The notes under the pieces are model-generated. The model was not told the origin of the DNA. It ran no database searches and saw nothing but the letters and a program-made list of their open reading frames with translations. From Vallitalea guaymasensis (GTDB lineage Bacteria > Bacillota > Clostridia > Lachnospirales > Vallitaleaceae), in NCBI RefSeq assembly GCF_018141425.1, contig NZ_CP058561.1, positions 2,666,001-2,730,000 of the forward strand: DNA of 64,000 nucleotides, in the 5' to 3' direction. Position 1 is the stretch's first letter. Every line of letters begins with the position of its first letter. Shown here piece after piece: positions 1 to 64,000 of the stretch. The position numbers and the translations under genes are program-made.

Positions 1-612
1 AAAACATCTATAATCAATCTTCTAGAAAGATTCTACGATACAACAGATGGAGAGATATTAATAGATAACGAAAGAATAAATGATATTGAGTTGGCTAACT
101 TGCGTGAGAATATCTCTGTGGTTATGCAGGATGTGTTTTTGTTCTCAGATACCATAAAAGAGAATATTAGTTTCGGGTATGGTGAGTTATTAGCAAATGA
201 TGTAATAATCAATTCTGCACAAAGTGCAAAAGCAGATGATTTCATTGAGCATATGGAAGATGGATATGATACAGTCATAGGTGAAAGAGGTATTGGTTTA
301 TCGGGTGGACAGAAACAAAGAATCAGTATAGCAAGAGCTTTAGCCAAAGAATGTAAAATAATTATATTTGATGATTCCACATCAGCTCTTGATATGAAAA
401 CAGAACACAGAATTCAAAAAGAAATTGATAAGAAAGATGATATTACTAAGATAATAGTTGCTCATAGAATCTCAGCAGTAAAAAATGCAGATGAGATTAT
501 TATACTTGAAGATGGAAAGATAGTGGAGAGAGGTAATCATGATTCTCTTATCAAAATGAAAGGCCGTTACTACGACACCTTAAAAGAACAATATGAAGGA
601 TATGCGGTATAA
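1..612 (+). CDS. ABC exporter subunit A, C-terminal part (5' truncated)
   Basis: The reading frame is open from base 1, so the gene begins before the window. What remains is an ABC nucleotide-binding domain: the last residues of Walker A (K-T), Q-loop (VMQD), signature LSGGQ, Walker B (IIIFDD), D-loop and H-loop (AHR). The residue after the Walker B aspartate is Asp, not the usual catalytic Glu, so this subunit's own ATP site is probably degenerate. It lies 46 bp before a full-length half-transporter, with which it very likely forms a heterodimeric exporter of the BmrCD/TM287-288 type. Substrate unknown; drugs, lipids or peptides are all possible. Confidence 0.9.
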   Translation, partial: KTSIINLLERFYDTTDGEILIDNERINDIELANLRENISVVMQDVFLFSDTIKENISFGYGELLANDVIINSAQSAKADDFIEHMEDGYDTVIGERGIGLSGGQKQRISIARALAKECKIIIFDDSTSALDMKTEHRIQKEIDKKDDITKIIVAHRISAVKNADEIIILEDGKIVERGNHDSLIKMKGRYYDTLKEQYEGYAV

Positions 613-658
613 AAATTTATGGCTGATAAACATGTAGAAAATATTCGGAGGTGTTAAT

Positions 659-2437
659 ATGGCAGTAAATAACTTTAGAGAAGATGAACAATCAAAAGAG
701 GAATTGAAAAAAGTAACAATACTAAGATTGTTCAGCTACATGAAGAAATATAAAAAAGAGATTATTCATGTATTAATAATCATGGGTTTAATAATCACAG
801 TAAACGTATTGAATCCTATATTGATGAAGATTGCTATTGATGATTACATTAAAAAGTTTAATGCTAAAGGGTTATATGTTATAGGAATAATTGCAATAAT
901 AATGAATTTGATCAGTAGATATTGTATGAAGAAAAGGATTGTAATAATGTCAAAGGTTTCCAATAGGGTACTAATGGAAATACGACAGGAATTATATGAA
1001 CATCTTCAAAAATTATCCTTCAACTTTTTTGATAATAGACCTGTAGGTAAGGTATTAGCAAGAGTCATAGGAGATGTTAACTCATTGAAAAGTGTTTTGA
1101 CAAACAGTGTCATTTCACTAATACCTGATTTTGTAACATTGATAGTTGTACTAATAATCATGTTTGTACTCAATGTGAAACTTGCCTTAGGTGCGTTAGC
1201 TTTATTACCATTATTAGTATTTGGTATGTATTTTGTACAGGTAAGAGCACATAGAAGATGGCAGATATTCAGGAAGAAAAATTCCAACATGAATGCGTAT
1301 ACCCATGAAAACTTTTCTGGTATACGTGTAGTTCAGAGTTTTACAGCTGAGCAATATACAAGTAAGACTTTTAGGGAATTATTAAGTGAACACAAAAGGT
1401 CATTTATAAATGCTGTAAGGCTCAATGATATATTCTGGCCTATGGTTGAAATATCTTGGGGTATCGGTACAATCATGGTTTTTTTGATAGGTGTAAATTT
1501 ATCTTCTAAGAATGAAATAACAGTTGGTACATTGATTGCTTTTACTACTTATGTTGGTATGTTCTGGCAGCCTATAATGAATCTAAGTAACTTTTATAAC
1601 CAGCTGATAACTAATATAGCAGGGGCTGAAAGGATTTTTGAGATCTTAGATACTAAACCTGATATTAAGGATATAAGGAATGCAAAAAAAATGCCTTCCA
1701 TAAAAGGAAATGTTACATTTGATAATATTACATTTGGATATGATGAGAAGGTCAAAGTGTTAGAGGATGTTTCTTTCAATATTAAAGAAGGTGAGACAAT
1801 AGCGTTAGTTGGACCTACTGGTGCAGGTAAAACCACTATAGTCAATTTATTAAGCAGATTCTACGATGTTAATGAAGGAACAGTTAAAATAGATGGTATA
1901 GATATTAGAGACGTATCTATTGAAAGTCTGAGAAGTCAAATGGGTATCATGACACAGGATACATTCTTATTTACTGGAACAATCAAGGATAATATAAGAT
2001 ATGGTAAACTTGATGCTACAGACGAAGAGATAATAGAATCAGCTAAAGCTGTTCATGCTCATGAATTCATTATGAAACTTGAAAAAGGATATGATACAGC
2101 AGTTAATGAACGAGGTACAAAATTATCAGTAGGACAAAGACAATTGATTGCTTTTGCTAGAATCATGTTATCTAAACCTAAGATTCTTATACTTGATGAG
2201 GCAACTTCAAGTATAGATACACATACGGAAAGATTAGTACAAAAAGGCATTGAGGAATTACTTAAGAACAGAACCTCTTTTGTTATTGCTCATAGATTAT
2301 CAACTATCCAGAAGGCAAATAGAATATTTGTTGTTGATAAAGGGAATATACTTGAAAGTGGTAACCATGATGAATTAATGAATCAAGAGGGTATATACTA
2401 TAATCTTTATATGGCTCAATTTGAAGCTATCAGTTAA
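659..2437 (+). CDS. ABC exporter subunit B (permease plus ATPase)
   Basis: 592-residue half-transporter with an N-terminal six-helix membrane domain (about residues 30-330) and a C-terminal nucleotide-binding domain (about 350-590). Visible motifs are Walker A GPTGAGKTT, Q-loop MTQD, signature LSVGQ, Walker B ILILDEATSSID and H-loop AHR. Walker B has the catalytic Glu, while the signature departs from LSGGQ; the partner upstream shows the opposite pattern. That is the arrangement of heterodimeric exporters with one active and one degenerate ATP site. The start is ATG with GGAGGTG at the right distance. A hairpin follows the stop codon. Confidence 0.93.
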   Translation: MAVNNFREDEQSKEELKKVTILRLFSYMKKYKKEIIHVLIIMGLIITVNVLNPILMKIAIDDYIKKFNAKGLYVIGIIAIIMNLISRYCMKKRIVIMSKVSNRVLMEIRQELYEHLQKLSFNFFDNRPVGKVLARVIGDVNSLKSVLTNSVISLIPDFVTLIVVLIIMFVLNVKLALGALALLPLLVFGMYFVQVRAHRRWQIFRKKNSNMNAYTHENFSGIRVVQSFTAEQYTSKTFRELLSEHKRSFINAVRLNDIFWPMVEISWGIGTIMVFLIGVNLSSKNEITVGTLIAFTTYVGMFWQPIMNLSNFYNQLITNIAGAERIFEILDTKPDIKDIRNAKKMPSIKGNVTFDNITFGYDEKVKVLEDVSFNIKEGETIALVGPTGAGKTTIVNLLSRFYDVNEGTVKIDGIDIRDVSIESLRSQMGIMTQDTFLFTGTIKDNIRYGKLDATDEEIIESAKAVHAHEFIMKLEKGYDTAVNERGTKLSVGQRQLIAFARIMLSKPKILILDEATSSIDTHTERLVQKGIEELLKNRTSFVIAHRLSTIQKANRIFVVDKGNILESGNHDELMNQEGIYYNLYMAQFEAIS

Positions 2438-2452
2438 TCATCATTTATGTTT

Positions 2453-2491
2453 ATGGGCAGAATATCTACTATATTAAGATATTCTGTCCAT
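2453..2491 (+). terminator. Hairpin after the ABC exporter operon
   Basis: Fifteen-bp stem (2453-2467 with 2477-2491, one G-U pair) and a 9-base loop. The downstream T-run is weak, so termination efficiency is uncertain. Confidence 0.55.
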
Positions 2492-2578
2492 AAATATTTA
2501 TTTGAATAAAATATAAAGTTATTTGATAAAATAATATGTATAATTTTATTTACATGCATATACTAGTAATAAGAATAT

Positions 2579-3358
2579 ATGGATGGTTTTGGTATGAAAT
2601 TAAAGGATAAGTTGGGATATCTTCCTTTGGTAATTGTTGATGCAGGCTATAGTCAACAGATTTATGGTTCTGATGGAATGGCATTACCCATAGTGAAGGA
2701 TGACAAGTATATCAAACGTAGGAAATTTAATAATGATATAATGAATAAATTTATTGAAAAAGCTAAAAATCTGAATTTGATAGTGTTGGATGTTGCTCCT
2801 GAAGAATATGATATGTCATTGGAAATACGAATAAATAGAGCTAATGTGAATTATACTACATATTTAAACAAATACGACGATATCTCAGGTGATAGGGTAT
2901 CTGTTTACATAGCTTTGCAATATGACCCTAAGGCTTGTAACTGGGATGATACTGATAATAGTCTGAAAATCTTATATTTGAATGATGATACTGAAAGCAG
3001 GAATTTGGCTAATTTGATCAAAAATCAATTTGATAATATTAGTGGAGTTATAAAGGCTTCTAACAACTATGTTCTGAAACACTTGAATATGCAGGGAATA
3101 CTGATTGACTCAAGTTTTATGGATCTGAAAGAACAAGTGGATTGGATGAAGGATGAAGATTTTATTGATGACGTGGCAGATAAAATCTTGCTGGGGTGTC
3201 TACAATATTTTGGTATCAAAAACATTGAGGATATAGTTCCGGATTCTAACCTTAGTGTTGACAAAAGAATAAAGAAGTTACAAGAGAAAGTCGATAAATT
3301 AGATAGAAGAATGACTCTGTTCGAAGAAAAAATAACCGATTTCAATAAATTCATTTAA
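2579..3358 (+). CDS. Amidase_3-fold protein lacking catalytic residues, with C-terminal coiled coil
   Basis: Residues 15-215 follow the N-acetylmuramoyl-L-alanine amidase (Amidase_3) pattern segment by segment: VIVDAG near the start, KFNND, the R-x-NRAN block, the VSVY strand, SRNLANLI and a LIDSSFMD strand followed by the terminal helix. The zinc ligands are gone. The DxGHG histidine is Tyr24, the Glu before xxFN is basic (around position 47), the SIH histidine is Tyr110, and the catalytic Glu is Asp177. Residues 225-259 look like a coiled coil. There is no signal peptide, unlike most amidases. A non-catalytic binding or scaffold role is inferred. No clear SD precedes the ATG at 2579; ATG 2594, preceded by GGATGG, is an alternative start. 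Confidence 0.7.
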   Translation: MDGFGMKLKDKLGYLPLVIVDAGYSQQIYGSDGMALPIVKDDKYIKRRKFNNDIMNKFIEKAKNLNLIVLDVAPEEYDMSLEIRINRANVNYTTYLNKYDDISGDRVSVYIALQYDPKACNWDDTDNSLKILYLNDDTESRNLANLIKNQFDNISGVIKASNNYVLKHLNMQGILIDSSFMDLKEQVDWMKDEDFIDDVADKILLGCLQYFGIKNIEDIVPDSNLSVDKRIKKLQEKVDKLDRRMTLFEEKITDFNKFI

Positions 3359-3584
3359 TAATAATTTATAAAGCTATCAGAATTTTTAATTATGTATTAT
3401 TTTCTACTATGAAAATCTCTTGTTAGATAGTATAATAATATATATAGAATTAAAATTCCTGAACATTAGATGATAGCATTTATAATTATTTATAAAAATA
3501 TATATTTGGGGGGATTTTATAGATATAAAGGTATAATGATTTTTTAACAAGATCAATATATTATCAATGGAGGAAAGAAAAGAG

Positions 3585-3767
3585 ATGCCTAGAAAAGAGG
3601 TAGTAAAAGAGCTTGATAAAGAACAGAGGATAAAAAAGCATAATAATAAAACTAAAGGTAAGACAAAAGAAATAAAAGATAATCATCGTAAACCAAAGGT
3701 AAAACCAAAAAGAATTAACAAAAATCAATGGTTGAAGAATATAGATGATGACGAATATTATATATGA
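3585..3767 (+). CDS. Small lysine-rich basic protein, unknown function
   Basis: 60 residues, strongly basic through the middle (many Lys/Arg and Asn) with an acidic tail IDDDEYYI. I chose ATG 3585 because GGAGG at 3569-3573 sits 11 bases upstream; the in-frame ATG at 3567 overlaps that SD and is probably not used. No family recognised and no membrane segment. The composition would suit an RNA- or DNA-binding peptide, but that is a guess. A strong terminator follows immediately. Confidence 0.6.
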   Translation: MPRKEVVKELDKEQRIKKHNNKTKGKTKEIKDNHRKPKVKPKRINKNQWLKNIDDDEYYI

Positions 3768-3769
3768 TA

Positions 3770-3814
3770 AAAAAGGGTATTTGAAAAGGGTAATTTTTTT
3801 TGAATACCCTTTTT
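3770..3814 (+). terminator. Rho-independent terminator
   Basis: Twelve-bp perfect stem AAAAAGGGTATT (3770-3781) with AATACCCTTTTT (3803-3814), 3 bp after the stop of the small basic protein. Confidence 0.8.
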
Positions 3815-3950
3815 AATCTTATAGGGAACTTTTTTGAGCATATGAAATAGTATTGCATATTGTAGGAAATATGATATAATAATATTAATCAACAAATAAT
3901 GATTATTAATTGAATGCTTGATATAGTATACAAGGGAAAAGAGGGATAAT

Positions 3951-4766
3951 ATGGTTAATTGGTTTTTAAGTCTGGATCCAGTAATACAAGCTCTGATAGG
4001 AACATTATTTACATGGCTTTTAACTGCTTTAGGTGCATCGCTTGTATTCTTTTTCAAGACAATAAATAAAAAAGTTCTTGATGGTATGTTAGGTTTTGCT
4101 GCAGGTGTTATGATAGCAGCAAGTTTTTGGTCGTTATTAGCACCAGCTATTGAAATGACAGAAGAATCTTCTTCTATACCTTCATTCATTCCAGCTTTGG
4201 TAGGATTTTTGGCAGGTGGAGCTTTTCTAGGTATAGTAGACAAGATAATGCCTCATCTACATAGAGGAGCTTCCACTGATAATGCAGAGGGTATTAAGAC
4301 CAGCTGGCAGAGGAGTATACTACTAGTTCTTGCGATTACTCTTCATAATATACCAGAAGGGTTAGCTGTAGGAGTTGCTTTTGGAGCAGTAGCTGCAAAC
4401 TTACCATCTGCAACCATTGCAGGGGCAGTAGCACTAGCTATTGGTATTGGTATTCAGAATTTTCCAGAAGGGGCTGCTGTTTCTATACCTCTTAGGAGAG
4501 AAGGAGTATCAAGAAGAAAAAGCTTCTTCTATGGTCAAGCCTCTGGTGTTGTGGAACCTATAGCAGGTGTTCTAGGTGCTTTGGCAGTCATAGTTATGAA
4601 ACCTATTTTACCATATGCTTTAGCTTTTGCGGCAGGAGCTATGATATATGTAGTTGTAGAAGAATTAATACCTGAGTCACAATACGAAAAACATTCCGAC
4701 ATAGCAACTATAGGTACTTTGATTGGATTTGCAGTAATGATGACATTAGATGTGGCTTTAGGTTAA
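3951..4766 (+). CDS. ZIP-family metal transporter (GufA/ZupT type)
   Basis: 271-residue polytopic membrane protein. The two signature helices are visible: LHNIPEG (His132, Glu136) and NFPEG (Asn170, Glu173), which form the binuclear metal site of ZIP transporters. A histidine-containing loop (HLH, about residues 102-104) lies before them. The glycine-rich helices at 44-65 and 83-97 and the length fit the GufA subfamily, which imports divalent metals, typically Zn, Fe or Mn. The start is ATG with GAGGG upstream. It is monocistronic and convergent with the GH13 gene. Confidence 0.92.
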
Positions 4767-4780
4767 AGAAGTAGGTTTAT

Positions 4781-4856
4781 AGCAGAATTCTATCTTTAAT
4801 CCCGATAACTCACCCCTTCCAAACACATATAAGGATTATATAGATAGAATTTTGCT
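4781..4856. terminator. Inverted repeat between convergent genes
   Basis: Fifteen-bp arms (4781-4795 and 4842-4856, one mismatch that is a G-U pair on one strand) around a 46-base loop, between the stops of the ZIP and GH13 genes. It may end transcription from both sides; the large loop makes this moderate evidence. Confidence 0.4.
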
Positions 4857-4898
4857 ATATCTCTATTTATAGAAATCATATTTTAAGTCAAGTTCATT

Positions 4899-6530
4899 TC
4901 AAGTATTTTCTTGTTCAGCTATAATTATTTCATAGGGATTAAGTTTGAGATTCTCTAGTTTGATAGAGCGGTCTTTTTTTCTGTGGGTACTAAGCAAAAC
5001 ATTATAATTCTTAGCTGTATTAATTGGACAAGGGATAGTTTTACTAGAAAAATTAAGTATTATTATACATTGTTCTTGTTTATAAATTCTTTTATAGACA
5101 AGAATTTTATTTGGCTCTGGTATCAGGAATTCTATATCACCATTTGATAGACAAGGGATTCTTTTTCTAAGCCATATTATTGAGCGATAAAAAGATAATA
5201 ATGAGTCAGGGTCATTCTTCTGATTTGCAACATTTTTATTTGTATAGTCTTTATTGACAGGAAGCCAAGGAGTATTATTGGAGAAACCTGCATTATCAGT
5301 ATCATCCCACTGCATAGGTGTTCTTTCTGCATCTCTGCCCCTGATTATAGGCCATCCCTTAATACCTAGAGGATCTTTCAATGAATTTTTAGGTATTTTC
5401 TCACAGGTCATCCCTATTTCTTCACCATAATATATAAAAGGAGTGCCTTTCAGGGTGAGTAACATAGCAGCAGCTACTTTGGCTCTTGCATCAGAGTCAT
5501 TACCTTTTTTGTAACGATAATAATGTCTTGGCTGGTCATGATTGCTAAGAGTAAAATTTGGCCATGAATCAGTTGGCAATAGATTATACCAATTCATTAT
5601 ACTATTATAGAATGATTTTGCGCTCCATTTCTGGAATAAGAAGTTAAAGTTGAAAGCCATATGCAGTTCATCATTATTAGAACCGTGATAGGATACTGCT
5701 TCTTTTACATCATTGGTATAGATTTCTCCAATAAGGACTTTATCTTTGTATGTATCAGCGATATCTCTAATCTCTTTACATATCTGATGACTTTCCGGTT
5801 GATTTCTATCATATATATGTTTTTGTAATGAAGGAGGAGAAAAAGATATTTTCCATGGATTATTCCTTAGGTTCTCATCTTTTATGTACCAATTGACTAC
5901 ATCCATCCGAAATCCATCAATACCCATATCAAACCAATATTTTATTACATCATACATAGCTTTTTTCAGGTCTTTGTTTCTCCAATTGACTTCTGGTTGG
6001 TTTTTAGTAAATGTACCTAGATAATATTCATTGGTTGTTTTATCAAGCCACCAGGCATTATGTAGTTCAAAGTATGATATCCAGTTGTTAGGTCGTTTTT
6101 TATCAGCTGGCTGCCAAAGATACCAGTCTCTTTTTGGACTATCTTTGCTTTGGCGGGATTCAATAAACCAAGGATGTTCATCGGATGAGTGATTAATTAC
6201 CAGGTCCATAATAATTCGTATGTTACGTTTATGCGCCTCTTGCAGAAGGACTTTAAAATCATCTAGACATCCAAACATTGAATCAATATCCATGTAATCA
6301 CTAATGTCATATCCAAAGTCTTTCATAGGAGAAGGATATATTGGTGACAGCCATATAGCGTCTATACCTAGAGAGTTTTCTGTGCCATCATTGAGATAAT
6401 CAAGTTTTCCTGTTATACCTTTGATATCGCCTATACCATCACCATTACTATCCATAAAACTTCTAGGATAGATTTGATAGATGACCCCATTTTTCCACCA
6501 AATATCAGTTTTTGGTGTTTTTTTGACCAT
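4899..6530 (-). CDS. GH13 alpha-glucosidase / oligo-1,6-glucosidase
   Basis: 543-residue cytoplasmic enzyme (no signal peptide) that hydrolyses alpha-glucosides from malto- or isomalto-oligosaccharides. GH13 regions are clear: DLVINHSS, GIDGFRMDVVN with nucleophile Asp210, IGEIY with acid/base Glu269, and SNHDQPR with Asp332. The N-terminal WW-x-x-GVIYQIYPRSF block and GDGIGDI calcium-type loop match oligo-1,6-glucosidases. The QPEVNW motif differs from the classical QPDLN, so exact specificity is open. The start is ATG with GGGGAGG upstream. Possibly linked to the organism's glycogen metabolism (glgCD at 53-55 kb), but it stands alone here. Confidence 0.92.
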   Translation of the reverse strand: MVKKTPKTDIWWKNGVIYQIYPRSFMDSNGDGIGDIKGITGKLDYLNDGTENSLGIDAIWLSPIYPSPMKDFGYDISDYMDIDSMFGCLDDFKVLLQEAHKRNIRIIMDLVINHSSDEHPWFIESRQSKDSPKRDWYLWQPADKKRPNNWISYFELHNAWWLDKTTNEYYLGTFTKNQPEVNWRNKDLKKAMYDVIKYWFDMGIDGFRMDVVNWYIKDENLRNNPWKISFSPPSLQKHIYDRNQPESHQICKEIRDIADTYKDKVLIGEIYTNDVKEAVSYHGSNNDELHMAFNFNFLFQKWSAKSFYNSIMNWYNLLPTDSWPNFTLSNHDQPRHYYRYKKGNDSDARAKVAAAMLLTLKGTPFIYYGEEIGMTCEKIPKNSLKDPLGIKGWPIIRGRDAERTPMQWDDTDNAGFSNNTPWLPVNKDYTNKNVANQKNDPDSLLSFYRSIIWLRKRIPCLSNGDIEFLIPEPNKILVYKRIYKQEQCIIILNFSSKTIPCPINTAKNYNVLLSTHRKKDRSIKLENLKLNPYEIIIAEQENT

Positions 6531-6798
6531 AAGTTTTTACCTCCCCAAATTTGACTTAATTATAAATCTATCTAGTTTAATTGTAATTATGTAATTGTGA
6601 TTCGTCAAATATTAAAAATATAATTTTTATCAGGTATATAATAGTAAAGACATAAGAATAATAGTCTTATTTAACTAAAATTGTAGAAAAAAATGCCATT
6701 ATAATTGACATTTGTAGTTGCCTCTGATAACTTTTATATAAGAGTATATGCTACTTATTAAATATATAATTTCAAGAGGGCTGCAAGGATGTGATTAC

Positions 6799-9573
6799 GT
6801 GAAAAAACTAGGTTTCAGATTAGTATTATTGATTTTGTTAATATCTATGCTGGTTTCATTTACATATATAAGAAATAAAGAAGATATGATACCAACTATT
6901 TCAAAGGGATTGGATACATCTCCTATTATGATAATTAAAAAGGATAATATACTATATAATGTAATGTATCCATATGTAGATAAGATGGATATGCTTACAG
7001 GTGATTGTTATACGAATTTTAATTCTGACCAGGTAATAGAATTGTATATGACTAGTACTTCAAAAACGGCTAAAATAACTTATGAAATTATTGATACCCT
7101 TACGGGTAGATCTGTGATTAAATCAAATATCAATAAGAGAAACATTATTATCAAAGATGATCATACTATTGCTAACTTAATTATTCCTAAGTTAGATAAA
7201 AAGGATTATCCTTATGTTTTAAATATAAATTATAATGACAGAGGTAAAACATCCTTAAAATACTATCAACATTTTTATTTGGAAGATAATAAAATAATTG
7301 ATGAGATTAATAAAAAAGTTATGAAGTTTCATAATGCCACTTTTGACAAGAATAAAAAAATGGTAAGTAGTTTAGTAACTGGAACAGGCACATCAGAATC
7401 CGGTTCATTTAACTATGTCAACAATAATTCACCATTAGATAGTATTATATGGGATTATGAAAAGGATATTGTAAAGATGAATGAACCACTAATCCGTATA
7501 ACTAATATTGATAATAATAACAGCATCTATCAGGTAGAATTATCTTATACAATAGCAGTAAGAGCAAATCATGAATTTGAGTATTGGGATTTCGTTGAAA
7601 AGTATGAAATTGCAGGTAGAGAACAGCCAAGAATAAATTCTTTTGAAAGAAAAGGATATACTAAAACTGATCCTTATTTTGACAAAGCTAGTAAACAAAT
7701 AATAGTCGGTACTGGAGATAATGATATCATATCTTCCAAAGAGCAATCTGATAATATGAGATTTTATTCCTTTGTAAAAAATAATCAACTATGGCTTTTT
7801 GATAATACAACAAACAAACTAACTAAAGTATTTGGTTTTGATAAATTAGATAGTGATTATATAGTAGATAATTATAATGCTCATAAAATAAAGATTAACA
7901 GCCTAGATGATGAAGGTAATATTAATTATATTGTATATGGGTATATGAATACAGGAAAATATCAAGGTGATAATGGAATCTCATTATATGAATTTAATTA
8001 TTACCTAGGAAATAATGAAAACTTAGGTTTTGTCAATTTACCTTATGGATTTGATAAGATGGATTATTATATAAATAGTTATATTTATAGACCAAAAGGC
8101 AATAATCTAATGTATACTATTTTAGATGGAGGGCTATATCAATTCAATTTTGCTAATAGAAGTGTTGTTAATATAACGGATGATATTCCATTTAATAAAG
8201 ATAATATTACTATTACAAGAGATAGAAAAGCAATCTTCTGGAATGAAAATAGTAACATAAAATTAAACAAAAATGTTAAAGGTATAATTATAAATGGCAG
8301 TTCAGCAGAAGAGGTAAACATAAATGATGGTACATATAATAATAATCTCATAGGCAATTATAAGGATTATATAATTATAGGTTATTATGACGTACATGAG
8401 ACTATAGAAAAATTAAATGGAGAAGTTAGCTATTACTATAATAAAGTTCAAGTATTGGATTCCACAGGTAAAGTTATTCAAGAATGTATACCAACCAAAG
8501 GTACTTTTTATTCCAATGTGGAAATCTCAATAAATGGGATTAAATTGACTACGGTAAAAAAAGTTAAAAGAATCAATGCTAATCCTAGATATTCAAAAGT
8601 AAAAACTCAAACAGTTAAACAAGAAGAATTTGTTTTGAATACCAAGGATAAGGAAATAACTTACATAATAGATACAATAGAATCACCCCTAGGATATGAT
8701 ATAATTACAATTAATAGCGATAATTTTATAGAATGCGATGAAGTTGAGAAGAAAAATACCATTAAGAATATATATCAAGGCAATAAAAGAATAAAATATA
8801 ATCCTGCTTCCATAGATGAGCATTACCAATTAATTAATCAAGGTAAGATAAAAGCTGTTTATGACAATATGACTCAAGCATTAAATGCAAAAAAAGAGTA
8901 TGGATATAATTCTTATATTTTAAAATCGGATAGGGATAATAACAAGATAATGTATCAAAATGACTTTAGAAGTTCAATGAAGATACAAGGTATACCTGTT
9001 ATTCCACAAAAACCAGAGTTGCCTAGAGGATGTGAAGTAACCAGTCTTGCTATGTTGCTTAATCATTATAGGACTGATAAGTTGGATAAGATGCAGTTAG
9101 CCAATGAAGTAATTAAAGATAGCACAAAATATACAATTGTTGATGGTATGATTAATTTTGGAGATCCACATTCAGGATTTGTTGGTGATATAGCTAATGT
9201 AGCCAATAAAGGATATTCTGTTTACAATGAACCAATAGTGGAACTAGCTGAGAGATACTCTCCTGATATTCTTAATATATCTGGAAGCAATTTTGAAGAT
9301 GTCTTATATTATGTTGGAACAGGTAAACCAGTATGGGTAAGCTCGCCTAATATATATAATAAAGTGCCAATGTCATCTATACAACAGTGGGTGACCCCTA
9401 ATGGTATCATGGAAATAAGTTATACATCACATTCAGTACTTGTCATAGGGTATGATGATAAATACGTTTACTTTAATGACCCGTCCAAGAATATGTTGAG
9501 GAAGAAGCCAAGAAAAGATTTCAAGAACGGCTGGGAAGATATGGGGAGACAAGCCATCTTGATTTATAAGTAG
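6799..9573 (+). CDS. Secreted protein with C-terminal C39-like cysteine peptidase domain
   Basis: I prefer GTG 6799, which has AAGGA nine bases upstream and gives a clean signal peptide (VKKLGFR then a hydrophobic run); the frame extends upstream to ATG 6748 without a good SD. The protein has 924 residues. About 700 N-terminal residues are unrecognised, Asn/Tyr/Lys-rich and beta-like, probably an exported binding region. The last 190 residues match the Peptidase_C39_2 papain-like fold: IPVIPQKPELPRGCEVTS with likely nucleophile Cys745, HSVLVIGYDD with His878, and YFNDP. It starts an operon with the DUF1287 and nucleotidyltransferase genes. Substrate unknown; whether it is a peptidase or a transamidase-like binder cannot be told. 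Confidence 0.8.
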   Translation: MKKLGFRLVLLILLISMLVSFTYIRNKEDMIPTISKGLDTSPIMIIKKDNILYNVMYPYVDKMDMLTGDCYTNFNSDQVIELYMTSTSKTAKITYEIIDTLTGRSVIKSNINKRNIIIKDDHTIANLIIPKLDKKDYPYVLNINYNDRGKTSLKYYQHFYLEDNKIIDEINKKVMKFHNATFDKNKKMVSSLVTGTGTSESGSFNYVNNNSPLDSIIWDYEKDIVKMNEPLIRITNIDNNNSIYQVELSYTIAVRANHEFEYWDFVEKYEIAGREQPRINSFERKGYTKTDPYFDKASKQIIVGTGDNDIISSKEQSDNMRFYSFVKNNQLWLFDNTTNKLTKVFGFDKLDSDYIVDNYNAHKIKINSLDDEGNINYIVYGYMNTGKYQGDNGISLYEFNYYLGNNENLGFVNLPYGFDKMDYYINSYIYRPKGNNLMYTILDGGLYQFNFANRSVVNITDDIPFNKDNITITRDRKAIFWNENSNIKLNKNVKGIIINGSSAEEVNINDGTYNNNLIGNYKDYIIIGYYDVHETIEKLNGEVSYYYNKVQVLDSTGKVIQECIPTKGTFYSNVEISINGIKLTTVKKVKRINANPRYSKVKTQTVKQEEFVLNTKDKEITYIIDTIESPLGYDIITINSDNFIECDEVEKKNTIKNIYQGNKRIKYNPASIDEHYQLINQGKIKAVYDNMTQALNAKKEYGYNSYILKSDRDNNKIMYQNDFRSSMKIQGIPVIPQKPELPRGCEVTSLAMLLNHYRTDKLDKMQLANEVIKDSTKYTIVDGMINFGDPHSGFVGDIANVANKGYSVYNEPIVELAERYSPDILNISGSNFEDVLYYVGTGKPVWVSSPNIYNKVPMSSIQQWVTPNGIMEISYTSHSVLVIGYDDKYVYFNDPSKNMLRKKPRKDFKNGWEDMGRQAILIYK

Positions 9574-9587
9574 AAGGTGATTAAATA

Positions 9588-10271
9588 TTGAAAAAGGGTA
9601 TAAAATTAATAGGAATAGGAGTTATAATACTTATTACTTTTGGGATTTATAATAAATATAAACATGATGATGTGTTTTATGTTTTTAGACCGTCAATAAA
9701 TATAGAGACTATAAGCTGTGTAAATGATTTGGACAAAGATGGATTAAACGATCAAGCAGATATAATTGAAGGTGCTAAAAAAGAGGTTAAGAATCATACA
9801 AAATATAAAAGTGGTTATTATGCAGGAGGATATCCTCCCCAAGATGAAGGAGTGTGTACCGATGTAATATGGAGAGCTCTTGATAATGCAGGTTATATCT
9901 TGAAAGATAACATGGATAAAGATATAGAACTAAATCCTGATGATTATCCAAGAATTGATAAGATTGATACTAATATTGATTTTAGAAGGGTAAAGAATCA
10001 ATATGTTTTCATGAAGAAATACATGACTAATCTACCTATAGAAGTTATTCCATATGATAAGAATAATCTTACTCAGTGGCAGGGAGGAGATATTGTGATT
10101 TTATCTCATCCAGACCATATTGCAATCATATCTAATAAGAGAAGGAAAGATGGTATACCGTATGTTATACACAATGCCTATAATTATCCAAAAGAAGAGG
10201 ATAGATTGTTAAAATGGAGTGATGGTAATAACATCATAGGGCATTTTAGATTTGTTAATATTGAAATTTGA
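9588..10271 (+). CDS. DUF1287 family exported protein
   Basis: 227 residues starting at TTG 9588, eight bases after AAGGTGA. An N-terminal membrane anchor or signal (about residues 5-20) is followed by a DUF1287 domain: Y-x-GGYPP, GVCTDVIWRAL with a conserved Cys, NIDFRRVKNQ, and GGDIVILSHPDHIAI with a conserved His. The Cys and His pattern is like NlpC/P60 and CHAP amidases, so a cell-wall hydrolase role outside the membrane is plausible, but the family is uncharacterised. It is 14 bp after the C39-like gene, so the two are probably cotranscribed. Confidence 0.8.
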   Translation: MKKGIKLIGIGVIILITFGIYNKYKHDDVFYVFRPSINIETISCVNDLDKDGLNDQADIIEGAKKEVKNHTKYKSGYYAGGYPPQDEGVCTDVIWRALDNAGYILKDNMDKDIELNPDDYPRIDKIDTNIDFRRVKNQYVFMKKYMTNLPIEVIPYDKNNLTQWQGGDIVILSHPDHIAIISNKRRKDGIPYVIHNAYNYPKEEDRLLKWSDGNNIIGHFRFVNIEI

Positions 10272-10282
10272 AGGAGCTTTAT

Positions 10283-10897
10283 ATGAATAAATTATTATCG
10301 GAATTAAAAGATTATCTAAAAGAAAAATATAAATGTCATATTATTATTTTATACGGTTCATATGCAAGAGGAGATTTTACTGAAGAGAGCGATATAGATA
10401 TTATCTGTTTCGGAGATGGTATAGCAAGCTGTAATGATACTCAGGTATTTAATGGAAAGCAGTTGGATGTTTGGATATACGATACAAAACAGATGAAGGA
10501 ACCAGAAAATTATCTCCATATACTAAATAACAGAATATTATTAGATGATAAAGGGATGGCACAAGATTTTATTAATAAGATACAAGAAGTATATGATGAT
10601 GGACCAGCCCAGCTAGATGAAGGAAAAAAACAGTTTAATAGAGATTGGCTGCTCAAGATGTTCAGAAGAACAAAAAAAGGTGATGTAGAAGGTTTGTATA
10701 GACATCACTGGATGATAAAAGAATCGTTAGAAATATATTTTGAACTACAAGGAAAATGGTTTCTAGGAGTCAAGAATGCATTGAGATGGTTACAGGAGAA
10801 TGACGAAGAAGGATATATACTATTTAAGAATGCATTTGAAGGAGAAGCGGGTAGTGAAGAATGTAGAAAGCTTATAGAGTATATTGTAAGTAAATAG
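10283..10897 (+). CDS. Nucleotidyltransferase (Pol-beta/MNT superfamily)
   Basis: 204 residues with the nucleotidyltransferase signature GSYARGDFTEESDIDI near the N-terminus and a third acidic residue in LDVWIY, the metal-binding triad. The C-terminal 100 residues are helical, as in kanamycin-nucleotidyltransferase-type proteins. ATG 10283 is chosen because AAGGAG sits six bases upstream; an upstream TTG 10268 overlaps the previous stop. It probably transfers a nucleotide to a small molecule or protein, and drug modification is possible but not shown. No adjacent HEPN gene is visible, so it is not a clear MNT-HEPN toxin-antitoxin pair. Confidence 0.8.
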   Translation: MNKLLSELKDYLKEKYKCHIIILYGSYARGDFTEESDIDIICFGDGIASCNDTQVFNGKQLDVWIYDTKQMKEPENYLHILNNRILLDDKGMAQDFINKIQEVYDDGPAQLDEGKKQFNRDWLLKMFRRTKKGDVEGLYRHHWMIKESLEIYFELQGKWFLGVKNALRWLQENDEEGYILFKNAFEGEAGSEECRKLIEYIVSK

Positions 10898-10916
10898 TGT
10901 TAAATTAAGTATGGAT

Positions 10917-10977
10917 TAGGGGCTGTCTATATATTTTATTGGATTTTGAAATAAAATGTATTTTAGGACAGTCCCTA
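10917..10977 (+). terminator. Hairpin after the C39/DUF1287/nucleotidyltransferase operon
   Basis: Arms 10917-10928 and 10966-10977 pair over 12 bp with two wobble pairs. There is no strong T-run, so it may be an imperfect terminator or only mRNA-end structure. Confidence 0.4.
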
Positions 10978-11158
10978 TAAAATTATTGTTAGTATAGATT
11001 GAATCTGTATGCTATAATAGATTACATATTTATTGAATCCAAGTGTAGTCAAAGTAAAAAAAGAGTTTGAAGTAATAAATAGTTTTCCAGTATTTACCTA
11101 GTGAAATATCTATATCTCTGATGTAAAGTATAGTTAAAAGACTTGCGTGGTGGGACAT

Positions 11159-11350
11159 ATGTTATTTAGAATTAGAGAAATTAGAGAAATCAGGAATTAC
11201 AACAAATCACAGTTAGCCAAAAAAGCTGGAATATCCAAAGCAACAATATCCAAATTAGAAAATTATAAAGAATCACCTACAATTGAAACATTAGAGAAAA
11301 TAGCAAAAGCTTTAGATGTTAAAGTAAGCGAATTATTAGTTGAAGATTAA
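11159..11350 (+). CDS. XRE-family helix-turn-helix regulator, small
   Basis: 63 residues, almost only a Cro/C1-type helix-turn-helix: SQLAKKAGISKATISKLENYKESPTIETLEKIAKALDV. Small solitary XRE proteins often repress neighbouring genes or their own. ATG 11159 is chosen; the frame also has GTG codons at 11147 and 11150. The SD is weak (GTGGTGGG). No partner toxin or metalloprotease gene follows: the next 530 bases have no gene. Confidence 0.8.
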   Translation: MLFRIREIREIRNYNKSQLAKKAGISKATISKLENYKESPTIETLEKIAKALDVKVSELLVED

Positions 11351-11882
11351 ATATTTGCATAATGTTGATTATAATAATCATAGTCAGAAACCCATAGATA
11401 CTTTTTTATGGTAAAATGTACCTGACAGCGCTGTTGCAATAATGATAGTACTTAGTTGTTGTAAGGTTTTATGCTACTTAGTCCGGACTATAAAAATACA
11501 GGGTAAATGAAAATTGCCCATGTGTTTAATAATAATGTTTACAAACCCCTATATTTATCTTACCCTTATGTATAGTATCTTTTATAATTCTCAATCTAAT
11601 CTACTTACCACTCAATATTATATTTCACACAATGAAATTAACAATATATTGTAAATCAGTTTTAAAATCAGGTGTAGTTAATACTGAAATATATTTGTAT
11701 TATAATAGATGATATTGTAAAATATAGTTATAATAATCAATATTAGTTGAGTACGTATTTTATTATAACGAATAATGACTGAATATTTTGGTAAAACATT
11801 TATAAAGTAATTTTGTTGCATTATTGATTATTAATTTAAACCAATACATACCATAAAATTAAAAATAAGGGAGATTATAATT
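11351..11882. other. Gene-free stretch of 532 bp
   Basis: Very AT-rich. It holds a short inverted repeat GGGTAA-N7-TTGCCC near 11500 and a matching TTACCC further on near 11561, which suggests some RNA structure or a decayed element. I see no supported coding frame or RNA gene. Confidence 0.4.
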
Positions 11883-12101
11883 ATGCACAATCAAAATTAC
11901 ATAATAAGTCCTAGTGGGGCTATGGTGTCTCAAATCATTTTACACATCATCACAATAATTATTTATATTGGATTGTTTGCACTTTCAATATACTTACTAG
12001 TATTATTGATAAAACTGGCAAAAAGAGGTATAAAAGCGTTGGATATATACATTGATAATAATAGAAAAGAATATCTTGATAATAATTCTAATAAAATTTA
12101 A
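11883..12101 (+). CDS. Small single-span membrane protein, unknown function
   Basis: 72 residues. One long hydrophobic segment (about residues 17-46) is followed by a basic then acidic-polar tail (KLAKRGIKALD). The start is ATG with AAGGGAG upstream, and a good terminator follows 41 bp after the stop, so it reads as an independent small transcript. No family recognised. Confidence 0.65.
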   Translation: MHNQNYIISPSGAMVSQIILHIITIIIYIGLFALSIYLLVLLIKLAKRGIKALDIYIDNNRKEYLDNNSNKI

Positions 12102-12633
12102 TAGATGACTTTATTATTAAAATATATACTTTTAAATAAAAGAGCAGCCATTTTGGTTGCTTTTTATGTGTGTCAATATTTGTTATGCTTTAGATAAATA
12201 TATCGAATAATTAAAAAAAGTTGGATTAAATATTATTATAAGAATTATTGAATATATAGAATTAATATGATATAATTAATTACAAAATAATTAATTGTTA
12301 TTAACTAAAGACAATTAAAAGAATGGGGGGATTGAATAAAAAAGTTTTGGCTATGAATATAGCTTATATGAACTTCTTTTTAATTACCTGTCAATGAAAA
12401 CTCATCTGTTACAATAATACGAATCTAAATCTTTATCTAAAAATACCCATAAAAGTACATATGATAAATACAAAAAATGATAGAAATGTAGGACAAGTTT
12501 CATTGTATAAATACATTATAAATATCAATCATAATGAAAAAATATCTTTGTATATATCTAGTTAAGATATACTTTTATTTAGGTTATTTGATTTTGAGGT
12601 ATAAAAAAATATTATTTATGGAGGAATGGTATA
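12102..12633. other. Gene-poor gap between small membrane protein and secreted protein
   Basis: Contains the terminator at 12143-12165. A 24-codon frame from ATG 12322 runs next to a G-rich tract but has no properly spaced SD. GGAGG at 12620-12624 is the SD of the next gene. No gene is supported. Confidence 0.4.
12143..12165 (+). terminator. Rho-independent terminator
   Basis: Seven-bp stem AGCAGCC/GGTTGCT with a 5-base loop, followed by a T-run. Confidence 0.8.
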
Positions 12634-13536
12634 ATGAAAAAATTGTATGCTATTATTTTAATAATCATATTAACAACTTTTACATTACCTGTAAGTGCTA
12701 ATTCTAGTAATGTAGATGTTAAAATGGTTCCTATAAACCTTTTAACGGAAGATGAGGAGCCTGTTTATATTGGTAATAACTATGATGAGAATTCTAGTGC
12801 AGGTTATGAAGATATGACTGATAGTAACGGTAACAAGTATAAATATAGAATAAGATATATAAAACGTAAATCTACAGATCTTACTTTACAACAATCACAA
12901 TTTATTTTAAATCTATATAGAGGGCAAACAAAATCAGTTACTGAAAGCTATACAGCGACAAGAAGCAGTTCTGTAGATTGGAGTTCAAGCAGTACATCAT
13001 CTTCAAGTTTTCAATCAGCAGAAAAAGGGATTAGTTCATCCATGAGCACTACTTTACAAACTCATAATGCAGAGAGTGCATCATATTCTATATCAAAGGG
13101 TACTACATATGTATTCCCTGAAGACGCTCCAGCAAGTGCTAGATATTGTAATATTTATGCAGGTTTTTGCCAAGATATATATGATGTTGTATCAGATTAT
13201 GTTCCTTTTAGAGTCTATGACAAAAAAACTAAAGTGACTTATACTAACGTTACTACTCCACCACCTTATCCAGATGAAGATCCCTATCATATGTATGAGT
13301 TTGATATTACAGTTCAGTTAGAAGATGGAAGAGTGTATAGATATCATGTAACTTGTCCACCTCATCATTATGAGGATGACTATTATCAGATTCCAGAGGT
13401 TAAAAGAGTATTACGTGAATATGAAGATGGTTATAAACATGAGACAATAAGTGGATATGATTTTTCTAGCAGAGAAGTTTTTTATGGAACACTAATAATG
13501 CCTATTCCATATGAAAGACATGTATTTATATATTAA
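12634..13536 (+). CDS. Secreted Ser/Thr-rich protein, possible aerolysin-like fold
   Basis: 300 residues with a clear signal peptide cleaved near Ala22. Residues 101-155 are extremely rich in Ser and Thr in an alternating pattern (TESYTATRSSS, SSSSTSSSSF), followed by a hydrophobic/glycine segment, a proline-rich patch (TTPPPYPDEDPY) and Tyr/His/Asp-rich beta-like sequence. Alternating Ser/Thr strands occur in the membrane-insertion region of aerolysin/ETX-MTX2 beta-pore-forming proteins, but no conserved motif proves this. The start is ATG with GGAGG. It is a monocistronic unit with its own terminator. Function unknown. Confidence 0.65.
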   Translation: MKKLYAIILIIILTTFTLPVSANSSNVDVKMVPINLLTEDEEPVYIGNNYDENSSAGYEDMTDSNGNKYKYRIRYIKRKSTDLTLQQSQFILNLYRGQTKSVTESYTATRSSSVDWSSSSTSSSSFQSAEKGISSSMSTTLQTHNAESASYSISKGTTYVFPEDAPASARYCNIYAGFCQDIYDVVSDYVPFRVYDKKTKVTYTNVTTPPPYPDEDPYHMYEFDITVQLEDGRVYRYHVTCPPHHYEDDYYQIPEVKRVLREYEDGYKHETISGYDFSSREVFYGTLIMPIPYERHVFIY

Positions 13537-13591
13537 ATTATAAGAGAACTAAGTTATTTAGAGTAATGTAGTTAAATATTTAATTGTATAG

Positions 13592-13613
13592 GACTTTGCT
13601 AAAAAGCAAAGTC
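13592..13613 (+). terminator. Rho-independent terminator
   Basis: GACTTTGC/GCAAAGTC perfect 8-bp stem with a 6-base loop, then TTATTTATT; it follows the secreted Ser/Thr-rich protein gene. Confidence 0.8.
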
Positions 13614-13690
13614 TTATTTATTGATTATAATTAGATTATCTGATAGTATTATATGAGTATTAGAATATCTAAAGATGAGAGGTAAATAAA

Positions 13691-14380
13691 ATGAAGAAAC
13701 ATGTTTTTATGCTAGGTTTGATTTTTGTAGTTATGTTAACGGGATGTAAGGATAATCAAGGTATTTCCCATGACAAAGTAACATCACAAGTAGTTGAAAA
13801 ACAAATTGTTACTATAGAAAATGAAGAAGTTGTAAAGGAATTAAATAATGCAAAAATAAAAATAGAGGAATTAGAAGAACAAATCGTTGATTTAAACAAA
13901 CAGTTGGAAAATATCAAAAACCAAGAAGATGTAGATGGAGTTTTACCTACTAACGAGGAATTAAGAATAATTACTGTTGATGAAAAAGAGATTAGATATA
14001 TCTTTGATAAAACCGATATTGCATCACAACCTATATCAATCATAGGTAATAATGTTAATCAAATGGTTGAGAGTTATGAAAAAATACAGATTAAAGGATT
14101 AGGTGAAGGAGAACATTTTAAAGCAGAAGTTATTGGTAGTATTTATGACTTTCAATTAATAGAGCTTAAATGGAATGACGAAACTGATAAACTAGATGAA
14201 GTAAGAGTCATCGACGAGTTAGAAGAGGTAAGAAATCAAGCAGTATATATTGAAACATATTTACCATGTGGGATTCCTAGTGAAAAAATAAAATGGAAAG
14301 ATTCAAAAGGGGATACCCATGAGATTTATTTGGCTAATGATGGTTATGGGTTTGATGGGGCTATAATATGGTCAGAATAA
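13691..14380 (+). CDS. Lipoprotein with coiled-coil segment, unknown function
   Basis: 229 residues. A short signal peptide ends in lipobox LTGC (Cys19), so the protein should be lipid-anchored outside the membrane. Residues about 50-80 form a heptad-like coiled coil (KIKIEELEEQIVDLNKQLENI), followed by a mixed alpha/beta domain of about 130 residues with no recognised family. The start is ATG with GAGAGG upstream. Confidence 0.75.
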   Translation: MKKHVFMLGLIFVVMLTGCKDNQGISHDKVTSQVVEKQIVTIENEEVVKELNNAKIKIEELEEQIVDLNKQLENIKNQEDVDGVLPTNEELRIITVDEKEIRYIFDKTDIASQPISIIGNNVNQMVESYEKIQIKGLGEGEHFKAEVIGSIYDFQLIELKWNDETDKLDEVRVIDELEEVRNQAVYIETYLPCGIPSEKIKWKDSKGDTHEIYLANDGYGFDGAIIWSE

Positions 14381-14598
14381 TATGTAATTGTACAGAATAT
14401 AATCAACCACTAGAAAGTAGCCAGAAAAAAGTTTTGTATTAAAAAAAGTAAAAAACTATAAAAGATGGATAAGTAAATAGAAAATGGCTTTTATTATTTG
14501 ATAAATAAAAATAAATCTAATTTTTATTGCATATAAGATTGATATTTGCTAATATTATAAATATAGATACTAACAAATCAGATAAAGAGGTGAGGCAT

Positions 14599-14766
14599 AT
14601 GATATGGTTGATTATTGTATGGATAATTTCCGGCATATGGGTGTGGATAGATAGTAAAGATCATAGAAATGATAATATTATATGTTCACGATCATTGGTG
14701 TTAATGGGACCATTCGGAGTAATAGTATATTTACTTGGTAGAAATCCACGCAAAAGAATTAACTAG
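14599..14766 (+). CDS. Small membrane protein of 55 residues
   Basis: ATG 14599 has AGAGGTGAGG just upstream, so I choose it over the longer frame from TTG/ATG near 14527, which has no SD. The protein is one hydrophobic helix (about 2-18), a short polar loop (SKDHRNDN), a second hydrophobic stretch and a basic end (GRNPRKRIN). No family recognised. Terminator directly after. Confidence 0.6.
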   Translation: MIWLIIVWIISGIWVWIDSKDHRNDNIICSRSLVLMGPFGVIVYLLGRNPRKRIN

Positions 14767-14783
14767 TACATAGGAGCCTTAAA
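14765..14783 (+). repeat. 19-bp direct repeat, copy 1
   Basis: Identical to 20063-20081 over 19 bases (AGTACATAGGAGCCTTAAA). This copy starts at the stop codon of the 55-residue membrane protein gene and forms the terminator's left arm. Confidence 0.75.
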
Positions 14784-14797
14784 AAGGCTTCTTATTT
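14773..14797 (+). terminator. Rho-independent terminator
   Basis: GGAGCCTT/AAGGCTTC stem with a short A loop, then TTATTTTTG. Its left part belongs to a 19-bp sequence repeated at 20063-20081. Confidence 0.8.
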
Positions 14798-14895
14798 TTG
14801 TACTTGTAATAAATATATAAAATACACTTAGTGAAGTATCAAATATTAAGAAGCACCTAGATTATGAGGGAATTTTACTAAAAAAGCAAAAAAAT

Positions 14896-14944
14896 AAAGA
14901 TGTAAGGACACATTCTCAAGAGAGGTAGAGTCTTTACATCTTTG
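14896..14944 (-). terminator. Terminator of the minus-strand DUF5050-like gene
   Basis: On the minus strand, arms AAAGATGTAAAGAC and GTCCTTACATCTTT (about 12 pairs, one wobble) close a 20-base loop and are followed by a T-rich run. It lies 54 bp past the stop of the copper-amine-oxidase-like gene. Confidence 0.7.
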
Positions 14945-14997
14945 TTTGTCTTCAATGTCAAATTAATATAAGAGAACTAGGGCTATTTTATACCCTC

Positions 14998-16221
14998 CTA
15001 TTTTTTAACATTTAAAGTCTTAAGGAAACTCTCTGCGTCAATAAATTTTAGTTCGGAGTTTTTCCAATCTATTATATCTACTGTAATTATTACATTTTCA
15101 CTGACACGTCTATATGATAAATCTTCTATATCTTGATTATATGTACCATCTTTCATATTTAAAACTATTGAATTTCCTGTATCAGCCCAATTCATAATGA
15201 AATAATTTTTATACGCTAACATCATAAATCCAGCATAATAATTTGATTGATAATCAGTTACTAGTTCTTTCTCGAGTGTGTTTATATCTATACGTCTAGT
15301 AGAATAATTATCATTTACATCTAGATAATAAAGTTGACCATCATAATAATGCACTTTATAGGACAAACAATCTTTAACAAATATTTCTGGTTCTTCAGAA
15401 GGCTTCATTCGCATAATATTTTGACCATAAGCATTACTGGTGAAATATATATATTCCCCATCTGTATCCATAGTTAGTATATTAATATTTTCTAGTACTG
15501 CCTTTTCTTCTGTACCATCTTTATTGATTTGCCATAAAGTTCCTCGTTGTACAAAACCATCTTCTCTTTCTAGTTCAGCAAAATTCATGTAGTATATAGT
15601 ATCTCCTATAATTCCTAACGTATATGCTTTATTCTTAGATATTTTAGTACTAGTTCCATCACTATTAAGTCTATATATTCTATATCCTGTATCTTCATTA
15701 TTATAATAACACATATCACTCATCATGTTTACATAATATATAGGTTTATCTGTAGCAACCCCCACTGATTCTGTAGGAGTGATTAATACTGAACTTGTAG
15801 GGTTATCCCAACCTACCTCGTAACCTAATGCTTCCATTACTACTCTAATAGGTAAATAAGTTCTGCCATTTTTAACTAAAGAAACTGTATCATTATATAT
15901 TATTCTACCATTTTTTATGATATAGTTTTTGTCTATTGGCACTTTCACAGTAATATCATCTTTTTTAGCTATTGCTGTTCTATTCTCATCATCCCAAGAT
16001 ACAGCAGCGCCTGCTTGTTCCAATGTAATTCTAAAAGGTACTTGTGTTCGATTGTTCTCATCAATAAAAGGCATACCACTATCTTCTGTAAATATTACTT
16101 CTTCTCCATCTACAATTATTTTAGCAGTGTTTGCTGTAGCGTGAAGCGTAAGTCCATATTGTGGTAATGACAGTAATATGAACATAGATAAAATCATAGC
16201 TATTTTTCTTTTCATAATCAT
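14998..16221 (-). CDS. Secreted copper-amine-oxidase-like N-domain protein with DUF5050-type beta-propeller
   Basis: 407 residues. A signal peptide (about 1-30) is followed by a copper-amine-oxidase N-terminal-like domain (about 33-150) with the paired blocks VPFRITLEQAGAAVSWD and LPIRVVMEALGYEVGWD; in Clostridia this is a common surface module with no oxidase activity. The rest has repeated IYYMN, IYFTSNAYG and LYYLD strands, like DUF5050 propeller-type repeats. Probably extracellular and ligand-binding; the ligand is unknown. The start is ATG with AGGAG eight bases upstream. Confidence 0.82.
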   Translation of the reverse strand: MIMKRKIAMILSMFILLSLPQYGLTLHATANTAKIIVDGEEVIFTEDSGMPFIDENNRTQVPFRITLEQAGAAVSWDDENRTAIAKKDDITVKVPIDKNYIIKNGRIIYNDTVSLVKNGRTYLPIRVVMEALGYEVGWDNPTSSVLITPTESVGVATDKPIYYVNMMSDMCYYNNEDTGYRIYRLNSDGTSTKISKNKAYTLGIIGDTIYYMNFAELEREDGFVQRGTLWQINKDGTEEKAVLENINILTMDTDGEYIYFTSNAYGQNIMRMKPSEEPEIFVKDCLSYKVHYYDGQLYYLDVNDNYSTRRIDINTLEKELVTDYQSNYYAGFMMLAYKNYFIMNWADTGNSIVLNMKDGTYNQDIEDLSYRRVSENVIITVDIIDWKNSELKFIDAESFLKTLNVKK

Positions 16222-16562
16222 TTCATTATCTCCTTCTACTTGTTATTAATACTTAACTTCATATTTTTTTGTTAGATTCAGGTAATGTGATTTTACTGAA
16301 AATCTAATGAGTTACTTACATATTTTAACATATGTATGTTAATGCTTCAAATATTTTATTAAAAATATATGATATCATTTATTAGCAGTAAAGAAGAATG
16401 TAATAGTATGGACATGGGGACAATTTTGAGATAAAATATAACACGTAATATTACTAAAAAATTAGATAAAGTATTAGTAAACCAGTATTTACCATTGATA
16501 TTGATGGATAAAAATATATAATATTAAAGTTGTATTTAGTATAATAGAATTGGAGCATGAAA

Positions 16563-16961
16563 ATGAATTTAATAAATAAAATAAGTACTAAAAAGTTGGT
16601 TGGGATTAATCTATTTTTATTTGTTAGTAGTGGCGTCATTGTTTTAATCAATATTATTATTAATGCTATAGCAATGAATAAAATGTTATCCCCAAATAAT
16701 ATTGCGAGCATAGGAGTAGGTGCATTTTTTAGATTGTGTATTGTATTAGGCTTGGCTATAGAGGCATATAAAGGGAAAAACTGGGCTAGATGGGGAGTTG
16801 TAATTTTATCTTTAATATCAGCCTTAATTAATTTACAAATCTTTAGATTACTTGATATTACAGTATGTAATTTTTTATTGTTTATTATCAATGTTATTGT
16901 AGTCTTATCTATGTCAATTTCTAAGAAGGTTAGTACATATTATAAGAAAAAGACTTACTAA
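16563..16961 (+). CDS. Small four-helix membrane protein, unknown function
   Basis: 132 residues with about four hydrophobic segments and the motif AYKGKNWARWGVVILS, found in small integral membrane proteins of uncharacterised families. ATG 16563 is chosen because GGAG at 16552-16555 is seven bases upstream; ATG 16557 is too close. Not linked to its neighbours. Confidence 0.65.
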   Translation: MNLINKISTKKLVGINLFLFVSSGVIVLINIIINAIAMNKMLSPNNIASIGVGAFFRLCIVLGLAIEAYKGKNWARWGVVILSLISALINLQIFRLLDITVCNFLLFIINVIVVLSMSISKKVSTYYKKKTY

Positions 16962-16973
16962 AGCACTGATTAG

Positions 16974-17239
16974 AATATTGTACCGTATAAATCTACTGCT
17001 ATACTTGATTGGGCAAACGCTTATTGGACTAATGGAACGTTTAGAAAAATAACTATGGACGACTATATAAAAATTCTCACTGAAAAATCCAAAGGGTGTA
17101 AAGTTTTAGACAAAATAAAAAGGTCTATTTTGAGAATAAAAATCTAGAAGAAAGCGAAATAAATAGACGATTGAAAGAAGCTGTTTCAGAAAGCGATATA
17201 AATGTTTTACTTGATAAATTACATATGAATGATTCGTAA
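16974..17239 (+). pseudogene. Frameshifted gene remnant, family unknown
   Basis: No intact frame exists, but two adjoining frames read as protein. The first (16974-17147) gives STAILDWANAYWTNG and later KVLDKIKR; the second, in another frame and open by 17102, gives YFENKNLEESEINRRLKEAV and ends at TAA 17237-17239. They join naturally through a single frameshift between about 17115 and 17145. No start codon or SD remains. The protein is helical and unrecognised. Confidence 0.55.
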
Positions 17240-17342
17240 TTATAAAGTATTATATTTTCTGATTAGAATCATCTATAATAAAAATATTAACAGGTGTTTT
17301 ATCTTTTTAAAGTGTACCAGATCATGTCCAAAAGTAATTTAA

Positions 17343-17362
17343 AAAGGCTATTGTCTGCCTTT
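17343..17362 (-). terminator. Rho-independent terminator (minus strand)
   Basis: On the minus strand AAAGGC and GCCTTT form a stem with an 8-base loop, followed by TT. It is about 80 bp past the stop of the SLH-domain gene. Confidence 0.6.
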
Positions 17363-17442
17363 ATATATAAATACGTTAATGCAGTTGGGGGACTCAAACC
17401 CCCAAGTTCTTATTGAATATAATATCCAATATTGATAAAAAA

Positions 17443-18444
17443 TTAATATGCACTATATCCTAAAATATCACCACTATCATCTAGAATTATAAATACTGTA
17501 ACAGAATATAGGGATGGCAAAAGGTATTCAGTAGAATTTTCATCATTTAGCTTCCAGTTCTTTTCTAGATCCATTAGTTTATCCCAAGGTATCCTGTCAA
17601 TAATTTGTTCATCTATCGCAACGAGTGAATATGCATTTGGTAATTTGTTTCTATCTACGGATATTCGTAGTGGTATAGGACCGTCAAAATAATTTCCAGT
17701 AGATAATGATTCTATATTAATTTCATTCGTTAATTTTGGATATTGCTTAATTCTATCTGAATTTGTTAAATTAATAGGAGTTGAAGAAAATAATTTTGTC
17801 ATAGGGACTTCTTCAATTAGACCTTTAGATATTGCAATCTCTTTAGATATTACATCTTCTAATACTAATTTTAATGCTAAAGATTTATTAGATTCGTCTT
17901 TTAATGCTATGTTTAACGAATTAAATGTTAGGTTAACCATATCATCTCGTAAGAATTGTTTTTTGCTTAAATTAGCTAATTCATCTTCATCAAGCATATT
18001 TAATTCATTTGCTTTTTTAAGAGCTGTTGACCATTTAAAGTCACCTTTATTATCGTCGTACCCTAAAACTCTTAACATTAGTGTTGCATAAGATTTAGCA
18101 CTTATTAATTGTTTTGATCCTAGTAGATTATTACCAATTCCTGATATAAACTCATTTTCATATAAGTAACCTATTTGTTTATCAGCCCAATTAGGAACAT
18201 CTGTAAATGGATGTGTGTAGTTTGATTCAACAGATTCTTTTTCTTTACCTAATAACCTAATTAACATTATCATAGCTTCTATTCTAGAAGGAGTTCGTTC
18301 TAATTCAAATCCTTTATCATTACCATTAAATAAACCTAATTCTTTTAATGAGATCGCCTTTTCTTCATATTGAATAGTATTGGCAATAGAGACAGTAGAT
18401 AGTATAAAAGTAAATAAAATAATTAATATAATAGTTTTCTTCAT
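17443..18444 (-). CDS. SLH-domain exported protein
   Basis: 333 residues with a signal peptide (about 1-21). Residues 30-150 resemble S-layer homology repeats: R-x-EAMIMLIRLLG, FTDVPNWADKQIGYLYENEFISG and ISAKSYATLMLRVLGYD. SLH domains hold proteins on the cell wall. The remaining 150 residues are unrecognised. ATG with GGAGG on the minus strand. It is probably a surface protein anchored to secondary wall polymer. Confidence 0.85.
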   Translation of the reverse strand: MKKTIILIILFTFILSTVSIANTIQYEEKAISLKELGLFNGNDKGFELERTPSRIEAMIMLIRLLGKEKESVESNYTHPFTDVPNWADKQIGYLYENEFISGIGNNLLGSKQLISAKSYATLMLRVLGYDDNKGDFKWSTALKKANELNMLDEDELANLSKKQFLRDDMVNLTFNSLNIALKDESNKSLALKLVLEDVISKEIAISKGLIEEVPMTKLFSSTPINLTNSDRIKQYPKLTNEINIESLSTGNYFDGPIPLRISVDRNKLPNAYSLVAIDEQIIDRIPWDKLMDLEKNWKLNDENSTEYLLPSLYSVTVFIILDDSGDILGYSAY

Positions 18445-18781
18445 TTATAAATTCCTCCGTAGTGATTAAAAATAACTAGATGCAAACTCTAGAAGCAACT
18501 AACATTATAACACTTATAAATCAATTTTACTACATTTTATGTAATCTAAAATATAAATTATTCTGTCTAAAGTATTGGAATGTATGGGATATATATGAGT
18601 ACTTAAGTAGCAGAAAAAATAAGCACTGATTTAATAACTAATTAATTGAAGTCCTTGACCTTTTTAATGCATCAAACAAATTTGTAGTAACTCTTTCTAA
18701 TCCAGAACAAAAGCCACTTAAATCTGTATATACCAATAAAACCTAGATAGTATCACAAGTGCTATCAGAGGAGGGAGGACG

Positions 18782-19011
18782 ATAAAAAGATTAATCAAAA
18801 AAGAAATTAAACTACCACTGGTATTAGGAACAATCAAAGGTGGCAAAATATATGTTGTTGGAGGAAAAAACAGTGGTAAATATCATAATATAGTAGAGGA
18901 GGATATCCGCTAACTAATACTTGGAGCCAGAAAGCAGATATGCCAACAGCAAGAACTCATTTTGCTATTATTGAAGTTAATGATAAGATATATGCAATAG
19001 GTGGTGATTGA
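18782..19011 (+). pseudogene. Kelch-repeat protein remnant
   Basis: Two frames carry Kelch-motif sequence: first GTIKGGKIYVVGGKNSGKY (stop near 18911), then, in another frame, YPLTNTWSQKADMPTAR and VNDKIYAIGGD to TGA 19009-19011. IYVVGG, W-x-x-x-ADMPTAR and IYAIGG are typical Kelch beta-propeller blades. A frameshift near 18890-18907 breaks the gene and the N-terminus and most blades are missing. Confidence 0.7.
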
Positions 19012-19027
19012 TTTTCAACCTAATTTT

Positions 19028-19108
19028 TTACTTTATTAAGAACACTTTTTGGCTGTTGGTCAAAATAGTAGTTGGTTGTATTAAAATTAATAGTATTTTA
19101 TTTTTCAT
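19028..19108 (-). pseudogene. Truncated start of a secreted-protein gene
   Basis: On the minus strand AAGGAGG sits eight bases before ATG 19108, followed by MKNKILLILI, a typical signal-peptide start, then a short unrelated tail to a stop at 19028. The strong SD with only 26 codons suggests a gene cut off just after its signal peptide. A genuine micropeptide is the alternative. Confidence 0.4.
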
Positions 19109-19472
19109 AATCAATTCCTCCTTAATTTTTTATCAGCTGATGTCATTATTACAAATCTTTTTATTTAAAAAGTATGCCGAAAAGAATTGAATAATCAAAG
19201 TTAATTAATATTTAATAAATTTAAACTAAAATTAACGCATAATTAATTGGAAATTAGTATTTATTTTGTTAATTTTGCTTGTTATGATGATATCCTCTAT
19301 TTTGTATTAATATTAAAGTGTTATTTTGGGACTACTCCTTAGCTTTTTTAGTAATAATATTATTTTTGGAACTCACAAGAAGATAAAAATGTTATACTTG
19401 CCATAACTACAGGTGTAGTCGAAAAAGAACGAAATTATATGTCAAGTTTAGACAAACAATTCTGAATTATTA

Positions 19473-19481
19473 TGGTATAAT
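19473..19481 (+). promoter_or_regulatory. Extended -10 promoter
   Basis: TGGTATAAT (TGnTATAAT) 48 bp before the start of the 130-residue secreted protein. No convincing -35, as is usual for extended -10 promoters. Confidence 0.5.
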
Positions 19482-19528
19482 TTTTTTGCTTTCGATCGAA
19501 GTATAATTTAAACAAAGGAGATATTAAT

Positions 19529-19921
19529 ATGAAAAACAAAACTAAAAAATTAAAACTTAATGTATTAACTAAATTATGTATTTGCTTATTTGCTAGTCTA
19601 CTTATTATCAATCCTATATCAACATATGCATCTGTTACTGAAGAGAATGCTGATTTTTATTGGGGTCTTAATGTTGACGATTCAGATGATGAGTTAGATA
19701 TCTTTATGGGATCAAATTCAGGAAGTAAAAGAGCTGATTTTGAGATTTTCATATATTGGTATGACAAATCTGGAGATAGAATTGATAAAGATGAAATTAC
19801 TAGGAATAATGCATCATTTGTTTTTGAAACGCTTGAATATCCAAGTGATGCTGTTAAAGCTAAAGTAAAGTATTATGCCGATAATGATCACTTAGATACA
19901 ATATATGACTATGAAGATTAA
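19529..19921 (+). CDS. Small secreted acidic protein, unknown function
   Basis: 130 residues. A basic N-terminus and a hydrophobic signal peptide end near YASV (about residue 36). The mature part is about 95 residues, rich in Asp/Glu with Trp/Tyr (FYWGLNVDDSDDELDIFMG), probably a single beta-type domain. ATG with AAAGGAG. It has its own promoter and terminator. No family recognised. Confidence 0.7.
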   Translation: MKNKTKKLKLNVLTKLCICLFASLLIINPISTYASVTEENADFYWGLNVDDSDDELDIFMGSNSGSKRADFEIFIYWYDKSGDRIDKDEITRNNASFVFETLEYPSDAVKAKVKYYADNDHLDTIYDYED

Positions 19922-19955
19922 ATAAAATAAAGATTTGTAAGGAAAGAAAAGCTAT

Positions 19956-19988
19956 ATCCCCAGCTCATTGTATTCATTAGCTGGGGAT
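19956..19988 (+). terminator. Rho-independent terminator
   Basis: Perfect 10-bp stem ATCCCCAGCT/AGCTGGGGAT with a 13-base loop, 34 bp past the secreted acidic protein. The T-run is short. Confidence 0.7.
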
Positions 19989-20062
19989 TTGATATATTTA
20001 ATGTTGTAGTATGTTTTATTGATGTAATTTAACATAAAATATATCATTACTAAGCACTAATC

Positions 20063-20081
20063 AGTACATAGGAGCCTTAAA
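20063..20081 (+). repeat. 19-bp direct repeat, copy 2
   Basis: Identical to 14765-14783. Here it is not next to an intact gene and the hairpin is weaker (AGCCT/AGGCT followed by ATTTTAATTT), as if a terminator had been left behind when its gene was lost. Confidence 0.7.
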
Positions 20082-20323
20082 TAGGCTATTTTAATTTGCC
20101 TAAAAACAGCAAAAGAACCGATTAATGCTATACCCTAATATATGAGAGGTAATCATAATGGTTAAAACATATGCATAACACCTTTGTATTAATATATAAT
20201 GAAAAGGGATATGCTGATTAATTATAGACTTTAAAAATACTGATTCATGTGTATTGAATTTACTCAAAAACGCTTTACACGAATATAAGTTAGTATTGTA
20301 ATATAAGTAACAGGTAATTCATA

Positions 20324-20560
20324 ATGACAAGTACAGAATATGCAAGTTTTAGATGCATGAAAGCAGAATTTAAAGAAATTGTTAACGATAATAAATTACA
20401 CCCAGACCATAGAAATGATTATGATTTGTTTGGGTGTATGCAAGCAATTGAAAAAAGATGTATTATATGTACATTAAAAGAAGTTGAAAACGCATGTGCA
20501 AACAAAAATTATAATTTTAGTAAAGATTTGATATCATTTATAACAGGAAGGCAAGTCTAA
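20324..20560 (+). CDS. Small cysteine-containing protein, unknown function
   Basis: 78 residues, soluble, with five Cys (FRCMK, FGCMQ, KRCIIC, NAC) and several helices. No recognised family or clear metal-binding spacing. ATG with a modest AGGT SD; the ORF overlaps its own terminator, which supports it being a real short transcript. Confidence 0.5.
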   Translation: MTSTEYASFRCMKAEFKEIVNDNKLHPDHRNDYDLFGCMQAIEKRCIICTLKEVENACANKNYNFSKDLISFITGRQV

Positions 20561-20575
20561 TTATGGCTTGCTTTT
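20548..20575 (+). terminator. Rho-independent terminator overlapping a stop codon
   Basis: Eight-bp stem AAGGCAAG/CTTGCTTT (one G-U pair), 11-base loop, then TTC. The left arm includes the end of the 78-residue ORF. Confidence 0.7.
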
Positions 20576-20705
20576 CTATGTGTATACTGCTAACAAAGTG
20601 CTAACAAACTTTTTTATATACTATCAATATTATAATAATAAAAATGATAAAAACATGATAAAATAGCCTTTTATTTATGCTTAATATATGCTATAATATA
20701 GAATT

Positions 20706-20747
20706 GTCAGTTCGAAACCATCCTGACACTAAACAAAACTAGGGAGG
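20706..20747 (+). promoter_or_regulatory. PreQ1-I riboswitch upstream of queT
   Basis: A 5-bp stem GTCAG/CTGAC (20706-20710 with 20723-20727) encloses TTCGAAACCATC and is followed by an A-rich tail ACTAAACAAAACTAGGGAGG ending in the SD. This is the compact H-type pseudoknot layout of class-I preQ1 riboswitches: loop C residues can pair with the GGGAGG, so preQ1 binding would hide the ribosome site. A -10-like TATAAT lies at 20692-20697. The gene behind it is a queuosine-precursor transporter, as expected. Confidence 0.75.
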
Positions 20748-20755
20748 AACATAAA

Positions 20756-21247
20756 ATGAATAGAAGTACAAAGTTTTTAACGCAAGCAGGTTTGATTGCG
20801 GCTATTTATGTTGTATTTACCTTGCCTTTTGCTTCTTTTGGTACAGACTATATGCAAGTTAGGATATCAGAAGCCCTTACAATACTACCATTTTTCACTC
20901 CAGCAGCAATACCAGGACTTTCCATTGGTTGTCTATTATCTAATATTTTTATATCAAAATTCGGTATGGTAGACATAGTGTTTGGTAGTTTAGCTACTTT
21001 AATTGCAGCTTATTTGTCTTATCGTCTAAGAAGAAAAAAAGGATTGGTACCAATACCTCCGATTATAGTTAATGCATTTATAGTTGGAGCACTAATATAC
21101 TTTGGTACGTTTGGTAAGTTAGAATTTAATGCAACATTATTTTCTTTTATTGCCTGGGTAGGACTTGGACAATTTATCGCATGTTATGGTATTGGATTTC
21201 CATTACTATTAGTATTAGATAAATATAAAAATAAAATTTTTAGATAA
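20756..21247 (+). CDS. queT: QueT-family queuosine precursor transporter
   Basis: 163-residue membrane protein with five or six helices. The QueT (COG4708) pattern is visible: FASFGTDYMQVRISEALTIL, PFFTPAAIPGLSIGCLLSN and an FGMVDIVFGSLATLIAAY block. QueT proteins are substrate-binding S-components of ECF-type transporters that take up queuosine precursors. The preQ1 riboswitch directly upstream supports this. ATG with GGGAGG. Confidence 0.93.
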   Translation: MNRSTKFLTQAGLIAAIYVVFTLPFASFGTDYMQVRISEALTILPFFTPAAIPGLSIGCLLSNIFISKFGMVDIVFGSLATLIAAYLSYRLRRKKGLVPIPPIIVNAFIVGALIYFGTFGKLEFNATLFSFIAWVGLGQFIACYGIGFPLLLVLDKYKNKIFR

Positions 21248-21250
21248 TGA

Positions 21251-21275
21251 AAAAGCGCTATTTACTAGCGCTTTT
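21251..21275. terminator. Bidirectional terminator between queT and the M29 peptidase gene
   Basis: Perfect 10-bp stem AAAAGCGCTA/TAGCGCTTTT with a 5-base loop. A-rich on the left and T-rich on the right, so it can serve both convergent genes. Confidence 0.85.
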
Positions 21276-21287
21276 ATAGTATTCTTT

Positions 21288-22403
21288 TTATTTAAGATTC
21301 TCAGGATTCAAACACTCAAGTTCTGGAACTACAAACATACCATCTTTTCTAATAAGCACATCATCAAAATAAATTTCTCCACCGCCAAAATCAGGAGTTT
21401 GAATATAAACTAAATCCCAGTGGATAGCTGAATGGTTTTCGTTATCGCAGTCATCATATGAATTACCAGGTGTAAAGTGGATACTACCCATAATCTTTTC
21501 ATCAAATAAAGTATCTTTTAGAGGATTTAAGATATAAGGATTAACACCAATAGCAAATTCACCTATATATCTAGCTCCTTCATCTGTATCAAGTACAGCA
21601 TTGATCTTCTCTGTATCATTAGCAGTCGCTTTTATGATTTTACCATTCTCAAACTCAAAAACGATATTTTCATAAGTAAAACCTCTATAAACAGCAGGTG
21701 TATTATAACTGATAACACCGTTAACAGAATCTTTAACAGGCGCTGAATAAACTTCACCATCAGGAATATTGCATCCGCCATCACATTTGATAGCTGGAAG
21801 ACCTTTGATTGAGAATGAAATATCAGTTCCTTCACCAACGATTCTTACTTTATCAGTCTTGTTCATAAGATCTACTAGATTATCCATAGCTTTTGACATC
21901 TTTCCATAATCAAGTGTACAAACGTTAAAATAGAAGTCTTCAAAATCTTCTAGACTCGTATTAGCAAGTTGTGCCATAGAATTGTTAGGGTATCTCATAA
22001 CAACCCAACGAGTATCAGGAACACGAACATCTCTGTGTACAGGAGTAAAATGATACATTTCATATAATCCTCTTTTGTCACTTGGAACATCACTTAGCTC
22101 ATTAACGTTATCAGAAGCTCTAACACCAATGTAACAATCCATTTCTCGCATGATCGTCAAATCAGATTCAGCCATCAAATCTATTTGTTCTTTAGTGCAA
22201 TTTAGTAATAACTCTCTTTGTACAGATTCATCTATATGTTTTTCGAATGGAATACCTCCAACTGCATAAATTTCTTTTATCAATTGCCTAGTAAGAGGTA
22301 ATGTGGAATCACCAACATGCTGTATTAAAACCTTATCTCCTTCTTTTACTTTGCAAGAATAATTAACTAGAATTTTTGCTAACTTTACAATTCTTGAATC
22401 CAT
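21288..22403 (-). CDS. M29-family aminopeptidase
   Basis: 371 residues when started at ATG 22403, which has AAGGACGG upstream; the frame runs on to 22454 but that extension lacks an SD and family similarity. M29 (thermophilic aminopeptidase T/AmpS) features: the N-terminal LVNYSCKVKEGDKVLI block, V-x-EGTDISFSIKG, DGGCNIPDGEVYSAP with a metal-binding Glu, GEFAIGVNP, FTPGNSYDDC and HSAIHWDLV with metal ligands. A cytoplasmic two-metal peptidase releasing N-terminal amino acids. No operon partner. Confidence 0.93.
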   Translation of the reverse strand: MDSRIVKLAKILVNYSCKVKEGDKVLIQHVGDSTLPLTRQLIKEIYAVGGIPFEKHIDESVQRELLLNCTKEQIDLMAESDLTIMREMDCYIGVRASDNVNELSDVPSDKRGLYEMYHFTPVHRDVRVPDTRWVVMRYPNNSMAQLANTSLEDFEDFYFNVCTLDYGKMSKAMDNLVDLMNKTDKVRIVGEGTDISFSIKGLPAIKCDGGCNIPDGEVYSAPVKDSVNGVISYNTPAVYRGFTYENIVFEFENGKIIKATANDTEKINAVLDTDEGARYIGEFAIGVNPYILNPLKDTLFDEKIMGSIHFTPGNSYDDCDNENHSAIHWDLVYIQTPDFGGGEIYFDDVLIRKDGMFVVPELECLNPENLK

Positions 22404-22735
22404 TATATATCCGTCCTTTCTTTTATTTAGTAGTATACTTTTCTTGTGGTACACGGTAATATAAGAATCGTTTTTATATTAATTACTATCCTTTTATATA
22501 TAAACACCAATATTAAAATTTCTTTGTTTTTTGTACCGTGAATTAGTAATAAGTATAACATAATTAGGTAAAAAAAATAAGTTAATTGGTTATACTTATA
22601 ATAAATATTATTTAAGAGACTTATAACTTTAATAATTTAAGTTACAAAGTAAAAAATTATTCATTTAAATATAAAAAAATTTGAATGACTATGGTATAAT
22701 ACCAATTAGAAAGTTTGAAAGGAAGGAGAACTATA
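22404..22735. promoter_or_regulatory. Divergent promoter region of M29 peptidase and asnS
   Basis: A very AT-rich 332-bp gap. An extended -10 TGGTATAAT at 22692-22700 lies 36 bp before the asnS start. No T-box leader is present, unlike many amino-acyl-tRNA synthetase genes of Firmicutes. Confidence 0.5.
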
Positions 22736-24127
22736 ATGAAATATACATCAGTTAAAGAATTATTTAGAAATACCAGCCAATATACAGATAAAGAAATAAC
22801 AGTCTCAGGTTGGATAAGAAGCGTTAGAGCTTCAAAAGCCTTTGGATTCATTATTCTTAATGATGGGACATTTTTTAATAATCTTCAAGTAGTAATTAAT
22901 AACGAATTAGAAAACTTTGATGAGCTATCCAAGTTGAATGTTGGTTCATCAATTATTGTAAAAGGTAAATTTATTGAGACACCAGGTGCTAAACAACCTT
23001 TTGAAATGCAAGCAACAGAAGTACAGATAGAAGGTGCATCAACACCAGACTATCCATTACAGAAGAAAAGACATACATTTGAATATCTAAGAACCATCTC
23101 ACATCTTAGACCAAGAACCAACACTTTTGCAGCGGTATTCAGAATACGTTCAGTTGTGGCTCAGGCAATACATCGATTCTTCTCAGATAAAGGATTCGTA
23201 TATGTTCATACTCCAATCCTTACAGGTAGTGATTGTGAGGGAGCAGGAGAAATGTTCAGAGCTACTACACTTGACTTGAATGACGTTCCAAAGGACGAAG
23301 AAGGTAATATTGACAACAAACTAGATTTCTTTGGAAAAGAGACTAATCTTACAGTTAGTGGTCAGCTTAATGTTGAAACTTATGCAATGGCATTTAGGAA
23401 TGTATATACATTCGGACCAACATTCAGAGCAGAAAATTCTAACACTGCAAGACATGCAGCAGAATTCTGGATGATCGAACCAGAGATGGCTTTTGCTGAT
23501 TTGATTGATGATATGGATATAGCAGAAGAAATGATAAAATACATCATTACTTATGTTAAAGAAAATGCTCCAGAAGAAATGGAATTCTTCAATAAATTTA
23601 TTGACAAAGGTTTATCAGAAAGACTTGATAATGTACTTAACAATAAATTTGAGAGAATCACTTATACTGAGGCTGTTGAGCTTCTAGAAAAAAGTGGAGA
23701 GAAATTTGATTATCCTGTAAAATGGGGAGCGGATCTCCAAACAGAGCATGAAAGATATATAACTGAAAAAGTATTTAAAAAACCTGTATTCGTCATCGAC
23801 TATCCAAAAGAAATAAAAGCTTTCTATATGAAGTTGAATGAAGATAATAAGACAGTTGCAGCTATGGACCTATTAGTTCCAGGTGTTGGTGAAATCATCG
23901 GTGGTAGCCAAAGAGAAGAAGACTACGACAAACTAATATCCAAGATGAAAGAATCAGGATTAAAAGAAGAAGACTACTGGTGGTATCTAGATATAAGAAA
24001 ATACGGCGGATGCAACCATGCTGGATTCGGATTAGGATTTGAACGTATGATTATGTATATAACAGGTATGAGTAACATAAGAGACGTAATCCCATTCCCT
24101 AGAACAGTAAATAACTGTGATATCTAA
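22736..24127 (+). CDS. asnS: Asparaginyl-tRNA synthetase
   Basis: 463 residues from ATG 22736 (SD AAGGAGG). The N-terminal OB-fold anticodon-binding domain (about 1-110, [22 protein letters not shown]) and the class II catalytic core follow: motif 2 region with [26 protein letters not shown] and motif 3 [20 protein letters not shown]. Ending in [15 protein letters not shown] is the AsnRS signature that separates it from AspRS. It charges tRNA-Asn with asparagine. Monocistronic, terminator after. Confidence 0.97.
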
Positions 24128-24159
24128 AATAGTCTGCCAAGACTATCTTATATAATATA

Positions 24160-24189
24160 AACTCGTTTTTCCAATAGGAATTACGGGTT
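24160..24189 (+). terminator. Rho-independent terminator of asnS
   Basis: A 13-base hairpin pairing 24160-24172 with 24177-24189 (central mismatches), followed by seven T. Confidence 0.75.
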
Positions 24190-24392
24190 TTTTTATTTTA
24201 TGCTGTAAAATTACCTGTTGAATTTGATATATTAGGGGTGATGCCTCCTATTATTGAAGTTTTTTCATATAATTATTGTAAATTAAAGTAAATTTGGCGA
24301 TAATTATAATAAAACTTACTTGTTTTATAGGAAAACAAACTATATAATATACTCGTATCCAAATAAGAGTATCTATGATAGGAATAATTATT

Positions 24393-24428
24393 AGGAGGTT
24401 AACTTTGTTAGATTAAAACAAAGTAATG
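24393..24428 (+). promoter_or_regulatory. SD and start codon separated by an 8-bp hairpin
   Basis: AGGAGG (24393-24398) lies 27 bases before ATG 24426. Between them ACTTTGTT (24402-24409) and AACAAAGT (24417-24424) form a perfect 8-bp stem with a 7-base loop. Folding would bring the SD to a normal distance from the ATG. The only closer initiator, TTG 24405, meets a stop after three codons. Confidence 0.6.
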
Positions 24429-26276
24429 ATATCAATGGGAAAAAAAGAAAAGGAAAGTGACACTAAAGATTTGAAGGATACCAAGACTATAGATAAGAAA
24501 GCAATATATAAAAGGGCTCTTAGGATTGGACTAGGGTTTCTTACACTTATTGTATTATTTATAGGATTCCTATTAATATATTTGCATAATTCGTCGTTTA
24601 CAGTTGCTTTTAATCAAATGGAATTCAAAGGATATTTTAATGATAAAGATTTAGGGAAGATTATTGAGATAAAAGAAAACAATGTATCCATAGAAATACC
24701 AATAGACGTTATAACAACAGCATTCAATCATAAAATTGAAGAGATGAGTGAACAAAATGGTTACATTATAAATAATGGTTTTATTGATACTAATGAAAGT
24801 AAAGCATATATTAACACTACTATACATGGCATCAATATACCAATATCCATGGATGTAACTCTAGATAACGATAATAGAGAGATACAAATTAATTTTACTA
24901 ACATGAAACTAAGAAACAAGAACTTTTTATCACTACCTAAATCTATAGAAGAATCTATAAAGGATAAGTTGATTGAAAACAAAGAGATATTAAATATAAG
25001 CTTAGATGACTTTAATATACCCGACATAGCAACTATCCATAGTATCAATATGGAGTCAGACAAAGTGGTTATAGATTTAATCATTGATGAAACGAGAACA
25101 AAACAATTACTAGCAGACATTGCTAAGGTTAAAAGTGATGAACTCTATGGTATATATAAAAATGATAGTGACAATACTCGAACAAAAGTTTTAGATATCA
25201 TTGATAAAGAGATAATATCAACTGAAGATATAGAAATGATATTGACGGATATACTCATAGGAGACGAAGAACTAATAAAAAATATATTAATACTGACAGA
25301 TGAGAATAAAATTGATTGCGTTCTTAATAATTATGGAAAATATATAACTCATTATAGTAAAAAAGATATAACAAATGAGAAGAACAAGCTTATTTTAGGT
25401 AAGATTAAAAATTATTGTACCTTATTACTTGATCAAGTAGAAAAACTGCCTAAGAATGAATATGTAGTTTACTTAAATAATCCTTATGACAAAGACAAAG
25501 ACGTATCTGTTTTTATAAAAGATATAATCGTTAAAGATAATCTTGATATACCAGAAGATGTTTATGACAAGATGAATTTTTTATATAACTATGCAGATAA
25601 AAATTATATGATTGCATATAAGATAGATGATAATAAATATGCAGTGGTTGATAAGACGAACTATGATTTCATTGATGAAAAAGATTATTTAGGTTACCAA
25701 TTCGAGAAACCACTAGAGACAAAAGTATTTTATGATGAAGATATTGAAAAGAGTATAAAAGAATATTTTGCCTCAGAGGTATTTATAAGATATATGAATA
25801 CTGATGGTAGATATGCTTTTGTAATAGCCTCAAATTCTAATAATTATCAAAGCTATGAGAGATTTGCTCTGGAAAAGAACGAGACATGGAAGATTGTAGA
25901 TACAGGCATTAATGATTTATATACTTTTAGTATTAATCATCCTGGATTTAATATAAGAACTATAACTGATAATTTTATTGAAGATAACATATATAGTCTA
26001 TCAGAAAAAGATATAAATGCTGTATTGGACCAATTGGAATATAGAGATATAATACCTGACAGAAAAGAAGTAGGTATAAAATACTGTTCTTATGATGGTA
26101 AATACATTTCTATGAAATTGACTAATGACGAAGAATACGTATTTTCAATAAAATATTCTTATTTGGATAAGGTCTATAAAAAAGAAACAGCAATAAATAA
26201 ATGGAGGGATATATCTCCACTTATATTATTACAAGATAAAAATACAGACAAAGATGATGCAAAAACTAATCAATAG
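24426..26276 (+). CDS. Large single-span anchored protein, unknown function
   Basis: 616 residues. A charged cytoplasmic N-terminus (about 1-35) and one membrane helix (about 36-53) precede a 560-residue outside domain rich in Ile, Asp, Asn and Lys, with no recognised family. ATG 24426 is the likely start, although the SD is unusually far upstream behind a hairpin; ATG 24435 is an alternative. It lies 48 bp before mscS and could share its transcript. Confidence 0.7.
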   Translation: MISMGKKEKESDTKDLKDTKTIDKKAIYKRALRIGLGFLTLIVLFIGFLLIYLHNSSFTVAFNQMEFKGYFNDKDLGKIIEIKENNVSIEIPIDVITTAFNHKIEEMSEQNGYIINNGFIDTNESKAYINTTIHGINIPISMDVTLDNDNREIQINFTNMKLRNKNFLSLPKSIEESIKDKLIENKEILNISLDDFNIPDIATIHSINMESDKVVIDLIIDETRTKQLLADIAKVKSDELYGIYKNDSDNTRTKVLDIIDKEIISTEDIEMILTDILIGDEELIKNILILTDENKIDCVLNNYGKYITHYSKKDITNEKNKLILGKIKNYCTLLLDQVEKLPKNEYVVYLNNPYDKDKDVSVFIKDIIVKDNLDIPEDVYDKMNFLYNYADKNYMIAYKIDDNKYAVVDKTNYDFIDEKDYLGYQFEKPLETKVFYDEDIEKSIKEYFASEVFIRYMNTDGRYAFVIASNSNNYQSYERFALEKNETWKIVDTGINDLYTFSINHPGFNIRTITDNFIEDNIYSLSEKDINAVLDQLEYRDIIPDRKEVGIKYCSYDGKYISMKLTNDEEYVFSIKYSYLDKVYKKETAINKWRDISPLILLQDKNTDKDDAKTNQ

Positions 26277-26324
26277 ATAATTTATATTTATAGGTTAGTA
26301 AATTACTAAAGAAAGGAAGACATT

Positions 26325-27176
26325 ATGGACACAGTTATGAAGCAGTTAGACAATATCAAAGTTAAGGCTCTAGAAATATTGACAGTATATGGTTTTAAAA
26401 TCTTAATGAGCTTACTTATATTAATTATTGGATCGAAAATAATTAAGTATTTAGTTAAGTTGATGGAGAAGTTTTTAAAGAAATCAAAAGTAGATGTATC
26501 CTTATCAAAATTCTTATTATCAGCAGTAAGACTAATACTAAAAATCTTACTTGGCATAATAATAATGGAAAATCTAGAGGTTCCTATGACGTCTCTTATA
26601 GCGGTTCTTGGAGCAACTGGTATTGGTATTGGTATGGCACTACAAGGAAGTCTTGCTAACCTTACAGGAGGAATCTTAATATTATTATTGAGACCATTCA
26701 AAGTAGGAGATTTCATTGAAGAAAAAGCATTTGGACATGAAGGTATAGTAGAAGATATTCAAGTGTTCTATACAACACTAAGAACAAGAGACAATAAAGT
26801 GATAACTGTACCTAATGGAAGCTTATCCAACAGCAGTATCATTAATCATTCAACAATGGATATCAGAAGGGTTGATCTGACTTTTGGTGTAGCTTATGAA
26901 GAGGACACATTTGCTGTTAAGAGGGCAATAAAAGAAGTTATTGAGAAACATGCTCTCATACTTAAGGACAGAGAACCATACATTAATATTAGTGAACATG
27001 GAGATAGTTCAGTTAATTTTGCTGTATTGGTATGGTGTAAAACAAAAGATTATCTACAGGTGAAGTTTGACCTGATAGAACAGATTAAGATTAAGTTTGA
27101 TGAAGAAAATATCTCAATACCTTATCCACATATGGATGTAAACATTGTTAATAATGAAGGTAAGATTGCTAAGTAA
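26325..27176 (+). CDS. mscS: Small-conductance mechanosensitive channel, MscS family
   Basis: 283 residues. N-terminal helices at about 20-45 and 60-85 are followed by the pore helix GATGIGIGMALQGSLANLTGG with alternating Gly/Ala, then the MscS beta domain: LRPFKVGDFIE, GIVEDIQVFYTTLRTRDNKVITVPN, and the alpha/beta C-terminal part. It opens under membrane tension to release solutes on hypo-osmotic shock. ATG with AAGGAAG. Confidence 0.95.
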   Translation: MDTVMKQLDNIKVKALEILTVYGFKILMSLLILIIGSKIIKYLVKLMEKFLKKSKVDVSLSKFLLSAVRLILKILLGIIIMENLEVPMTSLIAVLGATGIGIGMALQGSLANLTGGILILLLRPFKVGDFIEEKAFGHEGIVEDIQVFYTTLRTRDNKVITVPNGSLSNSSIINHSTMDIRRVDLTFGVAYEEDTFAVKRAIKEVIEKHALILKDREPYINISEHGDSSVNFAVLVWCKTKDYLQVKFDLIEQIKIKFDEENISIPYPHMDVNIVNNEGKIAK

Positions 27177-27210
27177 AATATAAAATATTTTTACCAGAGG
27201 AGATGTATAG

Positions 27211-28236
27211 ATGGAAAAGTACAAAGATTACATTCTTGATTTTCTAAAAAAAATACTGGAAACGGAAAGTCCCAGCGGATTTTGCCAAAACATCATGAAA
27301 CTAATAAAAGAAGAAGCTAATGACATGGGTTATGACATGGAATTCACTAACAAGGGCTGCGGAGTCATAAAGATTGAAGGTAAAAATAAAGAGGTTCTAG
27401 GATTATCAGCTCACGTTGATACTTTGGGAGCAATGGTAAGATCCATTAAATCTAATGGAACAATCAGGTTCACTAGTATAGGCGGATATCTAATGAACAG
27501 TATAGAAGGCGAATACTGCAAGATATTTACAAGAGACGGTAAAGAATATGACGGAACCATACTAACTACAAAACCTTCGGTTCACGTATTTTCTGACGCA
27601 TCAGAGCATAAAAGAATAGAAGAAAATATGGAAGTAAGAATAGACGAGAGTGTATTGTCAAAAGAAGATGTAGAAGAACTAGGAATAGAAGTAGGTAACT
27701 TCATTGCTTTTGATCCTAGAGTGCAGATAACAAAAAGTGGTTATATAAAATCTAGACATCTAGATGATAAAGCAGGGATAGCTACTATTTTTGCTTTAAT
27801 GAAATACATAAAAGATAATAATATAATACCTGATAACACAATAAAAATATTTATATCCACATATGAAGAAGTAGGACATGGTTCTTCTTATATTCCACAA
27901 GATATAACAGAAATGATTGCAATAGATATGGGTGCAATGGGAGATGACCTTTGCTGTACTGAACATGACGTATCTATCTGTGTAAAGGATTCATCAGGAC
28001 CTTATGACTATAATATGGTCAATGAATTAGTCAGAATTGCAAAAGATAAAGAGATTGGATATGCATTGGATGTCTATCCTAACTATGGTTCAGATGCATC
28101 TGCTGCTCTACGTGCAGGAAACAACATCAGAGGGGCGCTTATTGGGCCAGGGGTACATGCATCCCATGGAATGGAAAGAACTCATATAGAGGGCATTCTA
28201 AACACCTTAAAACTATTATCAGAGTATGTTAAATAA
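27211..28236 (+). CDS. M42-family metallo-aminopeptidase
   Basis: 341 residues, 34 bp after mscS. M42 (glutamyl aminopeptidase/PepA-FrvX) signatures: LSAHVDTLG with a metal-binding His and Asp, RHLDDKAGIATIFAL with the bridging Asp, STYEEVGHGS with catalytic Glu pair, AIDMGAMGDD and a late metal-binding His (GVHASHGMERTH). Cytoplasmic, normally a large oligomer that trims peptides. ATG with GAGGAG. Confidence 0.95.
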   Translation: MEKYKDYILDFLKKILETESPSGFCQNIMKLIKEEANDMGYDMEFTNKGCGVIKIEGKNKEVLGLSAHVDTLGAMVRSIKSNGTIRFTSIGGYLMNSIEGEYCKIFTRDGKEYDGTILTTKPSVHVFSDASEHKRIEENMEVRIDESVLSKEDVEELGIEVGNFIAFDPRVQITKSGYIKSRHLDDKAGIATIFALMKYIKDNNIIPDNTIKIFISTYEEVGHGSSYIPQDITEMIAIDMGAMGDDLCCTEHDVSICVKDSSGPYDYNMVNELVRIAKDKEIGYALDVYPNYGSDASAALRAGNNIRGALIGPGVHASHGMERTHIEGILNTLKLLSEYVK

Positions 28237-28273
28237 GTAAAATATATGTAGGCAAAAGAATTAATATAAAAGT

Positions 28274-28303
28274 AAAAACCTCAGGAATTAACCTGAGGTT
28301 TTT
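28274..28303. terminator. Bidirectional terminator
   Basis: AAAAACCTCAGG/CCTGAGGTTTTT perfect 12-bp stem, 6-base loop, between the convergent M42 peptidase and GntR genes. Confidence 0.9.
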
Positions 28304-28321
28304 GCAAATATTGACCGTTGA

Positions 28322-29080
28322 TTAAACAAACTGTTCTACAGAGAAAATATTCTTATCTCCTCTAAATCTAGAGACAGTGTACTCTACAGGTGTCTCAAAT
28401 TTATTATAACCTTTTACATGAAATAATTGTATTGCAGTTGTCTTATTGATTTCAAGTAATTCACAATCTTCCTTAGTAGGAACAACAGCTTCCATTTCTT
28501 TAACTATTTTATAGACTTTAGTATTAATATTGCTAGATAGTATGCTATATAGTGATTCTTCATTCATATTATTATCGAGAATATGTTTACAAAATGAATA
28601 AGGTAAATAAGTTTGAGAAATCATTAATGGTTCATTATTTACAAATCGGAGCCTCTTTAAATAGATAACGTCTGTATTCGGTGCGAGATTTAAAGCAGAT
28701 GCAACTTCTGGGGTAGCGGAAACTACCTTAAAATCCAAAACCTTAGTACTAGGGGTATATCCATTTCGTAACATCTCATTATCAAAGCTCTCTGCTTTCT
28801 GAGTAAAATCATGTTTAATTTTGGTTTGAGCAACAAAAGTACCTCTACCTTTTACACGATAAAACTTACCTTCATTAACTAATTCAGTTAATGCTTGTCT
28901 GATTGTTGTTCTGCTTATACCATAAATATCACATAGCTCAAACTCAGTAGGTATCATATCACCTGGTTTTAAAACTTCATCCTTCATCATTTCAATCAAA
29001 ATATTCTTGAATTGAAAGTATAGAGGAATAGGAGTTGACTTGTTAACGGTATACTTTTTGAAACTATCAATACTTGCCAT
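28322..29080 (-). CDS. GntR-family regulator, HutC/UTRA subfamily
   Basis: 252 residues. The N-terminal winged helix (about 17-80) has the GntR pattern KPGDMIPTEFELCDIYGISRTTIRQAL and GRGTFV; residues 95-250 are a UTRA ligand domain (QTYLPYSFCKHIL, PVEYTVSRFRGD). Such proteins sense a sugar phosphate, amino acid or similar ligand and release DNA. The target is not clear: no sugar gene is next to it. GlcNAc-6-P-responsive NagR-type regulators belong here, but a link to the GH20 locus 8 kb away is only a guess. Confidence 0.92.
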   Translation of the reverse strand: MASIDSFKKYTVNKSTPIPLYFQFKNILIEMMKDEVLKPGDMIPTEFELCDIYGISRTTIRQALTELVNEGKFYRVKGRGTFVAQTKIKHDFTQKAESFDNEMLRNGYTPSTKVLDFKVVSATPEVASALNLAPNTDVIYLKRLRFVNNEPLMISQTYLPYSFCKHILDNNMNEESLYSILSSNINTKVYKIVKEMEAVVPTKEDCELLEINKTTAIQLFHVKGYNKFETPVEYTVSRFRGDKNIFSVEQFV

Positions 29081-29574
29081 AATTCATCACCCTACTTTAT
29101 TATATTTTTAGTATAAGGTTTATCTGCTACAACACCTATTTTACAATAATTGGAGAAAAAAGCAAGGGCTAATTTCATTAAATATTATAATAGTTAAAAA
29201 TTGCTATATAAAAATGTTAGTATACTAGCGATTTTGCCCTAATAAAAAGCCAATCTTACCTTATAAAATATATTTTTAAATATTAAATGTGATTTTTACA
29301 TAAAATGAAATTTCTTTTATAAAAATTTGATATAGCATTTATATATTTATGTGCTTAATTTTAGAAACTTCCCTTGACAGGAGTACATAGAAATTGTACA
29401 CAAAAAATTAATAATTGTAGTGTTGAGCTTTTATTACTTATGCTTTATACTAATAATATTAAGATTTTTAATGTCATTTATGTATATAATATATCGGTAT
29501 TATTTGGAAAAAACTTAATAGTTACCTTGATTTTGTGCTATATTGTTTTAATAAATTAGTAGAGAGGACTTAAA
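29081..29574. other. Regulatory gap without a gene
   Basis: 494 bp, very AT-rich. It carries a perfect -35 TTGACA at 29374-29379 and an extended -10-like TGCTATATT near 29536-29544, 30 bp before the DUF5685 gene. A 61-codon frame starting inside the TTGACA lacks an SD and is not supported. Confidence 0.45.
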
Positions 29575-30426
29575 ATGTTTGGATATGTGCAGATTGATAA
29601 ACTTGAATTAAAAGTAAGAGAATATATGACATACAAAGGATATTATTGTGGATTGTGTATGGCGTTGAAGCATAATTATGGAAATCTTAGCAGGCTTACA
29701 TTGAATTATGACATGACATACCTTGTTATCATCTTAACGTCTCTATATGAACCTGTAAATAATTGCTCTAATTGCAGATGTGTGGCTCATCCTCATAACA
29801 AACAGTTGATGATAGATAATGAGGTAAGTGAATATTGTGCAGCACTTAATATTATGTTAGCATATAATAATCTAAAAGATGACTGGAAAGATGAAAGAAG
29901 CATAAAAAGCCTTCTTGCAATGATGCTATTTAATAGAGGATATAGAAAAGCCAAGAAAAAGTATCCAGAAAAGAATGAAGTGATAATTAAATTCATAAAA
30001 GAATTAGAAGAACTTGAAAAAGCTGATTGTAAGGATATTGATAAGGTATCAAATGTTTTTGGACATCTAATGGGACAACTTATGATTTATAAACAAGACC
30101 ATTGGAAACAATACTTAAATAATATTGGCTTATATTTGGGAAAATATATTTATATTTTAGATGCCTATGATGATATAGAGAAAGATAAGAAGAATAAAAG
30201 TTATAATCCATTTTTATTATGTGAAGAAGAAAACATAGAAGAATATGCTAAGAACCTATTGAACATGAATCTATCTTTTTTGGATAGTGAACTGGATAAA
30301 TTACCTTTGGTAAAAGAAAAGCCTATTCTAGATAATATAATATACTCTGGAATTAAAAATAGAATGAGAATAATTTTTGACAAAGATGATTGCAATAAAT
30401 GCAACAGATTAGAAGAAACCAATTAA
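29575..30426 (+). CDS. DUF5685 family protein
   Basis: 283 residues, soluble, helix-rich. Conserved DUF5685 features are visible: an N-terminal YYCGLCMALKHNYG block, a CSNCRC cluster with following HPH, and an acidic helix DAYDDIEKDKKNKSYNPF that looks like a D-x-x-D prenyl-synthase-type motif. The two Cys groups could bind metal. Function unknown. It is 23 bp before a J-domain gene, an arrangement I associate with other clostridia. ATG with GAGAGG. Confidence 0.8.
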   Translation: MFGYVQIDKLELKVREYMTYKGYYCGLCMALKHNYGNLSRLTLNYDMTYLVIILTSLYEPVNNCSNCRCVAHPHNKQLMIDNEVSEYCAALNIMLAYNNLKDDWKDERSIKSLLAMMLFNRGYRKAKKKYPEKNEVIIKFIKELEELEKADCKDIDKVSNVFGHLMGQLMIYKQDHWKQYLNNIGLYLGKYIYILDAYDDIEKDKKNKSYNPFLLCEEENIEEYAKNLLNMNLSFLDSELDKLPLVKEKPILDNIIYSGIKNRMRIIFDKDDCNKCNRLEETN

Positions 30427-30449
30427 ATTCTTACTAGGAGGAAAAGACA

Positions 30450-31055
30450 ATGAGAGACCCTTATGAAGTATTAGGAATAGAAAGAGGAGCAAGTAAAGAT
30501 GAAATAAAAAAGGCGTATAGGGAATTAGCAAAAAAATATCACCCAGATAGATATGCAGACAACCCATTGAACGATCTTGCAGAAGAGAAATTCAGAGAAG
30601 TCCAGGAAGCGTATGAATCACTAATGAACACTAATGACTATACAAATTCAAGTTACAGCAGCAGTAATTCAGGTTCTGGATATACATCTTCGGAATATAT
30701 GAATGTAAGAAGTTATATTCAAGTTAGAAGATTCCAAGATGCAATGAATATGCTCAATGCTATGAGTGATAAAAATGCTGAATGGTACTATCTAATGAGT
30801 ATCTGTCTTGTTGGTACAGGCTATACCAACCAAGGATTCGAATATGCTAGAACAGCTGTGAATATGGCTCCAAACAATATAGAGTATAGAAATCATCTAT
30901 CAAGACTCCAAAATGTTCAGAATGGATATAATACTAGAGCATATCAATATAATAGAGGGAACAATAATTCAGATGCTTGTGGATGCTGTTCACAACTCAT
31001 ATGTGCAGATTGCTTATGTGAATGTCTTGGAGGGGATTTAATTTCATGTTGTTAA
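30450..31055 (+). CDS. J-domain protein with cysteine-rich C-terminus
   Basis: 201 residues. Residues 3-68 are a J-domain with the HPD motif (KKYHPDRY), the DnaK-stimulating tripeptide. A Ser/Gly/Asn linker and a helical, TPR-like region (about 85-150) follow, and the tail has eight Cys in 25 residues ([16 protein letters not shown]). It lacks the DnaJ zinc-finger consensus, so it is a specialised co-chaperone rather than DnaJ. It overlaps the next gene by 10 bases. ATG with AGGAGG. Confidence 0.88.
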
Positions 31056-31573
31056 AAACAAAAAGAGTAGCATATCTAGGAATATTACTGGCGATTAATC
31101 AGATTATATTGTTGTCAAGTACAATATTTGTCAGTAATACATTAATTATATTTGCACTAGCAGCTATTTTGATAGGTGTAGTGATCATTGAATTCAATTT
31201 AGCCAGTGGTGTGAGTTTTTATATAGCATCCAGTCTGCTTGCACTTATATTAGTACCTGATAAGATACAGATCATAACATATATTGCGTTTTTTGGGCTA
31301 TATAGTATAGTCAAATACTTAATTGAAATATTAATAAACCGTAAAAACTTATCAGTCATAATAGAAGTCGTATTGAAGATAGTATATTTCAATCTGGTGT
31401 TGGTAATTTACTACTTCGTTATAAAGCAATTTGTAGCAGTTTTACCCTTCAATGTAACATGGTGGGTAATTTTGGCAGCAGAAGTATTTTTTATCGCATA
31501 TGATTACTTCTTAGGATACTTCCTCCACGTATATGCAAATAGAATAAAACCAAGATTAAAAAAATATCTTTGA
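31046..31573 (+). CDS. Multi-span membrane protein, unknown function
   Basis: 175 residues with five or six hydrophobic helices. ATG 31046 is chosen because GGAGGGG (31029-31035) is correctly placed; an in-frame ATG at 31022 overlaps it. The start overlaps the J-domain gene by 10 bases, so the DUF5685, J-domain and this gene form one operon. No family recognised. Confidence 0.75.
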
Positions 31574-31728
31574 GTACAATAATCAAAACATAGTCTCTAC
31601 AGAAATATACGACCTAGTCACTTTTCTTGAATGTAAATATATATTTTAGGTGATAATATATATTACATTAGGTATATAAATTGAATATGATAATTTTTAA
31701 TACAAAATAAAATAACGGAGTGGTTTTG

Positions 31729-32802
31729 ATGAAACAAAGGATTGGAATCGTAACAAGTGGGGGAGACTGTCCAGGTTTGAATGCAGCAATTAGAGGTGTA
31801 GCAAGAGCTTCTTATGGTATGATTGATTGTGAGATAATCGGTATAAAAGATGGTTTCAAAGGCTTAATACATTGTAATTATCAAGTGTTGACTCCAAGGG
31901 ATTTCTCCGGAATACTTGTTAGGGGAGGAACAATACTTGGTACATCCAGAACTCCATTCAAGAAAATGAGAAAAATTGAAGAAGATAATATTGATAAAGT
32001 AAAAAATATGGTAAATAACTATGAAAAAATGAAATTAGACTGCTTAGTGACACTTGGAGGTAATGGAACACATAAAAACGCTAATCTCCTTAGGGAAGAA
32101 GGACTTAATGTAATAGCTCTTCCAAAGACTATTGATAACGATATATGGGGTACAGATATAACTTTTGGATTCCATAGTGCAGTAGATATCGCAACTGAAG
32201 TAATCGACCGAATTCATACAACAGCTGATTCACATGATAGAGTCATGTTGGTTGAGTTAATGGGTCACAAGGCAGGCTGGTTGACATTACACGCAGGGGT
32301 TGCTGGTGGAGCAGATGTAATTTTGATTCCTGAAATCCCTTATGATATAAATAAAGTTATAGCTTCCTTGGACAAAAGACATTCTTCAGGTAAAGACTTC
32401 TCAATATTAGCTGTATCAGAAGGAGCACTTTCAATAGAAGAATCCAATATGAAGAAAAAAGAACTTAAAAAACTAAGAGAAAAAATGAAATATCCATCAG
32501 TATCCTATAGATTAGCTAAACAGATTAATGAAGCCTTAGGTCTAGAAACAAGAGTAACTATACCAGGACATCAGCAAAGAGGAGGTTCACCTTCACCATA
32601 TGATAGAATATTGGCAACAAAGCTTGGTGCATATGCAGCTGAGATGATAGCGGGCAAAGACTATGGAAAAACAGTTTCAGTTGTCAATAATAAATTATGG
32701 GCGACACCTTTAAAACAAGTAGCAGGTAAGTTGAAACTAGTTGAGAAAGATAATCTGCTAATAAGTACTGGTAAATTGGTTGGGGCGAGTTTTGGAGATT
32801 AA
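31729..32802 (+). CDS. pfkA: 6-phosphofructokinase (group III type)
   Basis: 357 residues from ATG 31729, eight bases after GGAG. The sequence is the PFK family: TSGGDCPGLN, GGTILGTSR, PKTIDNDI (about 132-139), SHDRVMLVELMGHKAGW and GHQQRGGSPS. The phosphate-donor site has GGNGT (110-114), with Gly in the position that is Asp in PPi enzymes, but Lys in PKTIDND where classical ATP enzymes have Gly. This mixed pattern is seen in group III PFKs and leans towards ATP. Catalyses fructose-6-P to fructose-1,6-bisP. Confidence 0.92.
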   Translation: MKQRIGIVTSGGDCPGLNAAIRGVARASYGMIDCEIIGIKDGFKGLIHCNYQVLTPRDFSGILVRGGTILGTSRTPFKKMRKIEEDNIDKVKNMVNNYEKMKLDCLVTLGGNGTHKNANLLREEGLNVIALPKTIDNDIWGTDITFGFHSAVDIATEVIDRIHTTADSHDRVMLVELMGHKAGWLTLHAGVAGGADVILIPEIPYDINKVIASLDKRHSSGKDFSILAVSEGALSIEESNMKKKELKKLREKMKYPSVSYRLAKQINEALGLETRVTIPGHQQRGGSPSPYDRILATKLGAYAAEMIAGKDYGKTVSVVNNKLWATPLKQVAGKLKLVEKDNLLISTGKLVGASFGD

Positions 32803-32827
32803 GGGAGTGAGTGAACTCTCTTTTTTT
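32801..32827 (+). terminator. Rho-independent terminator of pfkA
   Basis: Eight-bp stem AAGGGAGT/ACTCTCTT (one G-U pair) with a 6-base loop followed by T residues. Confidence 0.8.
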
Positions 32828-32934
32828 ATAGAAAATAATAGAGCATGATTACTTTTCTTGTATTCTATAGGAAAGTTTTACGTGACTAAGTGATTAATAT
32901 AAAGTAAAATAATGTTAGAAAGGGGAACGGGTAT

Positions 32935-34026
32935 ATGATAAAGATTATTCATACAGGTGATGTACATATTGGTATGGAATTCAAGAGTGCTAGCTTCTCT
33001 AGTGAATTTGCCAGAAAGCGTAGAAACGAGATAAAAGAAACTTTTATGAAGATAGTTTCGAGAGCAGGAGAAATACAAGCTGATTTATTACTCATAAGTG
33101 GAGATTTATTTGAAGATGAATACATTACCATAGGAGAACTAAAAGAAATCAATAATAGTTTCAGTAAAATTAGTTCTACAAAAGTAATAATGATTGCTGG
33201 TAATCACGACCCCATAATAAATGACAAATCATATTATAACCTAATAGATTGGTCAAACAATGTTTATATAATGAATACAAATACTGAAAAAATTACATTT
33301 GAAGAATTGAATGTTGATATATACGGATTAAGTTGGAATAAAAAAGAGATAAAAGATAATCTTTTTAATGATATAGAAGTTGAGAATAGCGACCGCATCA
33401 ATATACTGTTAGCCCATGGAGATATATATCAAAAGTCCAATTATCTGCCTATAGACAAGGATAATCTAAAAAGTAAAAACTTTGATTATGTGGCTCTTGG
33501 ACATATACATAAACATAATTTTATAGAACCTGATATCGCTTATTGTGGAAGTCCTGAACCTCTTGATTTTGGCGAAACAGGAGTTCATGGAATTATAGAA
33601 GGCAGCATCAGCAAAGATAAAATAGATGTTGAATTCCTGCCTTTTTCCAAAAGACAATTTGTGGGGCTAGATGTTACAGTGGAAGATGATATGACAATTG
33701 AAGATATTATAGAGAATATAAGGCTCATAGTTAGTGACTATGATTTCAAGAATCTATATAGATTCAATTTGAAGGGCATAAGGGACAAGGATATATTGTT
33801 TGATACACAGTACATTAAAGAAAGAGTGGAAGAATACGTAATATATGCTGAGATCATTGATAACACTACACCTGATTATGACCTTGATAAATTAAAACAA
33901 GAAAATGAAAATAATGTTATAGGGAAATATATTGAATACATGGAAAGACAGAATATCCAAGATGAAATATCAAAATTGGCTTTATATGAAGGTATTGAAG
34001 CGTTACTAAGTGAGAAGGTGAACTGA
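32935..34026 (+). CDS. SbcD/YhaO-type metallophosphoesterase (DNA repair exonuclease)
   Basis: 363 residues. The calcineurin-like core is intact: HTGDVHIG (metal ligands), LISGDLFEDE, IAGNHDP, LLAHGD and ALGHIHKH. The family cuts DNA ends and hairpins with an SMC-like partner. The C-terminal third is the capping part. It lies 1 bp before the SbcC/YhaN-like gene, so the two should form a complex. ATG with AAAGGGG. YhaO subgroup is more likely than classical SbcD because of the partner's length. Confidence 0.9.
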   Translation: MIKIIHTGDVHIGMEFKSASFSSEFARKRRNEIKETFMKIVSRAGEIQADLLLISGDLFEDEYITIGELKEINNSFSKISSTKVIMIAGNHDPIINDKSYYNLIDWSNNVYIMNTNTEKITFEELNVDIYGLSWNKKEIKDNLFNDIEVENSDRINILLAHGDIYQKSNYLPIDKDNLKSKNFDYVALGHIHKHNFIEPDIAYCGSPEPLDFGETGVHGIIEGSISKDKIDVEFLPFSKRQFVGLDVTVEDDMTIEDIIENIRLIVSDYDFKNLYRFNLKGIRDKDILFDTQYIKERVEEYVIYAEIIDNTTPDYDLDKLKQENENNVIGKYIEYMERQNIQDEISKLALYEGIEALLSEKVN

Positions 34027-34027
34027 T

Positions 34028-36754
34028 TTGTACATAGATAAAATGGATATAATAAGTTTTGGAAAATACCAAGATAAAGAAATTAAATTAACAGATGGTA
34101 TAAATGTTATCTATGGGGATAATGAAGCAGGAAAATCTACTCTACATAAATTCATTGAAGGCATGTTATACGGTTTCTATAAGCCTTATAGAAAGAATAA
34201 GCAGTTCACACCTGATTATGATCGTTTCTTGCCATGGAATAATAGTAATAAGTATAAAGGAATATTGGTTTATAAACATCTTGGAAAAGAATACCGTATC
34301 GAGAGAAACTTCATGAAACGTAACGATAAGGTAGAGATCTTTGATAATGATACTGGAGAAAATATTACTGAAAAATTTGAGTATGATAGTGCTACCAAAT
34401 TATATCAACCTGCCTCTAGACATATAGGTATCAACAAATCAACCTTCAATAATACAATCAGTATCGGTCAGCTTAGCAGTAAAACCTCTGACGAACTGGT
34501 AAAAGAAGTAAAAGACAGCCTTATCAATCTAGGTGAAAGTAAGGATGAAGAGATCTCAGTAAGGAATGTCATCGAAAAATTAAATAAGAAATTAGATGAA
34601 ATAGGTACTGCTGGCAGAAAAAAGACAACCCCTTATGGAAAACTTACGGAAGAAATAAAAAAACTGAAAAAAGAAAAAGCGGAAGCTGAAAAAACATGGC
34701 AGAAGGTTCTAGAGAAACAAGAAGAATTGAATAACATCAATAATAACTTAAAGGAAATGGAAAATAGAAAAAAGGATAATGAAGAATTACTTGATTATCT
34801 AAGTAAAGAGGAAGTTAAAAAAGCCTATGAAGAAGGATTAAGGCTAAAAGAATATATAGATAATAAAACTACTGAACTGAAAGATATAGAACAGTTCAAA
34901 GATGCTGATATAGTACTTATAGATGAGGCTATAAAGAAACTTAATAATCTAGAATCATGTAAAATGCAGCATGATGAATTAAAATCAGAACTAACAGAGA
35001 TAGAGAACTATCTAAAAAAACAATATGAGATATATAATCAAGTCAAGGTGTTAGAAGATGAAGATTTGAATGATATTGACAGTATAGCTTCCCAGTATAA
35101 TATCTATAATGATATGGTGAAAAAATGTAATGAATTAAGAGATATGATAGAGGAACTTAAGATAAATTTAAATAGCGAAAAAGAAAATAATGGTGTTATA
35201 GAAGATGAATATGAATATACTAGACTGGAAGAAGAACGAAAAGAGATAAAATACAGCAAATCAGTGGAAACTGAATTAAAAGAACAAAAATATCAAGATA
35301 TGCTGGCTAATCAAAAACATGGTAAATTAATATCTTCATTCTCATTTTTGATTTTTGTTGGTCTTTTGGTAAGTGGTATCATATCTTCTCAAATAATAGT
35401 TATAGCTGTATCTGTAGTATTTGCTGGTGTAGCTATATACACTACAATGGGTTATAGAAAAAATAAGGGTAAATTAGATATTCTGCTTAATGAAATCAAT
35501 AGGATCAAATCAACAGAAGGCAAAAAACAAAATAAACTAGATAAAATTGTACAAAAGCAAAATGAAATATTGAAGAAACATAGTTGTACAGAACTTATTG
35601 AGTTAAGGAAACTAAAAGATAAAGTAATTCATATGAATGTAATTCATGAAGATAATAAGAAAAGATATACAAAGGCTATTAATAACCTAGAAAAATTAGA
35701 ACTTGAAAAGAAGCAAAAAGAAGAAAGATTAACATATTATGTAAACCTATTATTGGATACTAAGAACCTAGATATTAATAATATTAACTTGGTTAAAGAA
35801 AAATATGAGATTTTTAAAGATACTAGGAAAAATATTAATCATAAAAATGAAGATAAAAAGAATAGATTAGCAAAATATAATAGCATCAATGAGCAAATAT
35901 CTAAGTTGAATAAAGAGATCAAGGAGGTATTTGATAGGTATAAGGTTCAAGATGAAAAAGGATTGCAACAAGTAAAAGATAAGAAATATCACTATCATAA
36001 CATGATAAGTAACATCAATAATAAAAAAGAATTATTAAGCAGATTGCTTGGGGATAATACTTTAATAGAGTTGGAACAAAAGTTGACAAAGTATAATCAG
36101 GTACAAATGACAACTGATAAATCTAAAGATGAACTATTAATAGAGCAGGATAACCTTGTAAATGATATTTTACATATTAGCAAAGATATAACTTCTTATG
36201 AGACTAAAATAGCTAATCTACAAAAGGATGTTAGACCTATAGTAGATATTGAAGAGGATATATCAAACAAATTGAATATGAAATCTGATTACGATAAGAA
36301 AATTAAGGCTCTCACAATGGCAAGAGATGCTATTGAGAATATATCTAAAGATATACAGAATAACTTTGCACCGAAACTCAACGAAAAAGTTTCTAATATA
36401 ATCAGTAACATAACCAATAAAAAATATAATGATATCAAGATAAATCCTAACATGGAGATTCTTACATATGAACCTGAAAATCATGAATTAATCTCTATAG
36501 ATTCATTAAGTAAAGGAACCATTGACCAGATGTATTTTGGATTAAGGCTAGGACTGATTGACATAATAAAAGAGGATAAGTCATTACCACTTATACTAGA
36601 TGATTGCTTTGTCCAGTACGATAATGATAGACTAAAGATGGTTATGGAAACCCTAGGAAATCTAGATAGACAGATAATTATATTATCGTGTCATAGGAGA
36701 GAGGAAGAAATATTGAAGGGGCTTAATGTGGAGTTTAATTATATAGCTTTATAG
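34028..36754 (+). CDS. SbcC/YhaN-like ATPase with central coiled coils and membrane-like insertion
   Basis: 908 residues starting at TTG 34028 (SD AAGGTG). The N-terminal P-loop VIYGDNEAGKSTLHKFIEGMLYGF, a long coiled-coil region (about 190-800), and the C-terminal signature and Walker B (SLSKGTIDQMYFGLRLGLID, PLILDDCF) assemble a Rad50/SbcC-type head. Within the coils, residues about 435-475 are two hydrophobic stretches (LISSFSFLIFVGLLVSGI, IIVIAVSVVFAGVAIY), as in YhaN, so part may sit in the membrane. It pairs with the exonuclease gene upstream. Confidence 0.9.
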   Translation: MYIDKMDIISFGKYQDKEIKLTDGINVIYGDNEAGKSTLHKFIEGMLYGFYKPYRKNKQFTPDYDRFLPWNNSNKYKGILVYKHLGKEYRIERNFMKRNDKVEIFDNDTGENITEKFEYDSATKLYQPASRHIGINKSTFNNTISIGQLSSKTSDELVKEVKDSLINLGESKDEEISVRNVIEKLNKKLDEIGTAGRKKTTPYGKLTEEIKKLKKEKAEAEKTWQKVLEKQEELNNINNNLKEMENRKKDNEELLDYLSKEEVKKAYEEGLRLKEYIDNKTTELKDIEQFKDADIVLIDEAIKKLNNLESCKMQHDELKSELTEIENYLKKQYEIYNQVKVLEDEDLNDIDSIASQYNIYNDMVKKCNELRDMIEELKINLNSEKENNGVIEDEYEYTRLEEERKEIKYSKSVETELKEQKYQDMLANQKHGKLISSFSFLIFVGLLVSGIISSQIIVIAVSVVFAGVAIYTTMGYRKNKGKLDILLNEINRIKSTEGKKQNKLDKIVQKQNEILKKHSCTELIELRKLKDKVIHMNVIHEDNKKRYTKAINNLEKLELEKKQKEERLTYYVNLLLDTKNLDINNINLVKEKYEIFKDTRKNINHKNEDKKNRLAKYNSINEQISKLNKEIKEVFDRYKVQDEKGLQQVKDKKYHYHNMISNINNKKELLSRLLGDNTLIELEQKLTKYNQVQMTTDKSKDELLIEQDNLVNDILHISKDITSYETKIANLQKDVRPIVDIEEDISNKLNMKSDYDKKIKALTMARDAIENISKDIQNNFAPKLNEKVSNIISNITNKKYNDIKINPNMEILTYEPENHELISIDSLSKGTIDQMYFGLRLGLIDIIKEDKSLPLILDDCFVQYDNDRLKMVMETLGNLDRQIIILSCHRREEEILKGLNVEFNYIAL

Positions 36755-36804
36755 GATAAGATTGTTTGATAGTAAGAATTTATGATTGTCATAAAATAAA
36801 AAGG

Positions 36805-36844
36805 AATGGATAACGATAGAAAGAAGCAAATATCGTTATCCATT
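36805..36844. terminator. Bidirectional terminator
   Basis: AATGGATAACGATA/TATCGTTATCCATT perfect 14-bp stem with a 12-base loop, between the convergent YhaN-like and GH20 genes. Confidence 0.85.
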
Positions 36845-36851
36845 TTAAACA

Positions 36852-39371
36852 TTAATAACATTTCTTGGAACATCTAATACCTATAGCCCCTGCAAGTATA
36901 ATATCCGATTCTGCATTAGAACAAGTATAACATTCTATACTTGTAATTTCTTTATGAGAAGTATTTATCCATTCAAAACCGTAGAGTGTGGCATAATCTC
37001 CACTAGGGGTTCTGGCTTCAACATAAGGGTCTGCAAAATAAGTTCCAGAATATCCTACATGACGATAATATTCCATTTTCATTGGTTCCAATGCACGCTT
37101 GTTCCATGAGGCAATACATACACCATATTCAATAGGTATTTCTTGGGAAGTACCATCCCTATAGCTGATAGTATAACATCCTATCTTTTCTAAACTGGAA
37201 GAGGGTACAATTGAGATACTTTGTGATGCGCCATGTAAGAATATAATACTCTCAATATTACCCACTTCACGGATTATTATTTTATTACCAGGAGGTATTT
37301 GCTGTATATTTGAAGTATCAAATGTAATTCCTCTTAGTACAATTGGCTGGGCAGAATTAATAGCTTCAACCAGTTCAGGAGAAGGCTTTTTATAAGGTGT
37401 GGGCAAATGAAGAATCTCTCTCTTGACGGATTTATCTAAAGAGGGTGACATAACACTCTGAAGATTAGAGCGAATTTTAGGCATAAGGTTGCTGATGATC
37501 TTCTCATAACTGCAACGCATATTAGAATCATATTTATCCGACCAAAGTGCATTAGCAGTATAAATCATGTCATATAGTTTTCCTTTTTGCCCTAGAACTT
37601 TTTCATCAAGACGACACCATGTAGAGATTTCTCCGCCAATTATACCTTTCTTCCTGATACGATTTTCAAAACGGGGAAAATGGCTGGAGTAAAGATTACC
37701 AAATGCCACTTGAAAGCCATGATTTAATAGGTGGTCCTCAATATCATGATTAAGAGAGAAGTACCAAATGAAGTCCAATAGAATAATATCTTTTGGTATT
37801 TTATCAATTGCAGGAGAAGTCTTATAACGGGTAGTATTTTGAAGCATATCTCCCCATATCATCATCTTGAGATTCTTTTTTTTCAAGTATTCGTATATTC
37901 TTCTTACGTGTATAGCAAATAAATCAGCAGGCTCCTTGTTTTTGCATTTTGGGCAAATACCTATTTGATAGCATTCATCATGCCCCATATGTACATATTT
38001 TGTTGGACATACTACTTCTATGATTTCATCTATCAATTCAAAAATCAGCTTATAACATTCTTCATTTGATGGGCAGTAGCTGTGGTGATAGAAAGTGTTT
38101 GGAGGCTGATCTGTGGAACGTTTGTCAACAGCTAAAGTTTCCTGTGGTGTCCCAGATGTTTCAGCTAATTCAGGATGTGCAAGTGTAATATACTGAACAT
38201 GACTCAGAGACTGTATTTCTGGGATAACCTCTATTCCATAGCTACGAGCATACTCAATTAGATCTGCAACTTCTGTTTTTTCAAGAACCTTTCCTCCTGC
38301 TATCATGTCACTATGATGTAACTTAGGCCATTCACCAGAATCACTTTTCTTAACTGCATTTCTCCAAGCCTCATTGATTTCAGGGTGACTATCAAAACGC
38401 ATTCCAGCTGTAATTTGTAAGAATATGGTATTGATATGCATAGGTACCAGTAAATATCTAATAAGACGGTAGAAAAAAGGAATTTCTTCACGAGGAGGTA
38501 ATCCCAAATGAACCCCACGTAAGGGCATATAAGGAGAGTCTGTAACTTGACACTCCATAATTTTATCATCATCTATCATTTGAAGAACAGCTTCGACTCC
38601 ATAAATCAATCCACTTCTGTCAGATGCAAGGATTTCTACACTACCATTGTTGCTATGAACTTCATATTTTTCTGATGGTATATTCCCTAGTACGGAATGA
38701 TTACATTTTCTTATGATAAAAGCGTTATTACTATTATGATATTCTTTTTGCATTACAAGAGAATAATATTTTGATGTTTTTTCTTTCAATAGATTAGCCG
38801 CAAAAAATACATCGTCATCTTCCAAATTAGCTATAATTATTTTAGGGACAGCCATATGTTTATTACCAGATTTGTATTCAATCTTATTAGGTATAGGATA
38901 AATTACTGTTCCATCAAAGGTTGAACCGAATACATCTAATTCCTCAAGTACAATGTTCTTAAGACAGCTTTCTAAGCGTATAATAATACTATCGCAGGAT
39001 AAAGCAACCAATACATTAATATCTCTTTGCTCCAAAAAACCATCTGTTTTGGGTTCGTATTTTCCTGCTTTCATATAATTACCATTCTTCCCTTTATATA
39101 ATACGGAAACAGATTTTATAACTGAATCCTTGCTTTGTTTTATAAAAACATTGTCTATAAAACATTTTTGGGAAAAACTCATATGAATATCTACACCTGT
39201 TTCTAATACGGAATTCCAATTCCAAAAAACAGGTTTTGATAATAGACCATTACTGGAATTATAATCATTCAATATGCCATCGGGTGGCATTTTATGGGTT
39301 GTTCCTCTTTTATAATAAGTAATTTTAATCTTTACGTTTGATTGTGGCTTACTCAATGATCCGATATACAT
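36852..39371 (-). CDS. GH20 beta-N-acetylhexosaminidase, intracellular
   Basis: 839 residues from ATG 39371 (SD AAAGGGG). The upstream in-frame ATG 39404 lies inside a terminator and is rejected. After an N-terminal domain (about 1-150), a GH20b-like region (about 160-270) and the TIM barrel follow; the catalytic pair is Asp465-Glu466 in HMGHDECYQIG, then a CPKC loop and MMIWGDML. GH20 uses substrate-assisted catalysis to release terminal GlcNAc or GalNAc. There is no signal peptide, so it works inside the cell, downstream of the sugar transporter genes in the same direction. Confidence 0.9.
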   Translation of the reverse strand: MYIGSLSKPQSNVKIKITYYKRGTTHKMPPDGILNDYNSSNGLLSKPVFWNWNSVLETGVDIHMSFSQKCFIDNVFIKQSKDSVIKSVSVLYKGKNGNYMKAGKYEPKTDGFLEQRDINVLVALSCDSIIIRLESCLKNIVLEELDVFGSTFDGTVIYPIPNKIEYKSGNKHMAVPKIIIANLEDDDVFFAANLLKEKTSKYYSLVMQKEYHNSNNAFIIRKCNHSVLGNIPSEKYEVHSNNGSVEILASDRSGLIYGVEAVLQMIDDDKIMECQVTDSPYMPLRGVHLGLPPREEIPFFYRLIRYLLVPMHINTIFLQITAGMRFDSHPEINEAWRNAVKKSDSGEWPKLHHSDMIAGGKVLEKTEVADLIEYARSYGIEVIPEIQSLSHVQYITLAHPELAETSGTPQETLAVDKRSTDQPPNTFYHHSYCPSNEECYKLIFELIDEIIEVVCPTKYVHMGHDECYQIGICPKCKNKEPADLFAIHVRRIYEYLKKKNLKMMIWGDMLQNTTRYKTSPAIDKIPKDIILLDFIWYFSLNHDIEDHLLNHGFQVAFGNLYSSHFPRFENRIRKKGIIGGEISTWCRLDEKVLGQKGKLYDMIYTANALWSDKYDSNMRCSYEKIISNLMPKIRSNLQSVMSPSLDKSVKREILHLPTPYKKPSPELVEAINSAQPIVLRGITFDTSNIQQIPPGNKIIIREVGNIESIIFLHGASQSISIVPSSSLEKIGCYTISYRDGTSQEIPIEYGVCIASWNKRALEPMKMEYYRHVGYSGTYFADPYVEARTPSGDYATLYGFEWINTSHKEITSIECYTCSNAESDIILAGAIGIRCSKKCY

Positions 39372-39396
39372 GTTTATACCCCTTTTTTGATTTATA

Positions 39397-39432
39397 ATAA
39401 ACACTCACATCAATTCAAAGTGAGTGTTTATT
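39397..39432 (-). terminator. Intergenic terminator between solute-binding protein and GH20
   Basis: AATAAACACTCAC/GTGAGTGTTTATT perfect 13-bp stem with a 10-base loop, between the stop of the binding-protein gene and the GH20 start. Partial readthrough would give less enzyme than transporter, as is common after binding-protein genes. Confidence 0.75.
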
Positions 39433-39449
39433 AAGATATGGTTTATTAC

Positions 39450-41069
39450 TTATTTTGATGATATATATCTATCGTAAGCGTTTTGATATATAGTTATCAT
39501 CTTTTCCATTTTCATTTGTTTCAATTTCTTTATATATGTATCCCACTCTTCATCAATACCGCCATTCATCATCCATTTAGCAGTCATTTCTTTAACATAG
39601 TTTATAACATCAGTCTTAATAGTTGCTAACTCTTCATTTTCCTCGATAGTCATATATATTTGTGGATAATTTGTATCAACAACATATGGTTTATACATTT
39701 TATCACACTCTTTTTTCTCGATGTCCTTTTCAGAGTATTTAATATTTTGAACCATATCTTTTGTCAAGAAATGCATACCATTCTGACCTGGGGATTGTTC
39801 ATGTCTTAAGTTACTTAAGTTCTTTCCTTCTGGTGGTTGAATAAACTCTATTTTACCCTCGTCATTCTTTTTAATAGCTACATCAAATAGTCCATAGTAT
39901 TCTTGATAGGCTATATCTGATTCATAGTGCTCATTAGCCCATCTCATAGCTATCTCAGGATTTTTACAAGCTGATGTAATTACAAATGAACATTTACTGA
40001 AAGTTCCATCACGCTTATTCCACATTTGATGACCTTTTGGTCCTTTTAATGGAGGAATGACAACATAATTTTCATTTCTATCACCAAAAGTTTGAACTAA
40101 ACCCCAACCTGTAAGCGCTCCAATTATTTGTTCTTCTGATTTCGTTCTGGACACTTTTGCACTATACACACTACCATCCTGTGTAAAAGCTTCTTCATCA
40201 GCTAGTTCCTCAGTAAAGAGCTTGTGGAAATATTTAACGGCTTCTTTATATTCTGGTTTGATTGCTATGAATTCAATCTTATCATTTACAACAGCTATTT
40301 TTTTGCTATTATCCAAGATACCAAATGAACCCATCAAAGAATATATACCAGAAATATGATGTGAACCTCTGAAAGTAAAAGGTATTTCATCATCCATTCC
40401 ATTGCCATTCAGGTCGTTATGCTCCTTAAAAGCTTTTAATACTTCATAAAACTCATCTGTAGTTGTAGGTATTGGTTTGCCTACTTTATCAAGCCAGGTC
40501 TTATTTATCATGAGAACATCATTTGTAAGTGGTGAGCTCTCATCCAATCTTGGCAAAGAGTAGATATGTCCATCTGGTGCAGTCAGCATTTTTTTGTATT
40601 CAGGATAGTCTTCAAACATTTTCTTAACATTTGGGGCATGTTTTTCTATTAAGTCTTCCAATGGAATCAATAAGCCTTGTAGTCCATATCGTAAGACTTC
40701 ATCATCACTTAATACCCAGCTACCATAAAATGCATCTGGTAAATCATTACTTGCAAAAATAAGATTCTTCTTTTCTGTCCAACCCTCTCCAGGGCTTAGG
40801 TCCCATTCGATTTTTACATTAGTTTTTTCTTCTAACTCTTGAAAAAACTTTAATTCATCAAAAGGTCTCACATAAGGTTTCTTAGATGAAGCCATTTTAA
40901 TTGTAACTGGCTCATTTACAATAGGTAAACCCTCTTCATTAAAATTCTCTTCAATGTTAGTTGCTGTTGTTACATCATTTTGACCTCCTTTTTTTCCACC
41001 ACATCCAGTTAATGTCAAAGTAAATATTAGTGTCACTAGTAATGTGAATGATATTAATTTTTTTTTCAT
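39450..41069 (-). CDS. ABC sugar-binding lipoprotein (YtcQ/LipO-like)
   Basis: 539 residues. Signal peptide with lipobox LTGC (Cys23) followed by Gly/Lys linker, then a long extracellular solute-binding domain of family 1 (DLPDAFYGS, LPRLDESSPLTNDVLMINKTWLDKVGKP, NGNGMDDEIPF). Proteins of this length belong to the YtcQ/LplA group that binds complex oligosaccharides. It belongs to an operon with two permeases and a GH20 enzyme, suggesting GlcNAc- or GalNAc-containing glycans as ligand. ATG with GGAG upstream. Confidence 0.92.
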   Translation of the reverse strand: MKKKLISFTLLVTLIFTLTLTGCGGKKGGQNDVTTATNIEENFNEEGLPIVNEPVTIKMASSKKPYVRPFDELKFFQELEEKTNVKIEWDLSPGEGWTEKKNLIFASNDLPDAFYGSWVLSDDEVLRYGLQGLLIPLEDLIEKHAPNVKKMFEDYPEYKKMLTAPDGHIYSLPRLDESSPLTNDVLMINKTWLDKVGKPIPTTTDEFYEVLKAFKEHNDLNGNGMDDEIPFTFRGSHHISGIYSLMGSFGILDNSKKIAVVNDKIEFIAIKPEYKEAVKYFHKLFTEELADEEAFTQDGSVYSAKVSRTKSEEQIIGALTGWGLVQTFGDRNENYVVIPPLKGPKGHQMWNKRDGTFSKCSFVITSACKNPEIAMRWANEHYESDIAYQEYYGLFDVAIKKNDEGKIEFIQPPEGKNLSNLRHEQSPGQNGMHFLTKDMVQNIKYSEKDIEKKECDKMYKPYVVDTNYPQIYMTIEENEELATIKTDVINYVKEMTAKWMMNGGIDEEWDTYIKKLKQMKMEKMITIYQNAYDRYISSK

Positions 41070-41115
41070 AAGCTCTCATCTCCATTATTTTTTTATGTTA
41101 AAATAATCAGATCTG

Positions 41116-42006
41116 CTAACCTTTAACAGACCCTATCATAACACCCTTAACAAAATATTTTTGTAGGAATGGGTATAAAACCAATAAAGGTAGACTAGCA
41201 ACGATAATCATACCGTATTTGATTAAGTCAGCAATATACTGTTGGTTATTTATATCATCAATATTATTCATCATTGCATCTTGCATCTGATTTTCAAGTA
41301 GTATTGAACGCAATATAAGTTGAAGAGGATATAATTTTTCATCTCTCAGATAAATTAAAGCAGTAAAAAATTCATTCCAATGGACAATACCATAAAACAG
41401 TACTAAAACAGCTATAATGGCTTTTGATAATGGTAGTACCACTCTTGTAAAAAACTTTATATGGGAGCAGCCGTCAATCACCGCAGCTTCATATAATTCT
41501 TCTGGAATAGAGCTTTGAAGGAAGCTTCTTGCAATAATTATGTTATAAACAGATACTGCACCTTTTAAAACCATAATAAGCCAATTGTTGATTAACCCCA
41601 GATGTTTCACAATAAGATAGGTGGGTATTAATCCACCATTGAAATACATAGTGATCATCAAGAATATCATCAATGCTTTTCGTCCAGAAAAATCTTTACG
41701 GGACAATGGATATGCTGTCATCATTGTCAAAAATATATTTATGGTAGTTCCTATCACAGTATATTTTATTGTGTTTTTGTAGCCAGATAAAATCAATCTG
41801 TCCTGAAATATTCTTTTGTATCCTTCAAAAGTGATATCTATAGGTAAAAACTTCAATTGTCCATTACTTACAGCTGTTGGGTCAGATATAGAAGCTATTA
41901 CAATAAAGTACAAAGGATACAGGACTATTATCAAGATACATGATAACAAGATATAATTTATAGTATCAAAGATTATATCATCTTTTGATATTTTCATTTT
42001 TCTCAT
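41116..42006 (-). CDS. ABC sugar permease, YtcP-type
   Basis: 296 residues with six predicted membrane helices and the CUT1 permease EAA loop (EELYEAAVIDGCSHIKFFTRVVLPLS), which contacts the ATPase. Together with the permease upstream it makes the membrane channel for the binding lipoprotein. No ATPase gene is in the cluster, so a shared MsmX-like ATPase encoded elsewhere probably powers it. ATG with AGAGGTGG. Confidence 0.95.
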   Translation of the reverse strand: MRKMKISKDDIIFDTINYILLSCILIIVLYPLYFIVIASISDPTAVSNGQLKFLPIDITFEGYKRIFQDRLILSGYKNTIKYTVIGTTINIFLTMMTAYPLSRKDFSGRKALMIFLMITMYFNGGLIPTYLIVKHLGLINNWLIMVLKGAVSVYNIIIARSFLQSSIPEELYEAAVIDGCSHIKFFTRVVLPLSKAIIAVLVLFYGIVHWNEFFTALIYLRDEKLYPLQLILRSILLENQMQDAMMNNIDDINNQQYIADLIKYGMIIVASLPLLVLYPFLQKYFVKGVMIGSVKG

Positions 42007-42025
42007 GGAAAACCACCTCTTTTCT

Positions 42026-42988
42026 TTACCACAGACTATTATTAGTCATTTTTCTGGATAATTTATTAACTGATACTAATAGGATTACATTCACAATGGT
42101 ATTAAATAATCCAATAGCTGAAGAATAACTGTATTGAGCTTGTAATAATCCTATTTTATATGTATAAGTCGCTATTATCTCAGATGCAGCTAGATTCAGA
42201 TCATTTTGCATCAAAAAAGCTTTTTGAAAACCGACACTCATTATTTTACCTATATTTAAAATGAGTAATATGATAGCTGTTGGCATTATAGATGGTAAAT
42301 CAATATTTTTTATGATTTGGCGTTTATTAGCTCCATCAACTCTAGCCGCTTCGTATAATTCTGGACTAATTCCTGATAAGGCTGCAAGGTATATAATTGT
42401 ACCCCATCCAGTATTTTGCCATATTCCAGACCATACATAAATACTTTTGAACCAGCTGTTTTCTGCCATGAAGAATATAGATTTTCCTCCAAGAGCAACT
42501 ATAATATTATTGATAAAACCAGAACGTGGAGATAAGAATATATAAAGCATACCTGTCAAAACAACTACAGATATAAAATGTGGTGCATAAGTTACTGTTT
42601 GTACAACTTTCTTGAATCTCTTATTTCTGGTTTGATTCAATAGTAATGCCATGATGATAGGTATAGGAAAACCTGCTACCAATTGATATAGACTTAGACC
42701 CAAGGTGTTTTTTAAGACTTTTATGAATTGATAAGAAGAGAAAAATCTCTCAAAATGTTTAAAACCAACCCAGGAACTACCGAAAATACCTTTCTGAGCG
42801 ACAAAATCTTTAAATGCAATTTGAACCCCATACATTGGAATATAGTTAAATATAATAAGATATACAACAGTAGGTATTATCAATAGGTATAGCTGATAAT
42901 CTTTTTTAATTACCTTGAGAAAACGGTTTTTGCTATATCTTTTATATTTTGGGATTGAACTTACTTTGTGGGATGTTGATATTTCCAT
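42026..42988 (-). CDS. ABC sugar permease, LplB/YteP-type
   Basis: 320 residues with about six membrane helices and an EAA loop (PELYEAARVDGANKRQIIKNIDLPSI). The N-terminal YLLIIPTVVYLIIFNYIPMYGVQIAFKDF block is characteristic of the LplB group. First gene of the sugar-transport operon, transcribed away from the AraC regulator. ATG with GGGAGG. Confidence 0.95.
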   Translation of the reverse strand: MEISTSHKVSSIPKYKRYSKNRFLKVIKKDYQLYLLIIPTVVYLIIFNYIPMYGVQIAFKDFVAQKGIFGSSWVGFKHFERFFSSYQFIKVLKNTLGLSLYQLVAGFPIPIIMALLLNQTRNKRFKKVVQTVTYAPHFISVVVLTGMLYIFLSPRSGFINNIIVALGGKSIFFMAENSWFKSIYVWSGIWQNTGWGTIIYLAALSGISPELYEAARVDGANKRQIIKNIDLPSIMPTAIILLILNIGKIMSVGFQKAFLMQNDLNLAASEIIATYTYKIGLLQAQYSYSSAIGLFNTIVNVILLVSVNKLSRKMTNNSLW

Positions 42989-43265
42989 TATTTGGCCTCC
43001 CTTTTTTTAGTATGAAATAATCATAAAGTACAAATTAGCTTTTGTATATATACATTAGTTTTATGTTATGCAATTAATAATTTTTATTGGTATAAATGAT
43101 ATTAGATTAAATTTTACAATTAATATATAGTTGAATTGAGGTCTAAAATATATACAATTGTTTATATGTATTCAATTGTTAATAATAGTCTACTTTTTTG
43201 CTTGAACTATAGTATAATGACTATACCGTTTATAACATTATACGACTTTGAAAGGTGTGTTCTAT

Positions 43266-45518
43266 TTGAAAATAAGAGTAAAACCTACACGTTTATTTGT
43301 AAATTATTTAATATCCTACGTTGGTATATTGTTTATTCCATTAATAATAATAGGAGCTATGGTTTACAGTAATTTCGTAAATATATTAACAGAAGAGATT
43401 ATCACTAATAACTTGAACAATTTATCAAAAGTGCAGTATGTCATAGATGGGAATCTTACACAAATAGAAAAAATCAGTAACCAAATCAATCTTGTTCCAA
43501 AACTGAAATCTTATGAGATGCATTATCATTGGATTAAAGCTGATACCATAAGAAATACTCTGTGTCATTATGTTACTACCAATAAGGATATTGACAATAT
43601 TTTTATATACTACCATGGGGATGAGTATTTATTTTCATCCACAAGTTCTTATACTTTTCCTATGTTTAAAGCTATCTACAATTATACTGATTGGTCTGTG
43701 GAAGATATGTATGAAGATATAGTCGAATTGAAACAAACACAACTGCGACCCTCAGAGAATGTCATTTACAACAAGGATCACTTGAAAAAATATATAACAC
43801 TTCTATATCCTCTTAATAGGAATACTTCAATTGAGGGTACAATTATTTTCATGATACCTGAAGAATCATTTCAGAGTGTCCTAAAAGATACGATTAACAC
43901 TTATAGAGGGAATTCATTTATCCTAGATGGTAATAACAATATAGTAACATGTCTGAAAGATAGTCCATATCTAAGAAGTAATGATTTTACATCATATTTG
44001 AAGGGGATTACAGCTAATCATTATACTGAAACTGTCACCTTAGACGATGAAAAATATTTCTTAACCTATGTTAAATCATCACAAACCGATTTTAAATATG
44101 TAAGTATGGTTCCTATTGATAAAGTTATGGGTAAAGTCAAGCATACCAAATACCGTATTTTCTATAGCCTGGTAATTATATTGGCTGTTGGGATCATTGT
44201 CATTTACTATACGATGCATATAAACTACACACCTATAAAACAATTAAAGAATTACGCAGTAAATCTTATTAAACCAGAAAAACAAGGTATGAATGCAATA
44301 GAGATATTACGTAGTACTATGGACACACTTACCAGTGAAAATAATCAACTTAGTAGTACTATTAAAGATAATACATCTGCAGCAAAAGATTACTTATTAT
44401 TTTGTTTGTTCAAAGGACAAATTGATAGTAACGAAGATTTTAATAAAAAAGGTGAGAGAATAAACCTTTCATTAACAAAATCTTGTTATAGAGCAATTTT
44501 GTTTAAGTTGAATGGATTAAATACAAAAGAAAAGAAGATATATATTATTGAGCAATTACATATTTTATTAAATAATCCTTTTGAAGCTTTTGGAAGAGAA
44601 CTTATTGATGAGAATAATGTTATTTTTTTACTTGCTTCAGATGACAGTGATATTGAGATTCTTCAGAGAAAGCTATTATCCATACAAGATTTTTTTAAGG
44701 AACACGACCTAATAATTACAATAGGTGTAGGGAATAGTTATACTGAACTAAATCAAATGCCCAATTCATATCTGGAAGCTTGTACAGCTATAGATTATAG
44801 ATTTGTAAAAGGTAATGATCAGATTATCTATTACAACGAGATAGTGATAGACTCCTCAAAATTTGTAAAGCCTCCTAATGACCTTAACAAATTGAGTGTT
44901 GCAATCAAGCAGGGAAATACAGAGCAAGTAGACCAAATACTTGTTAACATACTCTCATATATTAAGGATAATAATCCACCCCTTTTTATAGTAAAAAGAT
45001 TATGTTATGAACTTATTAATTCAGTAACTAAAACAATGAATGATATTAATAAAGAGTATGCTGTTCCTTTTAAAAGACTGCCTCATGTCTTTTCTTTAAG
45101 CGAATTTGAGACAGTTGACCATCTTACGAAGATTATTAAGAGGGTGTGCATCAATGTTTGTTCTTACATAAATGATAATCAGGAAATGTTTACTTCTGAA
45201 TTAGCGAATCAAGTAGTCAACTATGTTAAAGAGAATTATTCATCCTGCGATTTTTCAGTTAAGAGTATAGCCCAAAAATTCAATATGTCAGTTCCATACT
45301 TAAGTCAATTTTTTAAAAACCATACAAATCTGACCATACAAGACTATACAACATCATTGAAGATAGATAAGGCTAAGGAATTATTGATTTCGACCAAAAT
45401 GACAATTAATCAGATAGCAGAAGAAGTGGGGTATTATAATGTGACGAGTTTTATTAGAAGGTTTAAACAGCTGATAGGGACTACACCAGGTAGGTATAGG
45501 AAAGATTATAAAAATTGA
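43266..45518 (+). CDS. AraC-family regulator with membrane-spanning sensor
   Basis: 750 residues from TTG 43266 (AAAGGTG eight bases upstream). Membrane helix at about 10-33, extracellular sensor region (about 34-295, Cache-like), second helix (about 297-318), a linker with coiled coil, and two AraC helix-turn-helix motifs at the end (SVKSIAQKFNMSVPYLSQFFK and MTINQIAEEVGYYNVTSFIRRFKQ). This YtdP/YesN-like design senses a ligand outside and activates transport genes directly. Divergent from the sugar operon, so it is its likely regulator. -10 TATAAT at 43213-43218. Confidence 0.92.
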   Translation: MKIRVKPTRLFVNYLISYVGILFIPLIIIGAMVYSNFVNILTEEIITNNLNNLSKVQYVIDGNLTQIEKISNQINLVPKLKSYEMHYHWIKADTIRNTLCHYVTTNKDIDNIFIYYHGDEYLFSSTSSYTFPMFKAIYNYTDWSVEDMYEDIVELKQTQLRPSENVIYNKDHLKKYITLLYPLNRNTSIEGTIIFMIPEESFQSVLKDTINTYRGNSFILDGNNNIVTCLKDSPYLRSNDFTSYLKGITANHYTETVTLDDEKYFLTYVKSSQTDFKYVSMVPIDKVMGKVKHTKYRIFYSLVIILAVGIIVIYYTMHINYTPIKQLKNYAVNLIKPEKQGMNAIEILRSTMDTLTSENNQLSSTIKDNTSAAKDYLLFCLFKGQIDSNEDFNKKGERINLSLTKSCYRAILFKLNGLNTKEKKIYIIEQLHILLNNPFEAFGRELIDENNVIFLLASDDSDIEILQRKLLSIQDFFKEHDLIITIGVGNSYTELNQMPNSYLEACTAIDYRFVKGNDQIIYYNEIVIDSSKFVKPPNDLNKLSVAIKQGNTEQVDQILVNILSYIKDNNPPLFIVKRLCYELINSVTKTMNDINKEYAVPFKRLPHVFSLSEFETVDHLTKIIKRVCINVCSYINDNQEMFTSELANQVVNYVKENYSSCDFSVKSIAQKFNMSVPYLSQFFKNHTNLTIQDYTTSLKIDKAKELLISTKMTINQIAEEVGYYNVTSFIRRFKQLIGTTPGRYRKDYKN

Positions 45519-45812
45519 TGACCCTTTAAATATAGGAAGGTTTTAGAAAAATAACCTTTTGATTGGAAGTTAGCTATGTAAGGAAAATCACTTTATGAAC
45601 ATATATTTATTTTTAGAGCAATAAAAACATAATATTGTTTTATATGTTGCTTTGTAGAAATTAAGCAATTTTAAGTATTAATAATAATTAGTTGGCTATA
45701 AAATTCTATTGTTTTTATATAATTTATAAGTATACAAGTGAGTTTTTTGTAATATTATGATATAATATATAAAAGCAGATAATAAACTAGATATATTCTT
45801 GGAGAAACAACT

Positions 45813-46214
45813 ATGATAGAGAGATTTGATATAGATAAACTAGATAAAAAAGCTTATATAATTGGAAAACTAAATAAAAAAACTATTGACCTGTTAAAGT
45901 TGCATATAGATGAAACAGATATAATTATAGGTGAAGATAAAATAAGATATACTCTTAAACACAAAAATGAATTTAAAGATGATGAAGAATATAAAAGGTG
46001 TATAGAATTAGCACCTGATATAATTGCTAATCCAGATTATATAGGAATGCATCCAAATAAAAAAAGTATTGAGTATATAAAAATTTTAGACAAAACATTA
46101 GTAGTTGCAGTAAGGATTAAACCTAAGGGTGTCTTATGGGTGAAAACAATATTTACAATTACTACTGATAAGCTAGAAAAGTATATAAGAAGTGGTAGTT
46201 TAAAAAGGTATTGA
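45813..46214 (+). CDS. Possible PBECR-type (BECR-fold) nuclease-like protein
   Basis: 133 residues, basic, no signal peptide. The pattern IGEDKIRYTLKHKNEF, APDIIANPDYIGMHPNKKSIEY, LDKTLVVAVRI and WVKTIFTIT is like the phage Barnase-EndoU-ColicinE5/D-RelE (PBECR) families: an early RxT-x-H block, an I-x-x-P-D-x-I turn, and a V-K-T-[IA] strand. Such proteins are RNase-like and occur in phage, polymorphic-toxin and toxin-antitoxin contexts. This is pattern reading, not a database match. An extended -10 TGATATAAT lies at 45758-45766; ATG with GGAG. The -35 of an RNA gene overlaps its stop codon. Confidence 0.55.
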   Translation: MIERFDIDKLDKKAYIIGKLNKKTIDLLKLHIDETDIIIGEDKIRYTLKHKNEFKDDEEYKRCIELAPDIIANPDYIGMHPNKKSIEYIKILDKTLVVAVRIKPKGVLWVKTIFTITTDKLEKYIRSGSLKRY

Positions 46215-46239
46215 CATAAGATGAGATTATATGTATAAT
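46211..46239 (+). promoter_or_regulatory. Perfect sigma-A promoter
   Basis: TTGACA (46211-46216), 17-bp spacer, TATAAT (46234-46239): full consensus in both boxes. The -35 overlaps the stop codon of the PBECR-like gene. It points to a start near 46246 with no coding frame behind it. Confidence 0.8.
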
Positions 46240-46245
46240 AAAACT

Positions 46246-46404
46246 AACTATTACATATGATATGATGATAAGTTATTTGAGGGCAGAACAGGCAGCTGCC
46301 ACGCCTATATTTTTTATAGGTCTGAAAAGAGATGTAGGATACGCCTCCCTACCAAATAACTTATCTTAGATAATAAACATTTCTATAATTAGAGGTGTTT
46401 TTTT
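46246..46404 (+). ncRNA. Unrecognised structured RNA, about 160 nt
   Basis: Begins about 7 bases after a full-consensus promoter and ends at an intrinsic terminator. Inside, GATAAGTTATTTG (46267-46279) and its exact complement (46353-46365) make a perfect 13-bp closing stem around about 73 bases holding three hairpins: GGCAG/CTGCC (46282-46286 with 46295-46299), CCTATA/TATAGG (46304-46309 with 46315-46320) and GTAGG/CCTAC (46334-46338 with 46348-46352). ACGCCT occurs twice (46301 and 46341). There is no coding frame of note. It does not match any riboswitch, 6S, SRP or tmRNA layout I know. Confidence 0.7.
46376..46404 (+). terminator. Terminator of the unrecognised RNA
   Basis: Nine-bp stem AACATTTCT/AGAGGTGTT with two G-U pairs, 6-base loop, then a run of seven T counted from the end of the stem. 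Confidence 0.8.
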
Positions 46405-46405
46405 A

Positions 46406-46738
46406 TTATTCTTTTTTTAGTTCCTGAACTTCATACATGTGTTTTAATTCGCTAATAGCTAATTTTCTGTTGATATAATCTAATTTATTATAATTTAGTA
46501 GTACTTCTTTTTCATCATTTCTTATATTGTTATTAACGGTTGAACCACTTAAAAGCCAATCTGCTGACAAATTATATTCGTTTTTTAGAGTTAACAAGGT
46601 TTTTCCTGATGGTATTACTTTATTATTTTCAATGTCACTTAAATTTCCTGTTGAAATTCCAGTTGCTTCATGTATTGCTTTTAAAGTCAACTTATTAGCT
46701 TTTCTAAAATATCTTAATCTGTTGCCTATAGTATTCAA
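46406..46738 (-). CDS. XRE-family helix-turn-helix repressor
   Basis: 110 residues starting at TTG 46738 (AAGGAG ten bases upstream). Residues 5-63 are a Cro/C1-type helix-turn-helix (LTLKAIHEATGISTGNLSDIENNKVIPSGKTLLTLKNEYNLSADWLLSG), followed by a short helical tail for dimerisation. It is divergent from a strong promoter holding a palindrome, the expected operator. It ends at the terminator of the RNA gene from the other side. Probably represses the 69-codon gene and perhaps itself. Confidence 0.88.
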   Translation of the reverse strand: MNTIGNRLRYFRKANKLTLKAIHEATGISTGNLSDIENNKVIPSGKTLLTLKNEYNLSADWLLSGSTVNNNIRNDEKEVLLNYNKLDYINRKLAISELKHMYEVQELKKE

Positions 46739-46784
46739 GTATTAGATCTCCTTTCTCAAAAACTCTAAAAATCGAAAAAAACTA

Positions 46785-46812
46785 TTGACATACTCTGTAA
46801 AAAGAGTATAAT
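46785..46812 (+). promoter_or_regulatory. Strong promoter with palindromic operator
   Basis: TTGACA (46785-46790), 16-bp spacer, TATAAT (46807-46812). A perfect dyad TACTCT-N6-AGAGTA (46791-46808) fills the spacer and touches the -10, so a dimer bound there would block RNA polymerase. An ACTCT half-site lies near 46762. Confidence 0.75.
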
Positions 46813-47005
46813 GTAAATATAATCACTAAAAAACGAATTAATACCTGTATTATAGCATATATAATTATTTAATAAAACCATTCTAATTAGTCACTTCAAA
46901 TAAATATTATGACGTGATAATATTGTCATGGGTAAAAATCAGACATTTTAAATAACTGTTTTTAAAAGAGAGTAATAAACAATTATAATTTAGGAGTGAT
47001 TAATT

Positions 47006-47215
47006 ATGGAACCAGATTCAGTAGAAGAACTTGAAAAAATAATAGAATTTGTGGAATGTTGTAATGACTTTATAGCAAAAATTAAAGTTTACTTTGATGA
47101 TCCATTTATTACTCCTGAGGATAAAAAATATCTTATTCTAAGTATACAGCTACTAAGACATCTAGATTATAAATACATTAATAAAATATTGAAAAATATT
47201 AGTTATGAAGAATAG
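47006..47215 (+). CDS. Small acidic helical protein, unknown function
   Basis: 69 residues, mainly helical, with acidic ends and a Pro-bearing turn (YFDDPFITPEDKKYLILSIQLLRHLDYKYINKIL). ATG with AGGAG upstream. It follows the operator-controlled promoter with a leader of about 190 bases and runs towards the tRNA gene. No family recognised; a role tied to the XRE regulator is possible. Confidence 0.6.
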   Translation: MEPDSVEELEKIIEFVECCNDFIAKIKVYFDDPFITPEDKKYLILSIQLLRHLDYKYINKILKNISYEE

Positions 47216-47241
47216 ATAAAAGTATTTTACCCAATTTATAA

Positions 47242-47315
47242 CGCACGTGGTAGGACTCGAACCCACAACCCTCTGATCCGAAGTCAGATGCTCTATCCAA
47301 TTGAGCCACACGTGC
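47242..47315 (-). tRNA. tRNA-Arg (anticodon UCG)
   Basis: A 74-nt cloverleaf on the minus strand: acceptor GCACGTG/CACGTGC with discriminator G, D-arm GCTCAATTGGATAGAGC, anticodon stem TCTGA/TCAGA with loop CTTCGGA (anticodon TCG, reading CGA), and T-arm GTGGGTTCGAGTCCTAC. CCA is not encoded. Intact and very likely functional. Confidence 0.95.
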
Positions 47316-47418
47316 GTATTGTAAATCACTATTAAGTTTTTTACCTAACCTATTATATCACTAAAATCACAATAGTCAATATGTATATTGTATATAACAG
47401 CCCTATGTATTATTAACT

Positions 47419-48408
47419 CTATTGATATTTCTTTAATCTTATATCCGAACCAAATATTTTTAGGGGTTCATAGTTACCAAATATACGTGATACAATCCTG
47501 TCAGAATATTGCTTGGACCAGTCAGTTGGTGATAAGTTGGTGGATATCAATGTTGATTTCTTATTCAATAATCTTGTATTGAGGCAATTGAATAGCTCAA
47601 CTCCTGTAAAACGATTATTGAATTCAGTTCCAAGGTCATCGATTATTAGCAAATCACAATCAAAAATTGACTCAATCTGTTCTTCAGGAACTTTTTCATC
47701 ACCATTATTGAACTTATAATCCTCAAACAACTTAAAAAGTCCAAAGGATGTCAAATAAATTACTGTATGAGAACTATCCAGCAAAGCTTTTGCAATACAA
47801 TTACATAAAAAAGTCTTACCAAGACCAGCTTGTCCAAACAAAATGATATTTGTAAATTCACTATCAAAGTGATTAACGAATTTTTTGCATTTTCCATATA
47901 TTTTACGTATATTTTCTAATGGTGACAAGTTGAATCTTGAATCAATCTTATCTGAATAATAGTTGAAAGAAAATGTACTGAAATTCTCTTCTTCAATAAT
48001 ATTTTTGATGTTGGATTGTTCATAAGCAATATCAATCATGGCTTGCTTCAGGCAAATACATTTTTCATTACCAATATAACCTGTATCTTTACAGAGATTG
48101 CAATCATATTTTGGTTGAAGATAATCTTCTGGATATCCATGATCCAGCAATAAACGTATTTTCTTTCCTGAAAGAATGAAATTACTTTCTTGGAGGTCTT
48201 CAATCTTTTTTTCTGCCTCATCTGGATGCTCAATAATATAATATGTAGTATTAACACTATTAGAAGCTATCTCATCATCTAAAACTTTTATAAGAGGTAT
48301 TCTATTGTAGATTTCTTCTTTTCTTTTAGTAATTTCATGCTTGATATTAAGTTGTTTCTTTTCGTAATTCTGCATGATCAACTTATATTGAGAACGTTTT
48401 AGATTCAT
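47419..48408 (-). CDS. DnaI/DnaC-like helicase loader ATPase
   Basis: 329 residues. A helical N-terminus (about 1-95) and a zinc-ribbon-like cluster (CNLCKDTG..KCIC, about 103-120) precede an AAA+ ATPase with Walker A GQAGLGKT, Walker B LLIIDDLGTEF and sensor/arginine-finger motif (SDRIVSRI). The family loads the replicative helicase onto DNA. It is 47 bp after the dnaD gene in the same direction, so helicase-loading proteins are made together. ATG with AAGGAAG. Confidence 0.92.
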   Translation of the reverse strand: MNLKRSQYKLIMQNYEKKQLNIKHEITKRKEEIYNRIPLIKVLDDEIASNSVNTTYYIIEHPDEAEKKIEDLQESNFILSGKKIRLLLDHGYPEDYLQPKYDCNLCKDTGYIGNEKCICLKQAMIDIAYEQSNIKNIIEEENFSTFSFNYYSDKIDSRFNLSPLENIRKIYGKCKKFVNHFDSEFTNIILFGQAGLGKTFLCNCIAKALLDSSHTVIYLTSFGLFKLFEDYKFNNGDEKVPEEQIESIFDCDLLIIDDLGTEFNNRFTGVELFNCLNTRLLNKKSTLISTNLSPTDWSKQYSDRIVSRIFGNYEPLKIFGSDIRLKKYQ

Positions 48409-48455
48409 AATATTAGCTCTTCCTTTCTTTTAATAACGATTTAAGTAGTGCTTTA

Positions 48456-49532
48456 TTAGTAGCTTCCATCGGTTTCTTTAATAAGTAGTTCCATAGCTTT
48501 TTTCTCTAACTCATCAAAATTATATGTACGTTGGTCATAATTAATAAACTTAGATTGGTTCTTAGTACTGTCAGTTTTCTTGGTACTAGATTTTGATTGG
48601 TGTTTTTCATCAAGCTCATTAACGTTTTTAAGAGTTTTTACATTGTTCTTATGCCAGTTGTTGATTATAGCATCAATATAACTGAACTGAGGCTGATGAA
48701 TTGTTTCCATGGTCCTATTACATGCCTCTATAATAATTTCTATAGAAAGATTATATTCATTTAACCATTTTTTCATATATGTAATTTGTTTTGGAGTAGG
48801 ATTCCTATCACCAATACCAAGGGATTTCATGATTTTAAAATAACTATTATTAAAAGTCTCAATTCTATTTTCTGCTTTCGCAATTGTATTGATACCTTCA
48901 TCTGCCCAGTTGATTGCTACTTTTTCAATATAACTCATATTTCTGTGGTTATTGGAAACACAATATTCTATAAGAAGTTCAATAACCTCAAAAGGGAGTC
49001 CCAGCCAATCATTGAATCCTATTAAAGTGTTGATGTCTTGTTGAGTCAACATTTTCCCAAGATACTTCTGAGTTATGTAAATCAGTTGCTTATAATTTTG
49101 TCTGCTCATAAAAGATGTAATCTCATCAATTTTATATTGAGGTTTTGATGAGATATTGATTCTAGCATCTAACTGTTTTGTTGTAGCAGCAGTTTCTTTC
49201 TGTGTATCCACAATAGCATCTACAGTATCTATATTGGTAAGGTCATTGAATTTTATTGACCTAATAACTTTCTTATCATCATATTCTATTGTCATGACAT
49301 CGGCTGATTCCCAATACTGAATAGCTCTCATGACATCTGTTTCAGTTAGACGAAGTTTATCAGCTACATCTAACATTGACAGTGATTGTATATTTTTTGA
49401 AGCATATCTGATAATCAATAAGTACACTCTCACAAAATCTCCATTAGAGTTTGATAAGAATTTATCAATGAATTTATTTGGTATCAAGGTAAATTGATTA
49501 ATATTTTGTGGATAAATAGTAATCATACTCAT
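48456..49532 (-). CDS. DnaD-domain primosome protein
   Basis: 358 residues. The N-terminal winged-helix part (about 10-100, FVRVYLLIIRYASKNIQSLSMLDVADKLRLTETDVMRAIQYW) and two DnaD/DnaB C-terminal-type domains (about 125-225 and 230-320; second copy ends in the YIDAIINNWHKNNV motif that binds DNA). DnaD-family proteins help open the origin and recruit the helicase loader. The gene starts 235 bp downstream of a DnaA-box triad. ATG with AAGGAAG. Confidence 0.9.
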   Translation of the reverse strand: MSMITIYPQNINQFTLIPNKFIDKFLSNSNGDFVRVYLLIIRYASKNIQSLSMLDVADKLRLTETDVMRAIQYWESADVMTIEYDDKKVIRSIKFNDLTNIDTVDAIVDTQKETAATTKQLDARINISSKPQYKIDEITSFMSRQNYKQLIYITQKYLGKMLTQQDINTLIGFNDWLGLPFEVIELLIEYCVSNNHRNMSYIEKVAINWADEGINTIAKAENRIETFNNSYFKIMKSLGIGDRNPTPKQITYMKKWLNEYNLSIEIIIEACNRTMETIHQPQFSYIDAIINNWHKNNVKTLKNVNELDEKHQSKSSTKKTDSTKNQSKFINYDQRTYNFDELEKKAMELLIKETDGSY

Positions 49533-49766
49533 AAAACAAATCTTCCTTCCGACAACATTTTATGTAAACTAAGCTTTGGTTATTTAACTTAATAAGGTTT
49601 ATTAATATATAAATCGCTCTTAGTATAACATAAAAAATTATATTTGTGTGGTAAATAATGTTTTCAGAAAACTCTATATTATGTCAGAAAATTTACTGTT
49701 AAAATGTTGAAAGTAATAGTTTTTTTAACATTTGGAGTATATTGTTTAACAAAACATTAACATTTA

Positions 49767-49798
49767 CCTGTTGATAACTTTGTGGATAGTGTGGATAA
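49767..49798 (-). repeat. DnaA-box triad, copy 1
   Basis: TGTTGATAA (49769-49777), TGTGGATAG (49781-49789), TGTGGATAA (49790-49798): the last is the exact complement of the consensus box TTATCCACA. Start-to-start spacing is 12 and 9. Confidence 0.75.
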
Positions 49799-49929
49799 AG
49801 TTTTACATAACTTATTAACATATGTTAAAATTCTGTAATAATATCTAAAAATCAAGTGTTGAAAAAATAATTTTGAGTTAACTAGCCAATATTATGTAAA
49901 CCATTTTGCTATTAACTAACCACAGCTTT

Positions 49930-49961
49930 CCTGTTGACAACATTGTGGATAATGTGGACAA
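49930..49961 (-). repeat. DnaA-box triad, copy 2
   Basis: TGTTGACAA (49932-49940), TGTGGATAA (49944-49952), TGTGGACAA (49953-49961), with the same spacing of 12 and 9, exactly 163 bp from copy 1. It abuts the murC stop codon. Confidence 0.75.
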
Positions 49962-51341
49962 CTATCCCTTAATTAGTTCTTCCCCTATAATTCTCACGTC
50001 TCCTGCTCCCATAGTTATCAACAGGTCATTTGGATAACAATTCTGGAGTAAAAAAGTCTCTATTTCGTCAAAAGAAGAGAAATAAAAGGCTTGCTTTCCA
50101 AGTTTAGTAAGTTCAGATAATAAGTCCTTGGAATGAATTTCGCCAGTATTTTTTTCTCTATCCGAATAAATGTCTGTCAATATAATATTATCAGCAGAAC
50201 TTAATGAATAAGCGAAGTTCTTCAAGAAAGCTTTTGTTCTTGAATAGGTATGTGGTTGAAATACAACCCATAATTTGTTATGAGGGTATTTTGTTGCAGC
50301 TGATAGTGTTGCTGATATTTCAGTTGGATGATGAGCGTAATCATCTATAACATTAACTCCCCTTATATTTCCTTTATATTCAAATCTCCTATTTGTTCCT
50401 GTAAAATTCATTAGACCTTGTTTCATGTCAATAATATCAACGTTAAGGCAATTACAAGCAGCAATGGCAGCTAAGGAATTATATACATTGTGTATACCGT
50501 TGACCTGTAAATTGATTTCTTCTATTTTTTTACCATTGTACATAAGGTCATACATTGGATAACCATACTCATTATATTGTATATTTTCAGCATAATAATC
50601 ATTATCTTTGCTTTTTCCGTAAGTAATGATATTACAATCTAGGTCAGATATTATTTCTTCGTAATTATCTATATCCCCATTTATGATTAAATAACCATCA
50701 TCTGGTAATTTATCAGCAAAAGATTTGAAAGAATGTCTTATATGGTTAATATCCTTAAAATAATCAAGGTGATCTTCTTCTATATTAAGTATGATAGAAA
50801 TAAAAGGATTAAACCTCAAAAAGCTATCACAGTATTCACAGGATTCGGTAACGAAATAGTCAGAATCACCAACACGAATATTTCCATCTATCACATTGAG
50901 TATACCGCCTATTGATATAGTAGGATCTTTCTGTCCTTGAAGAAGGATATGGGATACCATTGAAGTAGTCGTAGTTTTTCCATGAGTACCAGATACTGCA
51001 ATTGGATACTTATATGTTTTCATAATCTGTCCAAGTAATTCAGCTCTACCTATTAATGGAATACCTTTTTCCACTGCAGTCATATATTCTACATTATCTT
51101 CTTTTACAGCTGCTGTATATATTACTAATTCAGTATCATCAGAAATGTTGGAAGCTCTATGCCCTAAAAATACGTTCATACCAAGTGCTTCCAGTTTTTT
51201 TGTTGTTTGAGTTGTTTTTATATCAGAACCAGTTATCTTAAATTCTTTTTGATGAAGAATTTCTGCTAAACCACTCATACTTATGCCGCCAATACCTATA
51301 AAATGAACATTTAATGGCTTATTAAAATCGATTGTATACAT
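49962..51341 (-). CDS. murC: UDP-N-acetylmuramate--L-alanine ligase
   Basis: 459 residues. Motifs of Mur ligases: the N-terminal Rossmann part FIGIGGISMSGLAEIL, ATP loop SGTHGKTTTTSM (about 113-124), and the central NIEEDHLDYF and C-terminal DDYAHHPTEI. It adds L-Ala to UDP-MurNAc, the first step of the peptidoglycan stem peptide, in the cytoplasm. ATG with AGGAGTG upstream. It stands alone, facing away from purR. Confidence 0.97.
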   Translation of the reverse strand: MYTIDFNKPLNVHFIGIGGISMSGLAEILHQKEFKITGSDIKTTQTTKKLEALGMNVFLGHRASNISDDTELVIYTAAVKEDNVEYMTAVEKGIPLIGRAELLGQIMKTYKYPIAVSGTHGKTTTTSMVSHILLQGQKDPTISIGGILNVIDGNIRVGDSDYFVTESCEYCDSFLRFNPFISIILNIEEDHLDYFKDINHIRHSFKSFADKLPDDGYLIINGDIDNYEEIISDLDCNIITYGKSKDNDYYAENIQYNEYGYPMYDLMYNGKKIEEINLQVNGIHNVYNSLAAIAACNCLNVDIIDMKQGLMNFTGTNRRFEYKGNIRGVNVIDDYAHHPTEISATLSAATKYPHNKLWVVFQPHTYSRTKAFLKNFAYSLSSADNIILTDIYSDREKNTGEIHSKDLLSELTKLGKQAFYFSSFDEIETFLLQNCYPNDLLITMGAGDVRIIGEELIKG

Positions 51342-51845
51342 TACTGAACACTCCTCATTTTTATTATTATATTAGGAAATTTTTATTTTCTATTATATTT
51401 ATTCCACAAAAAAGTTGTAGCTTTTTTATGGGAAGATATATTCTCTAGGAGAATAACGTTACTGGGTTACTGTTTTTCTATAAAACCGCTATGTGTAACA
51501 AAGCATAGCAAATTTGTTCTGTTGCAGTGATAAAATCTTATCTAATATATAGTATATAAAATTAATTATATAATCGGCACAAAATATTAAGGATTTTACA
51601 TGCCTGTATTAATCAATGGGTAAGAAATTTATTCACTTATTTAATATTATAACTATATGAGTTAACTTTTAAAAGAGAAATATAAAAAAATGGTAAAATG
51701 GATGGATTCTCTGATTTTTGTGGTATAATAATAAATATGAGACAAGTGTTGAGTAGCAATAGAGTAAGTATTGCTTAAATTACCTAAAAAAGATTTACAT
51801 ACAATTTAATTAAGCTAAAATACGAAGAGATAAGGAGAATTTTTT
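51342..51845. promoter_or_regulatory. murC-purR divergent region
   Basis: 504 bp without a gene. An extended -10 TGGTATAAT (51721-51729) lies about 120 bp before purR. A small hairpin GCAATA/TATTGC (about 51756-51775) sits in the purR leader. No PurBox-like paired sites were recognised. Confidence 0.45.
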
Positions 51846-52673
51846 GTGGGTAAAAAAGTGAGTAGAACAGATAGAATTGCAGTGATTACAAAGATGTTGG
51901 TAGAGAATCCCAACAAGATTTTTACATTAAATAGTTTCGTGGAGATTCTTAGTTATGCTAAATCAACTTTAAGTGAAGATATTGATGTAATAGAAGAAGT
52001 TTTTAAGAATTTTGAATTAGGTGAGATCAAATCCATTCCTGGTGCTGCTGGAGGTATTTTCTACAATCCTAAGCTTACTGATGAACAAATAGAGAATATA
52101 TGCAATGAATTATGTGAATTGATAAATGATAAGAAACGAATCATTCCTGGCGGATATGTGTATATGAATGATATATTCTATGACCCTAATATCTTACAGA
52201 AAATTGCTAAGTCATTGGCTTCACCATATCTGGATAAAAAAATAGATTATGTAGTAACTATAGAAACCAAAGGTATTCCACTAGCAATCATGACTGCTAA
52301 TATTCTTAACATACCAATGATTGTTGTTAGGAAATCGGCTAGGCTTACAGAAGGGACTACTATCCAGATGAATTATATAGCTGGTTCTTCAAGAAGGATT
52401 AATACTATGGCTTTGGCTAAGCGTTCTATACCAAAAGGGGCTAAAGTATTGTTTGTAGATGATTTCATGAAAGCAGGAGGTACTGCAAAAGGTATAACTG
52501 ATTTGATGAAAGAATTTGAGGCGGAAGTAATGGGGATAGCAGTGGTTATGTCTACGAAAGAACCTGAAGATAAGTTGATAAAGGATTATTATTCTTTGTT
52601 GGAATTCGATGGTATTGATGAAAAAGATGAAAAGATCAATATATACAGGAAAAAGAATAATAATGTTAACTAA
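51846..52673 (+). CDS. purR: Purine operon repressor PurR
   Basis: 275 residues starting at GTG 51846 (AAGGAG eight bases upstream). The N-terminal winged helix (about 1-75) is followed by a phosphoribosyltransferase-like domain with the PRPP loop VLFVDDFMKAGGTAKG (about 201-217); it lacks enzyme activity in the family and uses PRPP as the inducer. It represses purine genes when PRPP is low. In many Firmicutes it lies near spoVG and glmU, as here. Confidence 0.95.
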   Translation: MGKKVSRTDRIAVITKMLVENPNKIFTLNSFVEILSYAKSTLSEDIDVIEEVFKNFELGEIKSIPGAAGGIFYNPKLTDEQIENICNELCELINDKKRIIPGGYVYMNDIFYDPNILQKIAKSLASPYLDKKIDYVVTIETKGIPLAIMTANILNIPMIVVRKSARLTEGTTIQMNYIAGSSRRINTMALAKRSIPKGAKVLFVDDFMKAGGTAKGITDLMKEFEAEVMGIAVVMSTKEPEDKLIKDYYSLLEFDGIDEKDEKINIYRKKNNNVN

Positions 52674-52730
52674 TATAATTGAAGAATGTTGATAGGAGAT
52701 TTAAGTAAAAAAGATAACGGTTGTATATTT

Positions 52731-52840
52731 AAACCATATATAGTGTAATACACTCTAATTACGTTTGTTGTTTTTAGCTGTTTTTAAGGGATGACAACAA
52801 GCAGTAAAAGTTGTGGATTACCACTATATATGGTTTTTTT
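52731..52840 (+). ncRNA. Structured RNA element with 15-bp closing stem and T-run
   Basis: AAACCATATATAGTG (52731-52745) pairs perfectly with 52822-52836, followed by four further T (seven in the run). The stem can extend by TAAT/ATTA after a one-base bulge. The 76 enclosed bases offer two mutually exclusive hairpins: TTGTTG/CAACAA (52765-52770 with 52795-52800) or CAAC/GTTG (from 52795 with about 52809-52813). It may be the purR terminator carrying an inserted sensor-like loop, or a leader for glgC, whose start is 165 bp further on. No known family recognised. Confidence 0.5.
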
Positions 52841-53005
52841 GTATATTGCTACTTTTGAACTGGAAGAAGCAGTATTTTATTAATCTAATGGTTGATTAAG
52901 AGGTGGAAGTAAAAATTATTAATTTCCTGTAATAAACTTGGAACAAAAGTGGTATTAATATAATAGTGAAAAAAAATAGAGTATGTCTATGTTAGGAGGT
53001 AAGTA

Positions 53006-54280
53006 GTGAAGAGAAAAAATATTATAGCTATGCTTCTTGCTGGTGGTCAAGGCAGCAGGTTGGGAATATTAACAACACATGTGGCAAAACCAGCTATAGC
53101 ATTTGGGGGCAAATATAGGATTATTGATTTTACTCTTAGTAATTGTATTAATTCAGGAATAGATACTGTTGGAGTCTTGACTCAATATCAGCCATTAAGA
53201 TTGAATAACCATATAGGGATTGGTATACCTTGGGACCTAGACAAAAATTATGGAGGGGTCAGTATTTTGCCACCTTTTGTGAAGAAAAAAACAGGGGAGT
53301 GGTATTCGGGAACAGCTAATGCAGTTTTTCAGAATATAGATTTTATTAATAACTATTCGCCAGAATATGTACTTATTTTATCGGGTGATCATATCTATAA
53401 GATGGATTACGAGAAGATGTTGAATTATCATATCAAGAAGAAAGCAGATGCTACTATAGCAGTATTTGAAGTGCCTATAGAAGAAGCTCATAGATTTGGC
53501 ATTATGAATACAGATGAAACCAATAAGATAATAGAATTTGATGAAAAGCCAAAAGTTCCTAAGAATAACTTGGCTTCAATGGGAATCTATATTTTTAATT
53601 GGAAAGTATTAAAAGAAGCTTTGGCAAAGACTAATAGTATGTATCCAAAGAATGATTTTGGAAAACATGTTATTCCTTTTATATTAGGTAATGGGGGTAA
53701 TCTATTTGCGTATAAGTTTCAAGGATTCTGGAAGGATGTAGGGACACTTCAAGCTTATTGGGAAGCCAATATGGAATTGATTAATCTTATTCCAGATTTC
53801 AATCTATATGAGGCTTACTGGAAAATCTATACTAAAAATGAGATACAGCCGCCTCAATATATTTCTAAAGATGCGTGTATTGAAACCTGTATCATTGGTG
53901 AAGGCACAGAGATAGAGGGTAATATATATAATTCGGTCATAGGGTCCAATGTTAGTATAGGCAAAAATACTGTAATAAAAGATTCTATAATAATGAGTAA
54001 TACAGCAATCGGTGATAATTGTAAGATTTATAAGAGCATCCTCTCAGAAGAGTCAATCATAGGAAATAATGTAAGGATGGGTATAGGAGAAGATGTTAAG
54101 AGCATAGATTATCCAGAACTCTATAACTCTGGTATTTCTGTAGTGGGTGAAAGAACATGTATACCTGATAATATTACCATAGGAAAAAACTGTGCTGTCT
54201 ATGGAAAATTGGAAATTGATGACTTTCAGGATAAAATTTTGATGAGTGGTAAGTCGATAATTAAGGAAGAGGTGGATTAA
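53006..54280 (+). CDS. glgC: Glucose-1-phosphate adenylyltransferase, catalytic subunit
   Basis: 424 residues from GTG 53006 (AGGAGG). The nucleotidyltransferase N-terminus carries [39 protein letters not shown] and [10 protein letters not shown] with catalytic Asp128, followed by FDEKPK and a left-handed beta-helix. It makes ADP-glucose for glycogen. The stop overlaps the glgD start by one base, so both are made together. A consensus-like -10 TATAAT lies at 52959-52964. Confidence 0.97.
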
Positions 54281-55401
54281 TGCGAGCTATTGGAATTATT
54301 CTTACAGGTGGAAAAAATGAAAAGCTTCATGAGCTTACTGACAATAGAATATTAGCTGCTATGCCTATTGCTGGTTGTTATAGGGCAATAGACTTTTCCT
54401 TAAGTAATATGACTAACTCCGGAATCAAAAAGGTAGCGGTTATAACTCAATATAATTCTCGTCCTCTTATAGAACATTTAAGTTCTTCCAAATGGTGGGA
54501 TTTTGGGAGGAAACAAGGAGGATTATTTATTTTTAGTCCAAATAGGTCTCAAAAAAGTAATTTTTGGTATAGAGGAACAGCAGATGCGATCTATCAAAAT
54601 CTGGATTATCTGAAAGATAGTCATGAACCTTATGCAATTATTTCCTCTGGAAATGTAATATGCAAAGTAGACTATAACAAGATACTTGAGTACCATGTGG
54701 ACAAAAGGGCAGATATAACCATAGTATGTAAAGATATGAAAAATACAAATGAGGATTTAAGAAGGTTTGGAATAGTTTTGAAGGATGATGAAAACAGAAT
54801 AATTGATTTTGAAGAGAAACCTCTAGAACCGCAGGGAACAGTCATATCCACAGGCATTTATGTAGTCAGAAGACGGTTGTTGATTGAGTTGATTGAAGAG
54901 ATATTATCTGGAGAAAGATATGATATAGTTAATGATATCATTATCAGGTATAGAAAGAAGAAAAAAATATATGCATATATGCATAATGAATATTTTAATA
55001 GTATTGCAAATATTGAATCATATTATAATTGTAATATGGATTTTTTAGATAAAAGTAATAGAAAATATTTTTTTGGTAATTTTCCATACATTTCTTCCAA
55101 AGTGCAGGATGAACCACCAGCAAAATATAATTCTGGTTCAGTGATAAGCAATAGTCTGATATCAGGGGGATGTATAATAAATGGCAAAGTAAATAATTCG
55201 ATACTTTTTAGAAAAGTTTTCATTGGTAAAAATACTTCCATTAATAACTCTATTATACTAGATGGAGCCTATATAGGCAATAATTGTTGCATCGAGAATT
55301 CTATAGTTAATACGGATACTGTTATAGGCGATAATTGTACGTATAAAGATAGAAAAGGAAATATCAAAATTGTTGTAAATAGAGAATGCATATATATGTA
55401 G
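54280..55401 (+). CDS. glgD: GlgD, regulatory subunit of ADP-glucose pyrophosphorylase
   Basis: 373 residues, ATG overlapping the glgC stop (TAATG). It is a GlgC relative with the same fold, but LTGGKNEKL replaces the GxGxRL nucleotide loop and SSGNVICKVDY has Asn125 where GlgC has the catalytic Asp, so it should be inactive alone. In Firmicutes GlgCD, GlgD raises the activity of GlgC in a mixed tetramer. The hexapeptide-like C-terminus is kept. Confidence 0.95.
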   Translation: MRAIGIILTGGKNEKLHELTDNRILAAMPIAGCYRAIDFSLSNMTNSGIKKVAVITQYNSRPLIEHLSSSKWWDFGRKQGGLFIFSPNRSQKSNFWYRGTADAIYQNLDYLKDSHEPYAIISSGNVICKVDYNKILEYHVDKRADITIVCKDMKNTNEDLRRFGIVLKDDENRIIDFEEKPLEPQGTVISTGIYVVRRRLLIELIEEILSGERYDIVNDIIIRYRKKKKIYAYMHNEYFNSIANIESYYNCNMDFLDKSNRKYFFGNFPYISSKVQDEPPAKYNSGSVISNSLISGGCIINGKVNNSILFRKVFIGKNTSINNSIILDGAYIGNNCCIENSIVNTDTVIGDNCTYKDRKGNIKIVVNRECIYM

Positions 55402-55444
55402 TTCAGATAAATAATTAAAAAAGCTGTAATTATACAAAAAAACA

Positions 55445-55473
55445 TTGAACTTTTCTGAAATATGTAATATAAT
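55445..55473 (+). promoter_or_regulatory. Promoter of spoVG
   Basis: TTGAAC (55445-55450), 17-bp spacer, TATAAT (55468-55473). This predicts a leader of about 84 bases before spoVG. Confidence 0.6.
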
Positions 55474-55516
55474 TATTGTGAGTTATCACTAAAGCAAAAA
55501 TATGTGTGTAAGGTGG

Positions 55517-55563
55517 AGGGGGATTCTTCCCCTTAACAACAAGTTACGGAAAGGGGTTAACAC
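55517..55563 (+). promoter_or_regulatory. Leader with competing hairpins at the spoVG SD
   Basis: GGGG (55518-55522) can pair with CCCC (55529-55532), leaving the SD free. Alternatively CCCCTT (55529-55534) pairs with AAGGGG (55551-55556), which is the spoVG SD. The two pairings exclude each other, a layout seen in translation-control switches. Confidence 0.45.
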
Positions 55564-55866
55564 ATGCAAATTACAGATGTGAGAATACGTAAGGTTGCGA
55601 AAGATGGGAAAATGAAAGCAGTAGTATCAGTTACTTTTGATAATGAATTTGTAGTTCATGATATCAAAGTGATTGAAGGAGAAAAAGGATTATTTATAGC
55701 TATGCCTAGTAGAAAGGCACTCGATGGTGAGTTTAGAGATATAGCTCATCCAATTAATTCTGAAACTAGAGAAAAAATTCAGAAATGCGTATTAGAAAAA
55801 TATGAAACTCTAGTACTTACAAACGATGATACAGCTGATGAGATAGCAGTATCGTTTGAGGAATGA
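55564..55866 (+). CDS. spoVG: SpoVG, RNA/DNA-binding regulator
   Basis: 100 residues, the usual length, starting [11 protein letters not shown] and including the conserved [24 protein letters not shown] and [10 protein letters not shown] blocks. SpoVG family proteins bind nucleic acid and affect sporulation, cell division and stress genes. ATG with AAGGGG. It precedes glmU as in Bacillus, but its terminator separates them. Confidence 0.97.
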
Positions 55867-55874
55867 TTCTTCAG

Positions 55875-55900
55875 GGCACTTCATTATGAAGTGCCTTTTT
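55875..55900 (+). terminator. Rho-independent terminator of spoVG
   Basis: GGCACTTC/GAAGTGCC perfect 8-bp stem, 5-base loop, then TTTTT. Confidence 0.9.
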
Positions 55901-56069
55901 GTATGCAAAAATATACTTTTCTTATTTGTCTATTTTTTACATTTTTGCTTAGTAAAAGTAACAGGAAACTGGAAATTTTAATATATTAATTTGTAAGTTA
56001 TTTAACTTGCATATATTTAGTAAGTGGTGTAAAATGATTAGGGTTAATAAACCAAAGGTGGTGTATAAG

Positions 56070-57431
56070 ATGAGTAGATTAAAAGCAGTTATATTGGCAG
56101 CTGGTGCAGGTACAAGAATGAAATCAGAATTACCAAAGGTTATACATAAAATACTAGGCAAAACAATGCTTGATTATGTTATTGAAGCAGCTATGGAAGC
56201 TGGAGCTGAGGATATCGTAGTAGTCGTTGGACACGAAAGTGAAATAGTTAAAAAAGAAATCTCGTATAATGTAGAATTTGTTTTGCAAGAAGAACAATTA
56301 GGAACTGGTCATGCTGTAATGATGGCTAAAGATTTCATTGGTGATGAAGGAAATGTACTTATATTATTTGGAGATACACCATTAATTACTGGAGATACAC
56401 TAGCTAAGATGGTAGATTACCATATCAGGCATAACAATGCTGCAACACTTCTATCTACTATAGTAGAAGATCCTACTGGTTATGGTAGAATCATCAGAGA
56501 CGAATCCAATACTTTTATAAAAAGTATAGAACATAAAGATGCAACAGAAAAAGAAAAAATAGTAAAAGAAATTAATTCGGGTATGTATTGTTTCGATGCA
56601 AAGGAACTTAACAATGCTCTTGATTATCTGACTAATGATAATGCCCAAGGGGAATATTATCTACCGGATACTCTTAAGACTATTATGGCTAAGCATTTGA
56701 ATGTTAATGCTATGATCAGTGATATCTCTGAAGATATATTAGGAGTTAATTCAAGAGTTCAATTATACCAGGCAGGACAGATTATGCAACAAAGAATTAA
56801 CTATAAGCATATGGATAATGGAGTAACCATAATTAATCCATTATGCACTTATATAAGTAAAGATGCTTGTATTAATTCTGATACTATAATATACCCTAAT
56901 TCTTTTATAGAAGGAAAAACTATAATAGGAAATAATTGTATTATTGGATCTAATAGTAAAATTGTAAATTCAAATATTGGTAATAACATAAATGTTGAAT
57001 CATCAACGATACTTGATAGTAGTATAAGCGATAATACCAATGTTGGACCATATGCTTATATTAGACCTAATTCCCATATCGGTTCTAATGTAAAAATAGG
57101 TGATTTTGTTGAAATTAAAAATTCGAGTGTTGGAGATAATACTAAAGTAGCTCATTTGACGTATATTGGTGATGCAGACGTTGGAAAAAATGTTAATTTC
57201 GGATGTGGAACAGTAGTAGTTAATTATGATGGTGTCAATAAAAATAGAACAGTCATAGAAGATAATGCTTTCATTGGTTGTAATACTAATCTAGTATCGC
57301 CAGTCAAAGTTAATAATAACGCATATACAGCAGCGGGTTCTACAATAACGAAAGATGTACCAGAATACTCATTAGGAATAGGAAGAGCTAGACAAGTTAA
57401 CATACAAGATTGGGTAAGAAAAAAACGGTAA
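56070..57431 (+). CDS. glmU: Bifunctional UDP-GlcNAc synthase GlmU
   Basis: 453 residues from ATG 56070 (AAAGGTGG upstream); the longer frame from 56007 has no SD and the start matches the family. The N-terminal uridylyltransferase has ILAAGAGTRMKS, LQEEQLGTGHAV and FGDTPLI; the C-terminal acetyltransferase is a hexapeptide beta-helix (GPYAYIRPNSHIG, HLTYIGDADVG, NFGCGTVVVNYDG). It makes UDP-GlcNAc from GlcN-1-P for peptidoglycan. Followed by prs. Confidence 0.98.
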   Translation: MSRLKAVILAAGAGTRMKSELPKVIHKILGKTMLDYVIEAAMEAGAEDIVVVVGHESEIVKKEISYNVEFVLQEEQLGTGHAVMMAKDFIGDEGNVLILFGDTPLITGDTLAKMVDYHIRHNNAATLLSTIVEDPTGYGRIIRDESNTFIKSIEHKDATEKEKIVKEINSGMYCFDAKELNNALDYLTNDNAQGEYYLPDTLKTIMAKHLNVNAMISDISEDILGVNSRVQLYQAGQIMQQRINYKHMDNGVTIINPLCTYISKDACINSDTIIYPNSFIEGKTIIGNNCIIGSNSKIVNSNIGNNINVESSTILDSSISDNTNVGPYAYIRPNSHIGSNVKIGDFVEIKNSSVGDNTKVAHLTYIGDADVGKNVNFGCGTVVVNYDGVNKNRTVIEDNAFIGCNTNLVSPVKVNNNAYTAAGSTITKDVPEYSLGIGRARQVNIQDWVRKKR

Positions 57432-57438
57432 TCTATAT

Positions 57439-57480
57439 AAGGAAATTGTTTCTATCTAGAAATTTAGAAATGGTTTCCTT
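57439..57480 (+). terminator. Hairpin between glmU and prs
   Basis: A 16-bp stem pairing 57439-57454 with 57465-57480, three of the pairs being G-U, then TTATGTTTT. Possible partial terminator in the operon. Confidence 0.5.
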
Positions 57481-57510
57481 ATGTTTTAAAAATATTATAG
57501 GAGGATTCAT

Positions 57511-58476
57511 ATGACAAGTACAATTAGGAACAATGACGGCATTAAGATTTTCTCATGTAGTGCTAATCCCCAATTAGCAGAGGCGATCGCAGCTGATTTA
57601 GGATTAACTTTAGGAGCAGCTGATGTTGGCCAGTTTAGTGACGGTGAAACGTATGTGAAGATTGACGAAATTGTTCGTGGTGTAGATTGTTACATTGTTC
57701 AACCTACATCAAGCCCTGTAAATGACAATTTAATGGAACTATTAATTATGATTGATGCTCTAAGAAGAGCTTCAGCAGGCAGGATTACTGCAGTAATTCC
57801 TTATTATGGTTATGCGAGACAAGACAGAAAGACAAGAGCCAGGGACCCAATTAGTGCAAGATTGATAGCTGATCTAATACAAGCAGCAGGTGCAGATAGA
57901 GTATTGGTTATGGACTTACACTGTGCTCAGATTCAAGGATTCTTTACAATGCCTGTGGACCATATGTTAGGTGCTCCACTACTATTAAAATATTACAAAG
58001 AAAAATTTGCTGATGATATGGATAACATTGCAATGGTATCACCAGATATCGGAAGTGTTAAAAGAACTCGTTCTTTCGCAGAAAAATTAGACATTCCAAT
58101 GGCTATTATTGATAAGAGAAGACCAGAAGCAAATGTTTCAGAAGTTATGAATATAATTGGTAATATTAATGGTAAAAAAGTTATTCTAGTTGATGATATG
58201 ATTGATACAGCTGGAACAATATGTAATGCAGCTAGTGCATTAAAAGAACAAGGTGCCCAAGAAGTGTATGCATGTTGTACTCACGCAGTATTATCAGGAC
58301 CTGCAATAGAAAGAATTCAAAAATCAGACATAAAAGAATTAGTTGTACTTGACACAATTGCTCTTCCAGAAGAAAAGAAAATCGATAAGATTAAACAATT
58401 ATCCGTTGCTCAGATTCTAGCAGAAGCTATACATAGAATCCATTGCAACAAATCTGTTTCAAAATTATTCGGTTAA
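57511..58476 (+). CDS. prs: Ribose-phosphate pyrophosphokinase
   Basis: 321 residues. Class I PRPP synthase: [35 protein letters not shown] and the PRPP loop [12 protein letters not shown] (about 229-240). It makes PRPP from ribose-5-P and ATP. PRPP is also the effector of PurR encoded 5 kb upstream. ATG with AGGAGG. Confidence 0.98.
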
Positions 58477-58518
58477 AAAATTGACTATTGTATGAAAATA
58501 TGGTAATTTGATTATGTT

Positions 58519-58545
58519 AAAGCCCTAGTATATACTAGGGCTTTT
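58519..58545 (+). terminator. Rho-independent terminator of prs
   Basis: AAAGCCCTAGT/ACTAGGGCTTT perfect 11-bp stem with a 4-base loop and T-run. Confidence 0.9.
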
Positions 58546-58573
58546 AGTAAATAAATTAGAAAGGTGATTACAA

Positions 58574-59158
58574 ATGTATATAATTGCTGGATTAGGTAAC
58601 CCAGGCATGAGATTCACGGCAACAAGACATAATGTCGGGTTTGAAGTCATAGAAAGATTGGCATATGAAAATAATATCAAATTGAATAAGAAAAAATTCA
58701 ATGCTGTACTAGGAAGCGGTGTTATAGGTGGAGAAAAAGTCGTTCTGGTACAGCCTCAAACATATATGAATCTAAGCGGAGAAAGCATAAGACCTATTAT
58801 GGATTTTTATAAATGTACTGAAAAAGATTTAATAGTTGTCTACGATGATATCTGCTTTGAAATAGGAACAATAAGGATACGAAAAAAAGGAAGTGCCGGT
58901 GGACATAATGGTATGAAAAATATTATTAGACACATAGGTACTAATGAATTCATAAGAGTAAGAGTAGGTGTCGGAGCCAAATGCCCTGAATGGGATCTAA
59001 AAGACCATGTATTAAGCAGGTTCAATGATGAAGAAATAAAGAACATGGTTGAAGAAATAAAAAGAGCCAGTGATGCCATAGAAGATATAGTAATAAAAGG
59101 TATAGATAAAGCTATGAATGTATATAATGTTAAGATTAAACGAGAGGAATGTGATTAA
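58574..59158 (+). CDS. pth: Peptidyl-tRNA hydrolase
   Basis: 194 residues. Typical Pth: GLGNPGMRFTATRHNVGFEVIERL with catalytic His20, PQTYMNLSG, VYDDICFEIGTIRIRKKGSAGGHNGMKNI. It frees tRNA from peptidyl-tRNAs that drop off ribosomes. ATG with AAAGGTG. Its TAA shares a base with the sortase start, so the two are translated together. Confidence 0.98.
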   Translation: MYIIAGLGNPGMRFTATRHNVGFEVIERLAYENNIKLNKKKFNAVLGSGVIGGEKVVLVQPQTYMNLSGESIRPIMDFYKCTEKDLIVVYDDICFEIGTIRIRKKGSAGGHNGMKNIIRHIGTNEFIRVRVGVGAKCPEWDLKDHVLSRFNDEEIKNMVEEIKRASDAIEDIVIKGIDKAMNVYNVKIKREECD

Positions 59159-59958
59159 TGAGAAGAGTAATATCATTATTGTTAATTATTACAGGTGTTG
59201 TACTTATAGCTTTACCGCTAATTGGTAAATATAGAACCCACAGATTGCAAGAAACCATGTTAGAAGAATTCTACAGTGATTTCCAGCCTCAGAATGAAGA
59301 GGAATTAGATATTTCAAGACAGAACAATATGGTTTTGAACGATATATTCAGCTGGGGAGACAAAAATGAAAATCAAGATAGTATAAAACCTATTGAAGTA
59401 AATGAACAATATTTGAATGATAGTGATGAGGTTACTGAAGAAACTAATGTGGATGACACCGATAGTAATGCTAATGATGGCTCTAATGATATCACACCAG
59501 AATCTGATGTAGAAAATACGGAACCAGAGAAAAAGAAGGATACACCTAAGCCTAAGCCAAAACCTAAAGCAATAGCCATAATTAAGATTGATAAAATAGG
59601 AGTTCATCTGCCAATAGCTAATGGTATTGACCATGAAACCTTGAAATATGCTATAGGATATATGCCAGAGAGTGGAAAATTTGGTGAGATTGGAAATTCA
59701 GTATTAGCTGGTCATAGAAGCCATACTTATGGAGTGTTCTTTAATAGGCTTAATGAATTAGAACAAGGAGATAAAATTAATATAGTCACTAAGGAAAAGG
59801 AATTCATCTATACAGTTTACGACAAGAAAATAGTTGAACCAGATGATGTATCAGTTATGAGAGGTAGCAGCAAATCAAAAGTCATCACATTGATTACATG
59901 TGATCCTGTTATTGGTGCTACTCATAGATTGATTATACATGGGATGATTGATAACTAA
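59158..59958 (+). CDS. Class D sortase
   Basis: 266 residues starting at ATG overlapping the pth stop (TAATG). N-terminal membrane helix (about 5-23), an acidic Asp/Glu/Asn linker with a KPKPKPK stretch (about 25-137), and a C-terminal sortase domain with catalytic His186 (AGHRSH), Cys248 (TLITCDP) and Arg257 (ATHRLIIHG). Sortases join cell-wall proteins or pilins bearing an LPxTG-like signal to the wall; none is visible next to it. Its place between pth and mfd is unusual. Confidence 0.92.
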   Translation: MRRVISLLLIITGVVLIALPLIGKYRTHRLQETMLEEFYSDFQPQNEEELDISRQNNMVLNDIFSWGDKNENQDSIKPIEVNEQYLNDSDEVTEETNVDDTDSNANDGSNDITPESDVENTEPEKKKDTPKPKPKPKAIAIIKIDKIGVHLPIANGIDHETLKYAIGYMPESGKFGEIGNSVLAGHRSHTYGVFFNRLNELEQGDKINIVTKEKEFIYTVYDKKIVEPDDVSVMRGSSKSKVITLITCDPVIGATHRLIIHGMIDN

Positions 59959-60086
59959 GCAAAATACTACTATAAGAATATATAATTGTTTAAAATTGCC
60001 TAGAAATATTATATAATAATTGGTATATAATATAATATATTTACTTTTGTACATTCTTAATATAGGAAAAATCAGGATGTGATGAT

Positions 60087-63000
60087 TTGAAAACACTAGT
60101 ACAACCTTTAAGAGATTTAGAGGCTTTTAATAATGCCCTTGAAAAAATTAATAAAAAAGTATCTCCAATATATCTGACAGGAGCTATAGACTCAGAGAAA
60201 TGTCATCTAATGCATGCTCTAGGTGAAAACAGAAACAAACTTATTATTACGTATAACGAACTTAGAGCTAGAGAAATTTACGAGGACATGAAGTTTTTTA
60301 GCAACGACAATGTTTTTCTGTATCCTGCAAAAGATATTATATTTTATAGTGCTGACGTACATAGTAATGACATTATCGAGCAACGTATAAATATAATAAA
60401 GAAATTATATGACAGCAGAGGATATACAGTCATACTATCAATAGATGCGTTGATGGATAAATTAATAGGTAAGTCTATTTTTGAATCCAGTATAATAAAA
60501 AGTAAAGTAGGGGATGTATGGAATCTTACTGAGATAAGTGAGAAGTTTATGTTCATGGGATATGAAAGAGTATCTCAAGTAGAAAGTAAAGGACAGTTCG
60601 CTATTAGAGGCGGAATAATTGACATATTTCCACCTACAGAAAAGAATGCCTATAGAATTGAGTTATGGGACGAAGAAATAGATTCCATAAGGTCTATGAA
60701 CATTGAGAGTCAAAGGTCAATAGACAAAGTTGATGAAATAGAGATATACCCTGCAAGAGAAGTTATTGTAGACAAAGAGAAGATAGCAAAAGCAATAGAT
60801 AAGATAAAAAAAGACAGAGACCAGTTAATTAAGACATTCGAAGCCAATAACAAACAAGACGAAGTAGATAGAATAAAACAATCTACCTCTATTTTGATGG
60901 ACAAAATTACCAGTCAAAAAACATTTAATGGTATTGAAGGATACATTGAATATTTTTATGATGAGACAGTATCCTTTGTGGACTATTTCCCTAAAGAAAC
61001 CTTATTATATATTGATGAACCAGCAAGAATAAATGAAAAATGGGAAAGCACTAAAAAAGAATTCAATGAAAGTATAATTAATAGATTTGAAAAAGGCTAT
61101 TTATTGAAAGGTCAAACGGAAATACTCAGAACCATAGATGAATTATTATTAAAATTCGAAGACTATACATGTGTTTTATTGAGCACACTACAGCAGAAAA
61201 TAGATAGATTTAATTATAAATTCAACGTTAATTTTTCTGTGAAATCAATTAATCCATATCACAAAAGTATGGAGGTCTTGGAAAAGGATCTAAAGTATTG
61301 GAGTAATAACAGATATAGGACATTATTGCTTACAGGCTCTAAGACCAGAGCTGAAAGACTATCTTATGAGTTGAAAGATAGAGGAATAGATGCCTTCTAT
61401 TTATCAAAATTGGATGCAGAGATTCCAAAAGGAAAAGTTGCAGTTAGTTATGGTAGCTTACACAAAGGGTTTGAATATCCTCTTATTAAGTTTGTCATAA
61501 TATCAGAGACTGATCTAGTAGGTAAAAGCAAGAAAAGGAAAAAGACTAAAAAGAAAAAGTTCAAGGGAAGTAAAATAGAGAGCTTCACTGAGCTAAAAGT
61601 CGGAGATTATATTGTTCATGAAAATTATGGAATAGGTATTTTCAGAGGAACTGAAAAAATAGAGATTGATGGGATTAGTAAAGATTATATCAAGATATCC
61701 TATAGAGACGAAGGAAACTTATATATATCAACCAGTCAATTGGATGTTATCCAAAAATATATTGGTTCAGAAGGTAAGAAACCAAAACTAAACAAATTAG
61801 GGACTAGTGAATGGAAGAAAACCAAAAGCCGTGTTAAAGGTATAGTAGAAGACCTTGCAAAAGATTTGGTTGGTTTATACGCTAAAAGACAAGCTAAAGA
61901 AGGTTATGAGTTCACAACGGATACTGTTTGGCAAAAAGAATTTGAAGAGATGTTTCCATATGAAGAAACAGATGACCAGTTGATAGCTATTGAAGAAACC
62001 AAAAATGATATGGAAAGCAGAAAAATTATGGATAGACTAATCTGTGGTGATGTAGGCTATGGAAAGACAGAAGTAGCTATAAGGGCTGCATTCAAGTCAG
62101 TTCAAGACGATAAACAGGTAGCTTATCTAGTGCCTACTACCATATTAGCTCAGCAGCATTATAATAACTTTGTCCAAAGGATGAAAGATTTTCCTGTAAG
62201 AGTAGAGATGTTATCAAGATTCAAAAGTCAGAAAGAACAGAAAAAGATAATAGATGATACCAAAAAAGGCTTGGTTGACATACTTATAGGTACTCATAGG
62301 ATAATATCAAAAGATGTTGTATTCAAAGACCTGGGATTACTTATTATAGATGAGGAACAGAGATTTGGAGTAGCACATAAAGAGAAAATCAAGAAAGTAA
62401 AACAAGATATAGATGTATTAACACTAACAGCAACCCCTATACCAAGAACTCTTCATATGAGTCTCATAGGTATAAGGGATATGAGTGTGCTCGAAGAGCC
62501 GCCAGAAGAGAGACATCCTATTCAGACTTATGTGCTTGAGCATAATGAAGAATTGATTAAAGATGCTATATATAGAGAATTGTCAAGAGGCGGGCAGATA
62601 TATTATGTTTACAATAGAGTCAAAAAGATTGATGAAGTAGCAGACTGGATAAGTAAGATGGTACCAGAAGCTAATGTGGCATTTGCTCATGGACAGATGA
62701 ATGAACGGGAACTCGAAAATATCATGTTTGAGTATATTAATGGTGATATTGATATACTTGTCTGTACAACAATAATTGAAACAGGTCTTGATATTCAAAA
62801 TACCAATACAATAATCATTCAGGATGCAGATAGATTAGGCTTGTCCCAGCTTTATCAGTTAAGAGGTAGGGTTGGAAGGTCTAACAGGGTTGCATATGCT
62901 TACTTATTGTACAAAAAAGATAAGATATTACAAGAAACAGCTGAAAAAAGATTACAAGCCATAAAAGAATTTACCGAGTTTGGGTCAGGTTTCAAAATAG

Positions 63001-63602
63001 CCATGAGAGACCTTGAAATCAGAGGAGCAGGTAATCTTCTTGGAGCAAGACAACATGGTCATATGGAATCAGTTGGTTATGATTTGTATTGTAAACTATT
63101 AGAAGAAGCAATCCATGAAGTCAGTGATGACAAAGTAGAGGAACGTTTTGAAACATCTGTTGAATTGAATGTTGATGCTTTCATTCCATCTACTTATATC
63201 AAAGATGAAATAAGAAAGCTTGGTGCTTATAAAAAGATTGCTAGCATAGAAGACGAAAAAGATTATTATGATGTGCAGGAAGAGCTTGAAGATAGATATG
63301 GTGACCTTCCAAAATCAGTTGTCAATCTATTGGATATAGCTATCATGAAAGCTGTTGCCAATAAAGCTGATATCGTGAACATTGAGCAAAAAGGTGAAAA
63401 CATCAAGTTTGAAGCTAGAAAAGATGCTAGGATTAATCCTGACAAAATACCTGAGCTGTTAAATAAATATCGAAATCAATTATTTTTTACAATTAATAAA
63501 GCACCATATTTTACGTATAAGATTAGCAGAGTCGATAAAAAACAATTTTTCAGACATATTAAGAATGTGTTACAAGACATAAAAGATTTGAAGGATTCAT
63601 AG
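60087..63602 (+). CDS. mfd: Transcription-repair coupling factor Mfd
   Basis: 1171 residues from TTG 60087. UvrB-like N-terminus (about 1-330, [14 protein letters not shown]), the RNA polymerase interacting domain ([17 protein letters not shown], about 505-560), helicase motifs [30 protein letters not shown] and [16 protein letters not shown], and a C-terminal D7 domain. It frees RNA polymerase stalled at lesions and recruits UvrA. Downstream lies a lipoprotein gene in the same direction. Confidence 0.97.
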
Positions 63603-63707
63603 GTTTAAACTATAATGAAGATAGACATATAATTAGGGAACAATTAGTAACTTCTATGTCCACATGATATAAGTTGCTGACTGATTTCTATGTTAGGAGA
63701 GATAAAA

Positions 63708-64000
63708 ATGAAAAGCACTTATGAATTGATAAGTAAGTATATTCTGCTTTTCATGTGCATCTTCTGTTTAGTGGGTTGTAGTAGTAAAAAAGAAGTAAAA
63801 GAAGAACTTAATTTCTATGAAGACAATGATAAGTTGATTGCCATTGATGATGTAGACATTAAGGTTGATGAGGTAATGCCATATTTACTGCAGGTTAAAA
63901 TGGAGTTTGAAGAATTAGGTGGAGAAGATGTCTGGGATCATAATGATTTTAGTGGAGGGAAAAAGGCTGAAGATGTTGCCAAATTAGCGGTACTTGATAA
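63708..64000 (+). CDS. Lipoprotein, possible PrsA/SurA-type foldase, 3' truncated
   Basis: Runs off the window end (97 residues visible). ATG 63708 has AGGAG upstream; the signal peptide ends in lipobox LVGC. What follows includes IDDVDIKVDEVMPYLLQVKMEFEELGGEDVW, with the I-x-x-x-DVDIKVDE opening and helices seen at the start of PrsA/SurA-like peptidyl-prolyl isomerases, which often follow mfd in clostridia. The catalytic domain is not in view, so this is provisional. Confidence 0.6.
   Translation, partial: MKSTYELISKYILLFMCIFCLVGCSSKKEVKEELNFYEDNDKLIAIDDVDIKVDEVMPYLLQVKMEFEELGGEDVWDHNDFSGGKKAEDVAKLAVLD

Follow-up and report, generated by a model that had tools for sequence, protein, structure and literature searches.

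What is the small structured RNA that lies between a nuclease-like gene and an XRE repressor gene in Vallitalea guaymasensis, and what could it do there? The window, that is the whole stretch of DNA analysed, covers 64,000 nucleotides (positions 2,666,001 to 2,730,000 of contig NZ_CP058561.1). The relevant features are listed below in window positions.

45813 to 46214, plus strand: PBECR2/PBECR3 nuclease-like gene, whose 133-aa product is predicted to be the toxin partner and to have a BECR/RelE-like fold (Pfam, AlphaFold2, VIA-align).
46211 to 46239, plus strand: sigma-70-type promoter of the RNA (12/12 consensus match; its placement recurs in homologues).
46246 to 46404, plus strand: predicted transcript (from the fold, the start being placed from the promoter).
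46272 to 46360, plus strand: skipping-rope RNA core, Rfam RF02924 (74.2 bits, E 4.2e-16); the outer stem extends to 46267-46365.
46374 to 46403, plus strand: intrinsic terminator-like hairpin and T-run (from the fold).
47242 to 47315, minus strand: tRNA-Arg; synteny with five relatives of the genus stops at its 3' end.

The RF02924 covariance model aligns over its full 80 positions and scores 74.2 bits against a curated cut-off of 36.7. This is the single match in the whole 5.63-Mb genome. A preliminary description of this DNA had held that the layout fits no known RNA family and might represent a new small RNA class; given the significant match returned by the Rfam check, which that description had itself proposed, the RNA can no longer be called unrecognised. 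The small structured RNA is a member of a known, functionally unexplained family, whose discovery paper is reportedly that of Weinberg et al. 2017. Rfam types the family as sRNA, and a nuclease partner is seen here. Its pseudoknot has been published (Rfam 14, Figure 3A, PMC7779021) and a phage-host paper includes the motif in its count of noncoding RNAs from phages (PMC8501573); no function or partner protein is named in the Rfam listings or in the available text of these two papers. A blastn search of the window RNA against phages and plasmids gave short chance matches only.

Folding of 46246-46404 gives a 13-bp closing stem (46267-46279 with 46353-46365) enclosing three hairpins and followed by a hairpin and a T-run, the same perfect stem and three small hairpins that had been described before. 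The fold energy is -44 kcal/mol for a shuffle mean of -26.5 (z -5.19; 0/200 shuffles equal or better). The window RNA shares the family pseudoknot, loop 1 (AACAGGCAG) and loop 3 (ATACGCCTC), carried by two 5-bp hairpins, having AGGC/GCCT in common. It differs from the family in its outer stem, 13 bp long here instead of 8 bp. The two loops tend to be complementary in other members too: the mean longest complementarity over 86 distinct loop pairs is 3.47, versus 2.77 in 500 shuffles (maximum 3.03), and the RNAs visibly mis-parsed by the script (for example L277, L299, L304, L332 and L341) weaken this signal rather than inflate it. The ORF list, which covers frames of at least 50 aa, contains none overlapping 46246-46404, in agreement with the absence of a coding frame noted earlier. 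The proposed intrinsic terminator agrees with a terminator-like end: the fold shows the hairpin and T-run, but a simple terminator scan did not call this A+T-rich hairpin, because it requires three G-C pairs.

The promoter consists of TTGACA (46211-46216), a 17-nt spacer and TATAAT (46234-46239), a 12/12 match, and the stop codon TGA of the nuclease gene (46212-46214) lies inside the -35 element. Both the perfect promoter and this overlap, reported in the preliminary description, are confirmed. Promoter-like sites in general are not rarer in the window than expected by chance (13 found, 12.7 expected). Among the 82 nuclease-linked homologues with enough flanking sequence, a promoter-like match of at least 10/12 occurs in the 75 nt upstream of 60, compared with 1/82 and 2/82 in control stretches that may be partly coding; a terminator-like hairpin follows 77/82 (controls 32 and 15). 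A second 12/12 promoter, TTGACA-N16-TATAAT, is found at 46785-46812 (plus strand), with the XRE gene on one side and, on the other, an ORF of 69 aa (47006-47215) that has no Pfam match.

The upstream gene was rightly called nuclease-like. Its product matches PF18812 at 65.7 bits (cut-off 30) and PF18810 at 39.3 bits (cut-off 27.1), so that PBECR2 and PBECR3 both stand above the Pfam gathering cut-offs, and Pfam returns PBECR only. The AlphaFold2 model (pLDDT 89.9) gives modest VIA-align matches, mainly with RelE/BECR toxins and CDI nucleases and also with BrnT; RelE/BECR folds top this list, from which the absence of ToxN is not decisive. The 56 non-redundant members of the nuclease family all match PBECR2 and 54 match PBECR3 (E 0.01 or better). 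The C-terminal Thr112 of the window nuclease corresponds to Thr or Ser in 56/56 aligned relatives, and Lys90 is found in 54/56. At position 46, in the N-terminal helix, the window nuclease has Tyr and 49/56 relatives have His; a His occurs four residues further on in the window protein. One PBECR family has Arg at the catalytic-His position (Iyer et al. 2017, PMC5512222). The window protein is a solo domain with no N-terminal MuF domain. Some relatives are fusions, Phage_Mu_F with PBECR2 (L322, L334) or Phage_min_cap2 with PBECR2 (L368), and have the RNA about 30 nt downstream.

How regular is the association of the two genes? In overlapping samples of 391 genomes (class sample) and 398 genomes (phylum sample), 59/62 nuclease-family loci have a skipping-rope RNA within 300 nt. 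This figure combines 46/48 class-sample loci (45 within 300 nt, to which a sensitive scan adds G232) with 13/14 further loci of the phylum sample, shared loci being counted once. It derives from a nuclease-alignment search with a cut-off of E below 1e-9, compared with all RNA places of both samples. Broken or partial genes are included (G365:C70, G775, G564, G740 and G743:C11:9617). Five weak class rows were dropped, G338, G128, G385 and one G285 fragment, which have no RNA within 300 nt in the class sample, and one fragment of the G365:C70 gene; so was one phylum row, a fragment of the G775 gene. The exceptions are G336, where the RNA is visibly decayed and the nuclease intact-looking, G161, with an intact-looking nuclease and a terminator and no RNA, and G835, where the RNA lies about 1.8 kb from the nuclease.

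In the reverse direction, 60/101 RNAs have a nuclease (47/73 in the class sample, 13/28 in the phylum sample). The 41/101 left are an upper limit, since some of them are close to the end of a contig (G425, G494, G510) and the search scores ten candidates per genome; an HMM recheck of three of the 41 (L252, L254, L256) found no nuclease. Near some nuclease-free RNAs are other genes linked to toxins or defence, which are possibly alternative partners: ParE with RelB (L275), HEPN with a nucleotidyltransferase (L328), Abi_2 about 350 nt off (L305) and, in two genomes, a 192-aa protein without Pfam match (L302/L318). ParE toxins served as a control. They give 110 matches in 51 RNA-bearing genomes, with an RNA within 300 nt at two (G032:C2, G326:C3) and a third at 307 nt (G174:C88), the comparison with class-sample RNA places being made by eye; the nuclease is also present at G326:C3 and G174:C88. 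Three of the seven rows of a MuF_C search are themselves RNA-linked nucleases.

A set of 121 RNA sites was assembled from 85 RNA places on 80 retrieved stretches, the window, and 35 matches to a strict RNA pattern, kept by eye from 70 stretches (4 viral and 66 genomic; the other 35 were dropped). A first viral pattern was too loose (at least 120 stretches) and was left out; L191, among the 35, contains only the 3' half of the RNA. According to an HMM of 66 proteins from the 82-site family described below, the nuclease lies directly upstream, on the same strand and within 130 nt, at 78/121 sites, of which at least four row pairs are identical or near-identical (L141/L201, L143/L174, L162/L179, L171/L285), so that counts on the set are not all independent. 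Leaving aside the 35 pattern-derived sites, the nuclease is found on the same strand within 140 nt at 49 of 86 sites and within 300 nt in any orientation at 53. Clustering of neighbouring proteins of at least 50 aa gives one family at 82 sites, including some MuF proteins that lack the nuclease domain (the HMM-based 78 is not counted from this cluster), then Clostridium synteny, then small clusters of 3 to 10 sites each with scattered distances. Clostridium synteny aside, no other family among these proteins of at least 50 aa keeps a constant position next to the RNA at the 121 sites, and no protein antitoxin is therefore evident. At many Clostridium sites (L284, L286 and others) the RNA and nuclease pair lies directly downstream of spoIVA, as if domesticated. 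Three RNA copies occur in tandem after the broken nuclease gene of G365:C70 (L307 8056-8381), and three within a tandemly repeated region in L270 (G088:C60).

The pair is not restricted to chromosomes. With tblastn, nuclease relatives are found on plasmids of Bacillus (including pTA1060), Fusobacterium, Enterococcus, Streptococcus, Brevibacillus, Priestia, Macrococcus and others, and in two phage records. The RNA lies beside the nuclease gene at 20/21 scanned plasmid and phage loci, below the curated cut-off in one case (L406), and all 11 nucleases scanned at the 21 loci match PBECR3. In these 20 pairs the RNA is downstream on the same strand in 13, convergent in 6 and upstream in one (L399). 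Such variety of orientation favours a trans-acting RNA and makes a fixed 3'UTR role unlikely. The pTA1060-type plasmids (L388, L391, L400, L401) also carry a Bacillus-plasmid RNA (RF01691), some 100 nt past the convergent skipping-rope RNA, and, immediately before the nuclease, a 305-aa gene that matches HTH_36 weakly. In L390, L398 and L405 the nuclease is likewise preceded by a gene of about 290-300 aa.

The limits of the module can be drawn by comparison with G004, the other RNA-bearing genome of the genus sample. It carries the region at another place and shares only about 45697-46406 (77% identity over 736 aligned columns), the flanks not being shared. The module is therefore composed of nuclease, RNA and terminator. 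The XRE repressor was considered as a partner and rejected, as this homology ends before its gene. In the five genus relatives, synteny with the window stops at the tRNA-Arg 3' end (about 47240), a variable site. L387 has the tRNA-end sequence a second time (34 bp) at a distance of about 2.3 kb, as expected of an integration site. The tRNA-Arg location, together with the patchy distribution of the RNA (17/96 relatives), is consistent with an association that would be a by-product of shared phage or plasmid cargo, with no functional link. However, the short distance and mostly fixed order of the two genes, a module shared with G004 without its flanks and the 2/110 of the ParE toxins argue against it, and the reciprocal pairing counts nearly exclude it. 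We regard cargo as a very improbable explanation.

Sites where the nuclease has been lost are informative. G026 and G079 belong to one genus and can be compared at the same site, their flanks being 92.8% identical over 7.3 kb upstream and 94.5% over 1.26 kb downstream. The nuclease of G026 is replaced in G079; homology restarts within the last codons of the nuclease gene, and the RNA is preserved intact (58.2 versus 58.3 bits). G310 has about 290 nt in common with them, beginning at the same point. The G026 nuclease is short (110 aa, first start codon TTG) and may itself be decaying. Two loci of G365 have in common a 158-nt stretch spanning the RNA with its end (90.5%), and beyond that they match over 71 nt only; in G775 the nuclease is broken and the RNA kept. 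Antitoxins may outlive toxins, and the reverse is not expected, so that RNAs kept at lost nucleases fit an antidote. G161 and G336, intact-looking nucleases without a good RNA, contradict this asymmetry.

An alternative is that the RNA serves the nuclease as cofactor, guide or scaffold, the two forming an active RNP against other mobile elements instead of an inhibited toxin. The same pairing data (59/62 loci), the closed pseudoknotted fold with kissing loops and the cognate co-variation of nuclease and RNA distances (r 0.83 for 67 pairs, at most 0.22 in 2000 permutations, a value that linkage alone can give) are consistent with such an RNP; pairing and co-variation also count for an antidote. 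The RNAs without nuclease, up to 41/101, and the intact RNA of G079 argue against it, as does the visual impression of the parsed RNAs, among which no guide-like variable segment was noticed. On balance an RNP appears unlikely.

The RNAs without nuclease bear on another alternative. They show promoter-like matches of at least 10/12 in 14/36 cases (controls 2 and 4), or of at least 9/12 in 19/36 (controls 5 and 5), and terminator-like ends in 30/36 (controls 12 and 14). The preservation of these ends, like the nucleases of G161 and G336, would suit a regulatory sRNA that acts in trans on mRNA targets of its own, the nuclease being a companion that, for example, matures or degrades this sRNA. 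However, a near-obligate position beside the nuclease, including on plasmids of several phyla, is unexpected for a regulator of host mRNAs, and the loops tend to pair mutually. An independent sRNA of this kind is improbable.

An antidote is the simplest account of an RNA that is nearly always found with the nuclease, persists after its loss and has its own promoter, next to a nuclease of a toxin-rich class with no recurring protein antitoxin. We consider it likely that window 45697-46406 is a type III-like toxin-antitoxin module carried by mobile elements, made of a BECR-fold RNase and a skipping-rope RNA antidote. The earlier suggestion of a regulatory or antitoxin-like RNA gains from the near-obligate pairing, on plasmids too, and from the RNA kept at a nuclease-loss site, although the RNA class is not new. 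In the proposed mechanism, 45813-46214 would encode the toxic RNase, and the RNA, transcribed from its own strong promoter, would bind the nuclease and keep it inactive. A cell losing the mobile element (plasmid, prophage or island) would run out of RNA first and be poisoned, which would maintain plasmids. For nuclease domains fused to phage head proteins, the RNA might be the lysogen's immunity against a virion-delivered nuclease.

Type III toxin-antitoxin systems (ToxIN, CptIN, TenpIN) combine a ToxN-type toxin with an antitoxin RNA made of repeats upstream of the toxin gene. In AbiF-RCd22, a prophage RNase is held by a noncoding RNA that neutralises it directly (PMC12373285). Both resemble the window in the structured RNA next to an RNase gene. 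However, the nuclease is of BECR type here, versus ToxN or HEPN, and the RNA is single, pseudoknotted, mostly downstream and under its own promoter, in contrast to their repeats or leader upstream of the toxin; the upstream repeats typical of type III are not seen at the window pair and the RNA is upstream in 1/20 plasmid and phage pairs. The AbiF-RCd22 precedent supports an RNA-held prophage RNase; for the window pair, inhibition is inferred from the pairing.

PBECR domains, either alone or fused to MuF and portal proteins, are predicted to be RNases that are injected along with the virion, with mRNAs or CRISPR RNAs as proposed targets (PMC5512222). The window nuclease belongs to this group and differs by its RNA partner: in the available text of PMC5512222 no RNA partner gene is named and the words 'noncoding RNA' are not used. 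MuF polymorphic toxins of temperate phages have protein immunity ORFs behind the toxin gene (Jamet et al. 2017, as far as seen in PMC5576092). The fused relatives L322, L334 and L368 have a similar layout, the immunity determinant being here an RNA instead of a protein if the antidote reading holds. Finally, a PBECR3 protein from Streptococcus phage Javan254 carries the annotation 'spbA protein', and a reference title in PMC13001229 (Lereclus and Arantes 1992) presents spbA as the locus for segregational stability of pHT1030. No B. thuringiensis plasmid occurs among the tblastn matches listed. As the RNA-nuclease pair resides on many small plasmids, this annotation name offers a lead towards plasmid stability.

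More tentatively, skipping-rope RNAs may be the antidotes of a whole BECR-fold toxin clan, doubling as immunity against nucleases built into phage head proteins, and form a new type III family whose members sit on plasmids and phages in Bacillota, Fusobacteriota, Spirochaetota and, probably, Pseudomonadota. The nuclease-free RNAs would then be anti-addiction or superinfection-immunity genes. What is new here is the nuclease partner of an RNA family so far listed without function. If the antidote reading is true, the skipping-rope RNA family would gain a function and predicted phage RNases a regulator, the BECR-type clan would join the RNA-protein toxin-antitoxin systems, and a gene that recurs without a name on small plasmids of Gram-positive bacteria and Fusobacterium would be explained. 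RNA immunity to virion-borne toxins would also become directly testable with two short DNA pieces.
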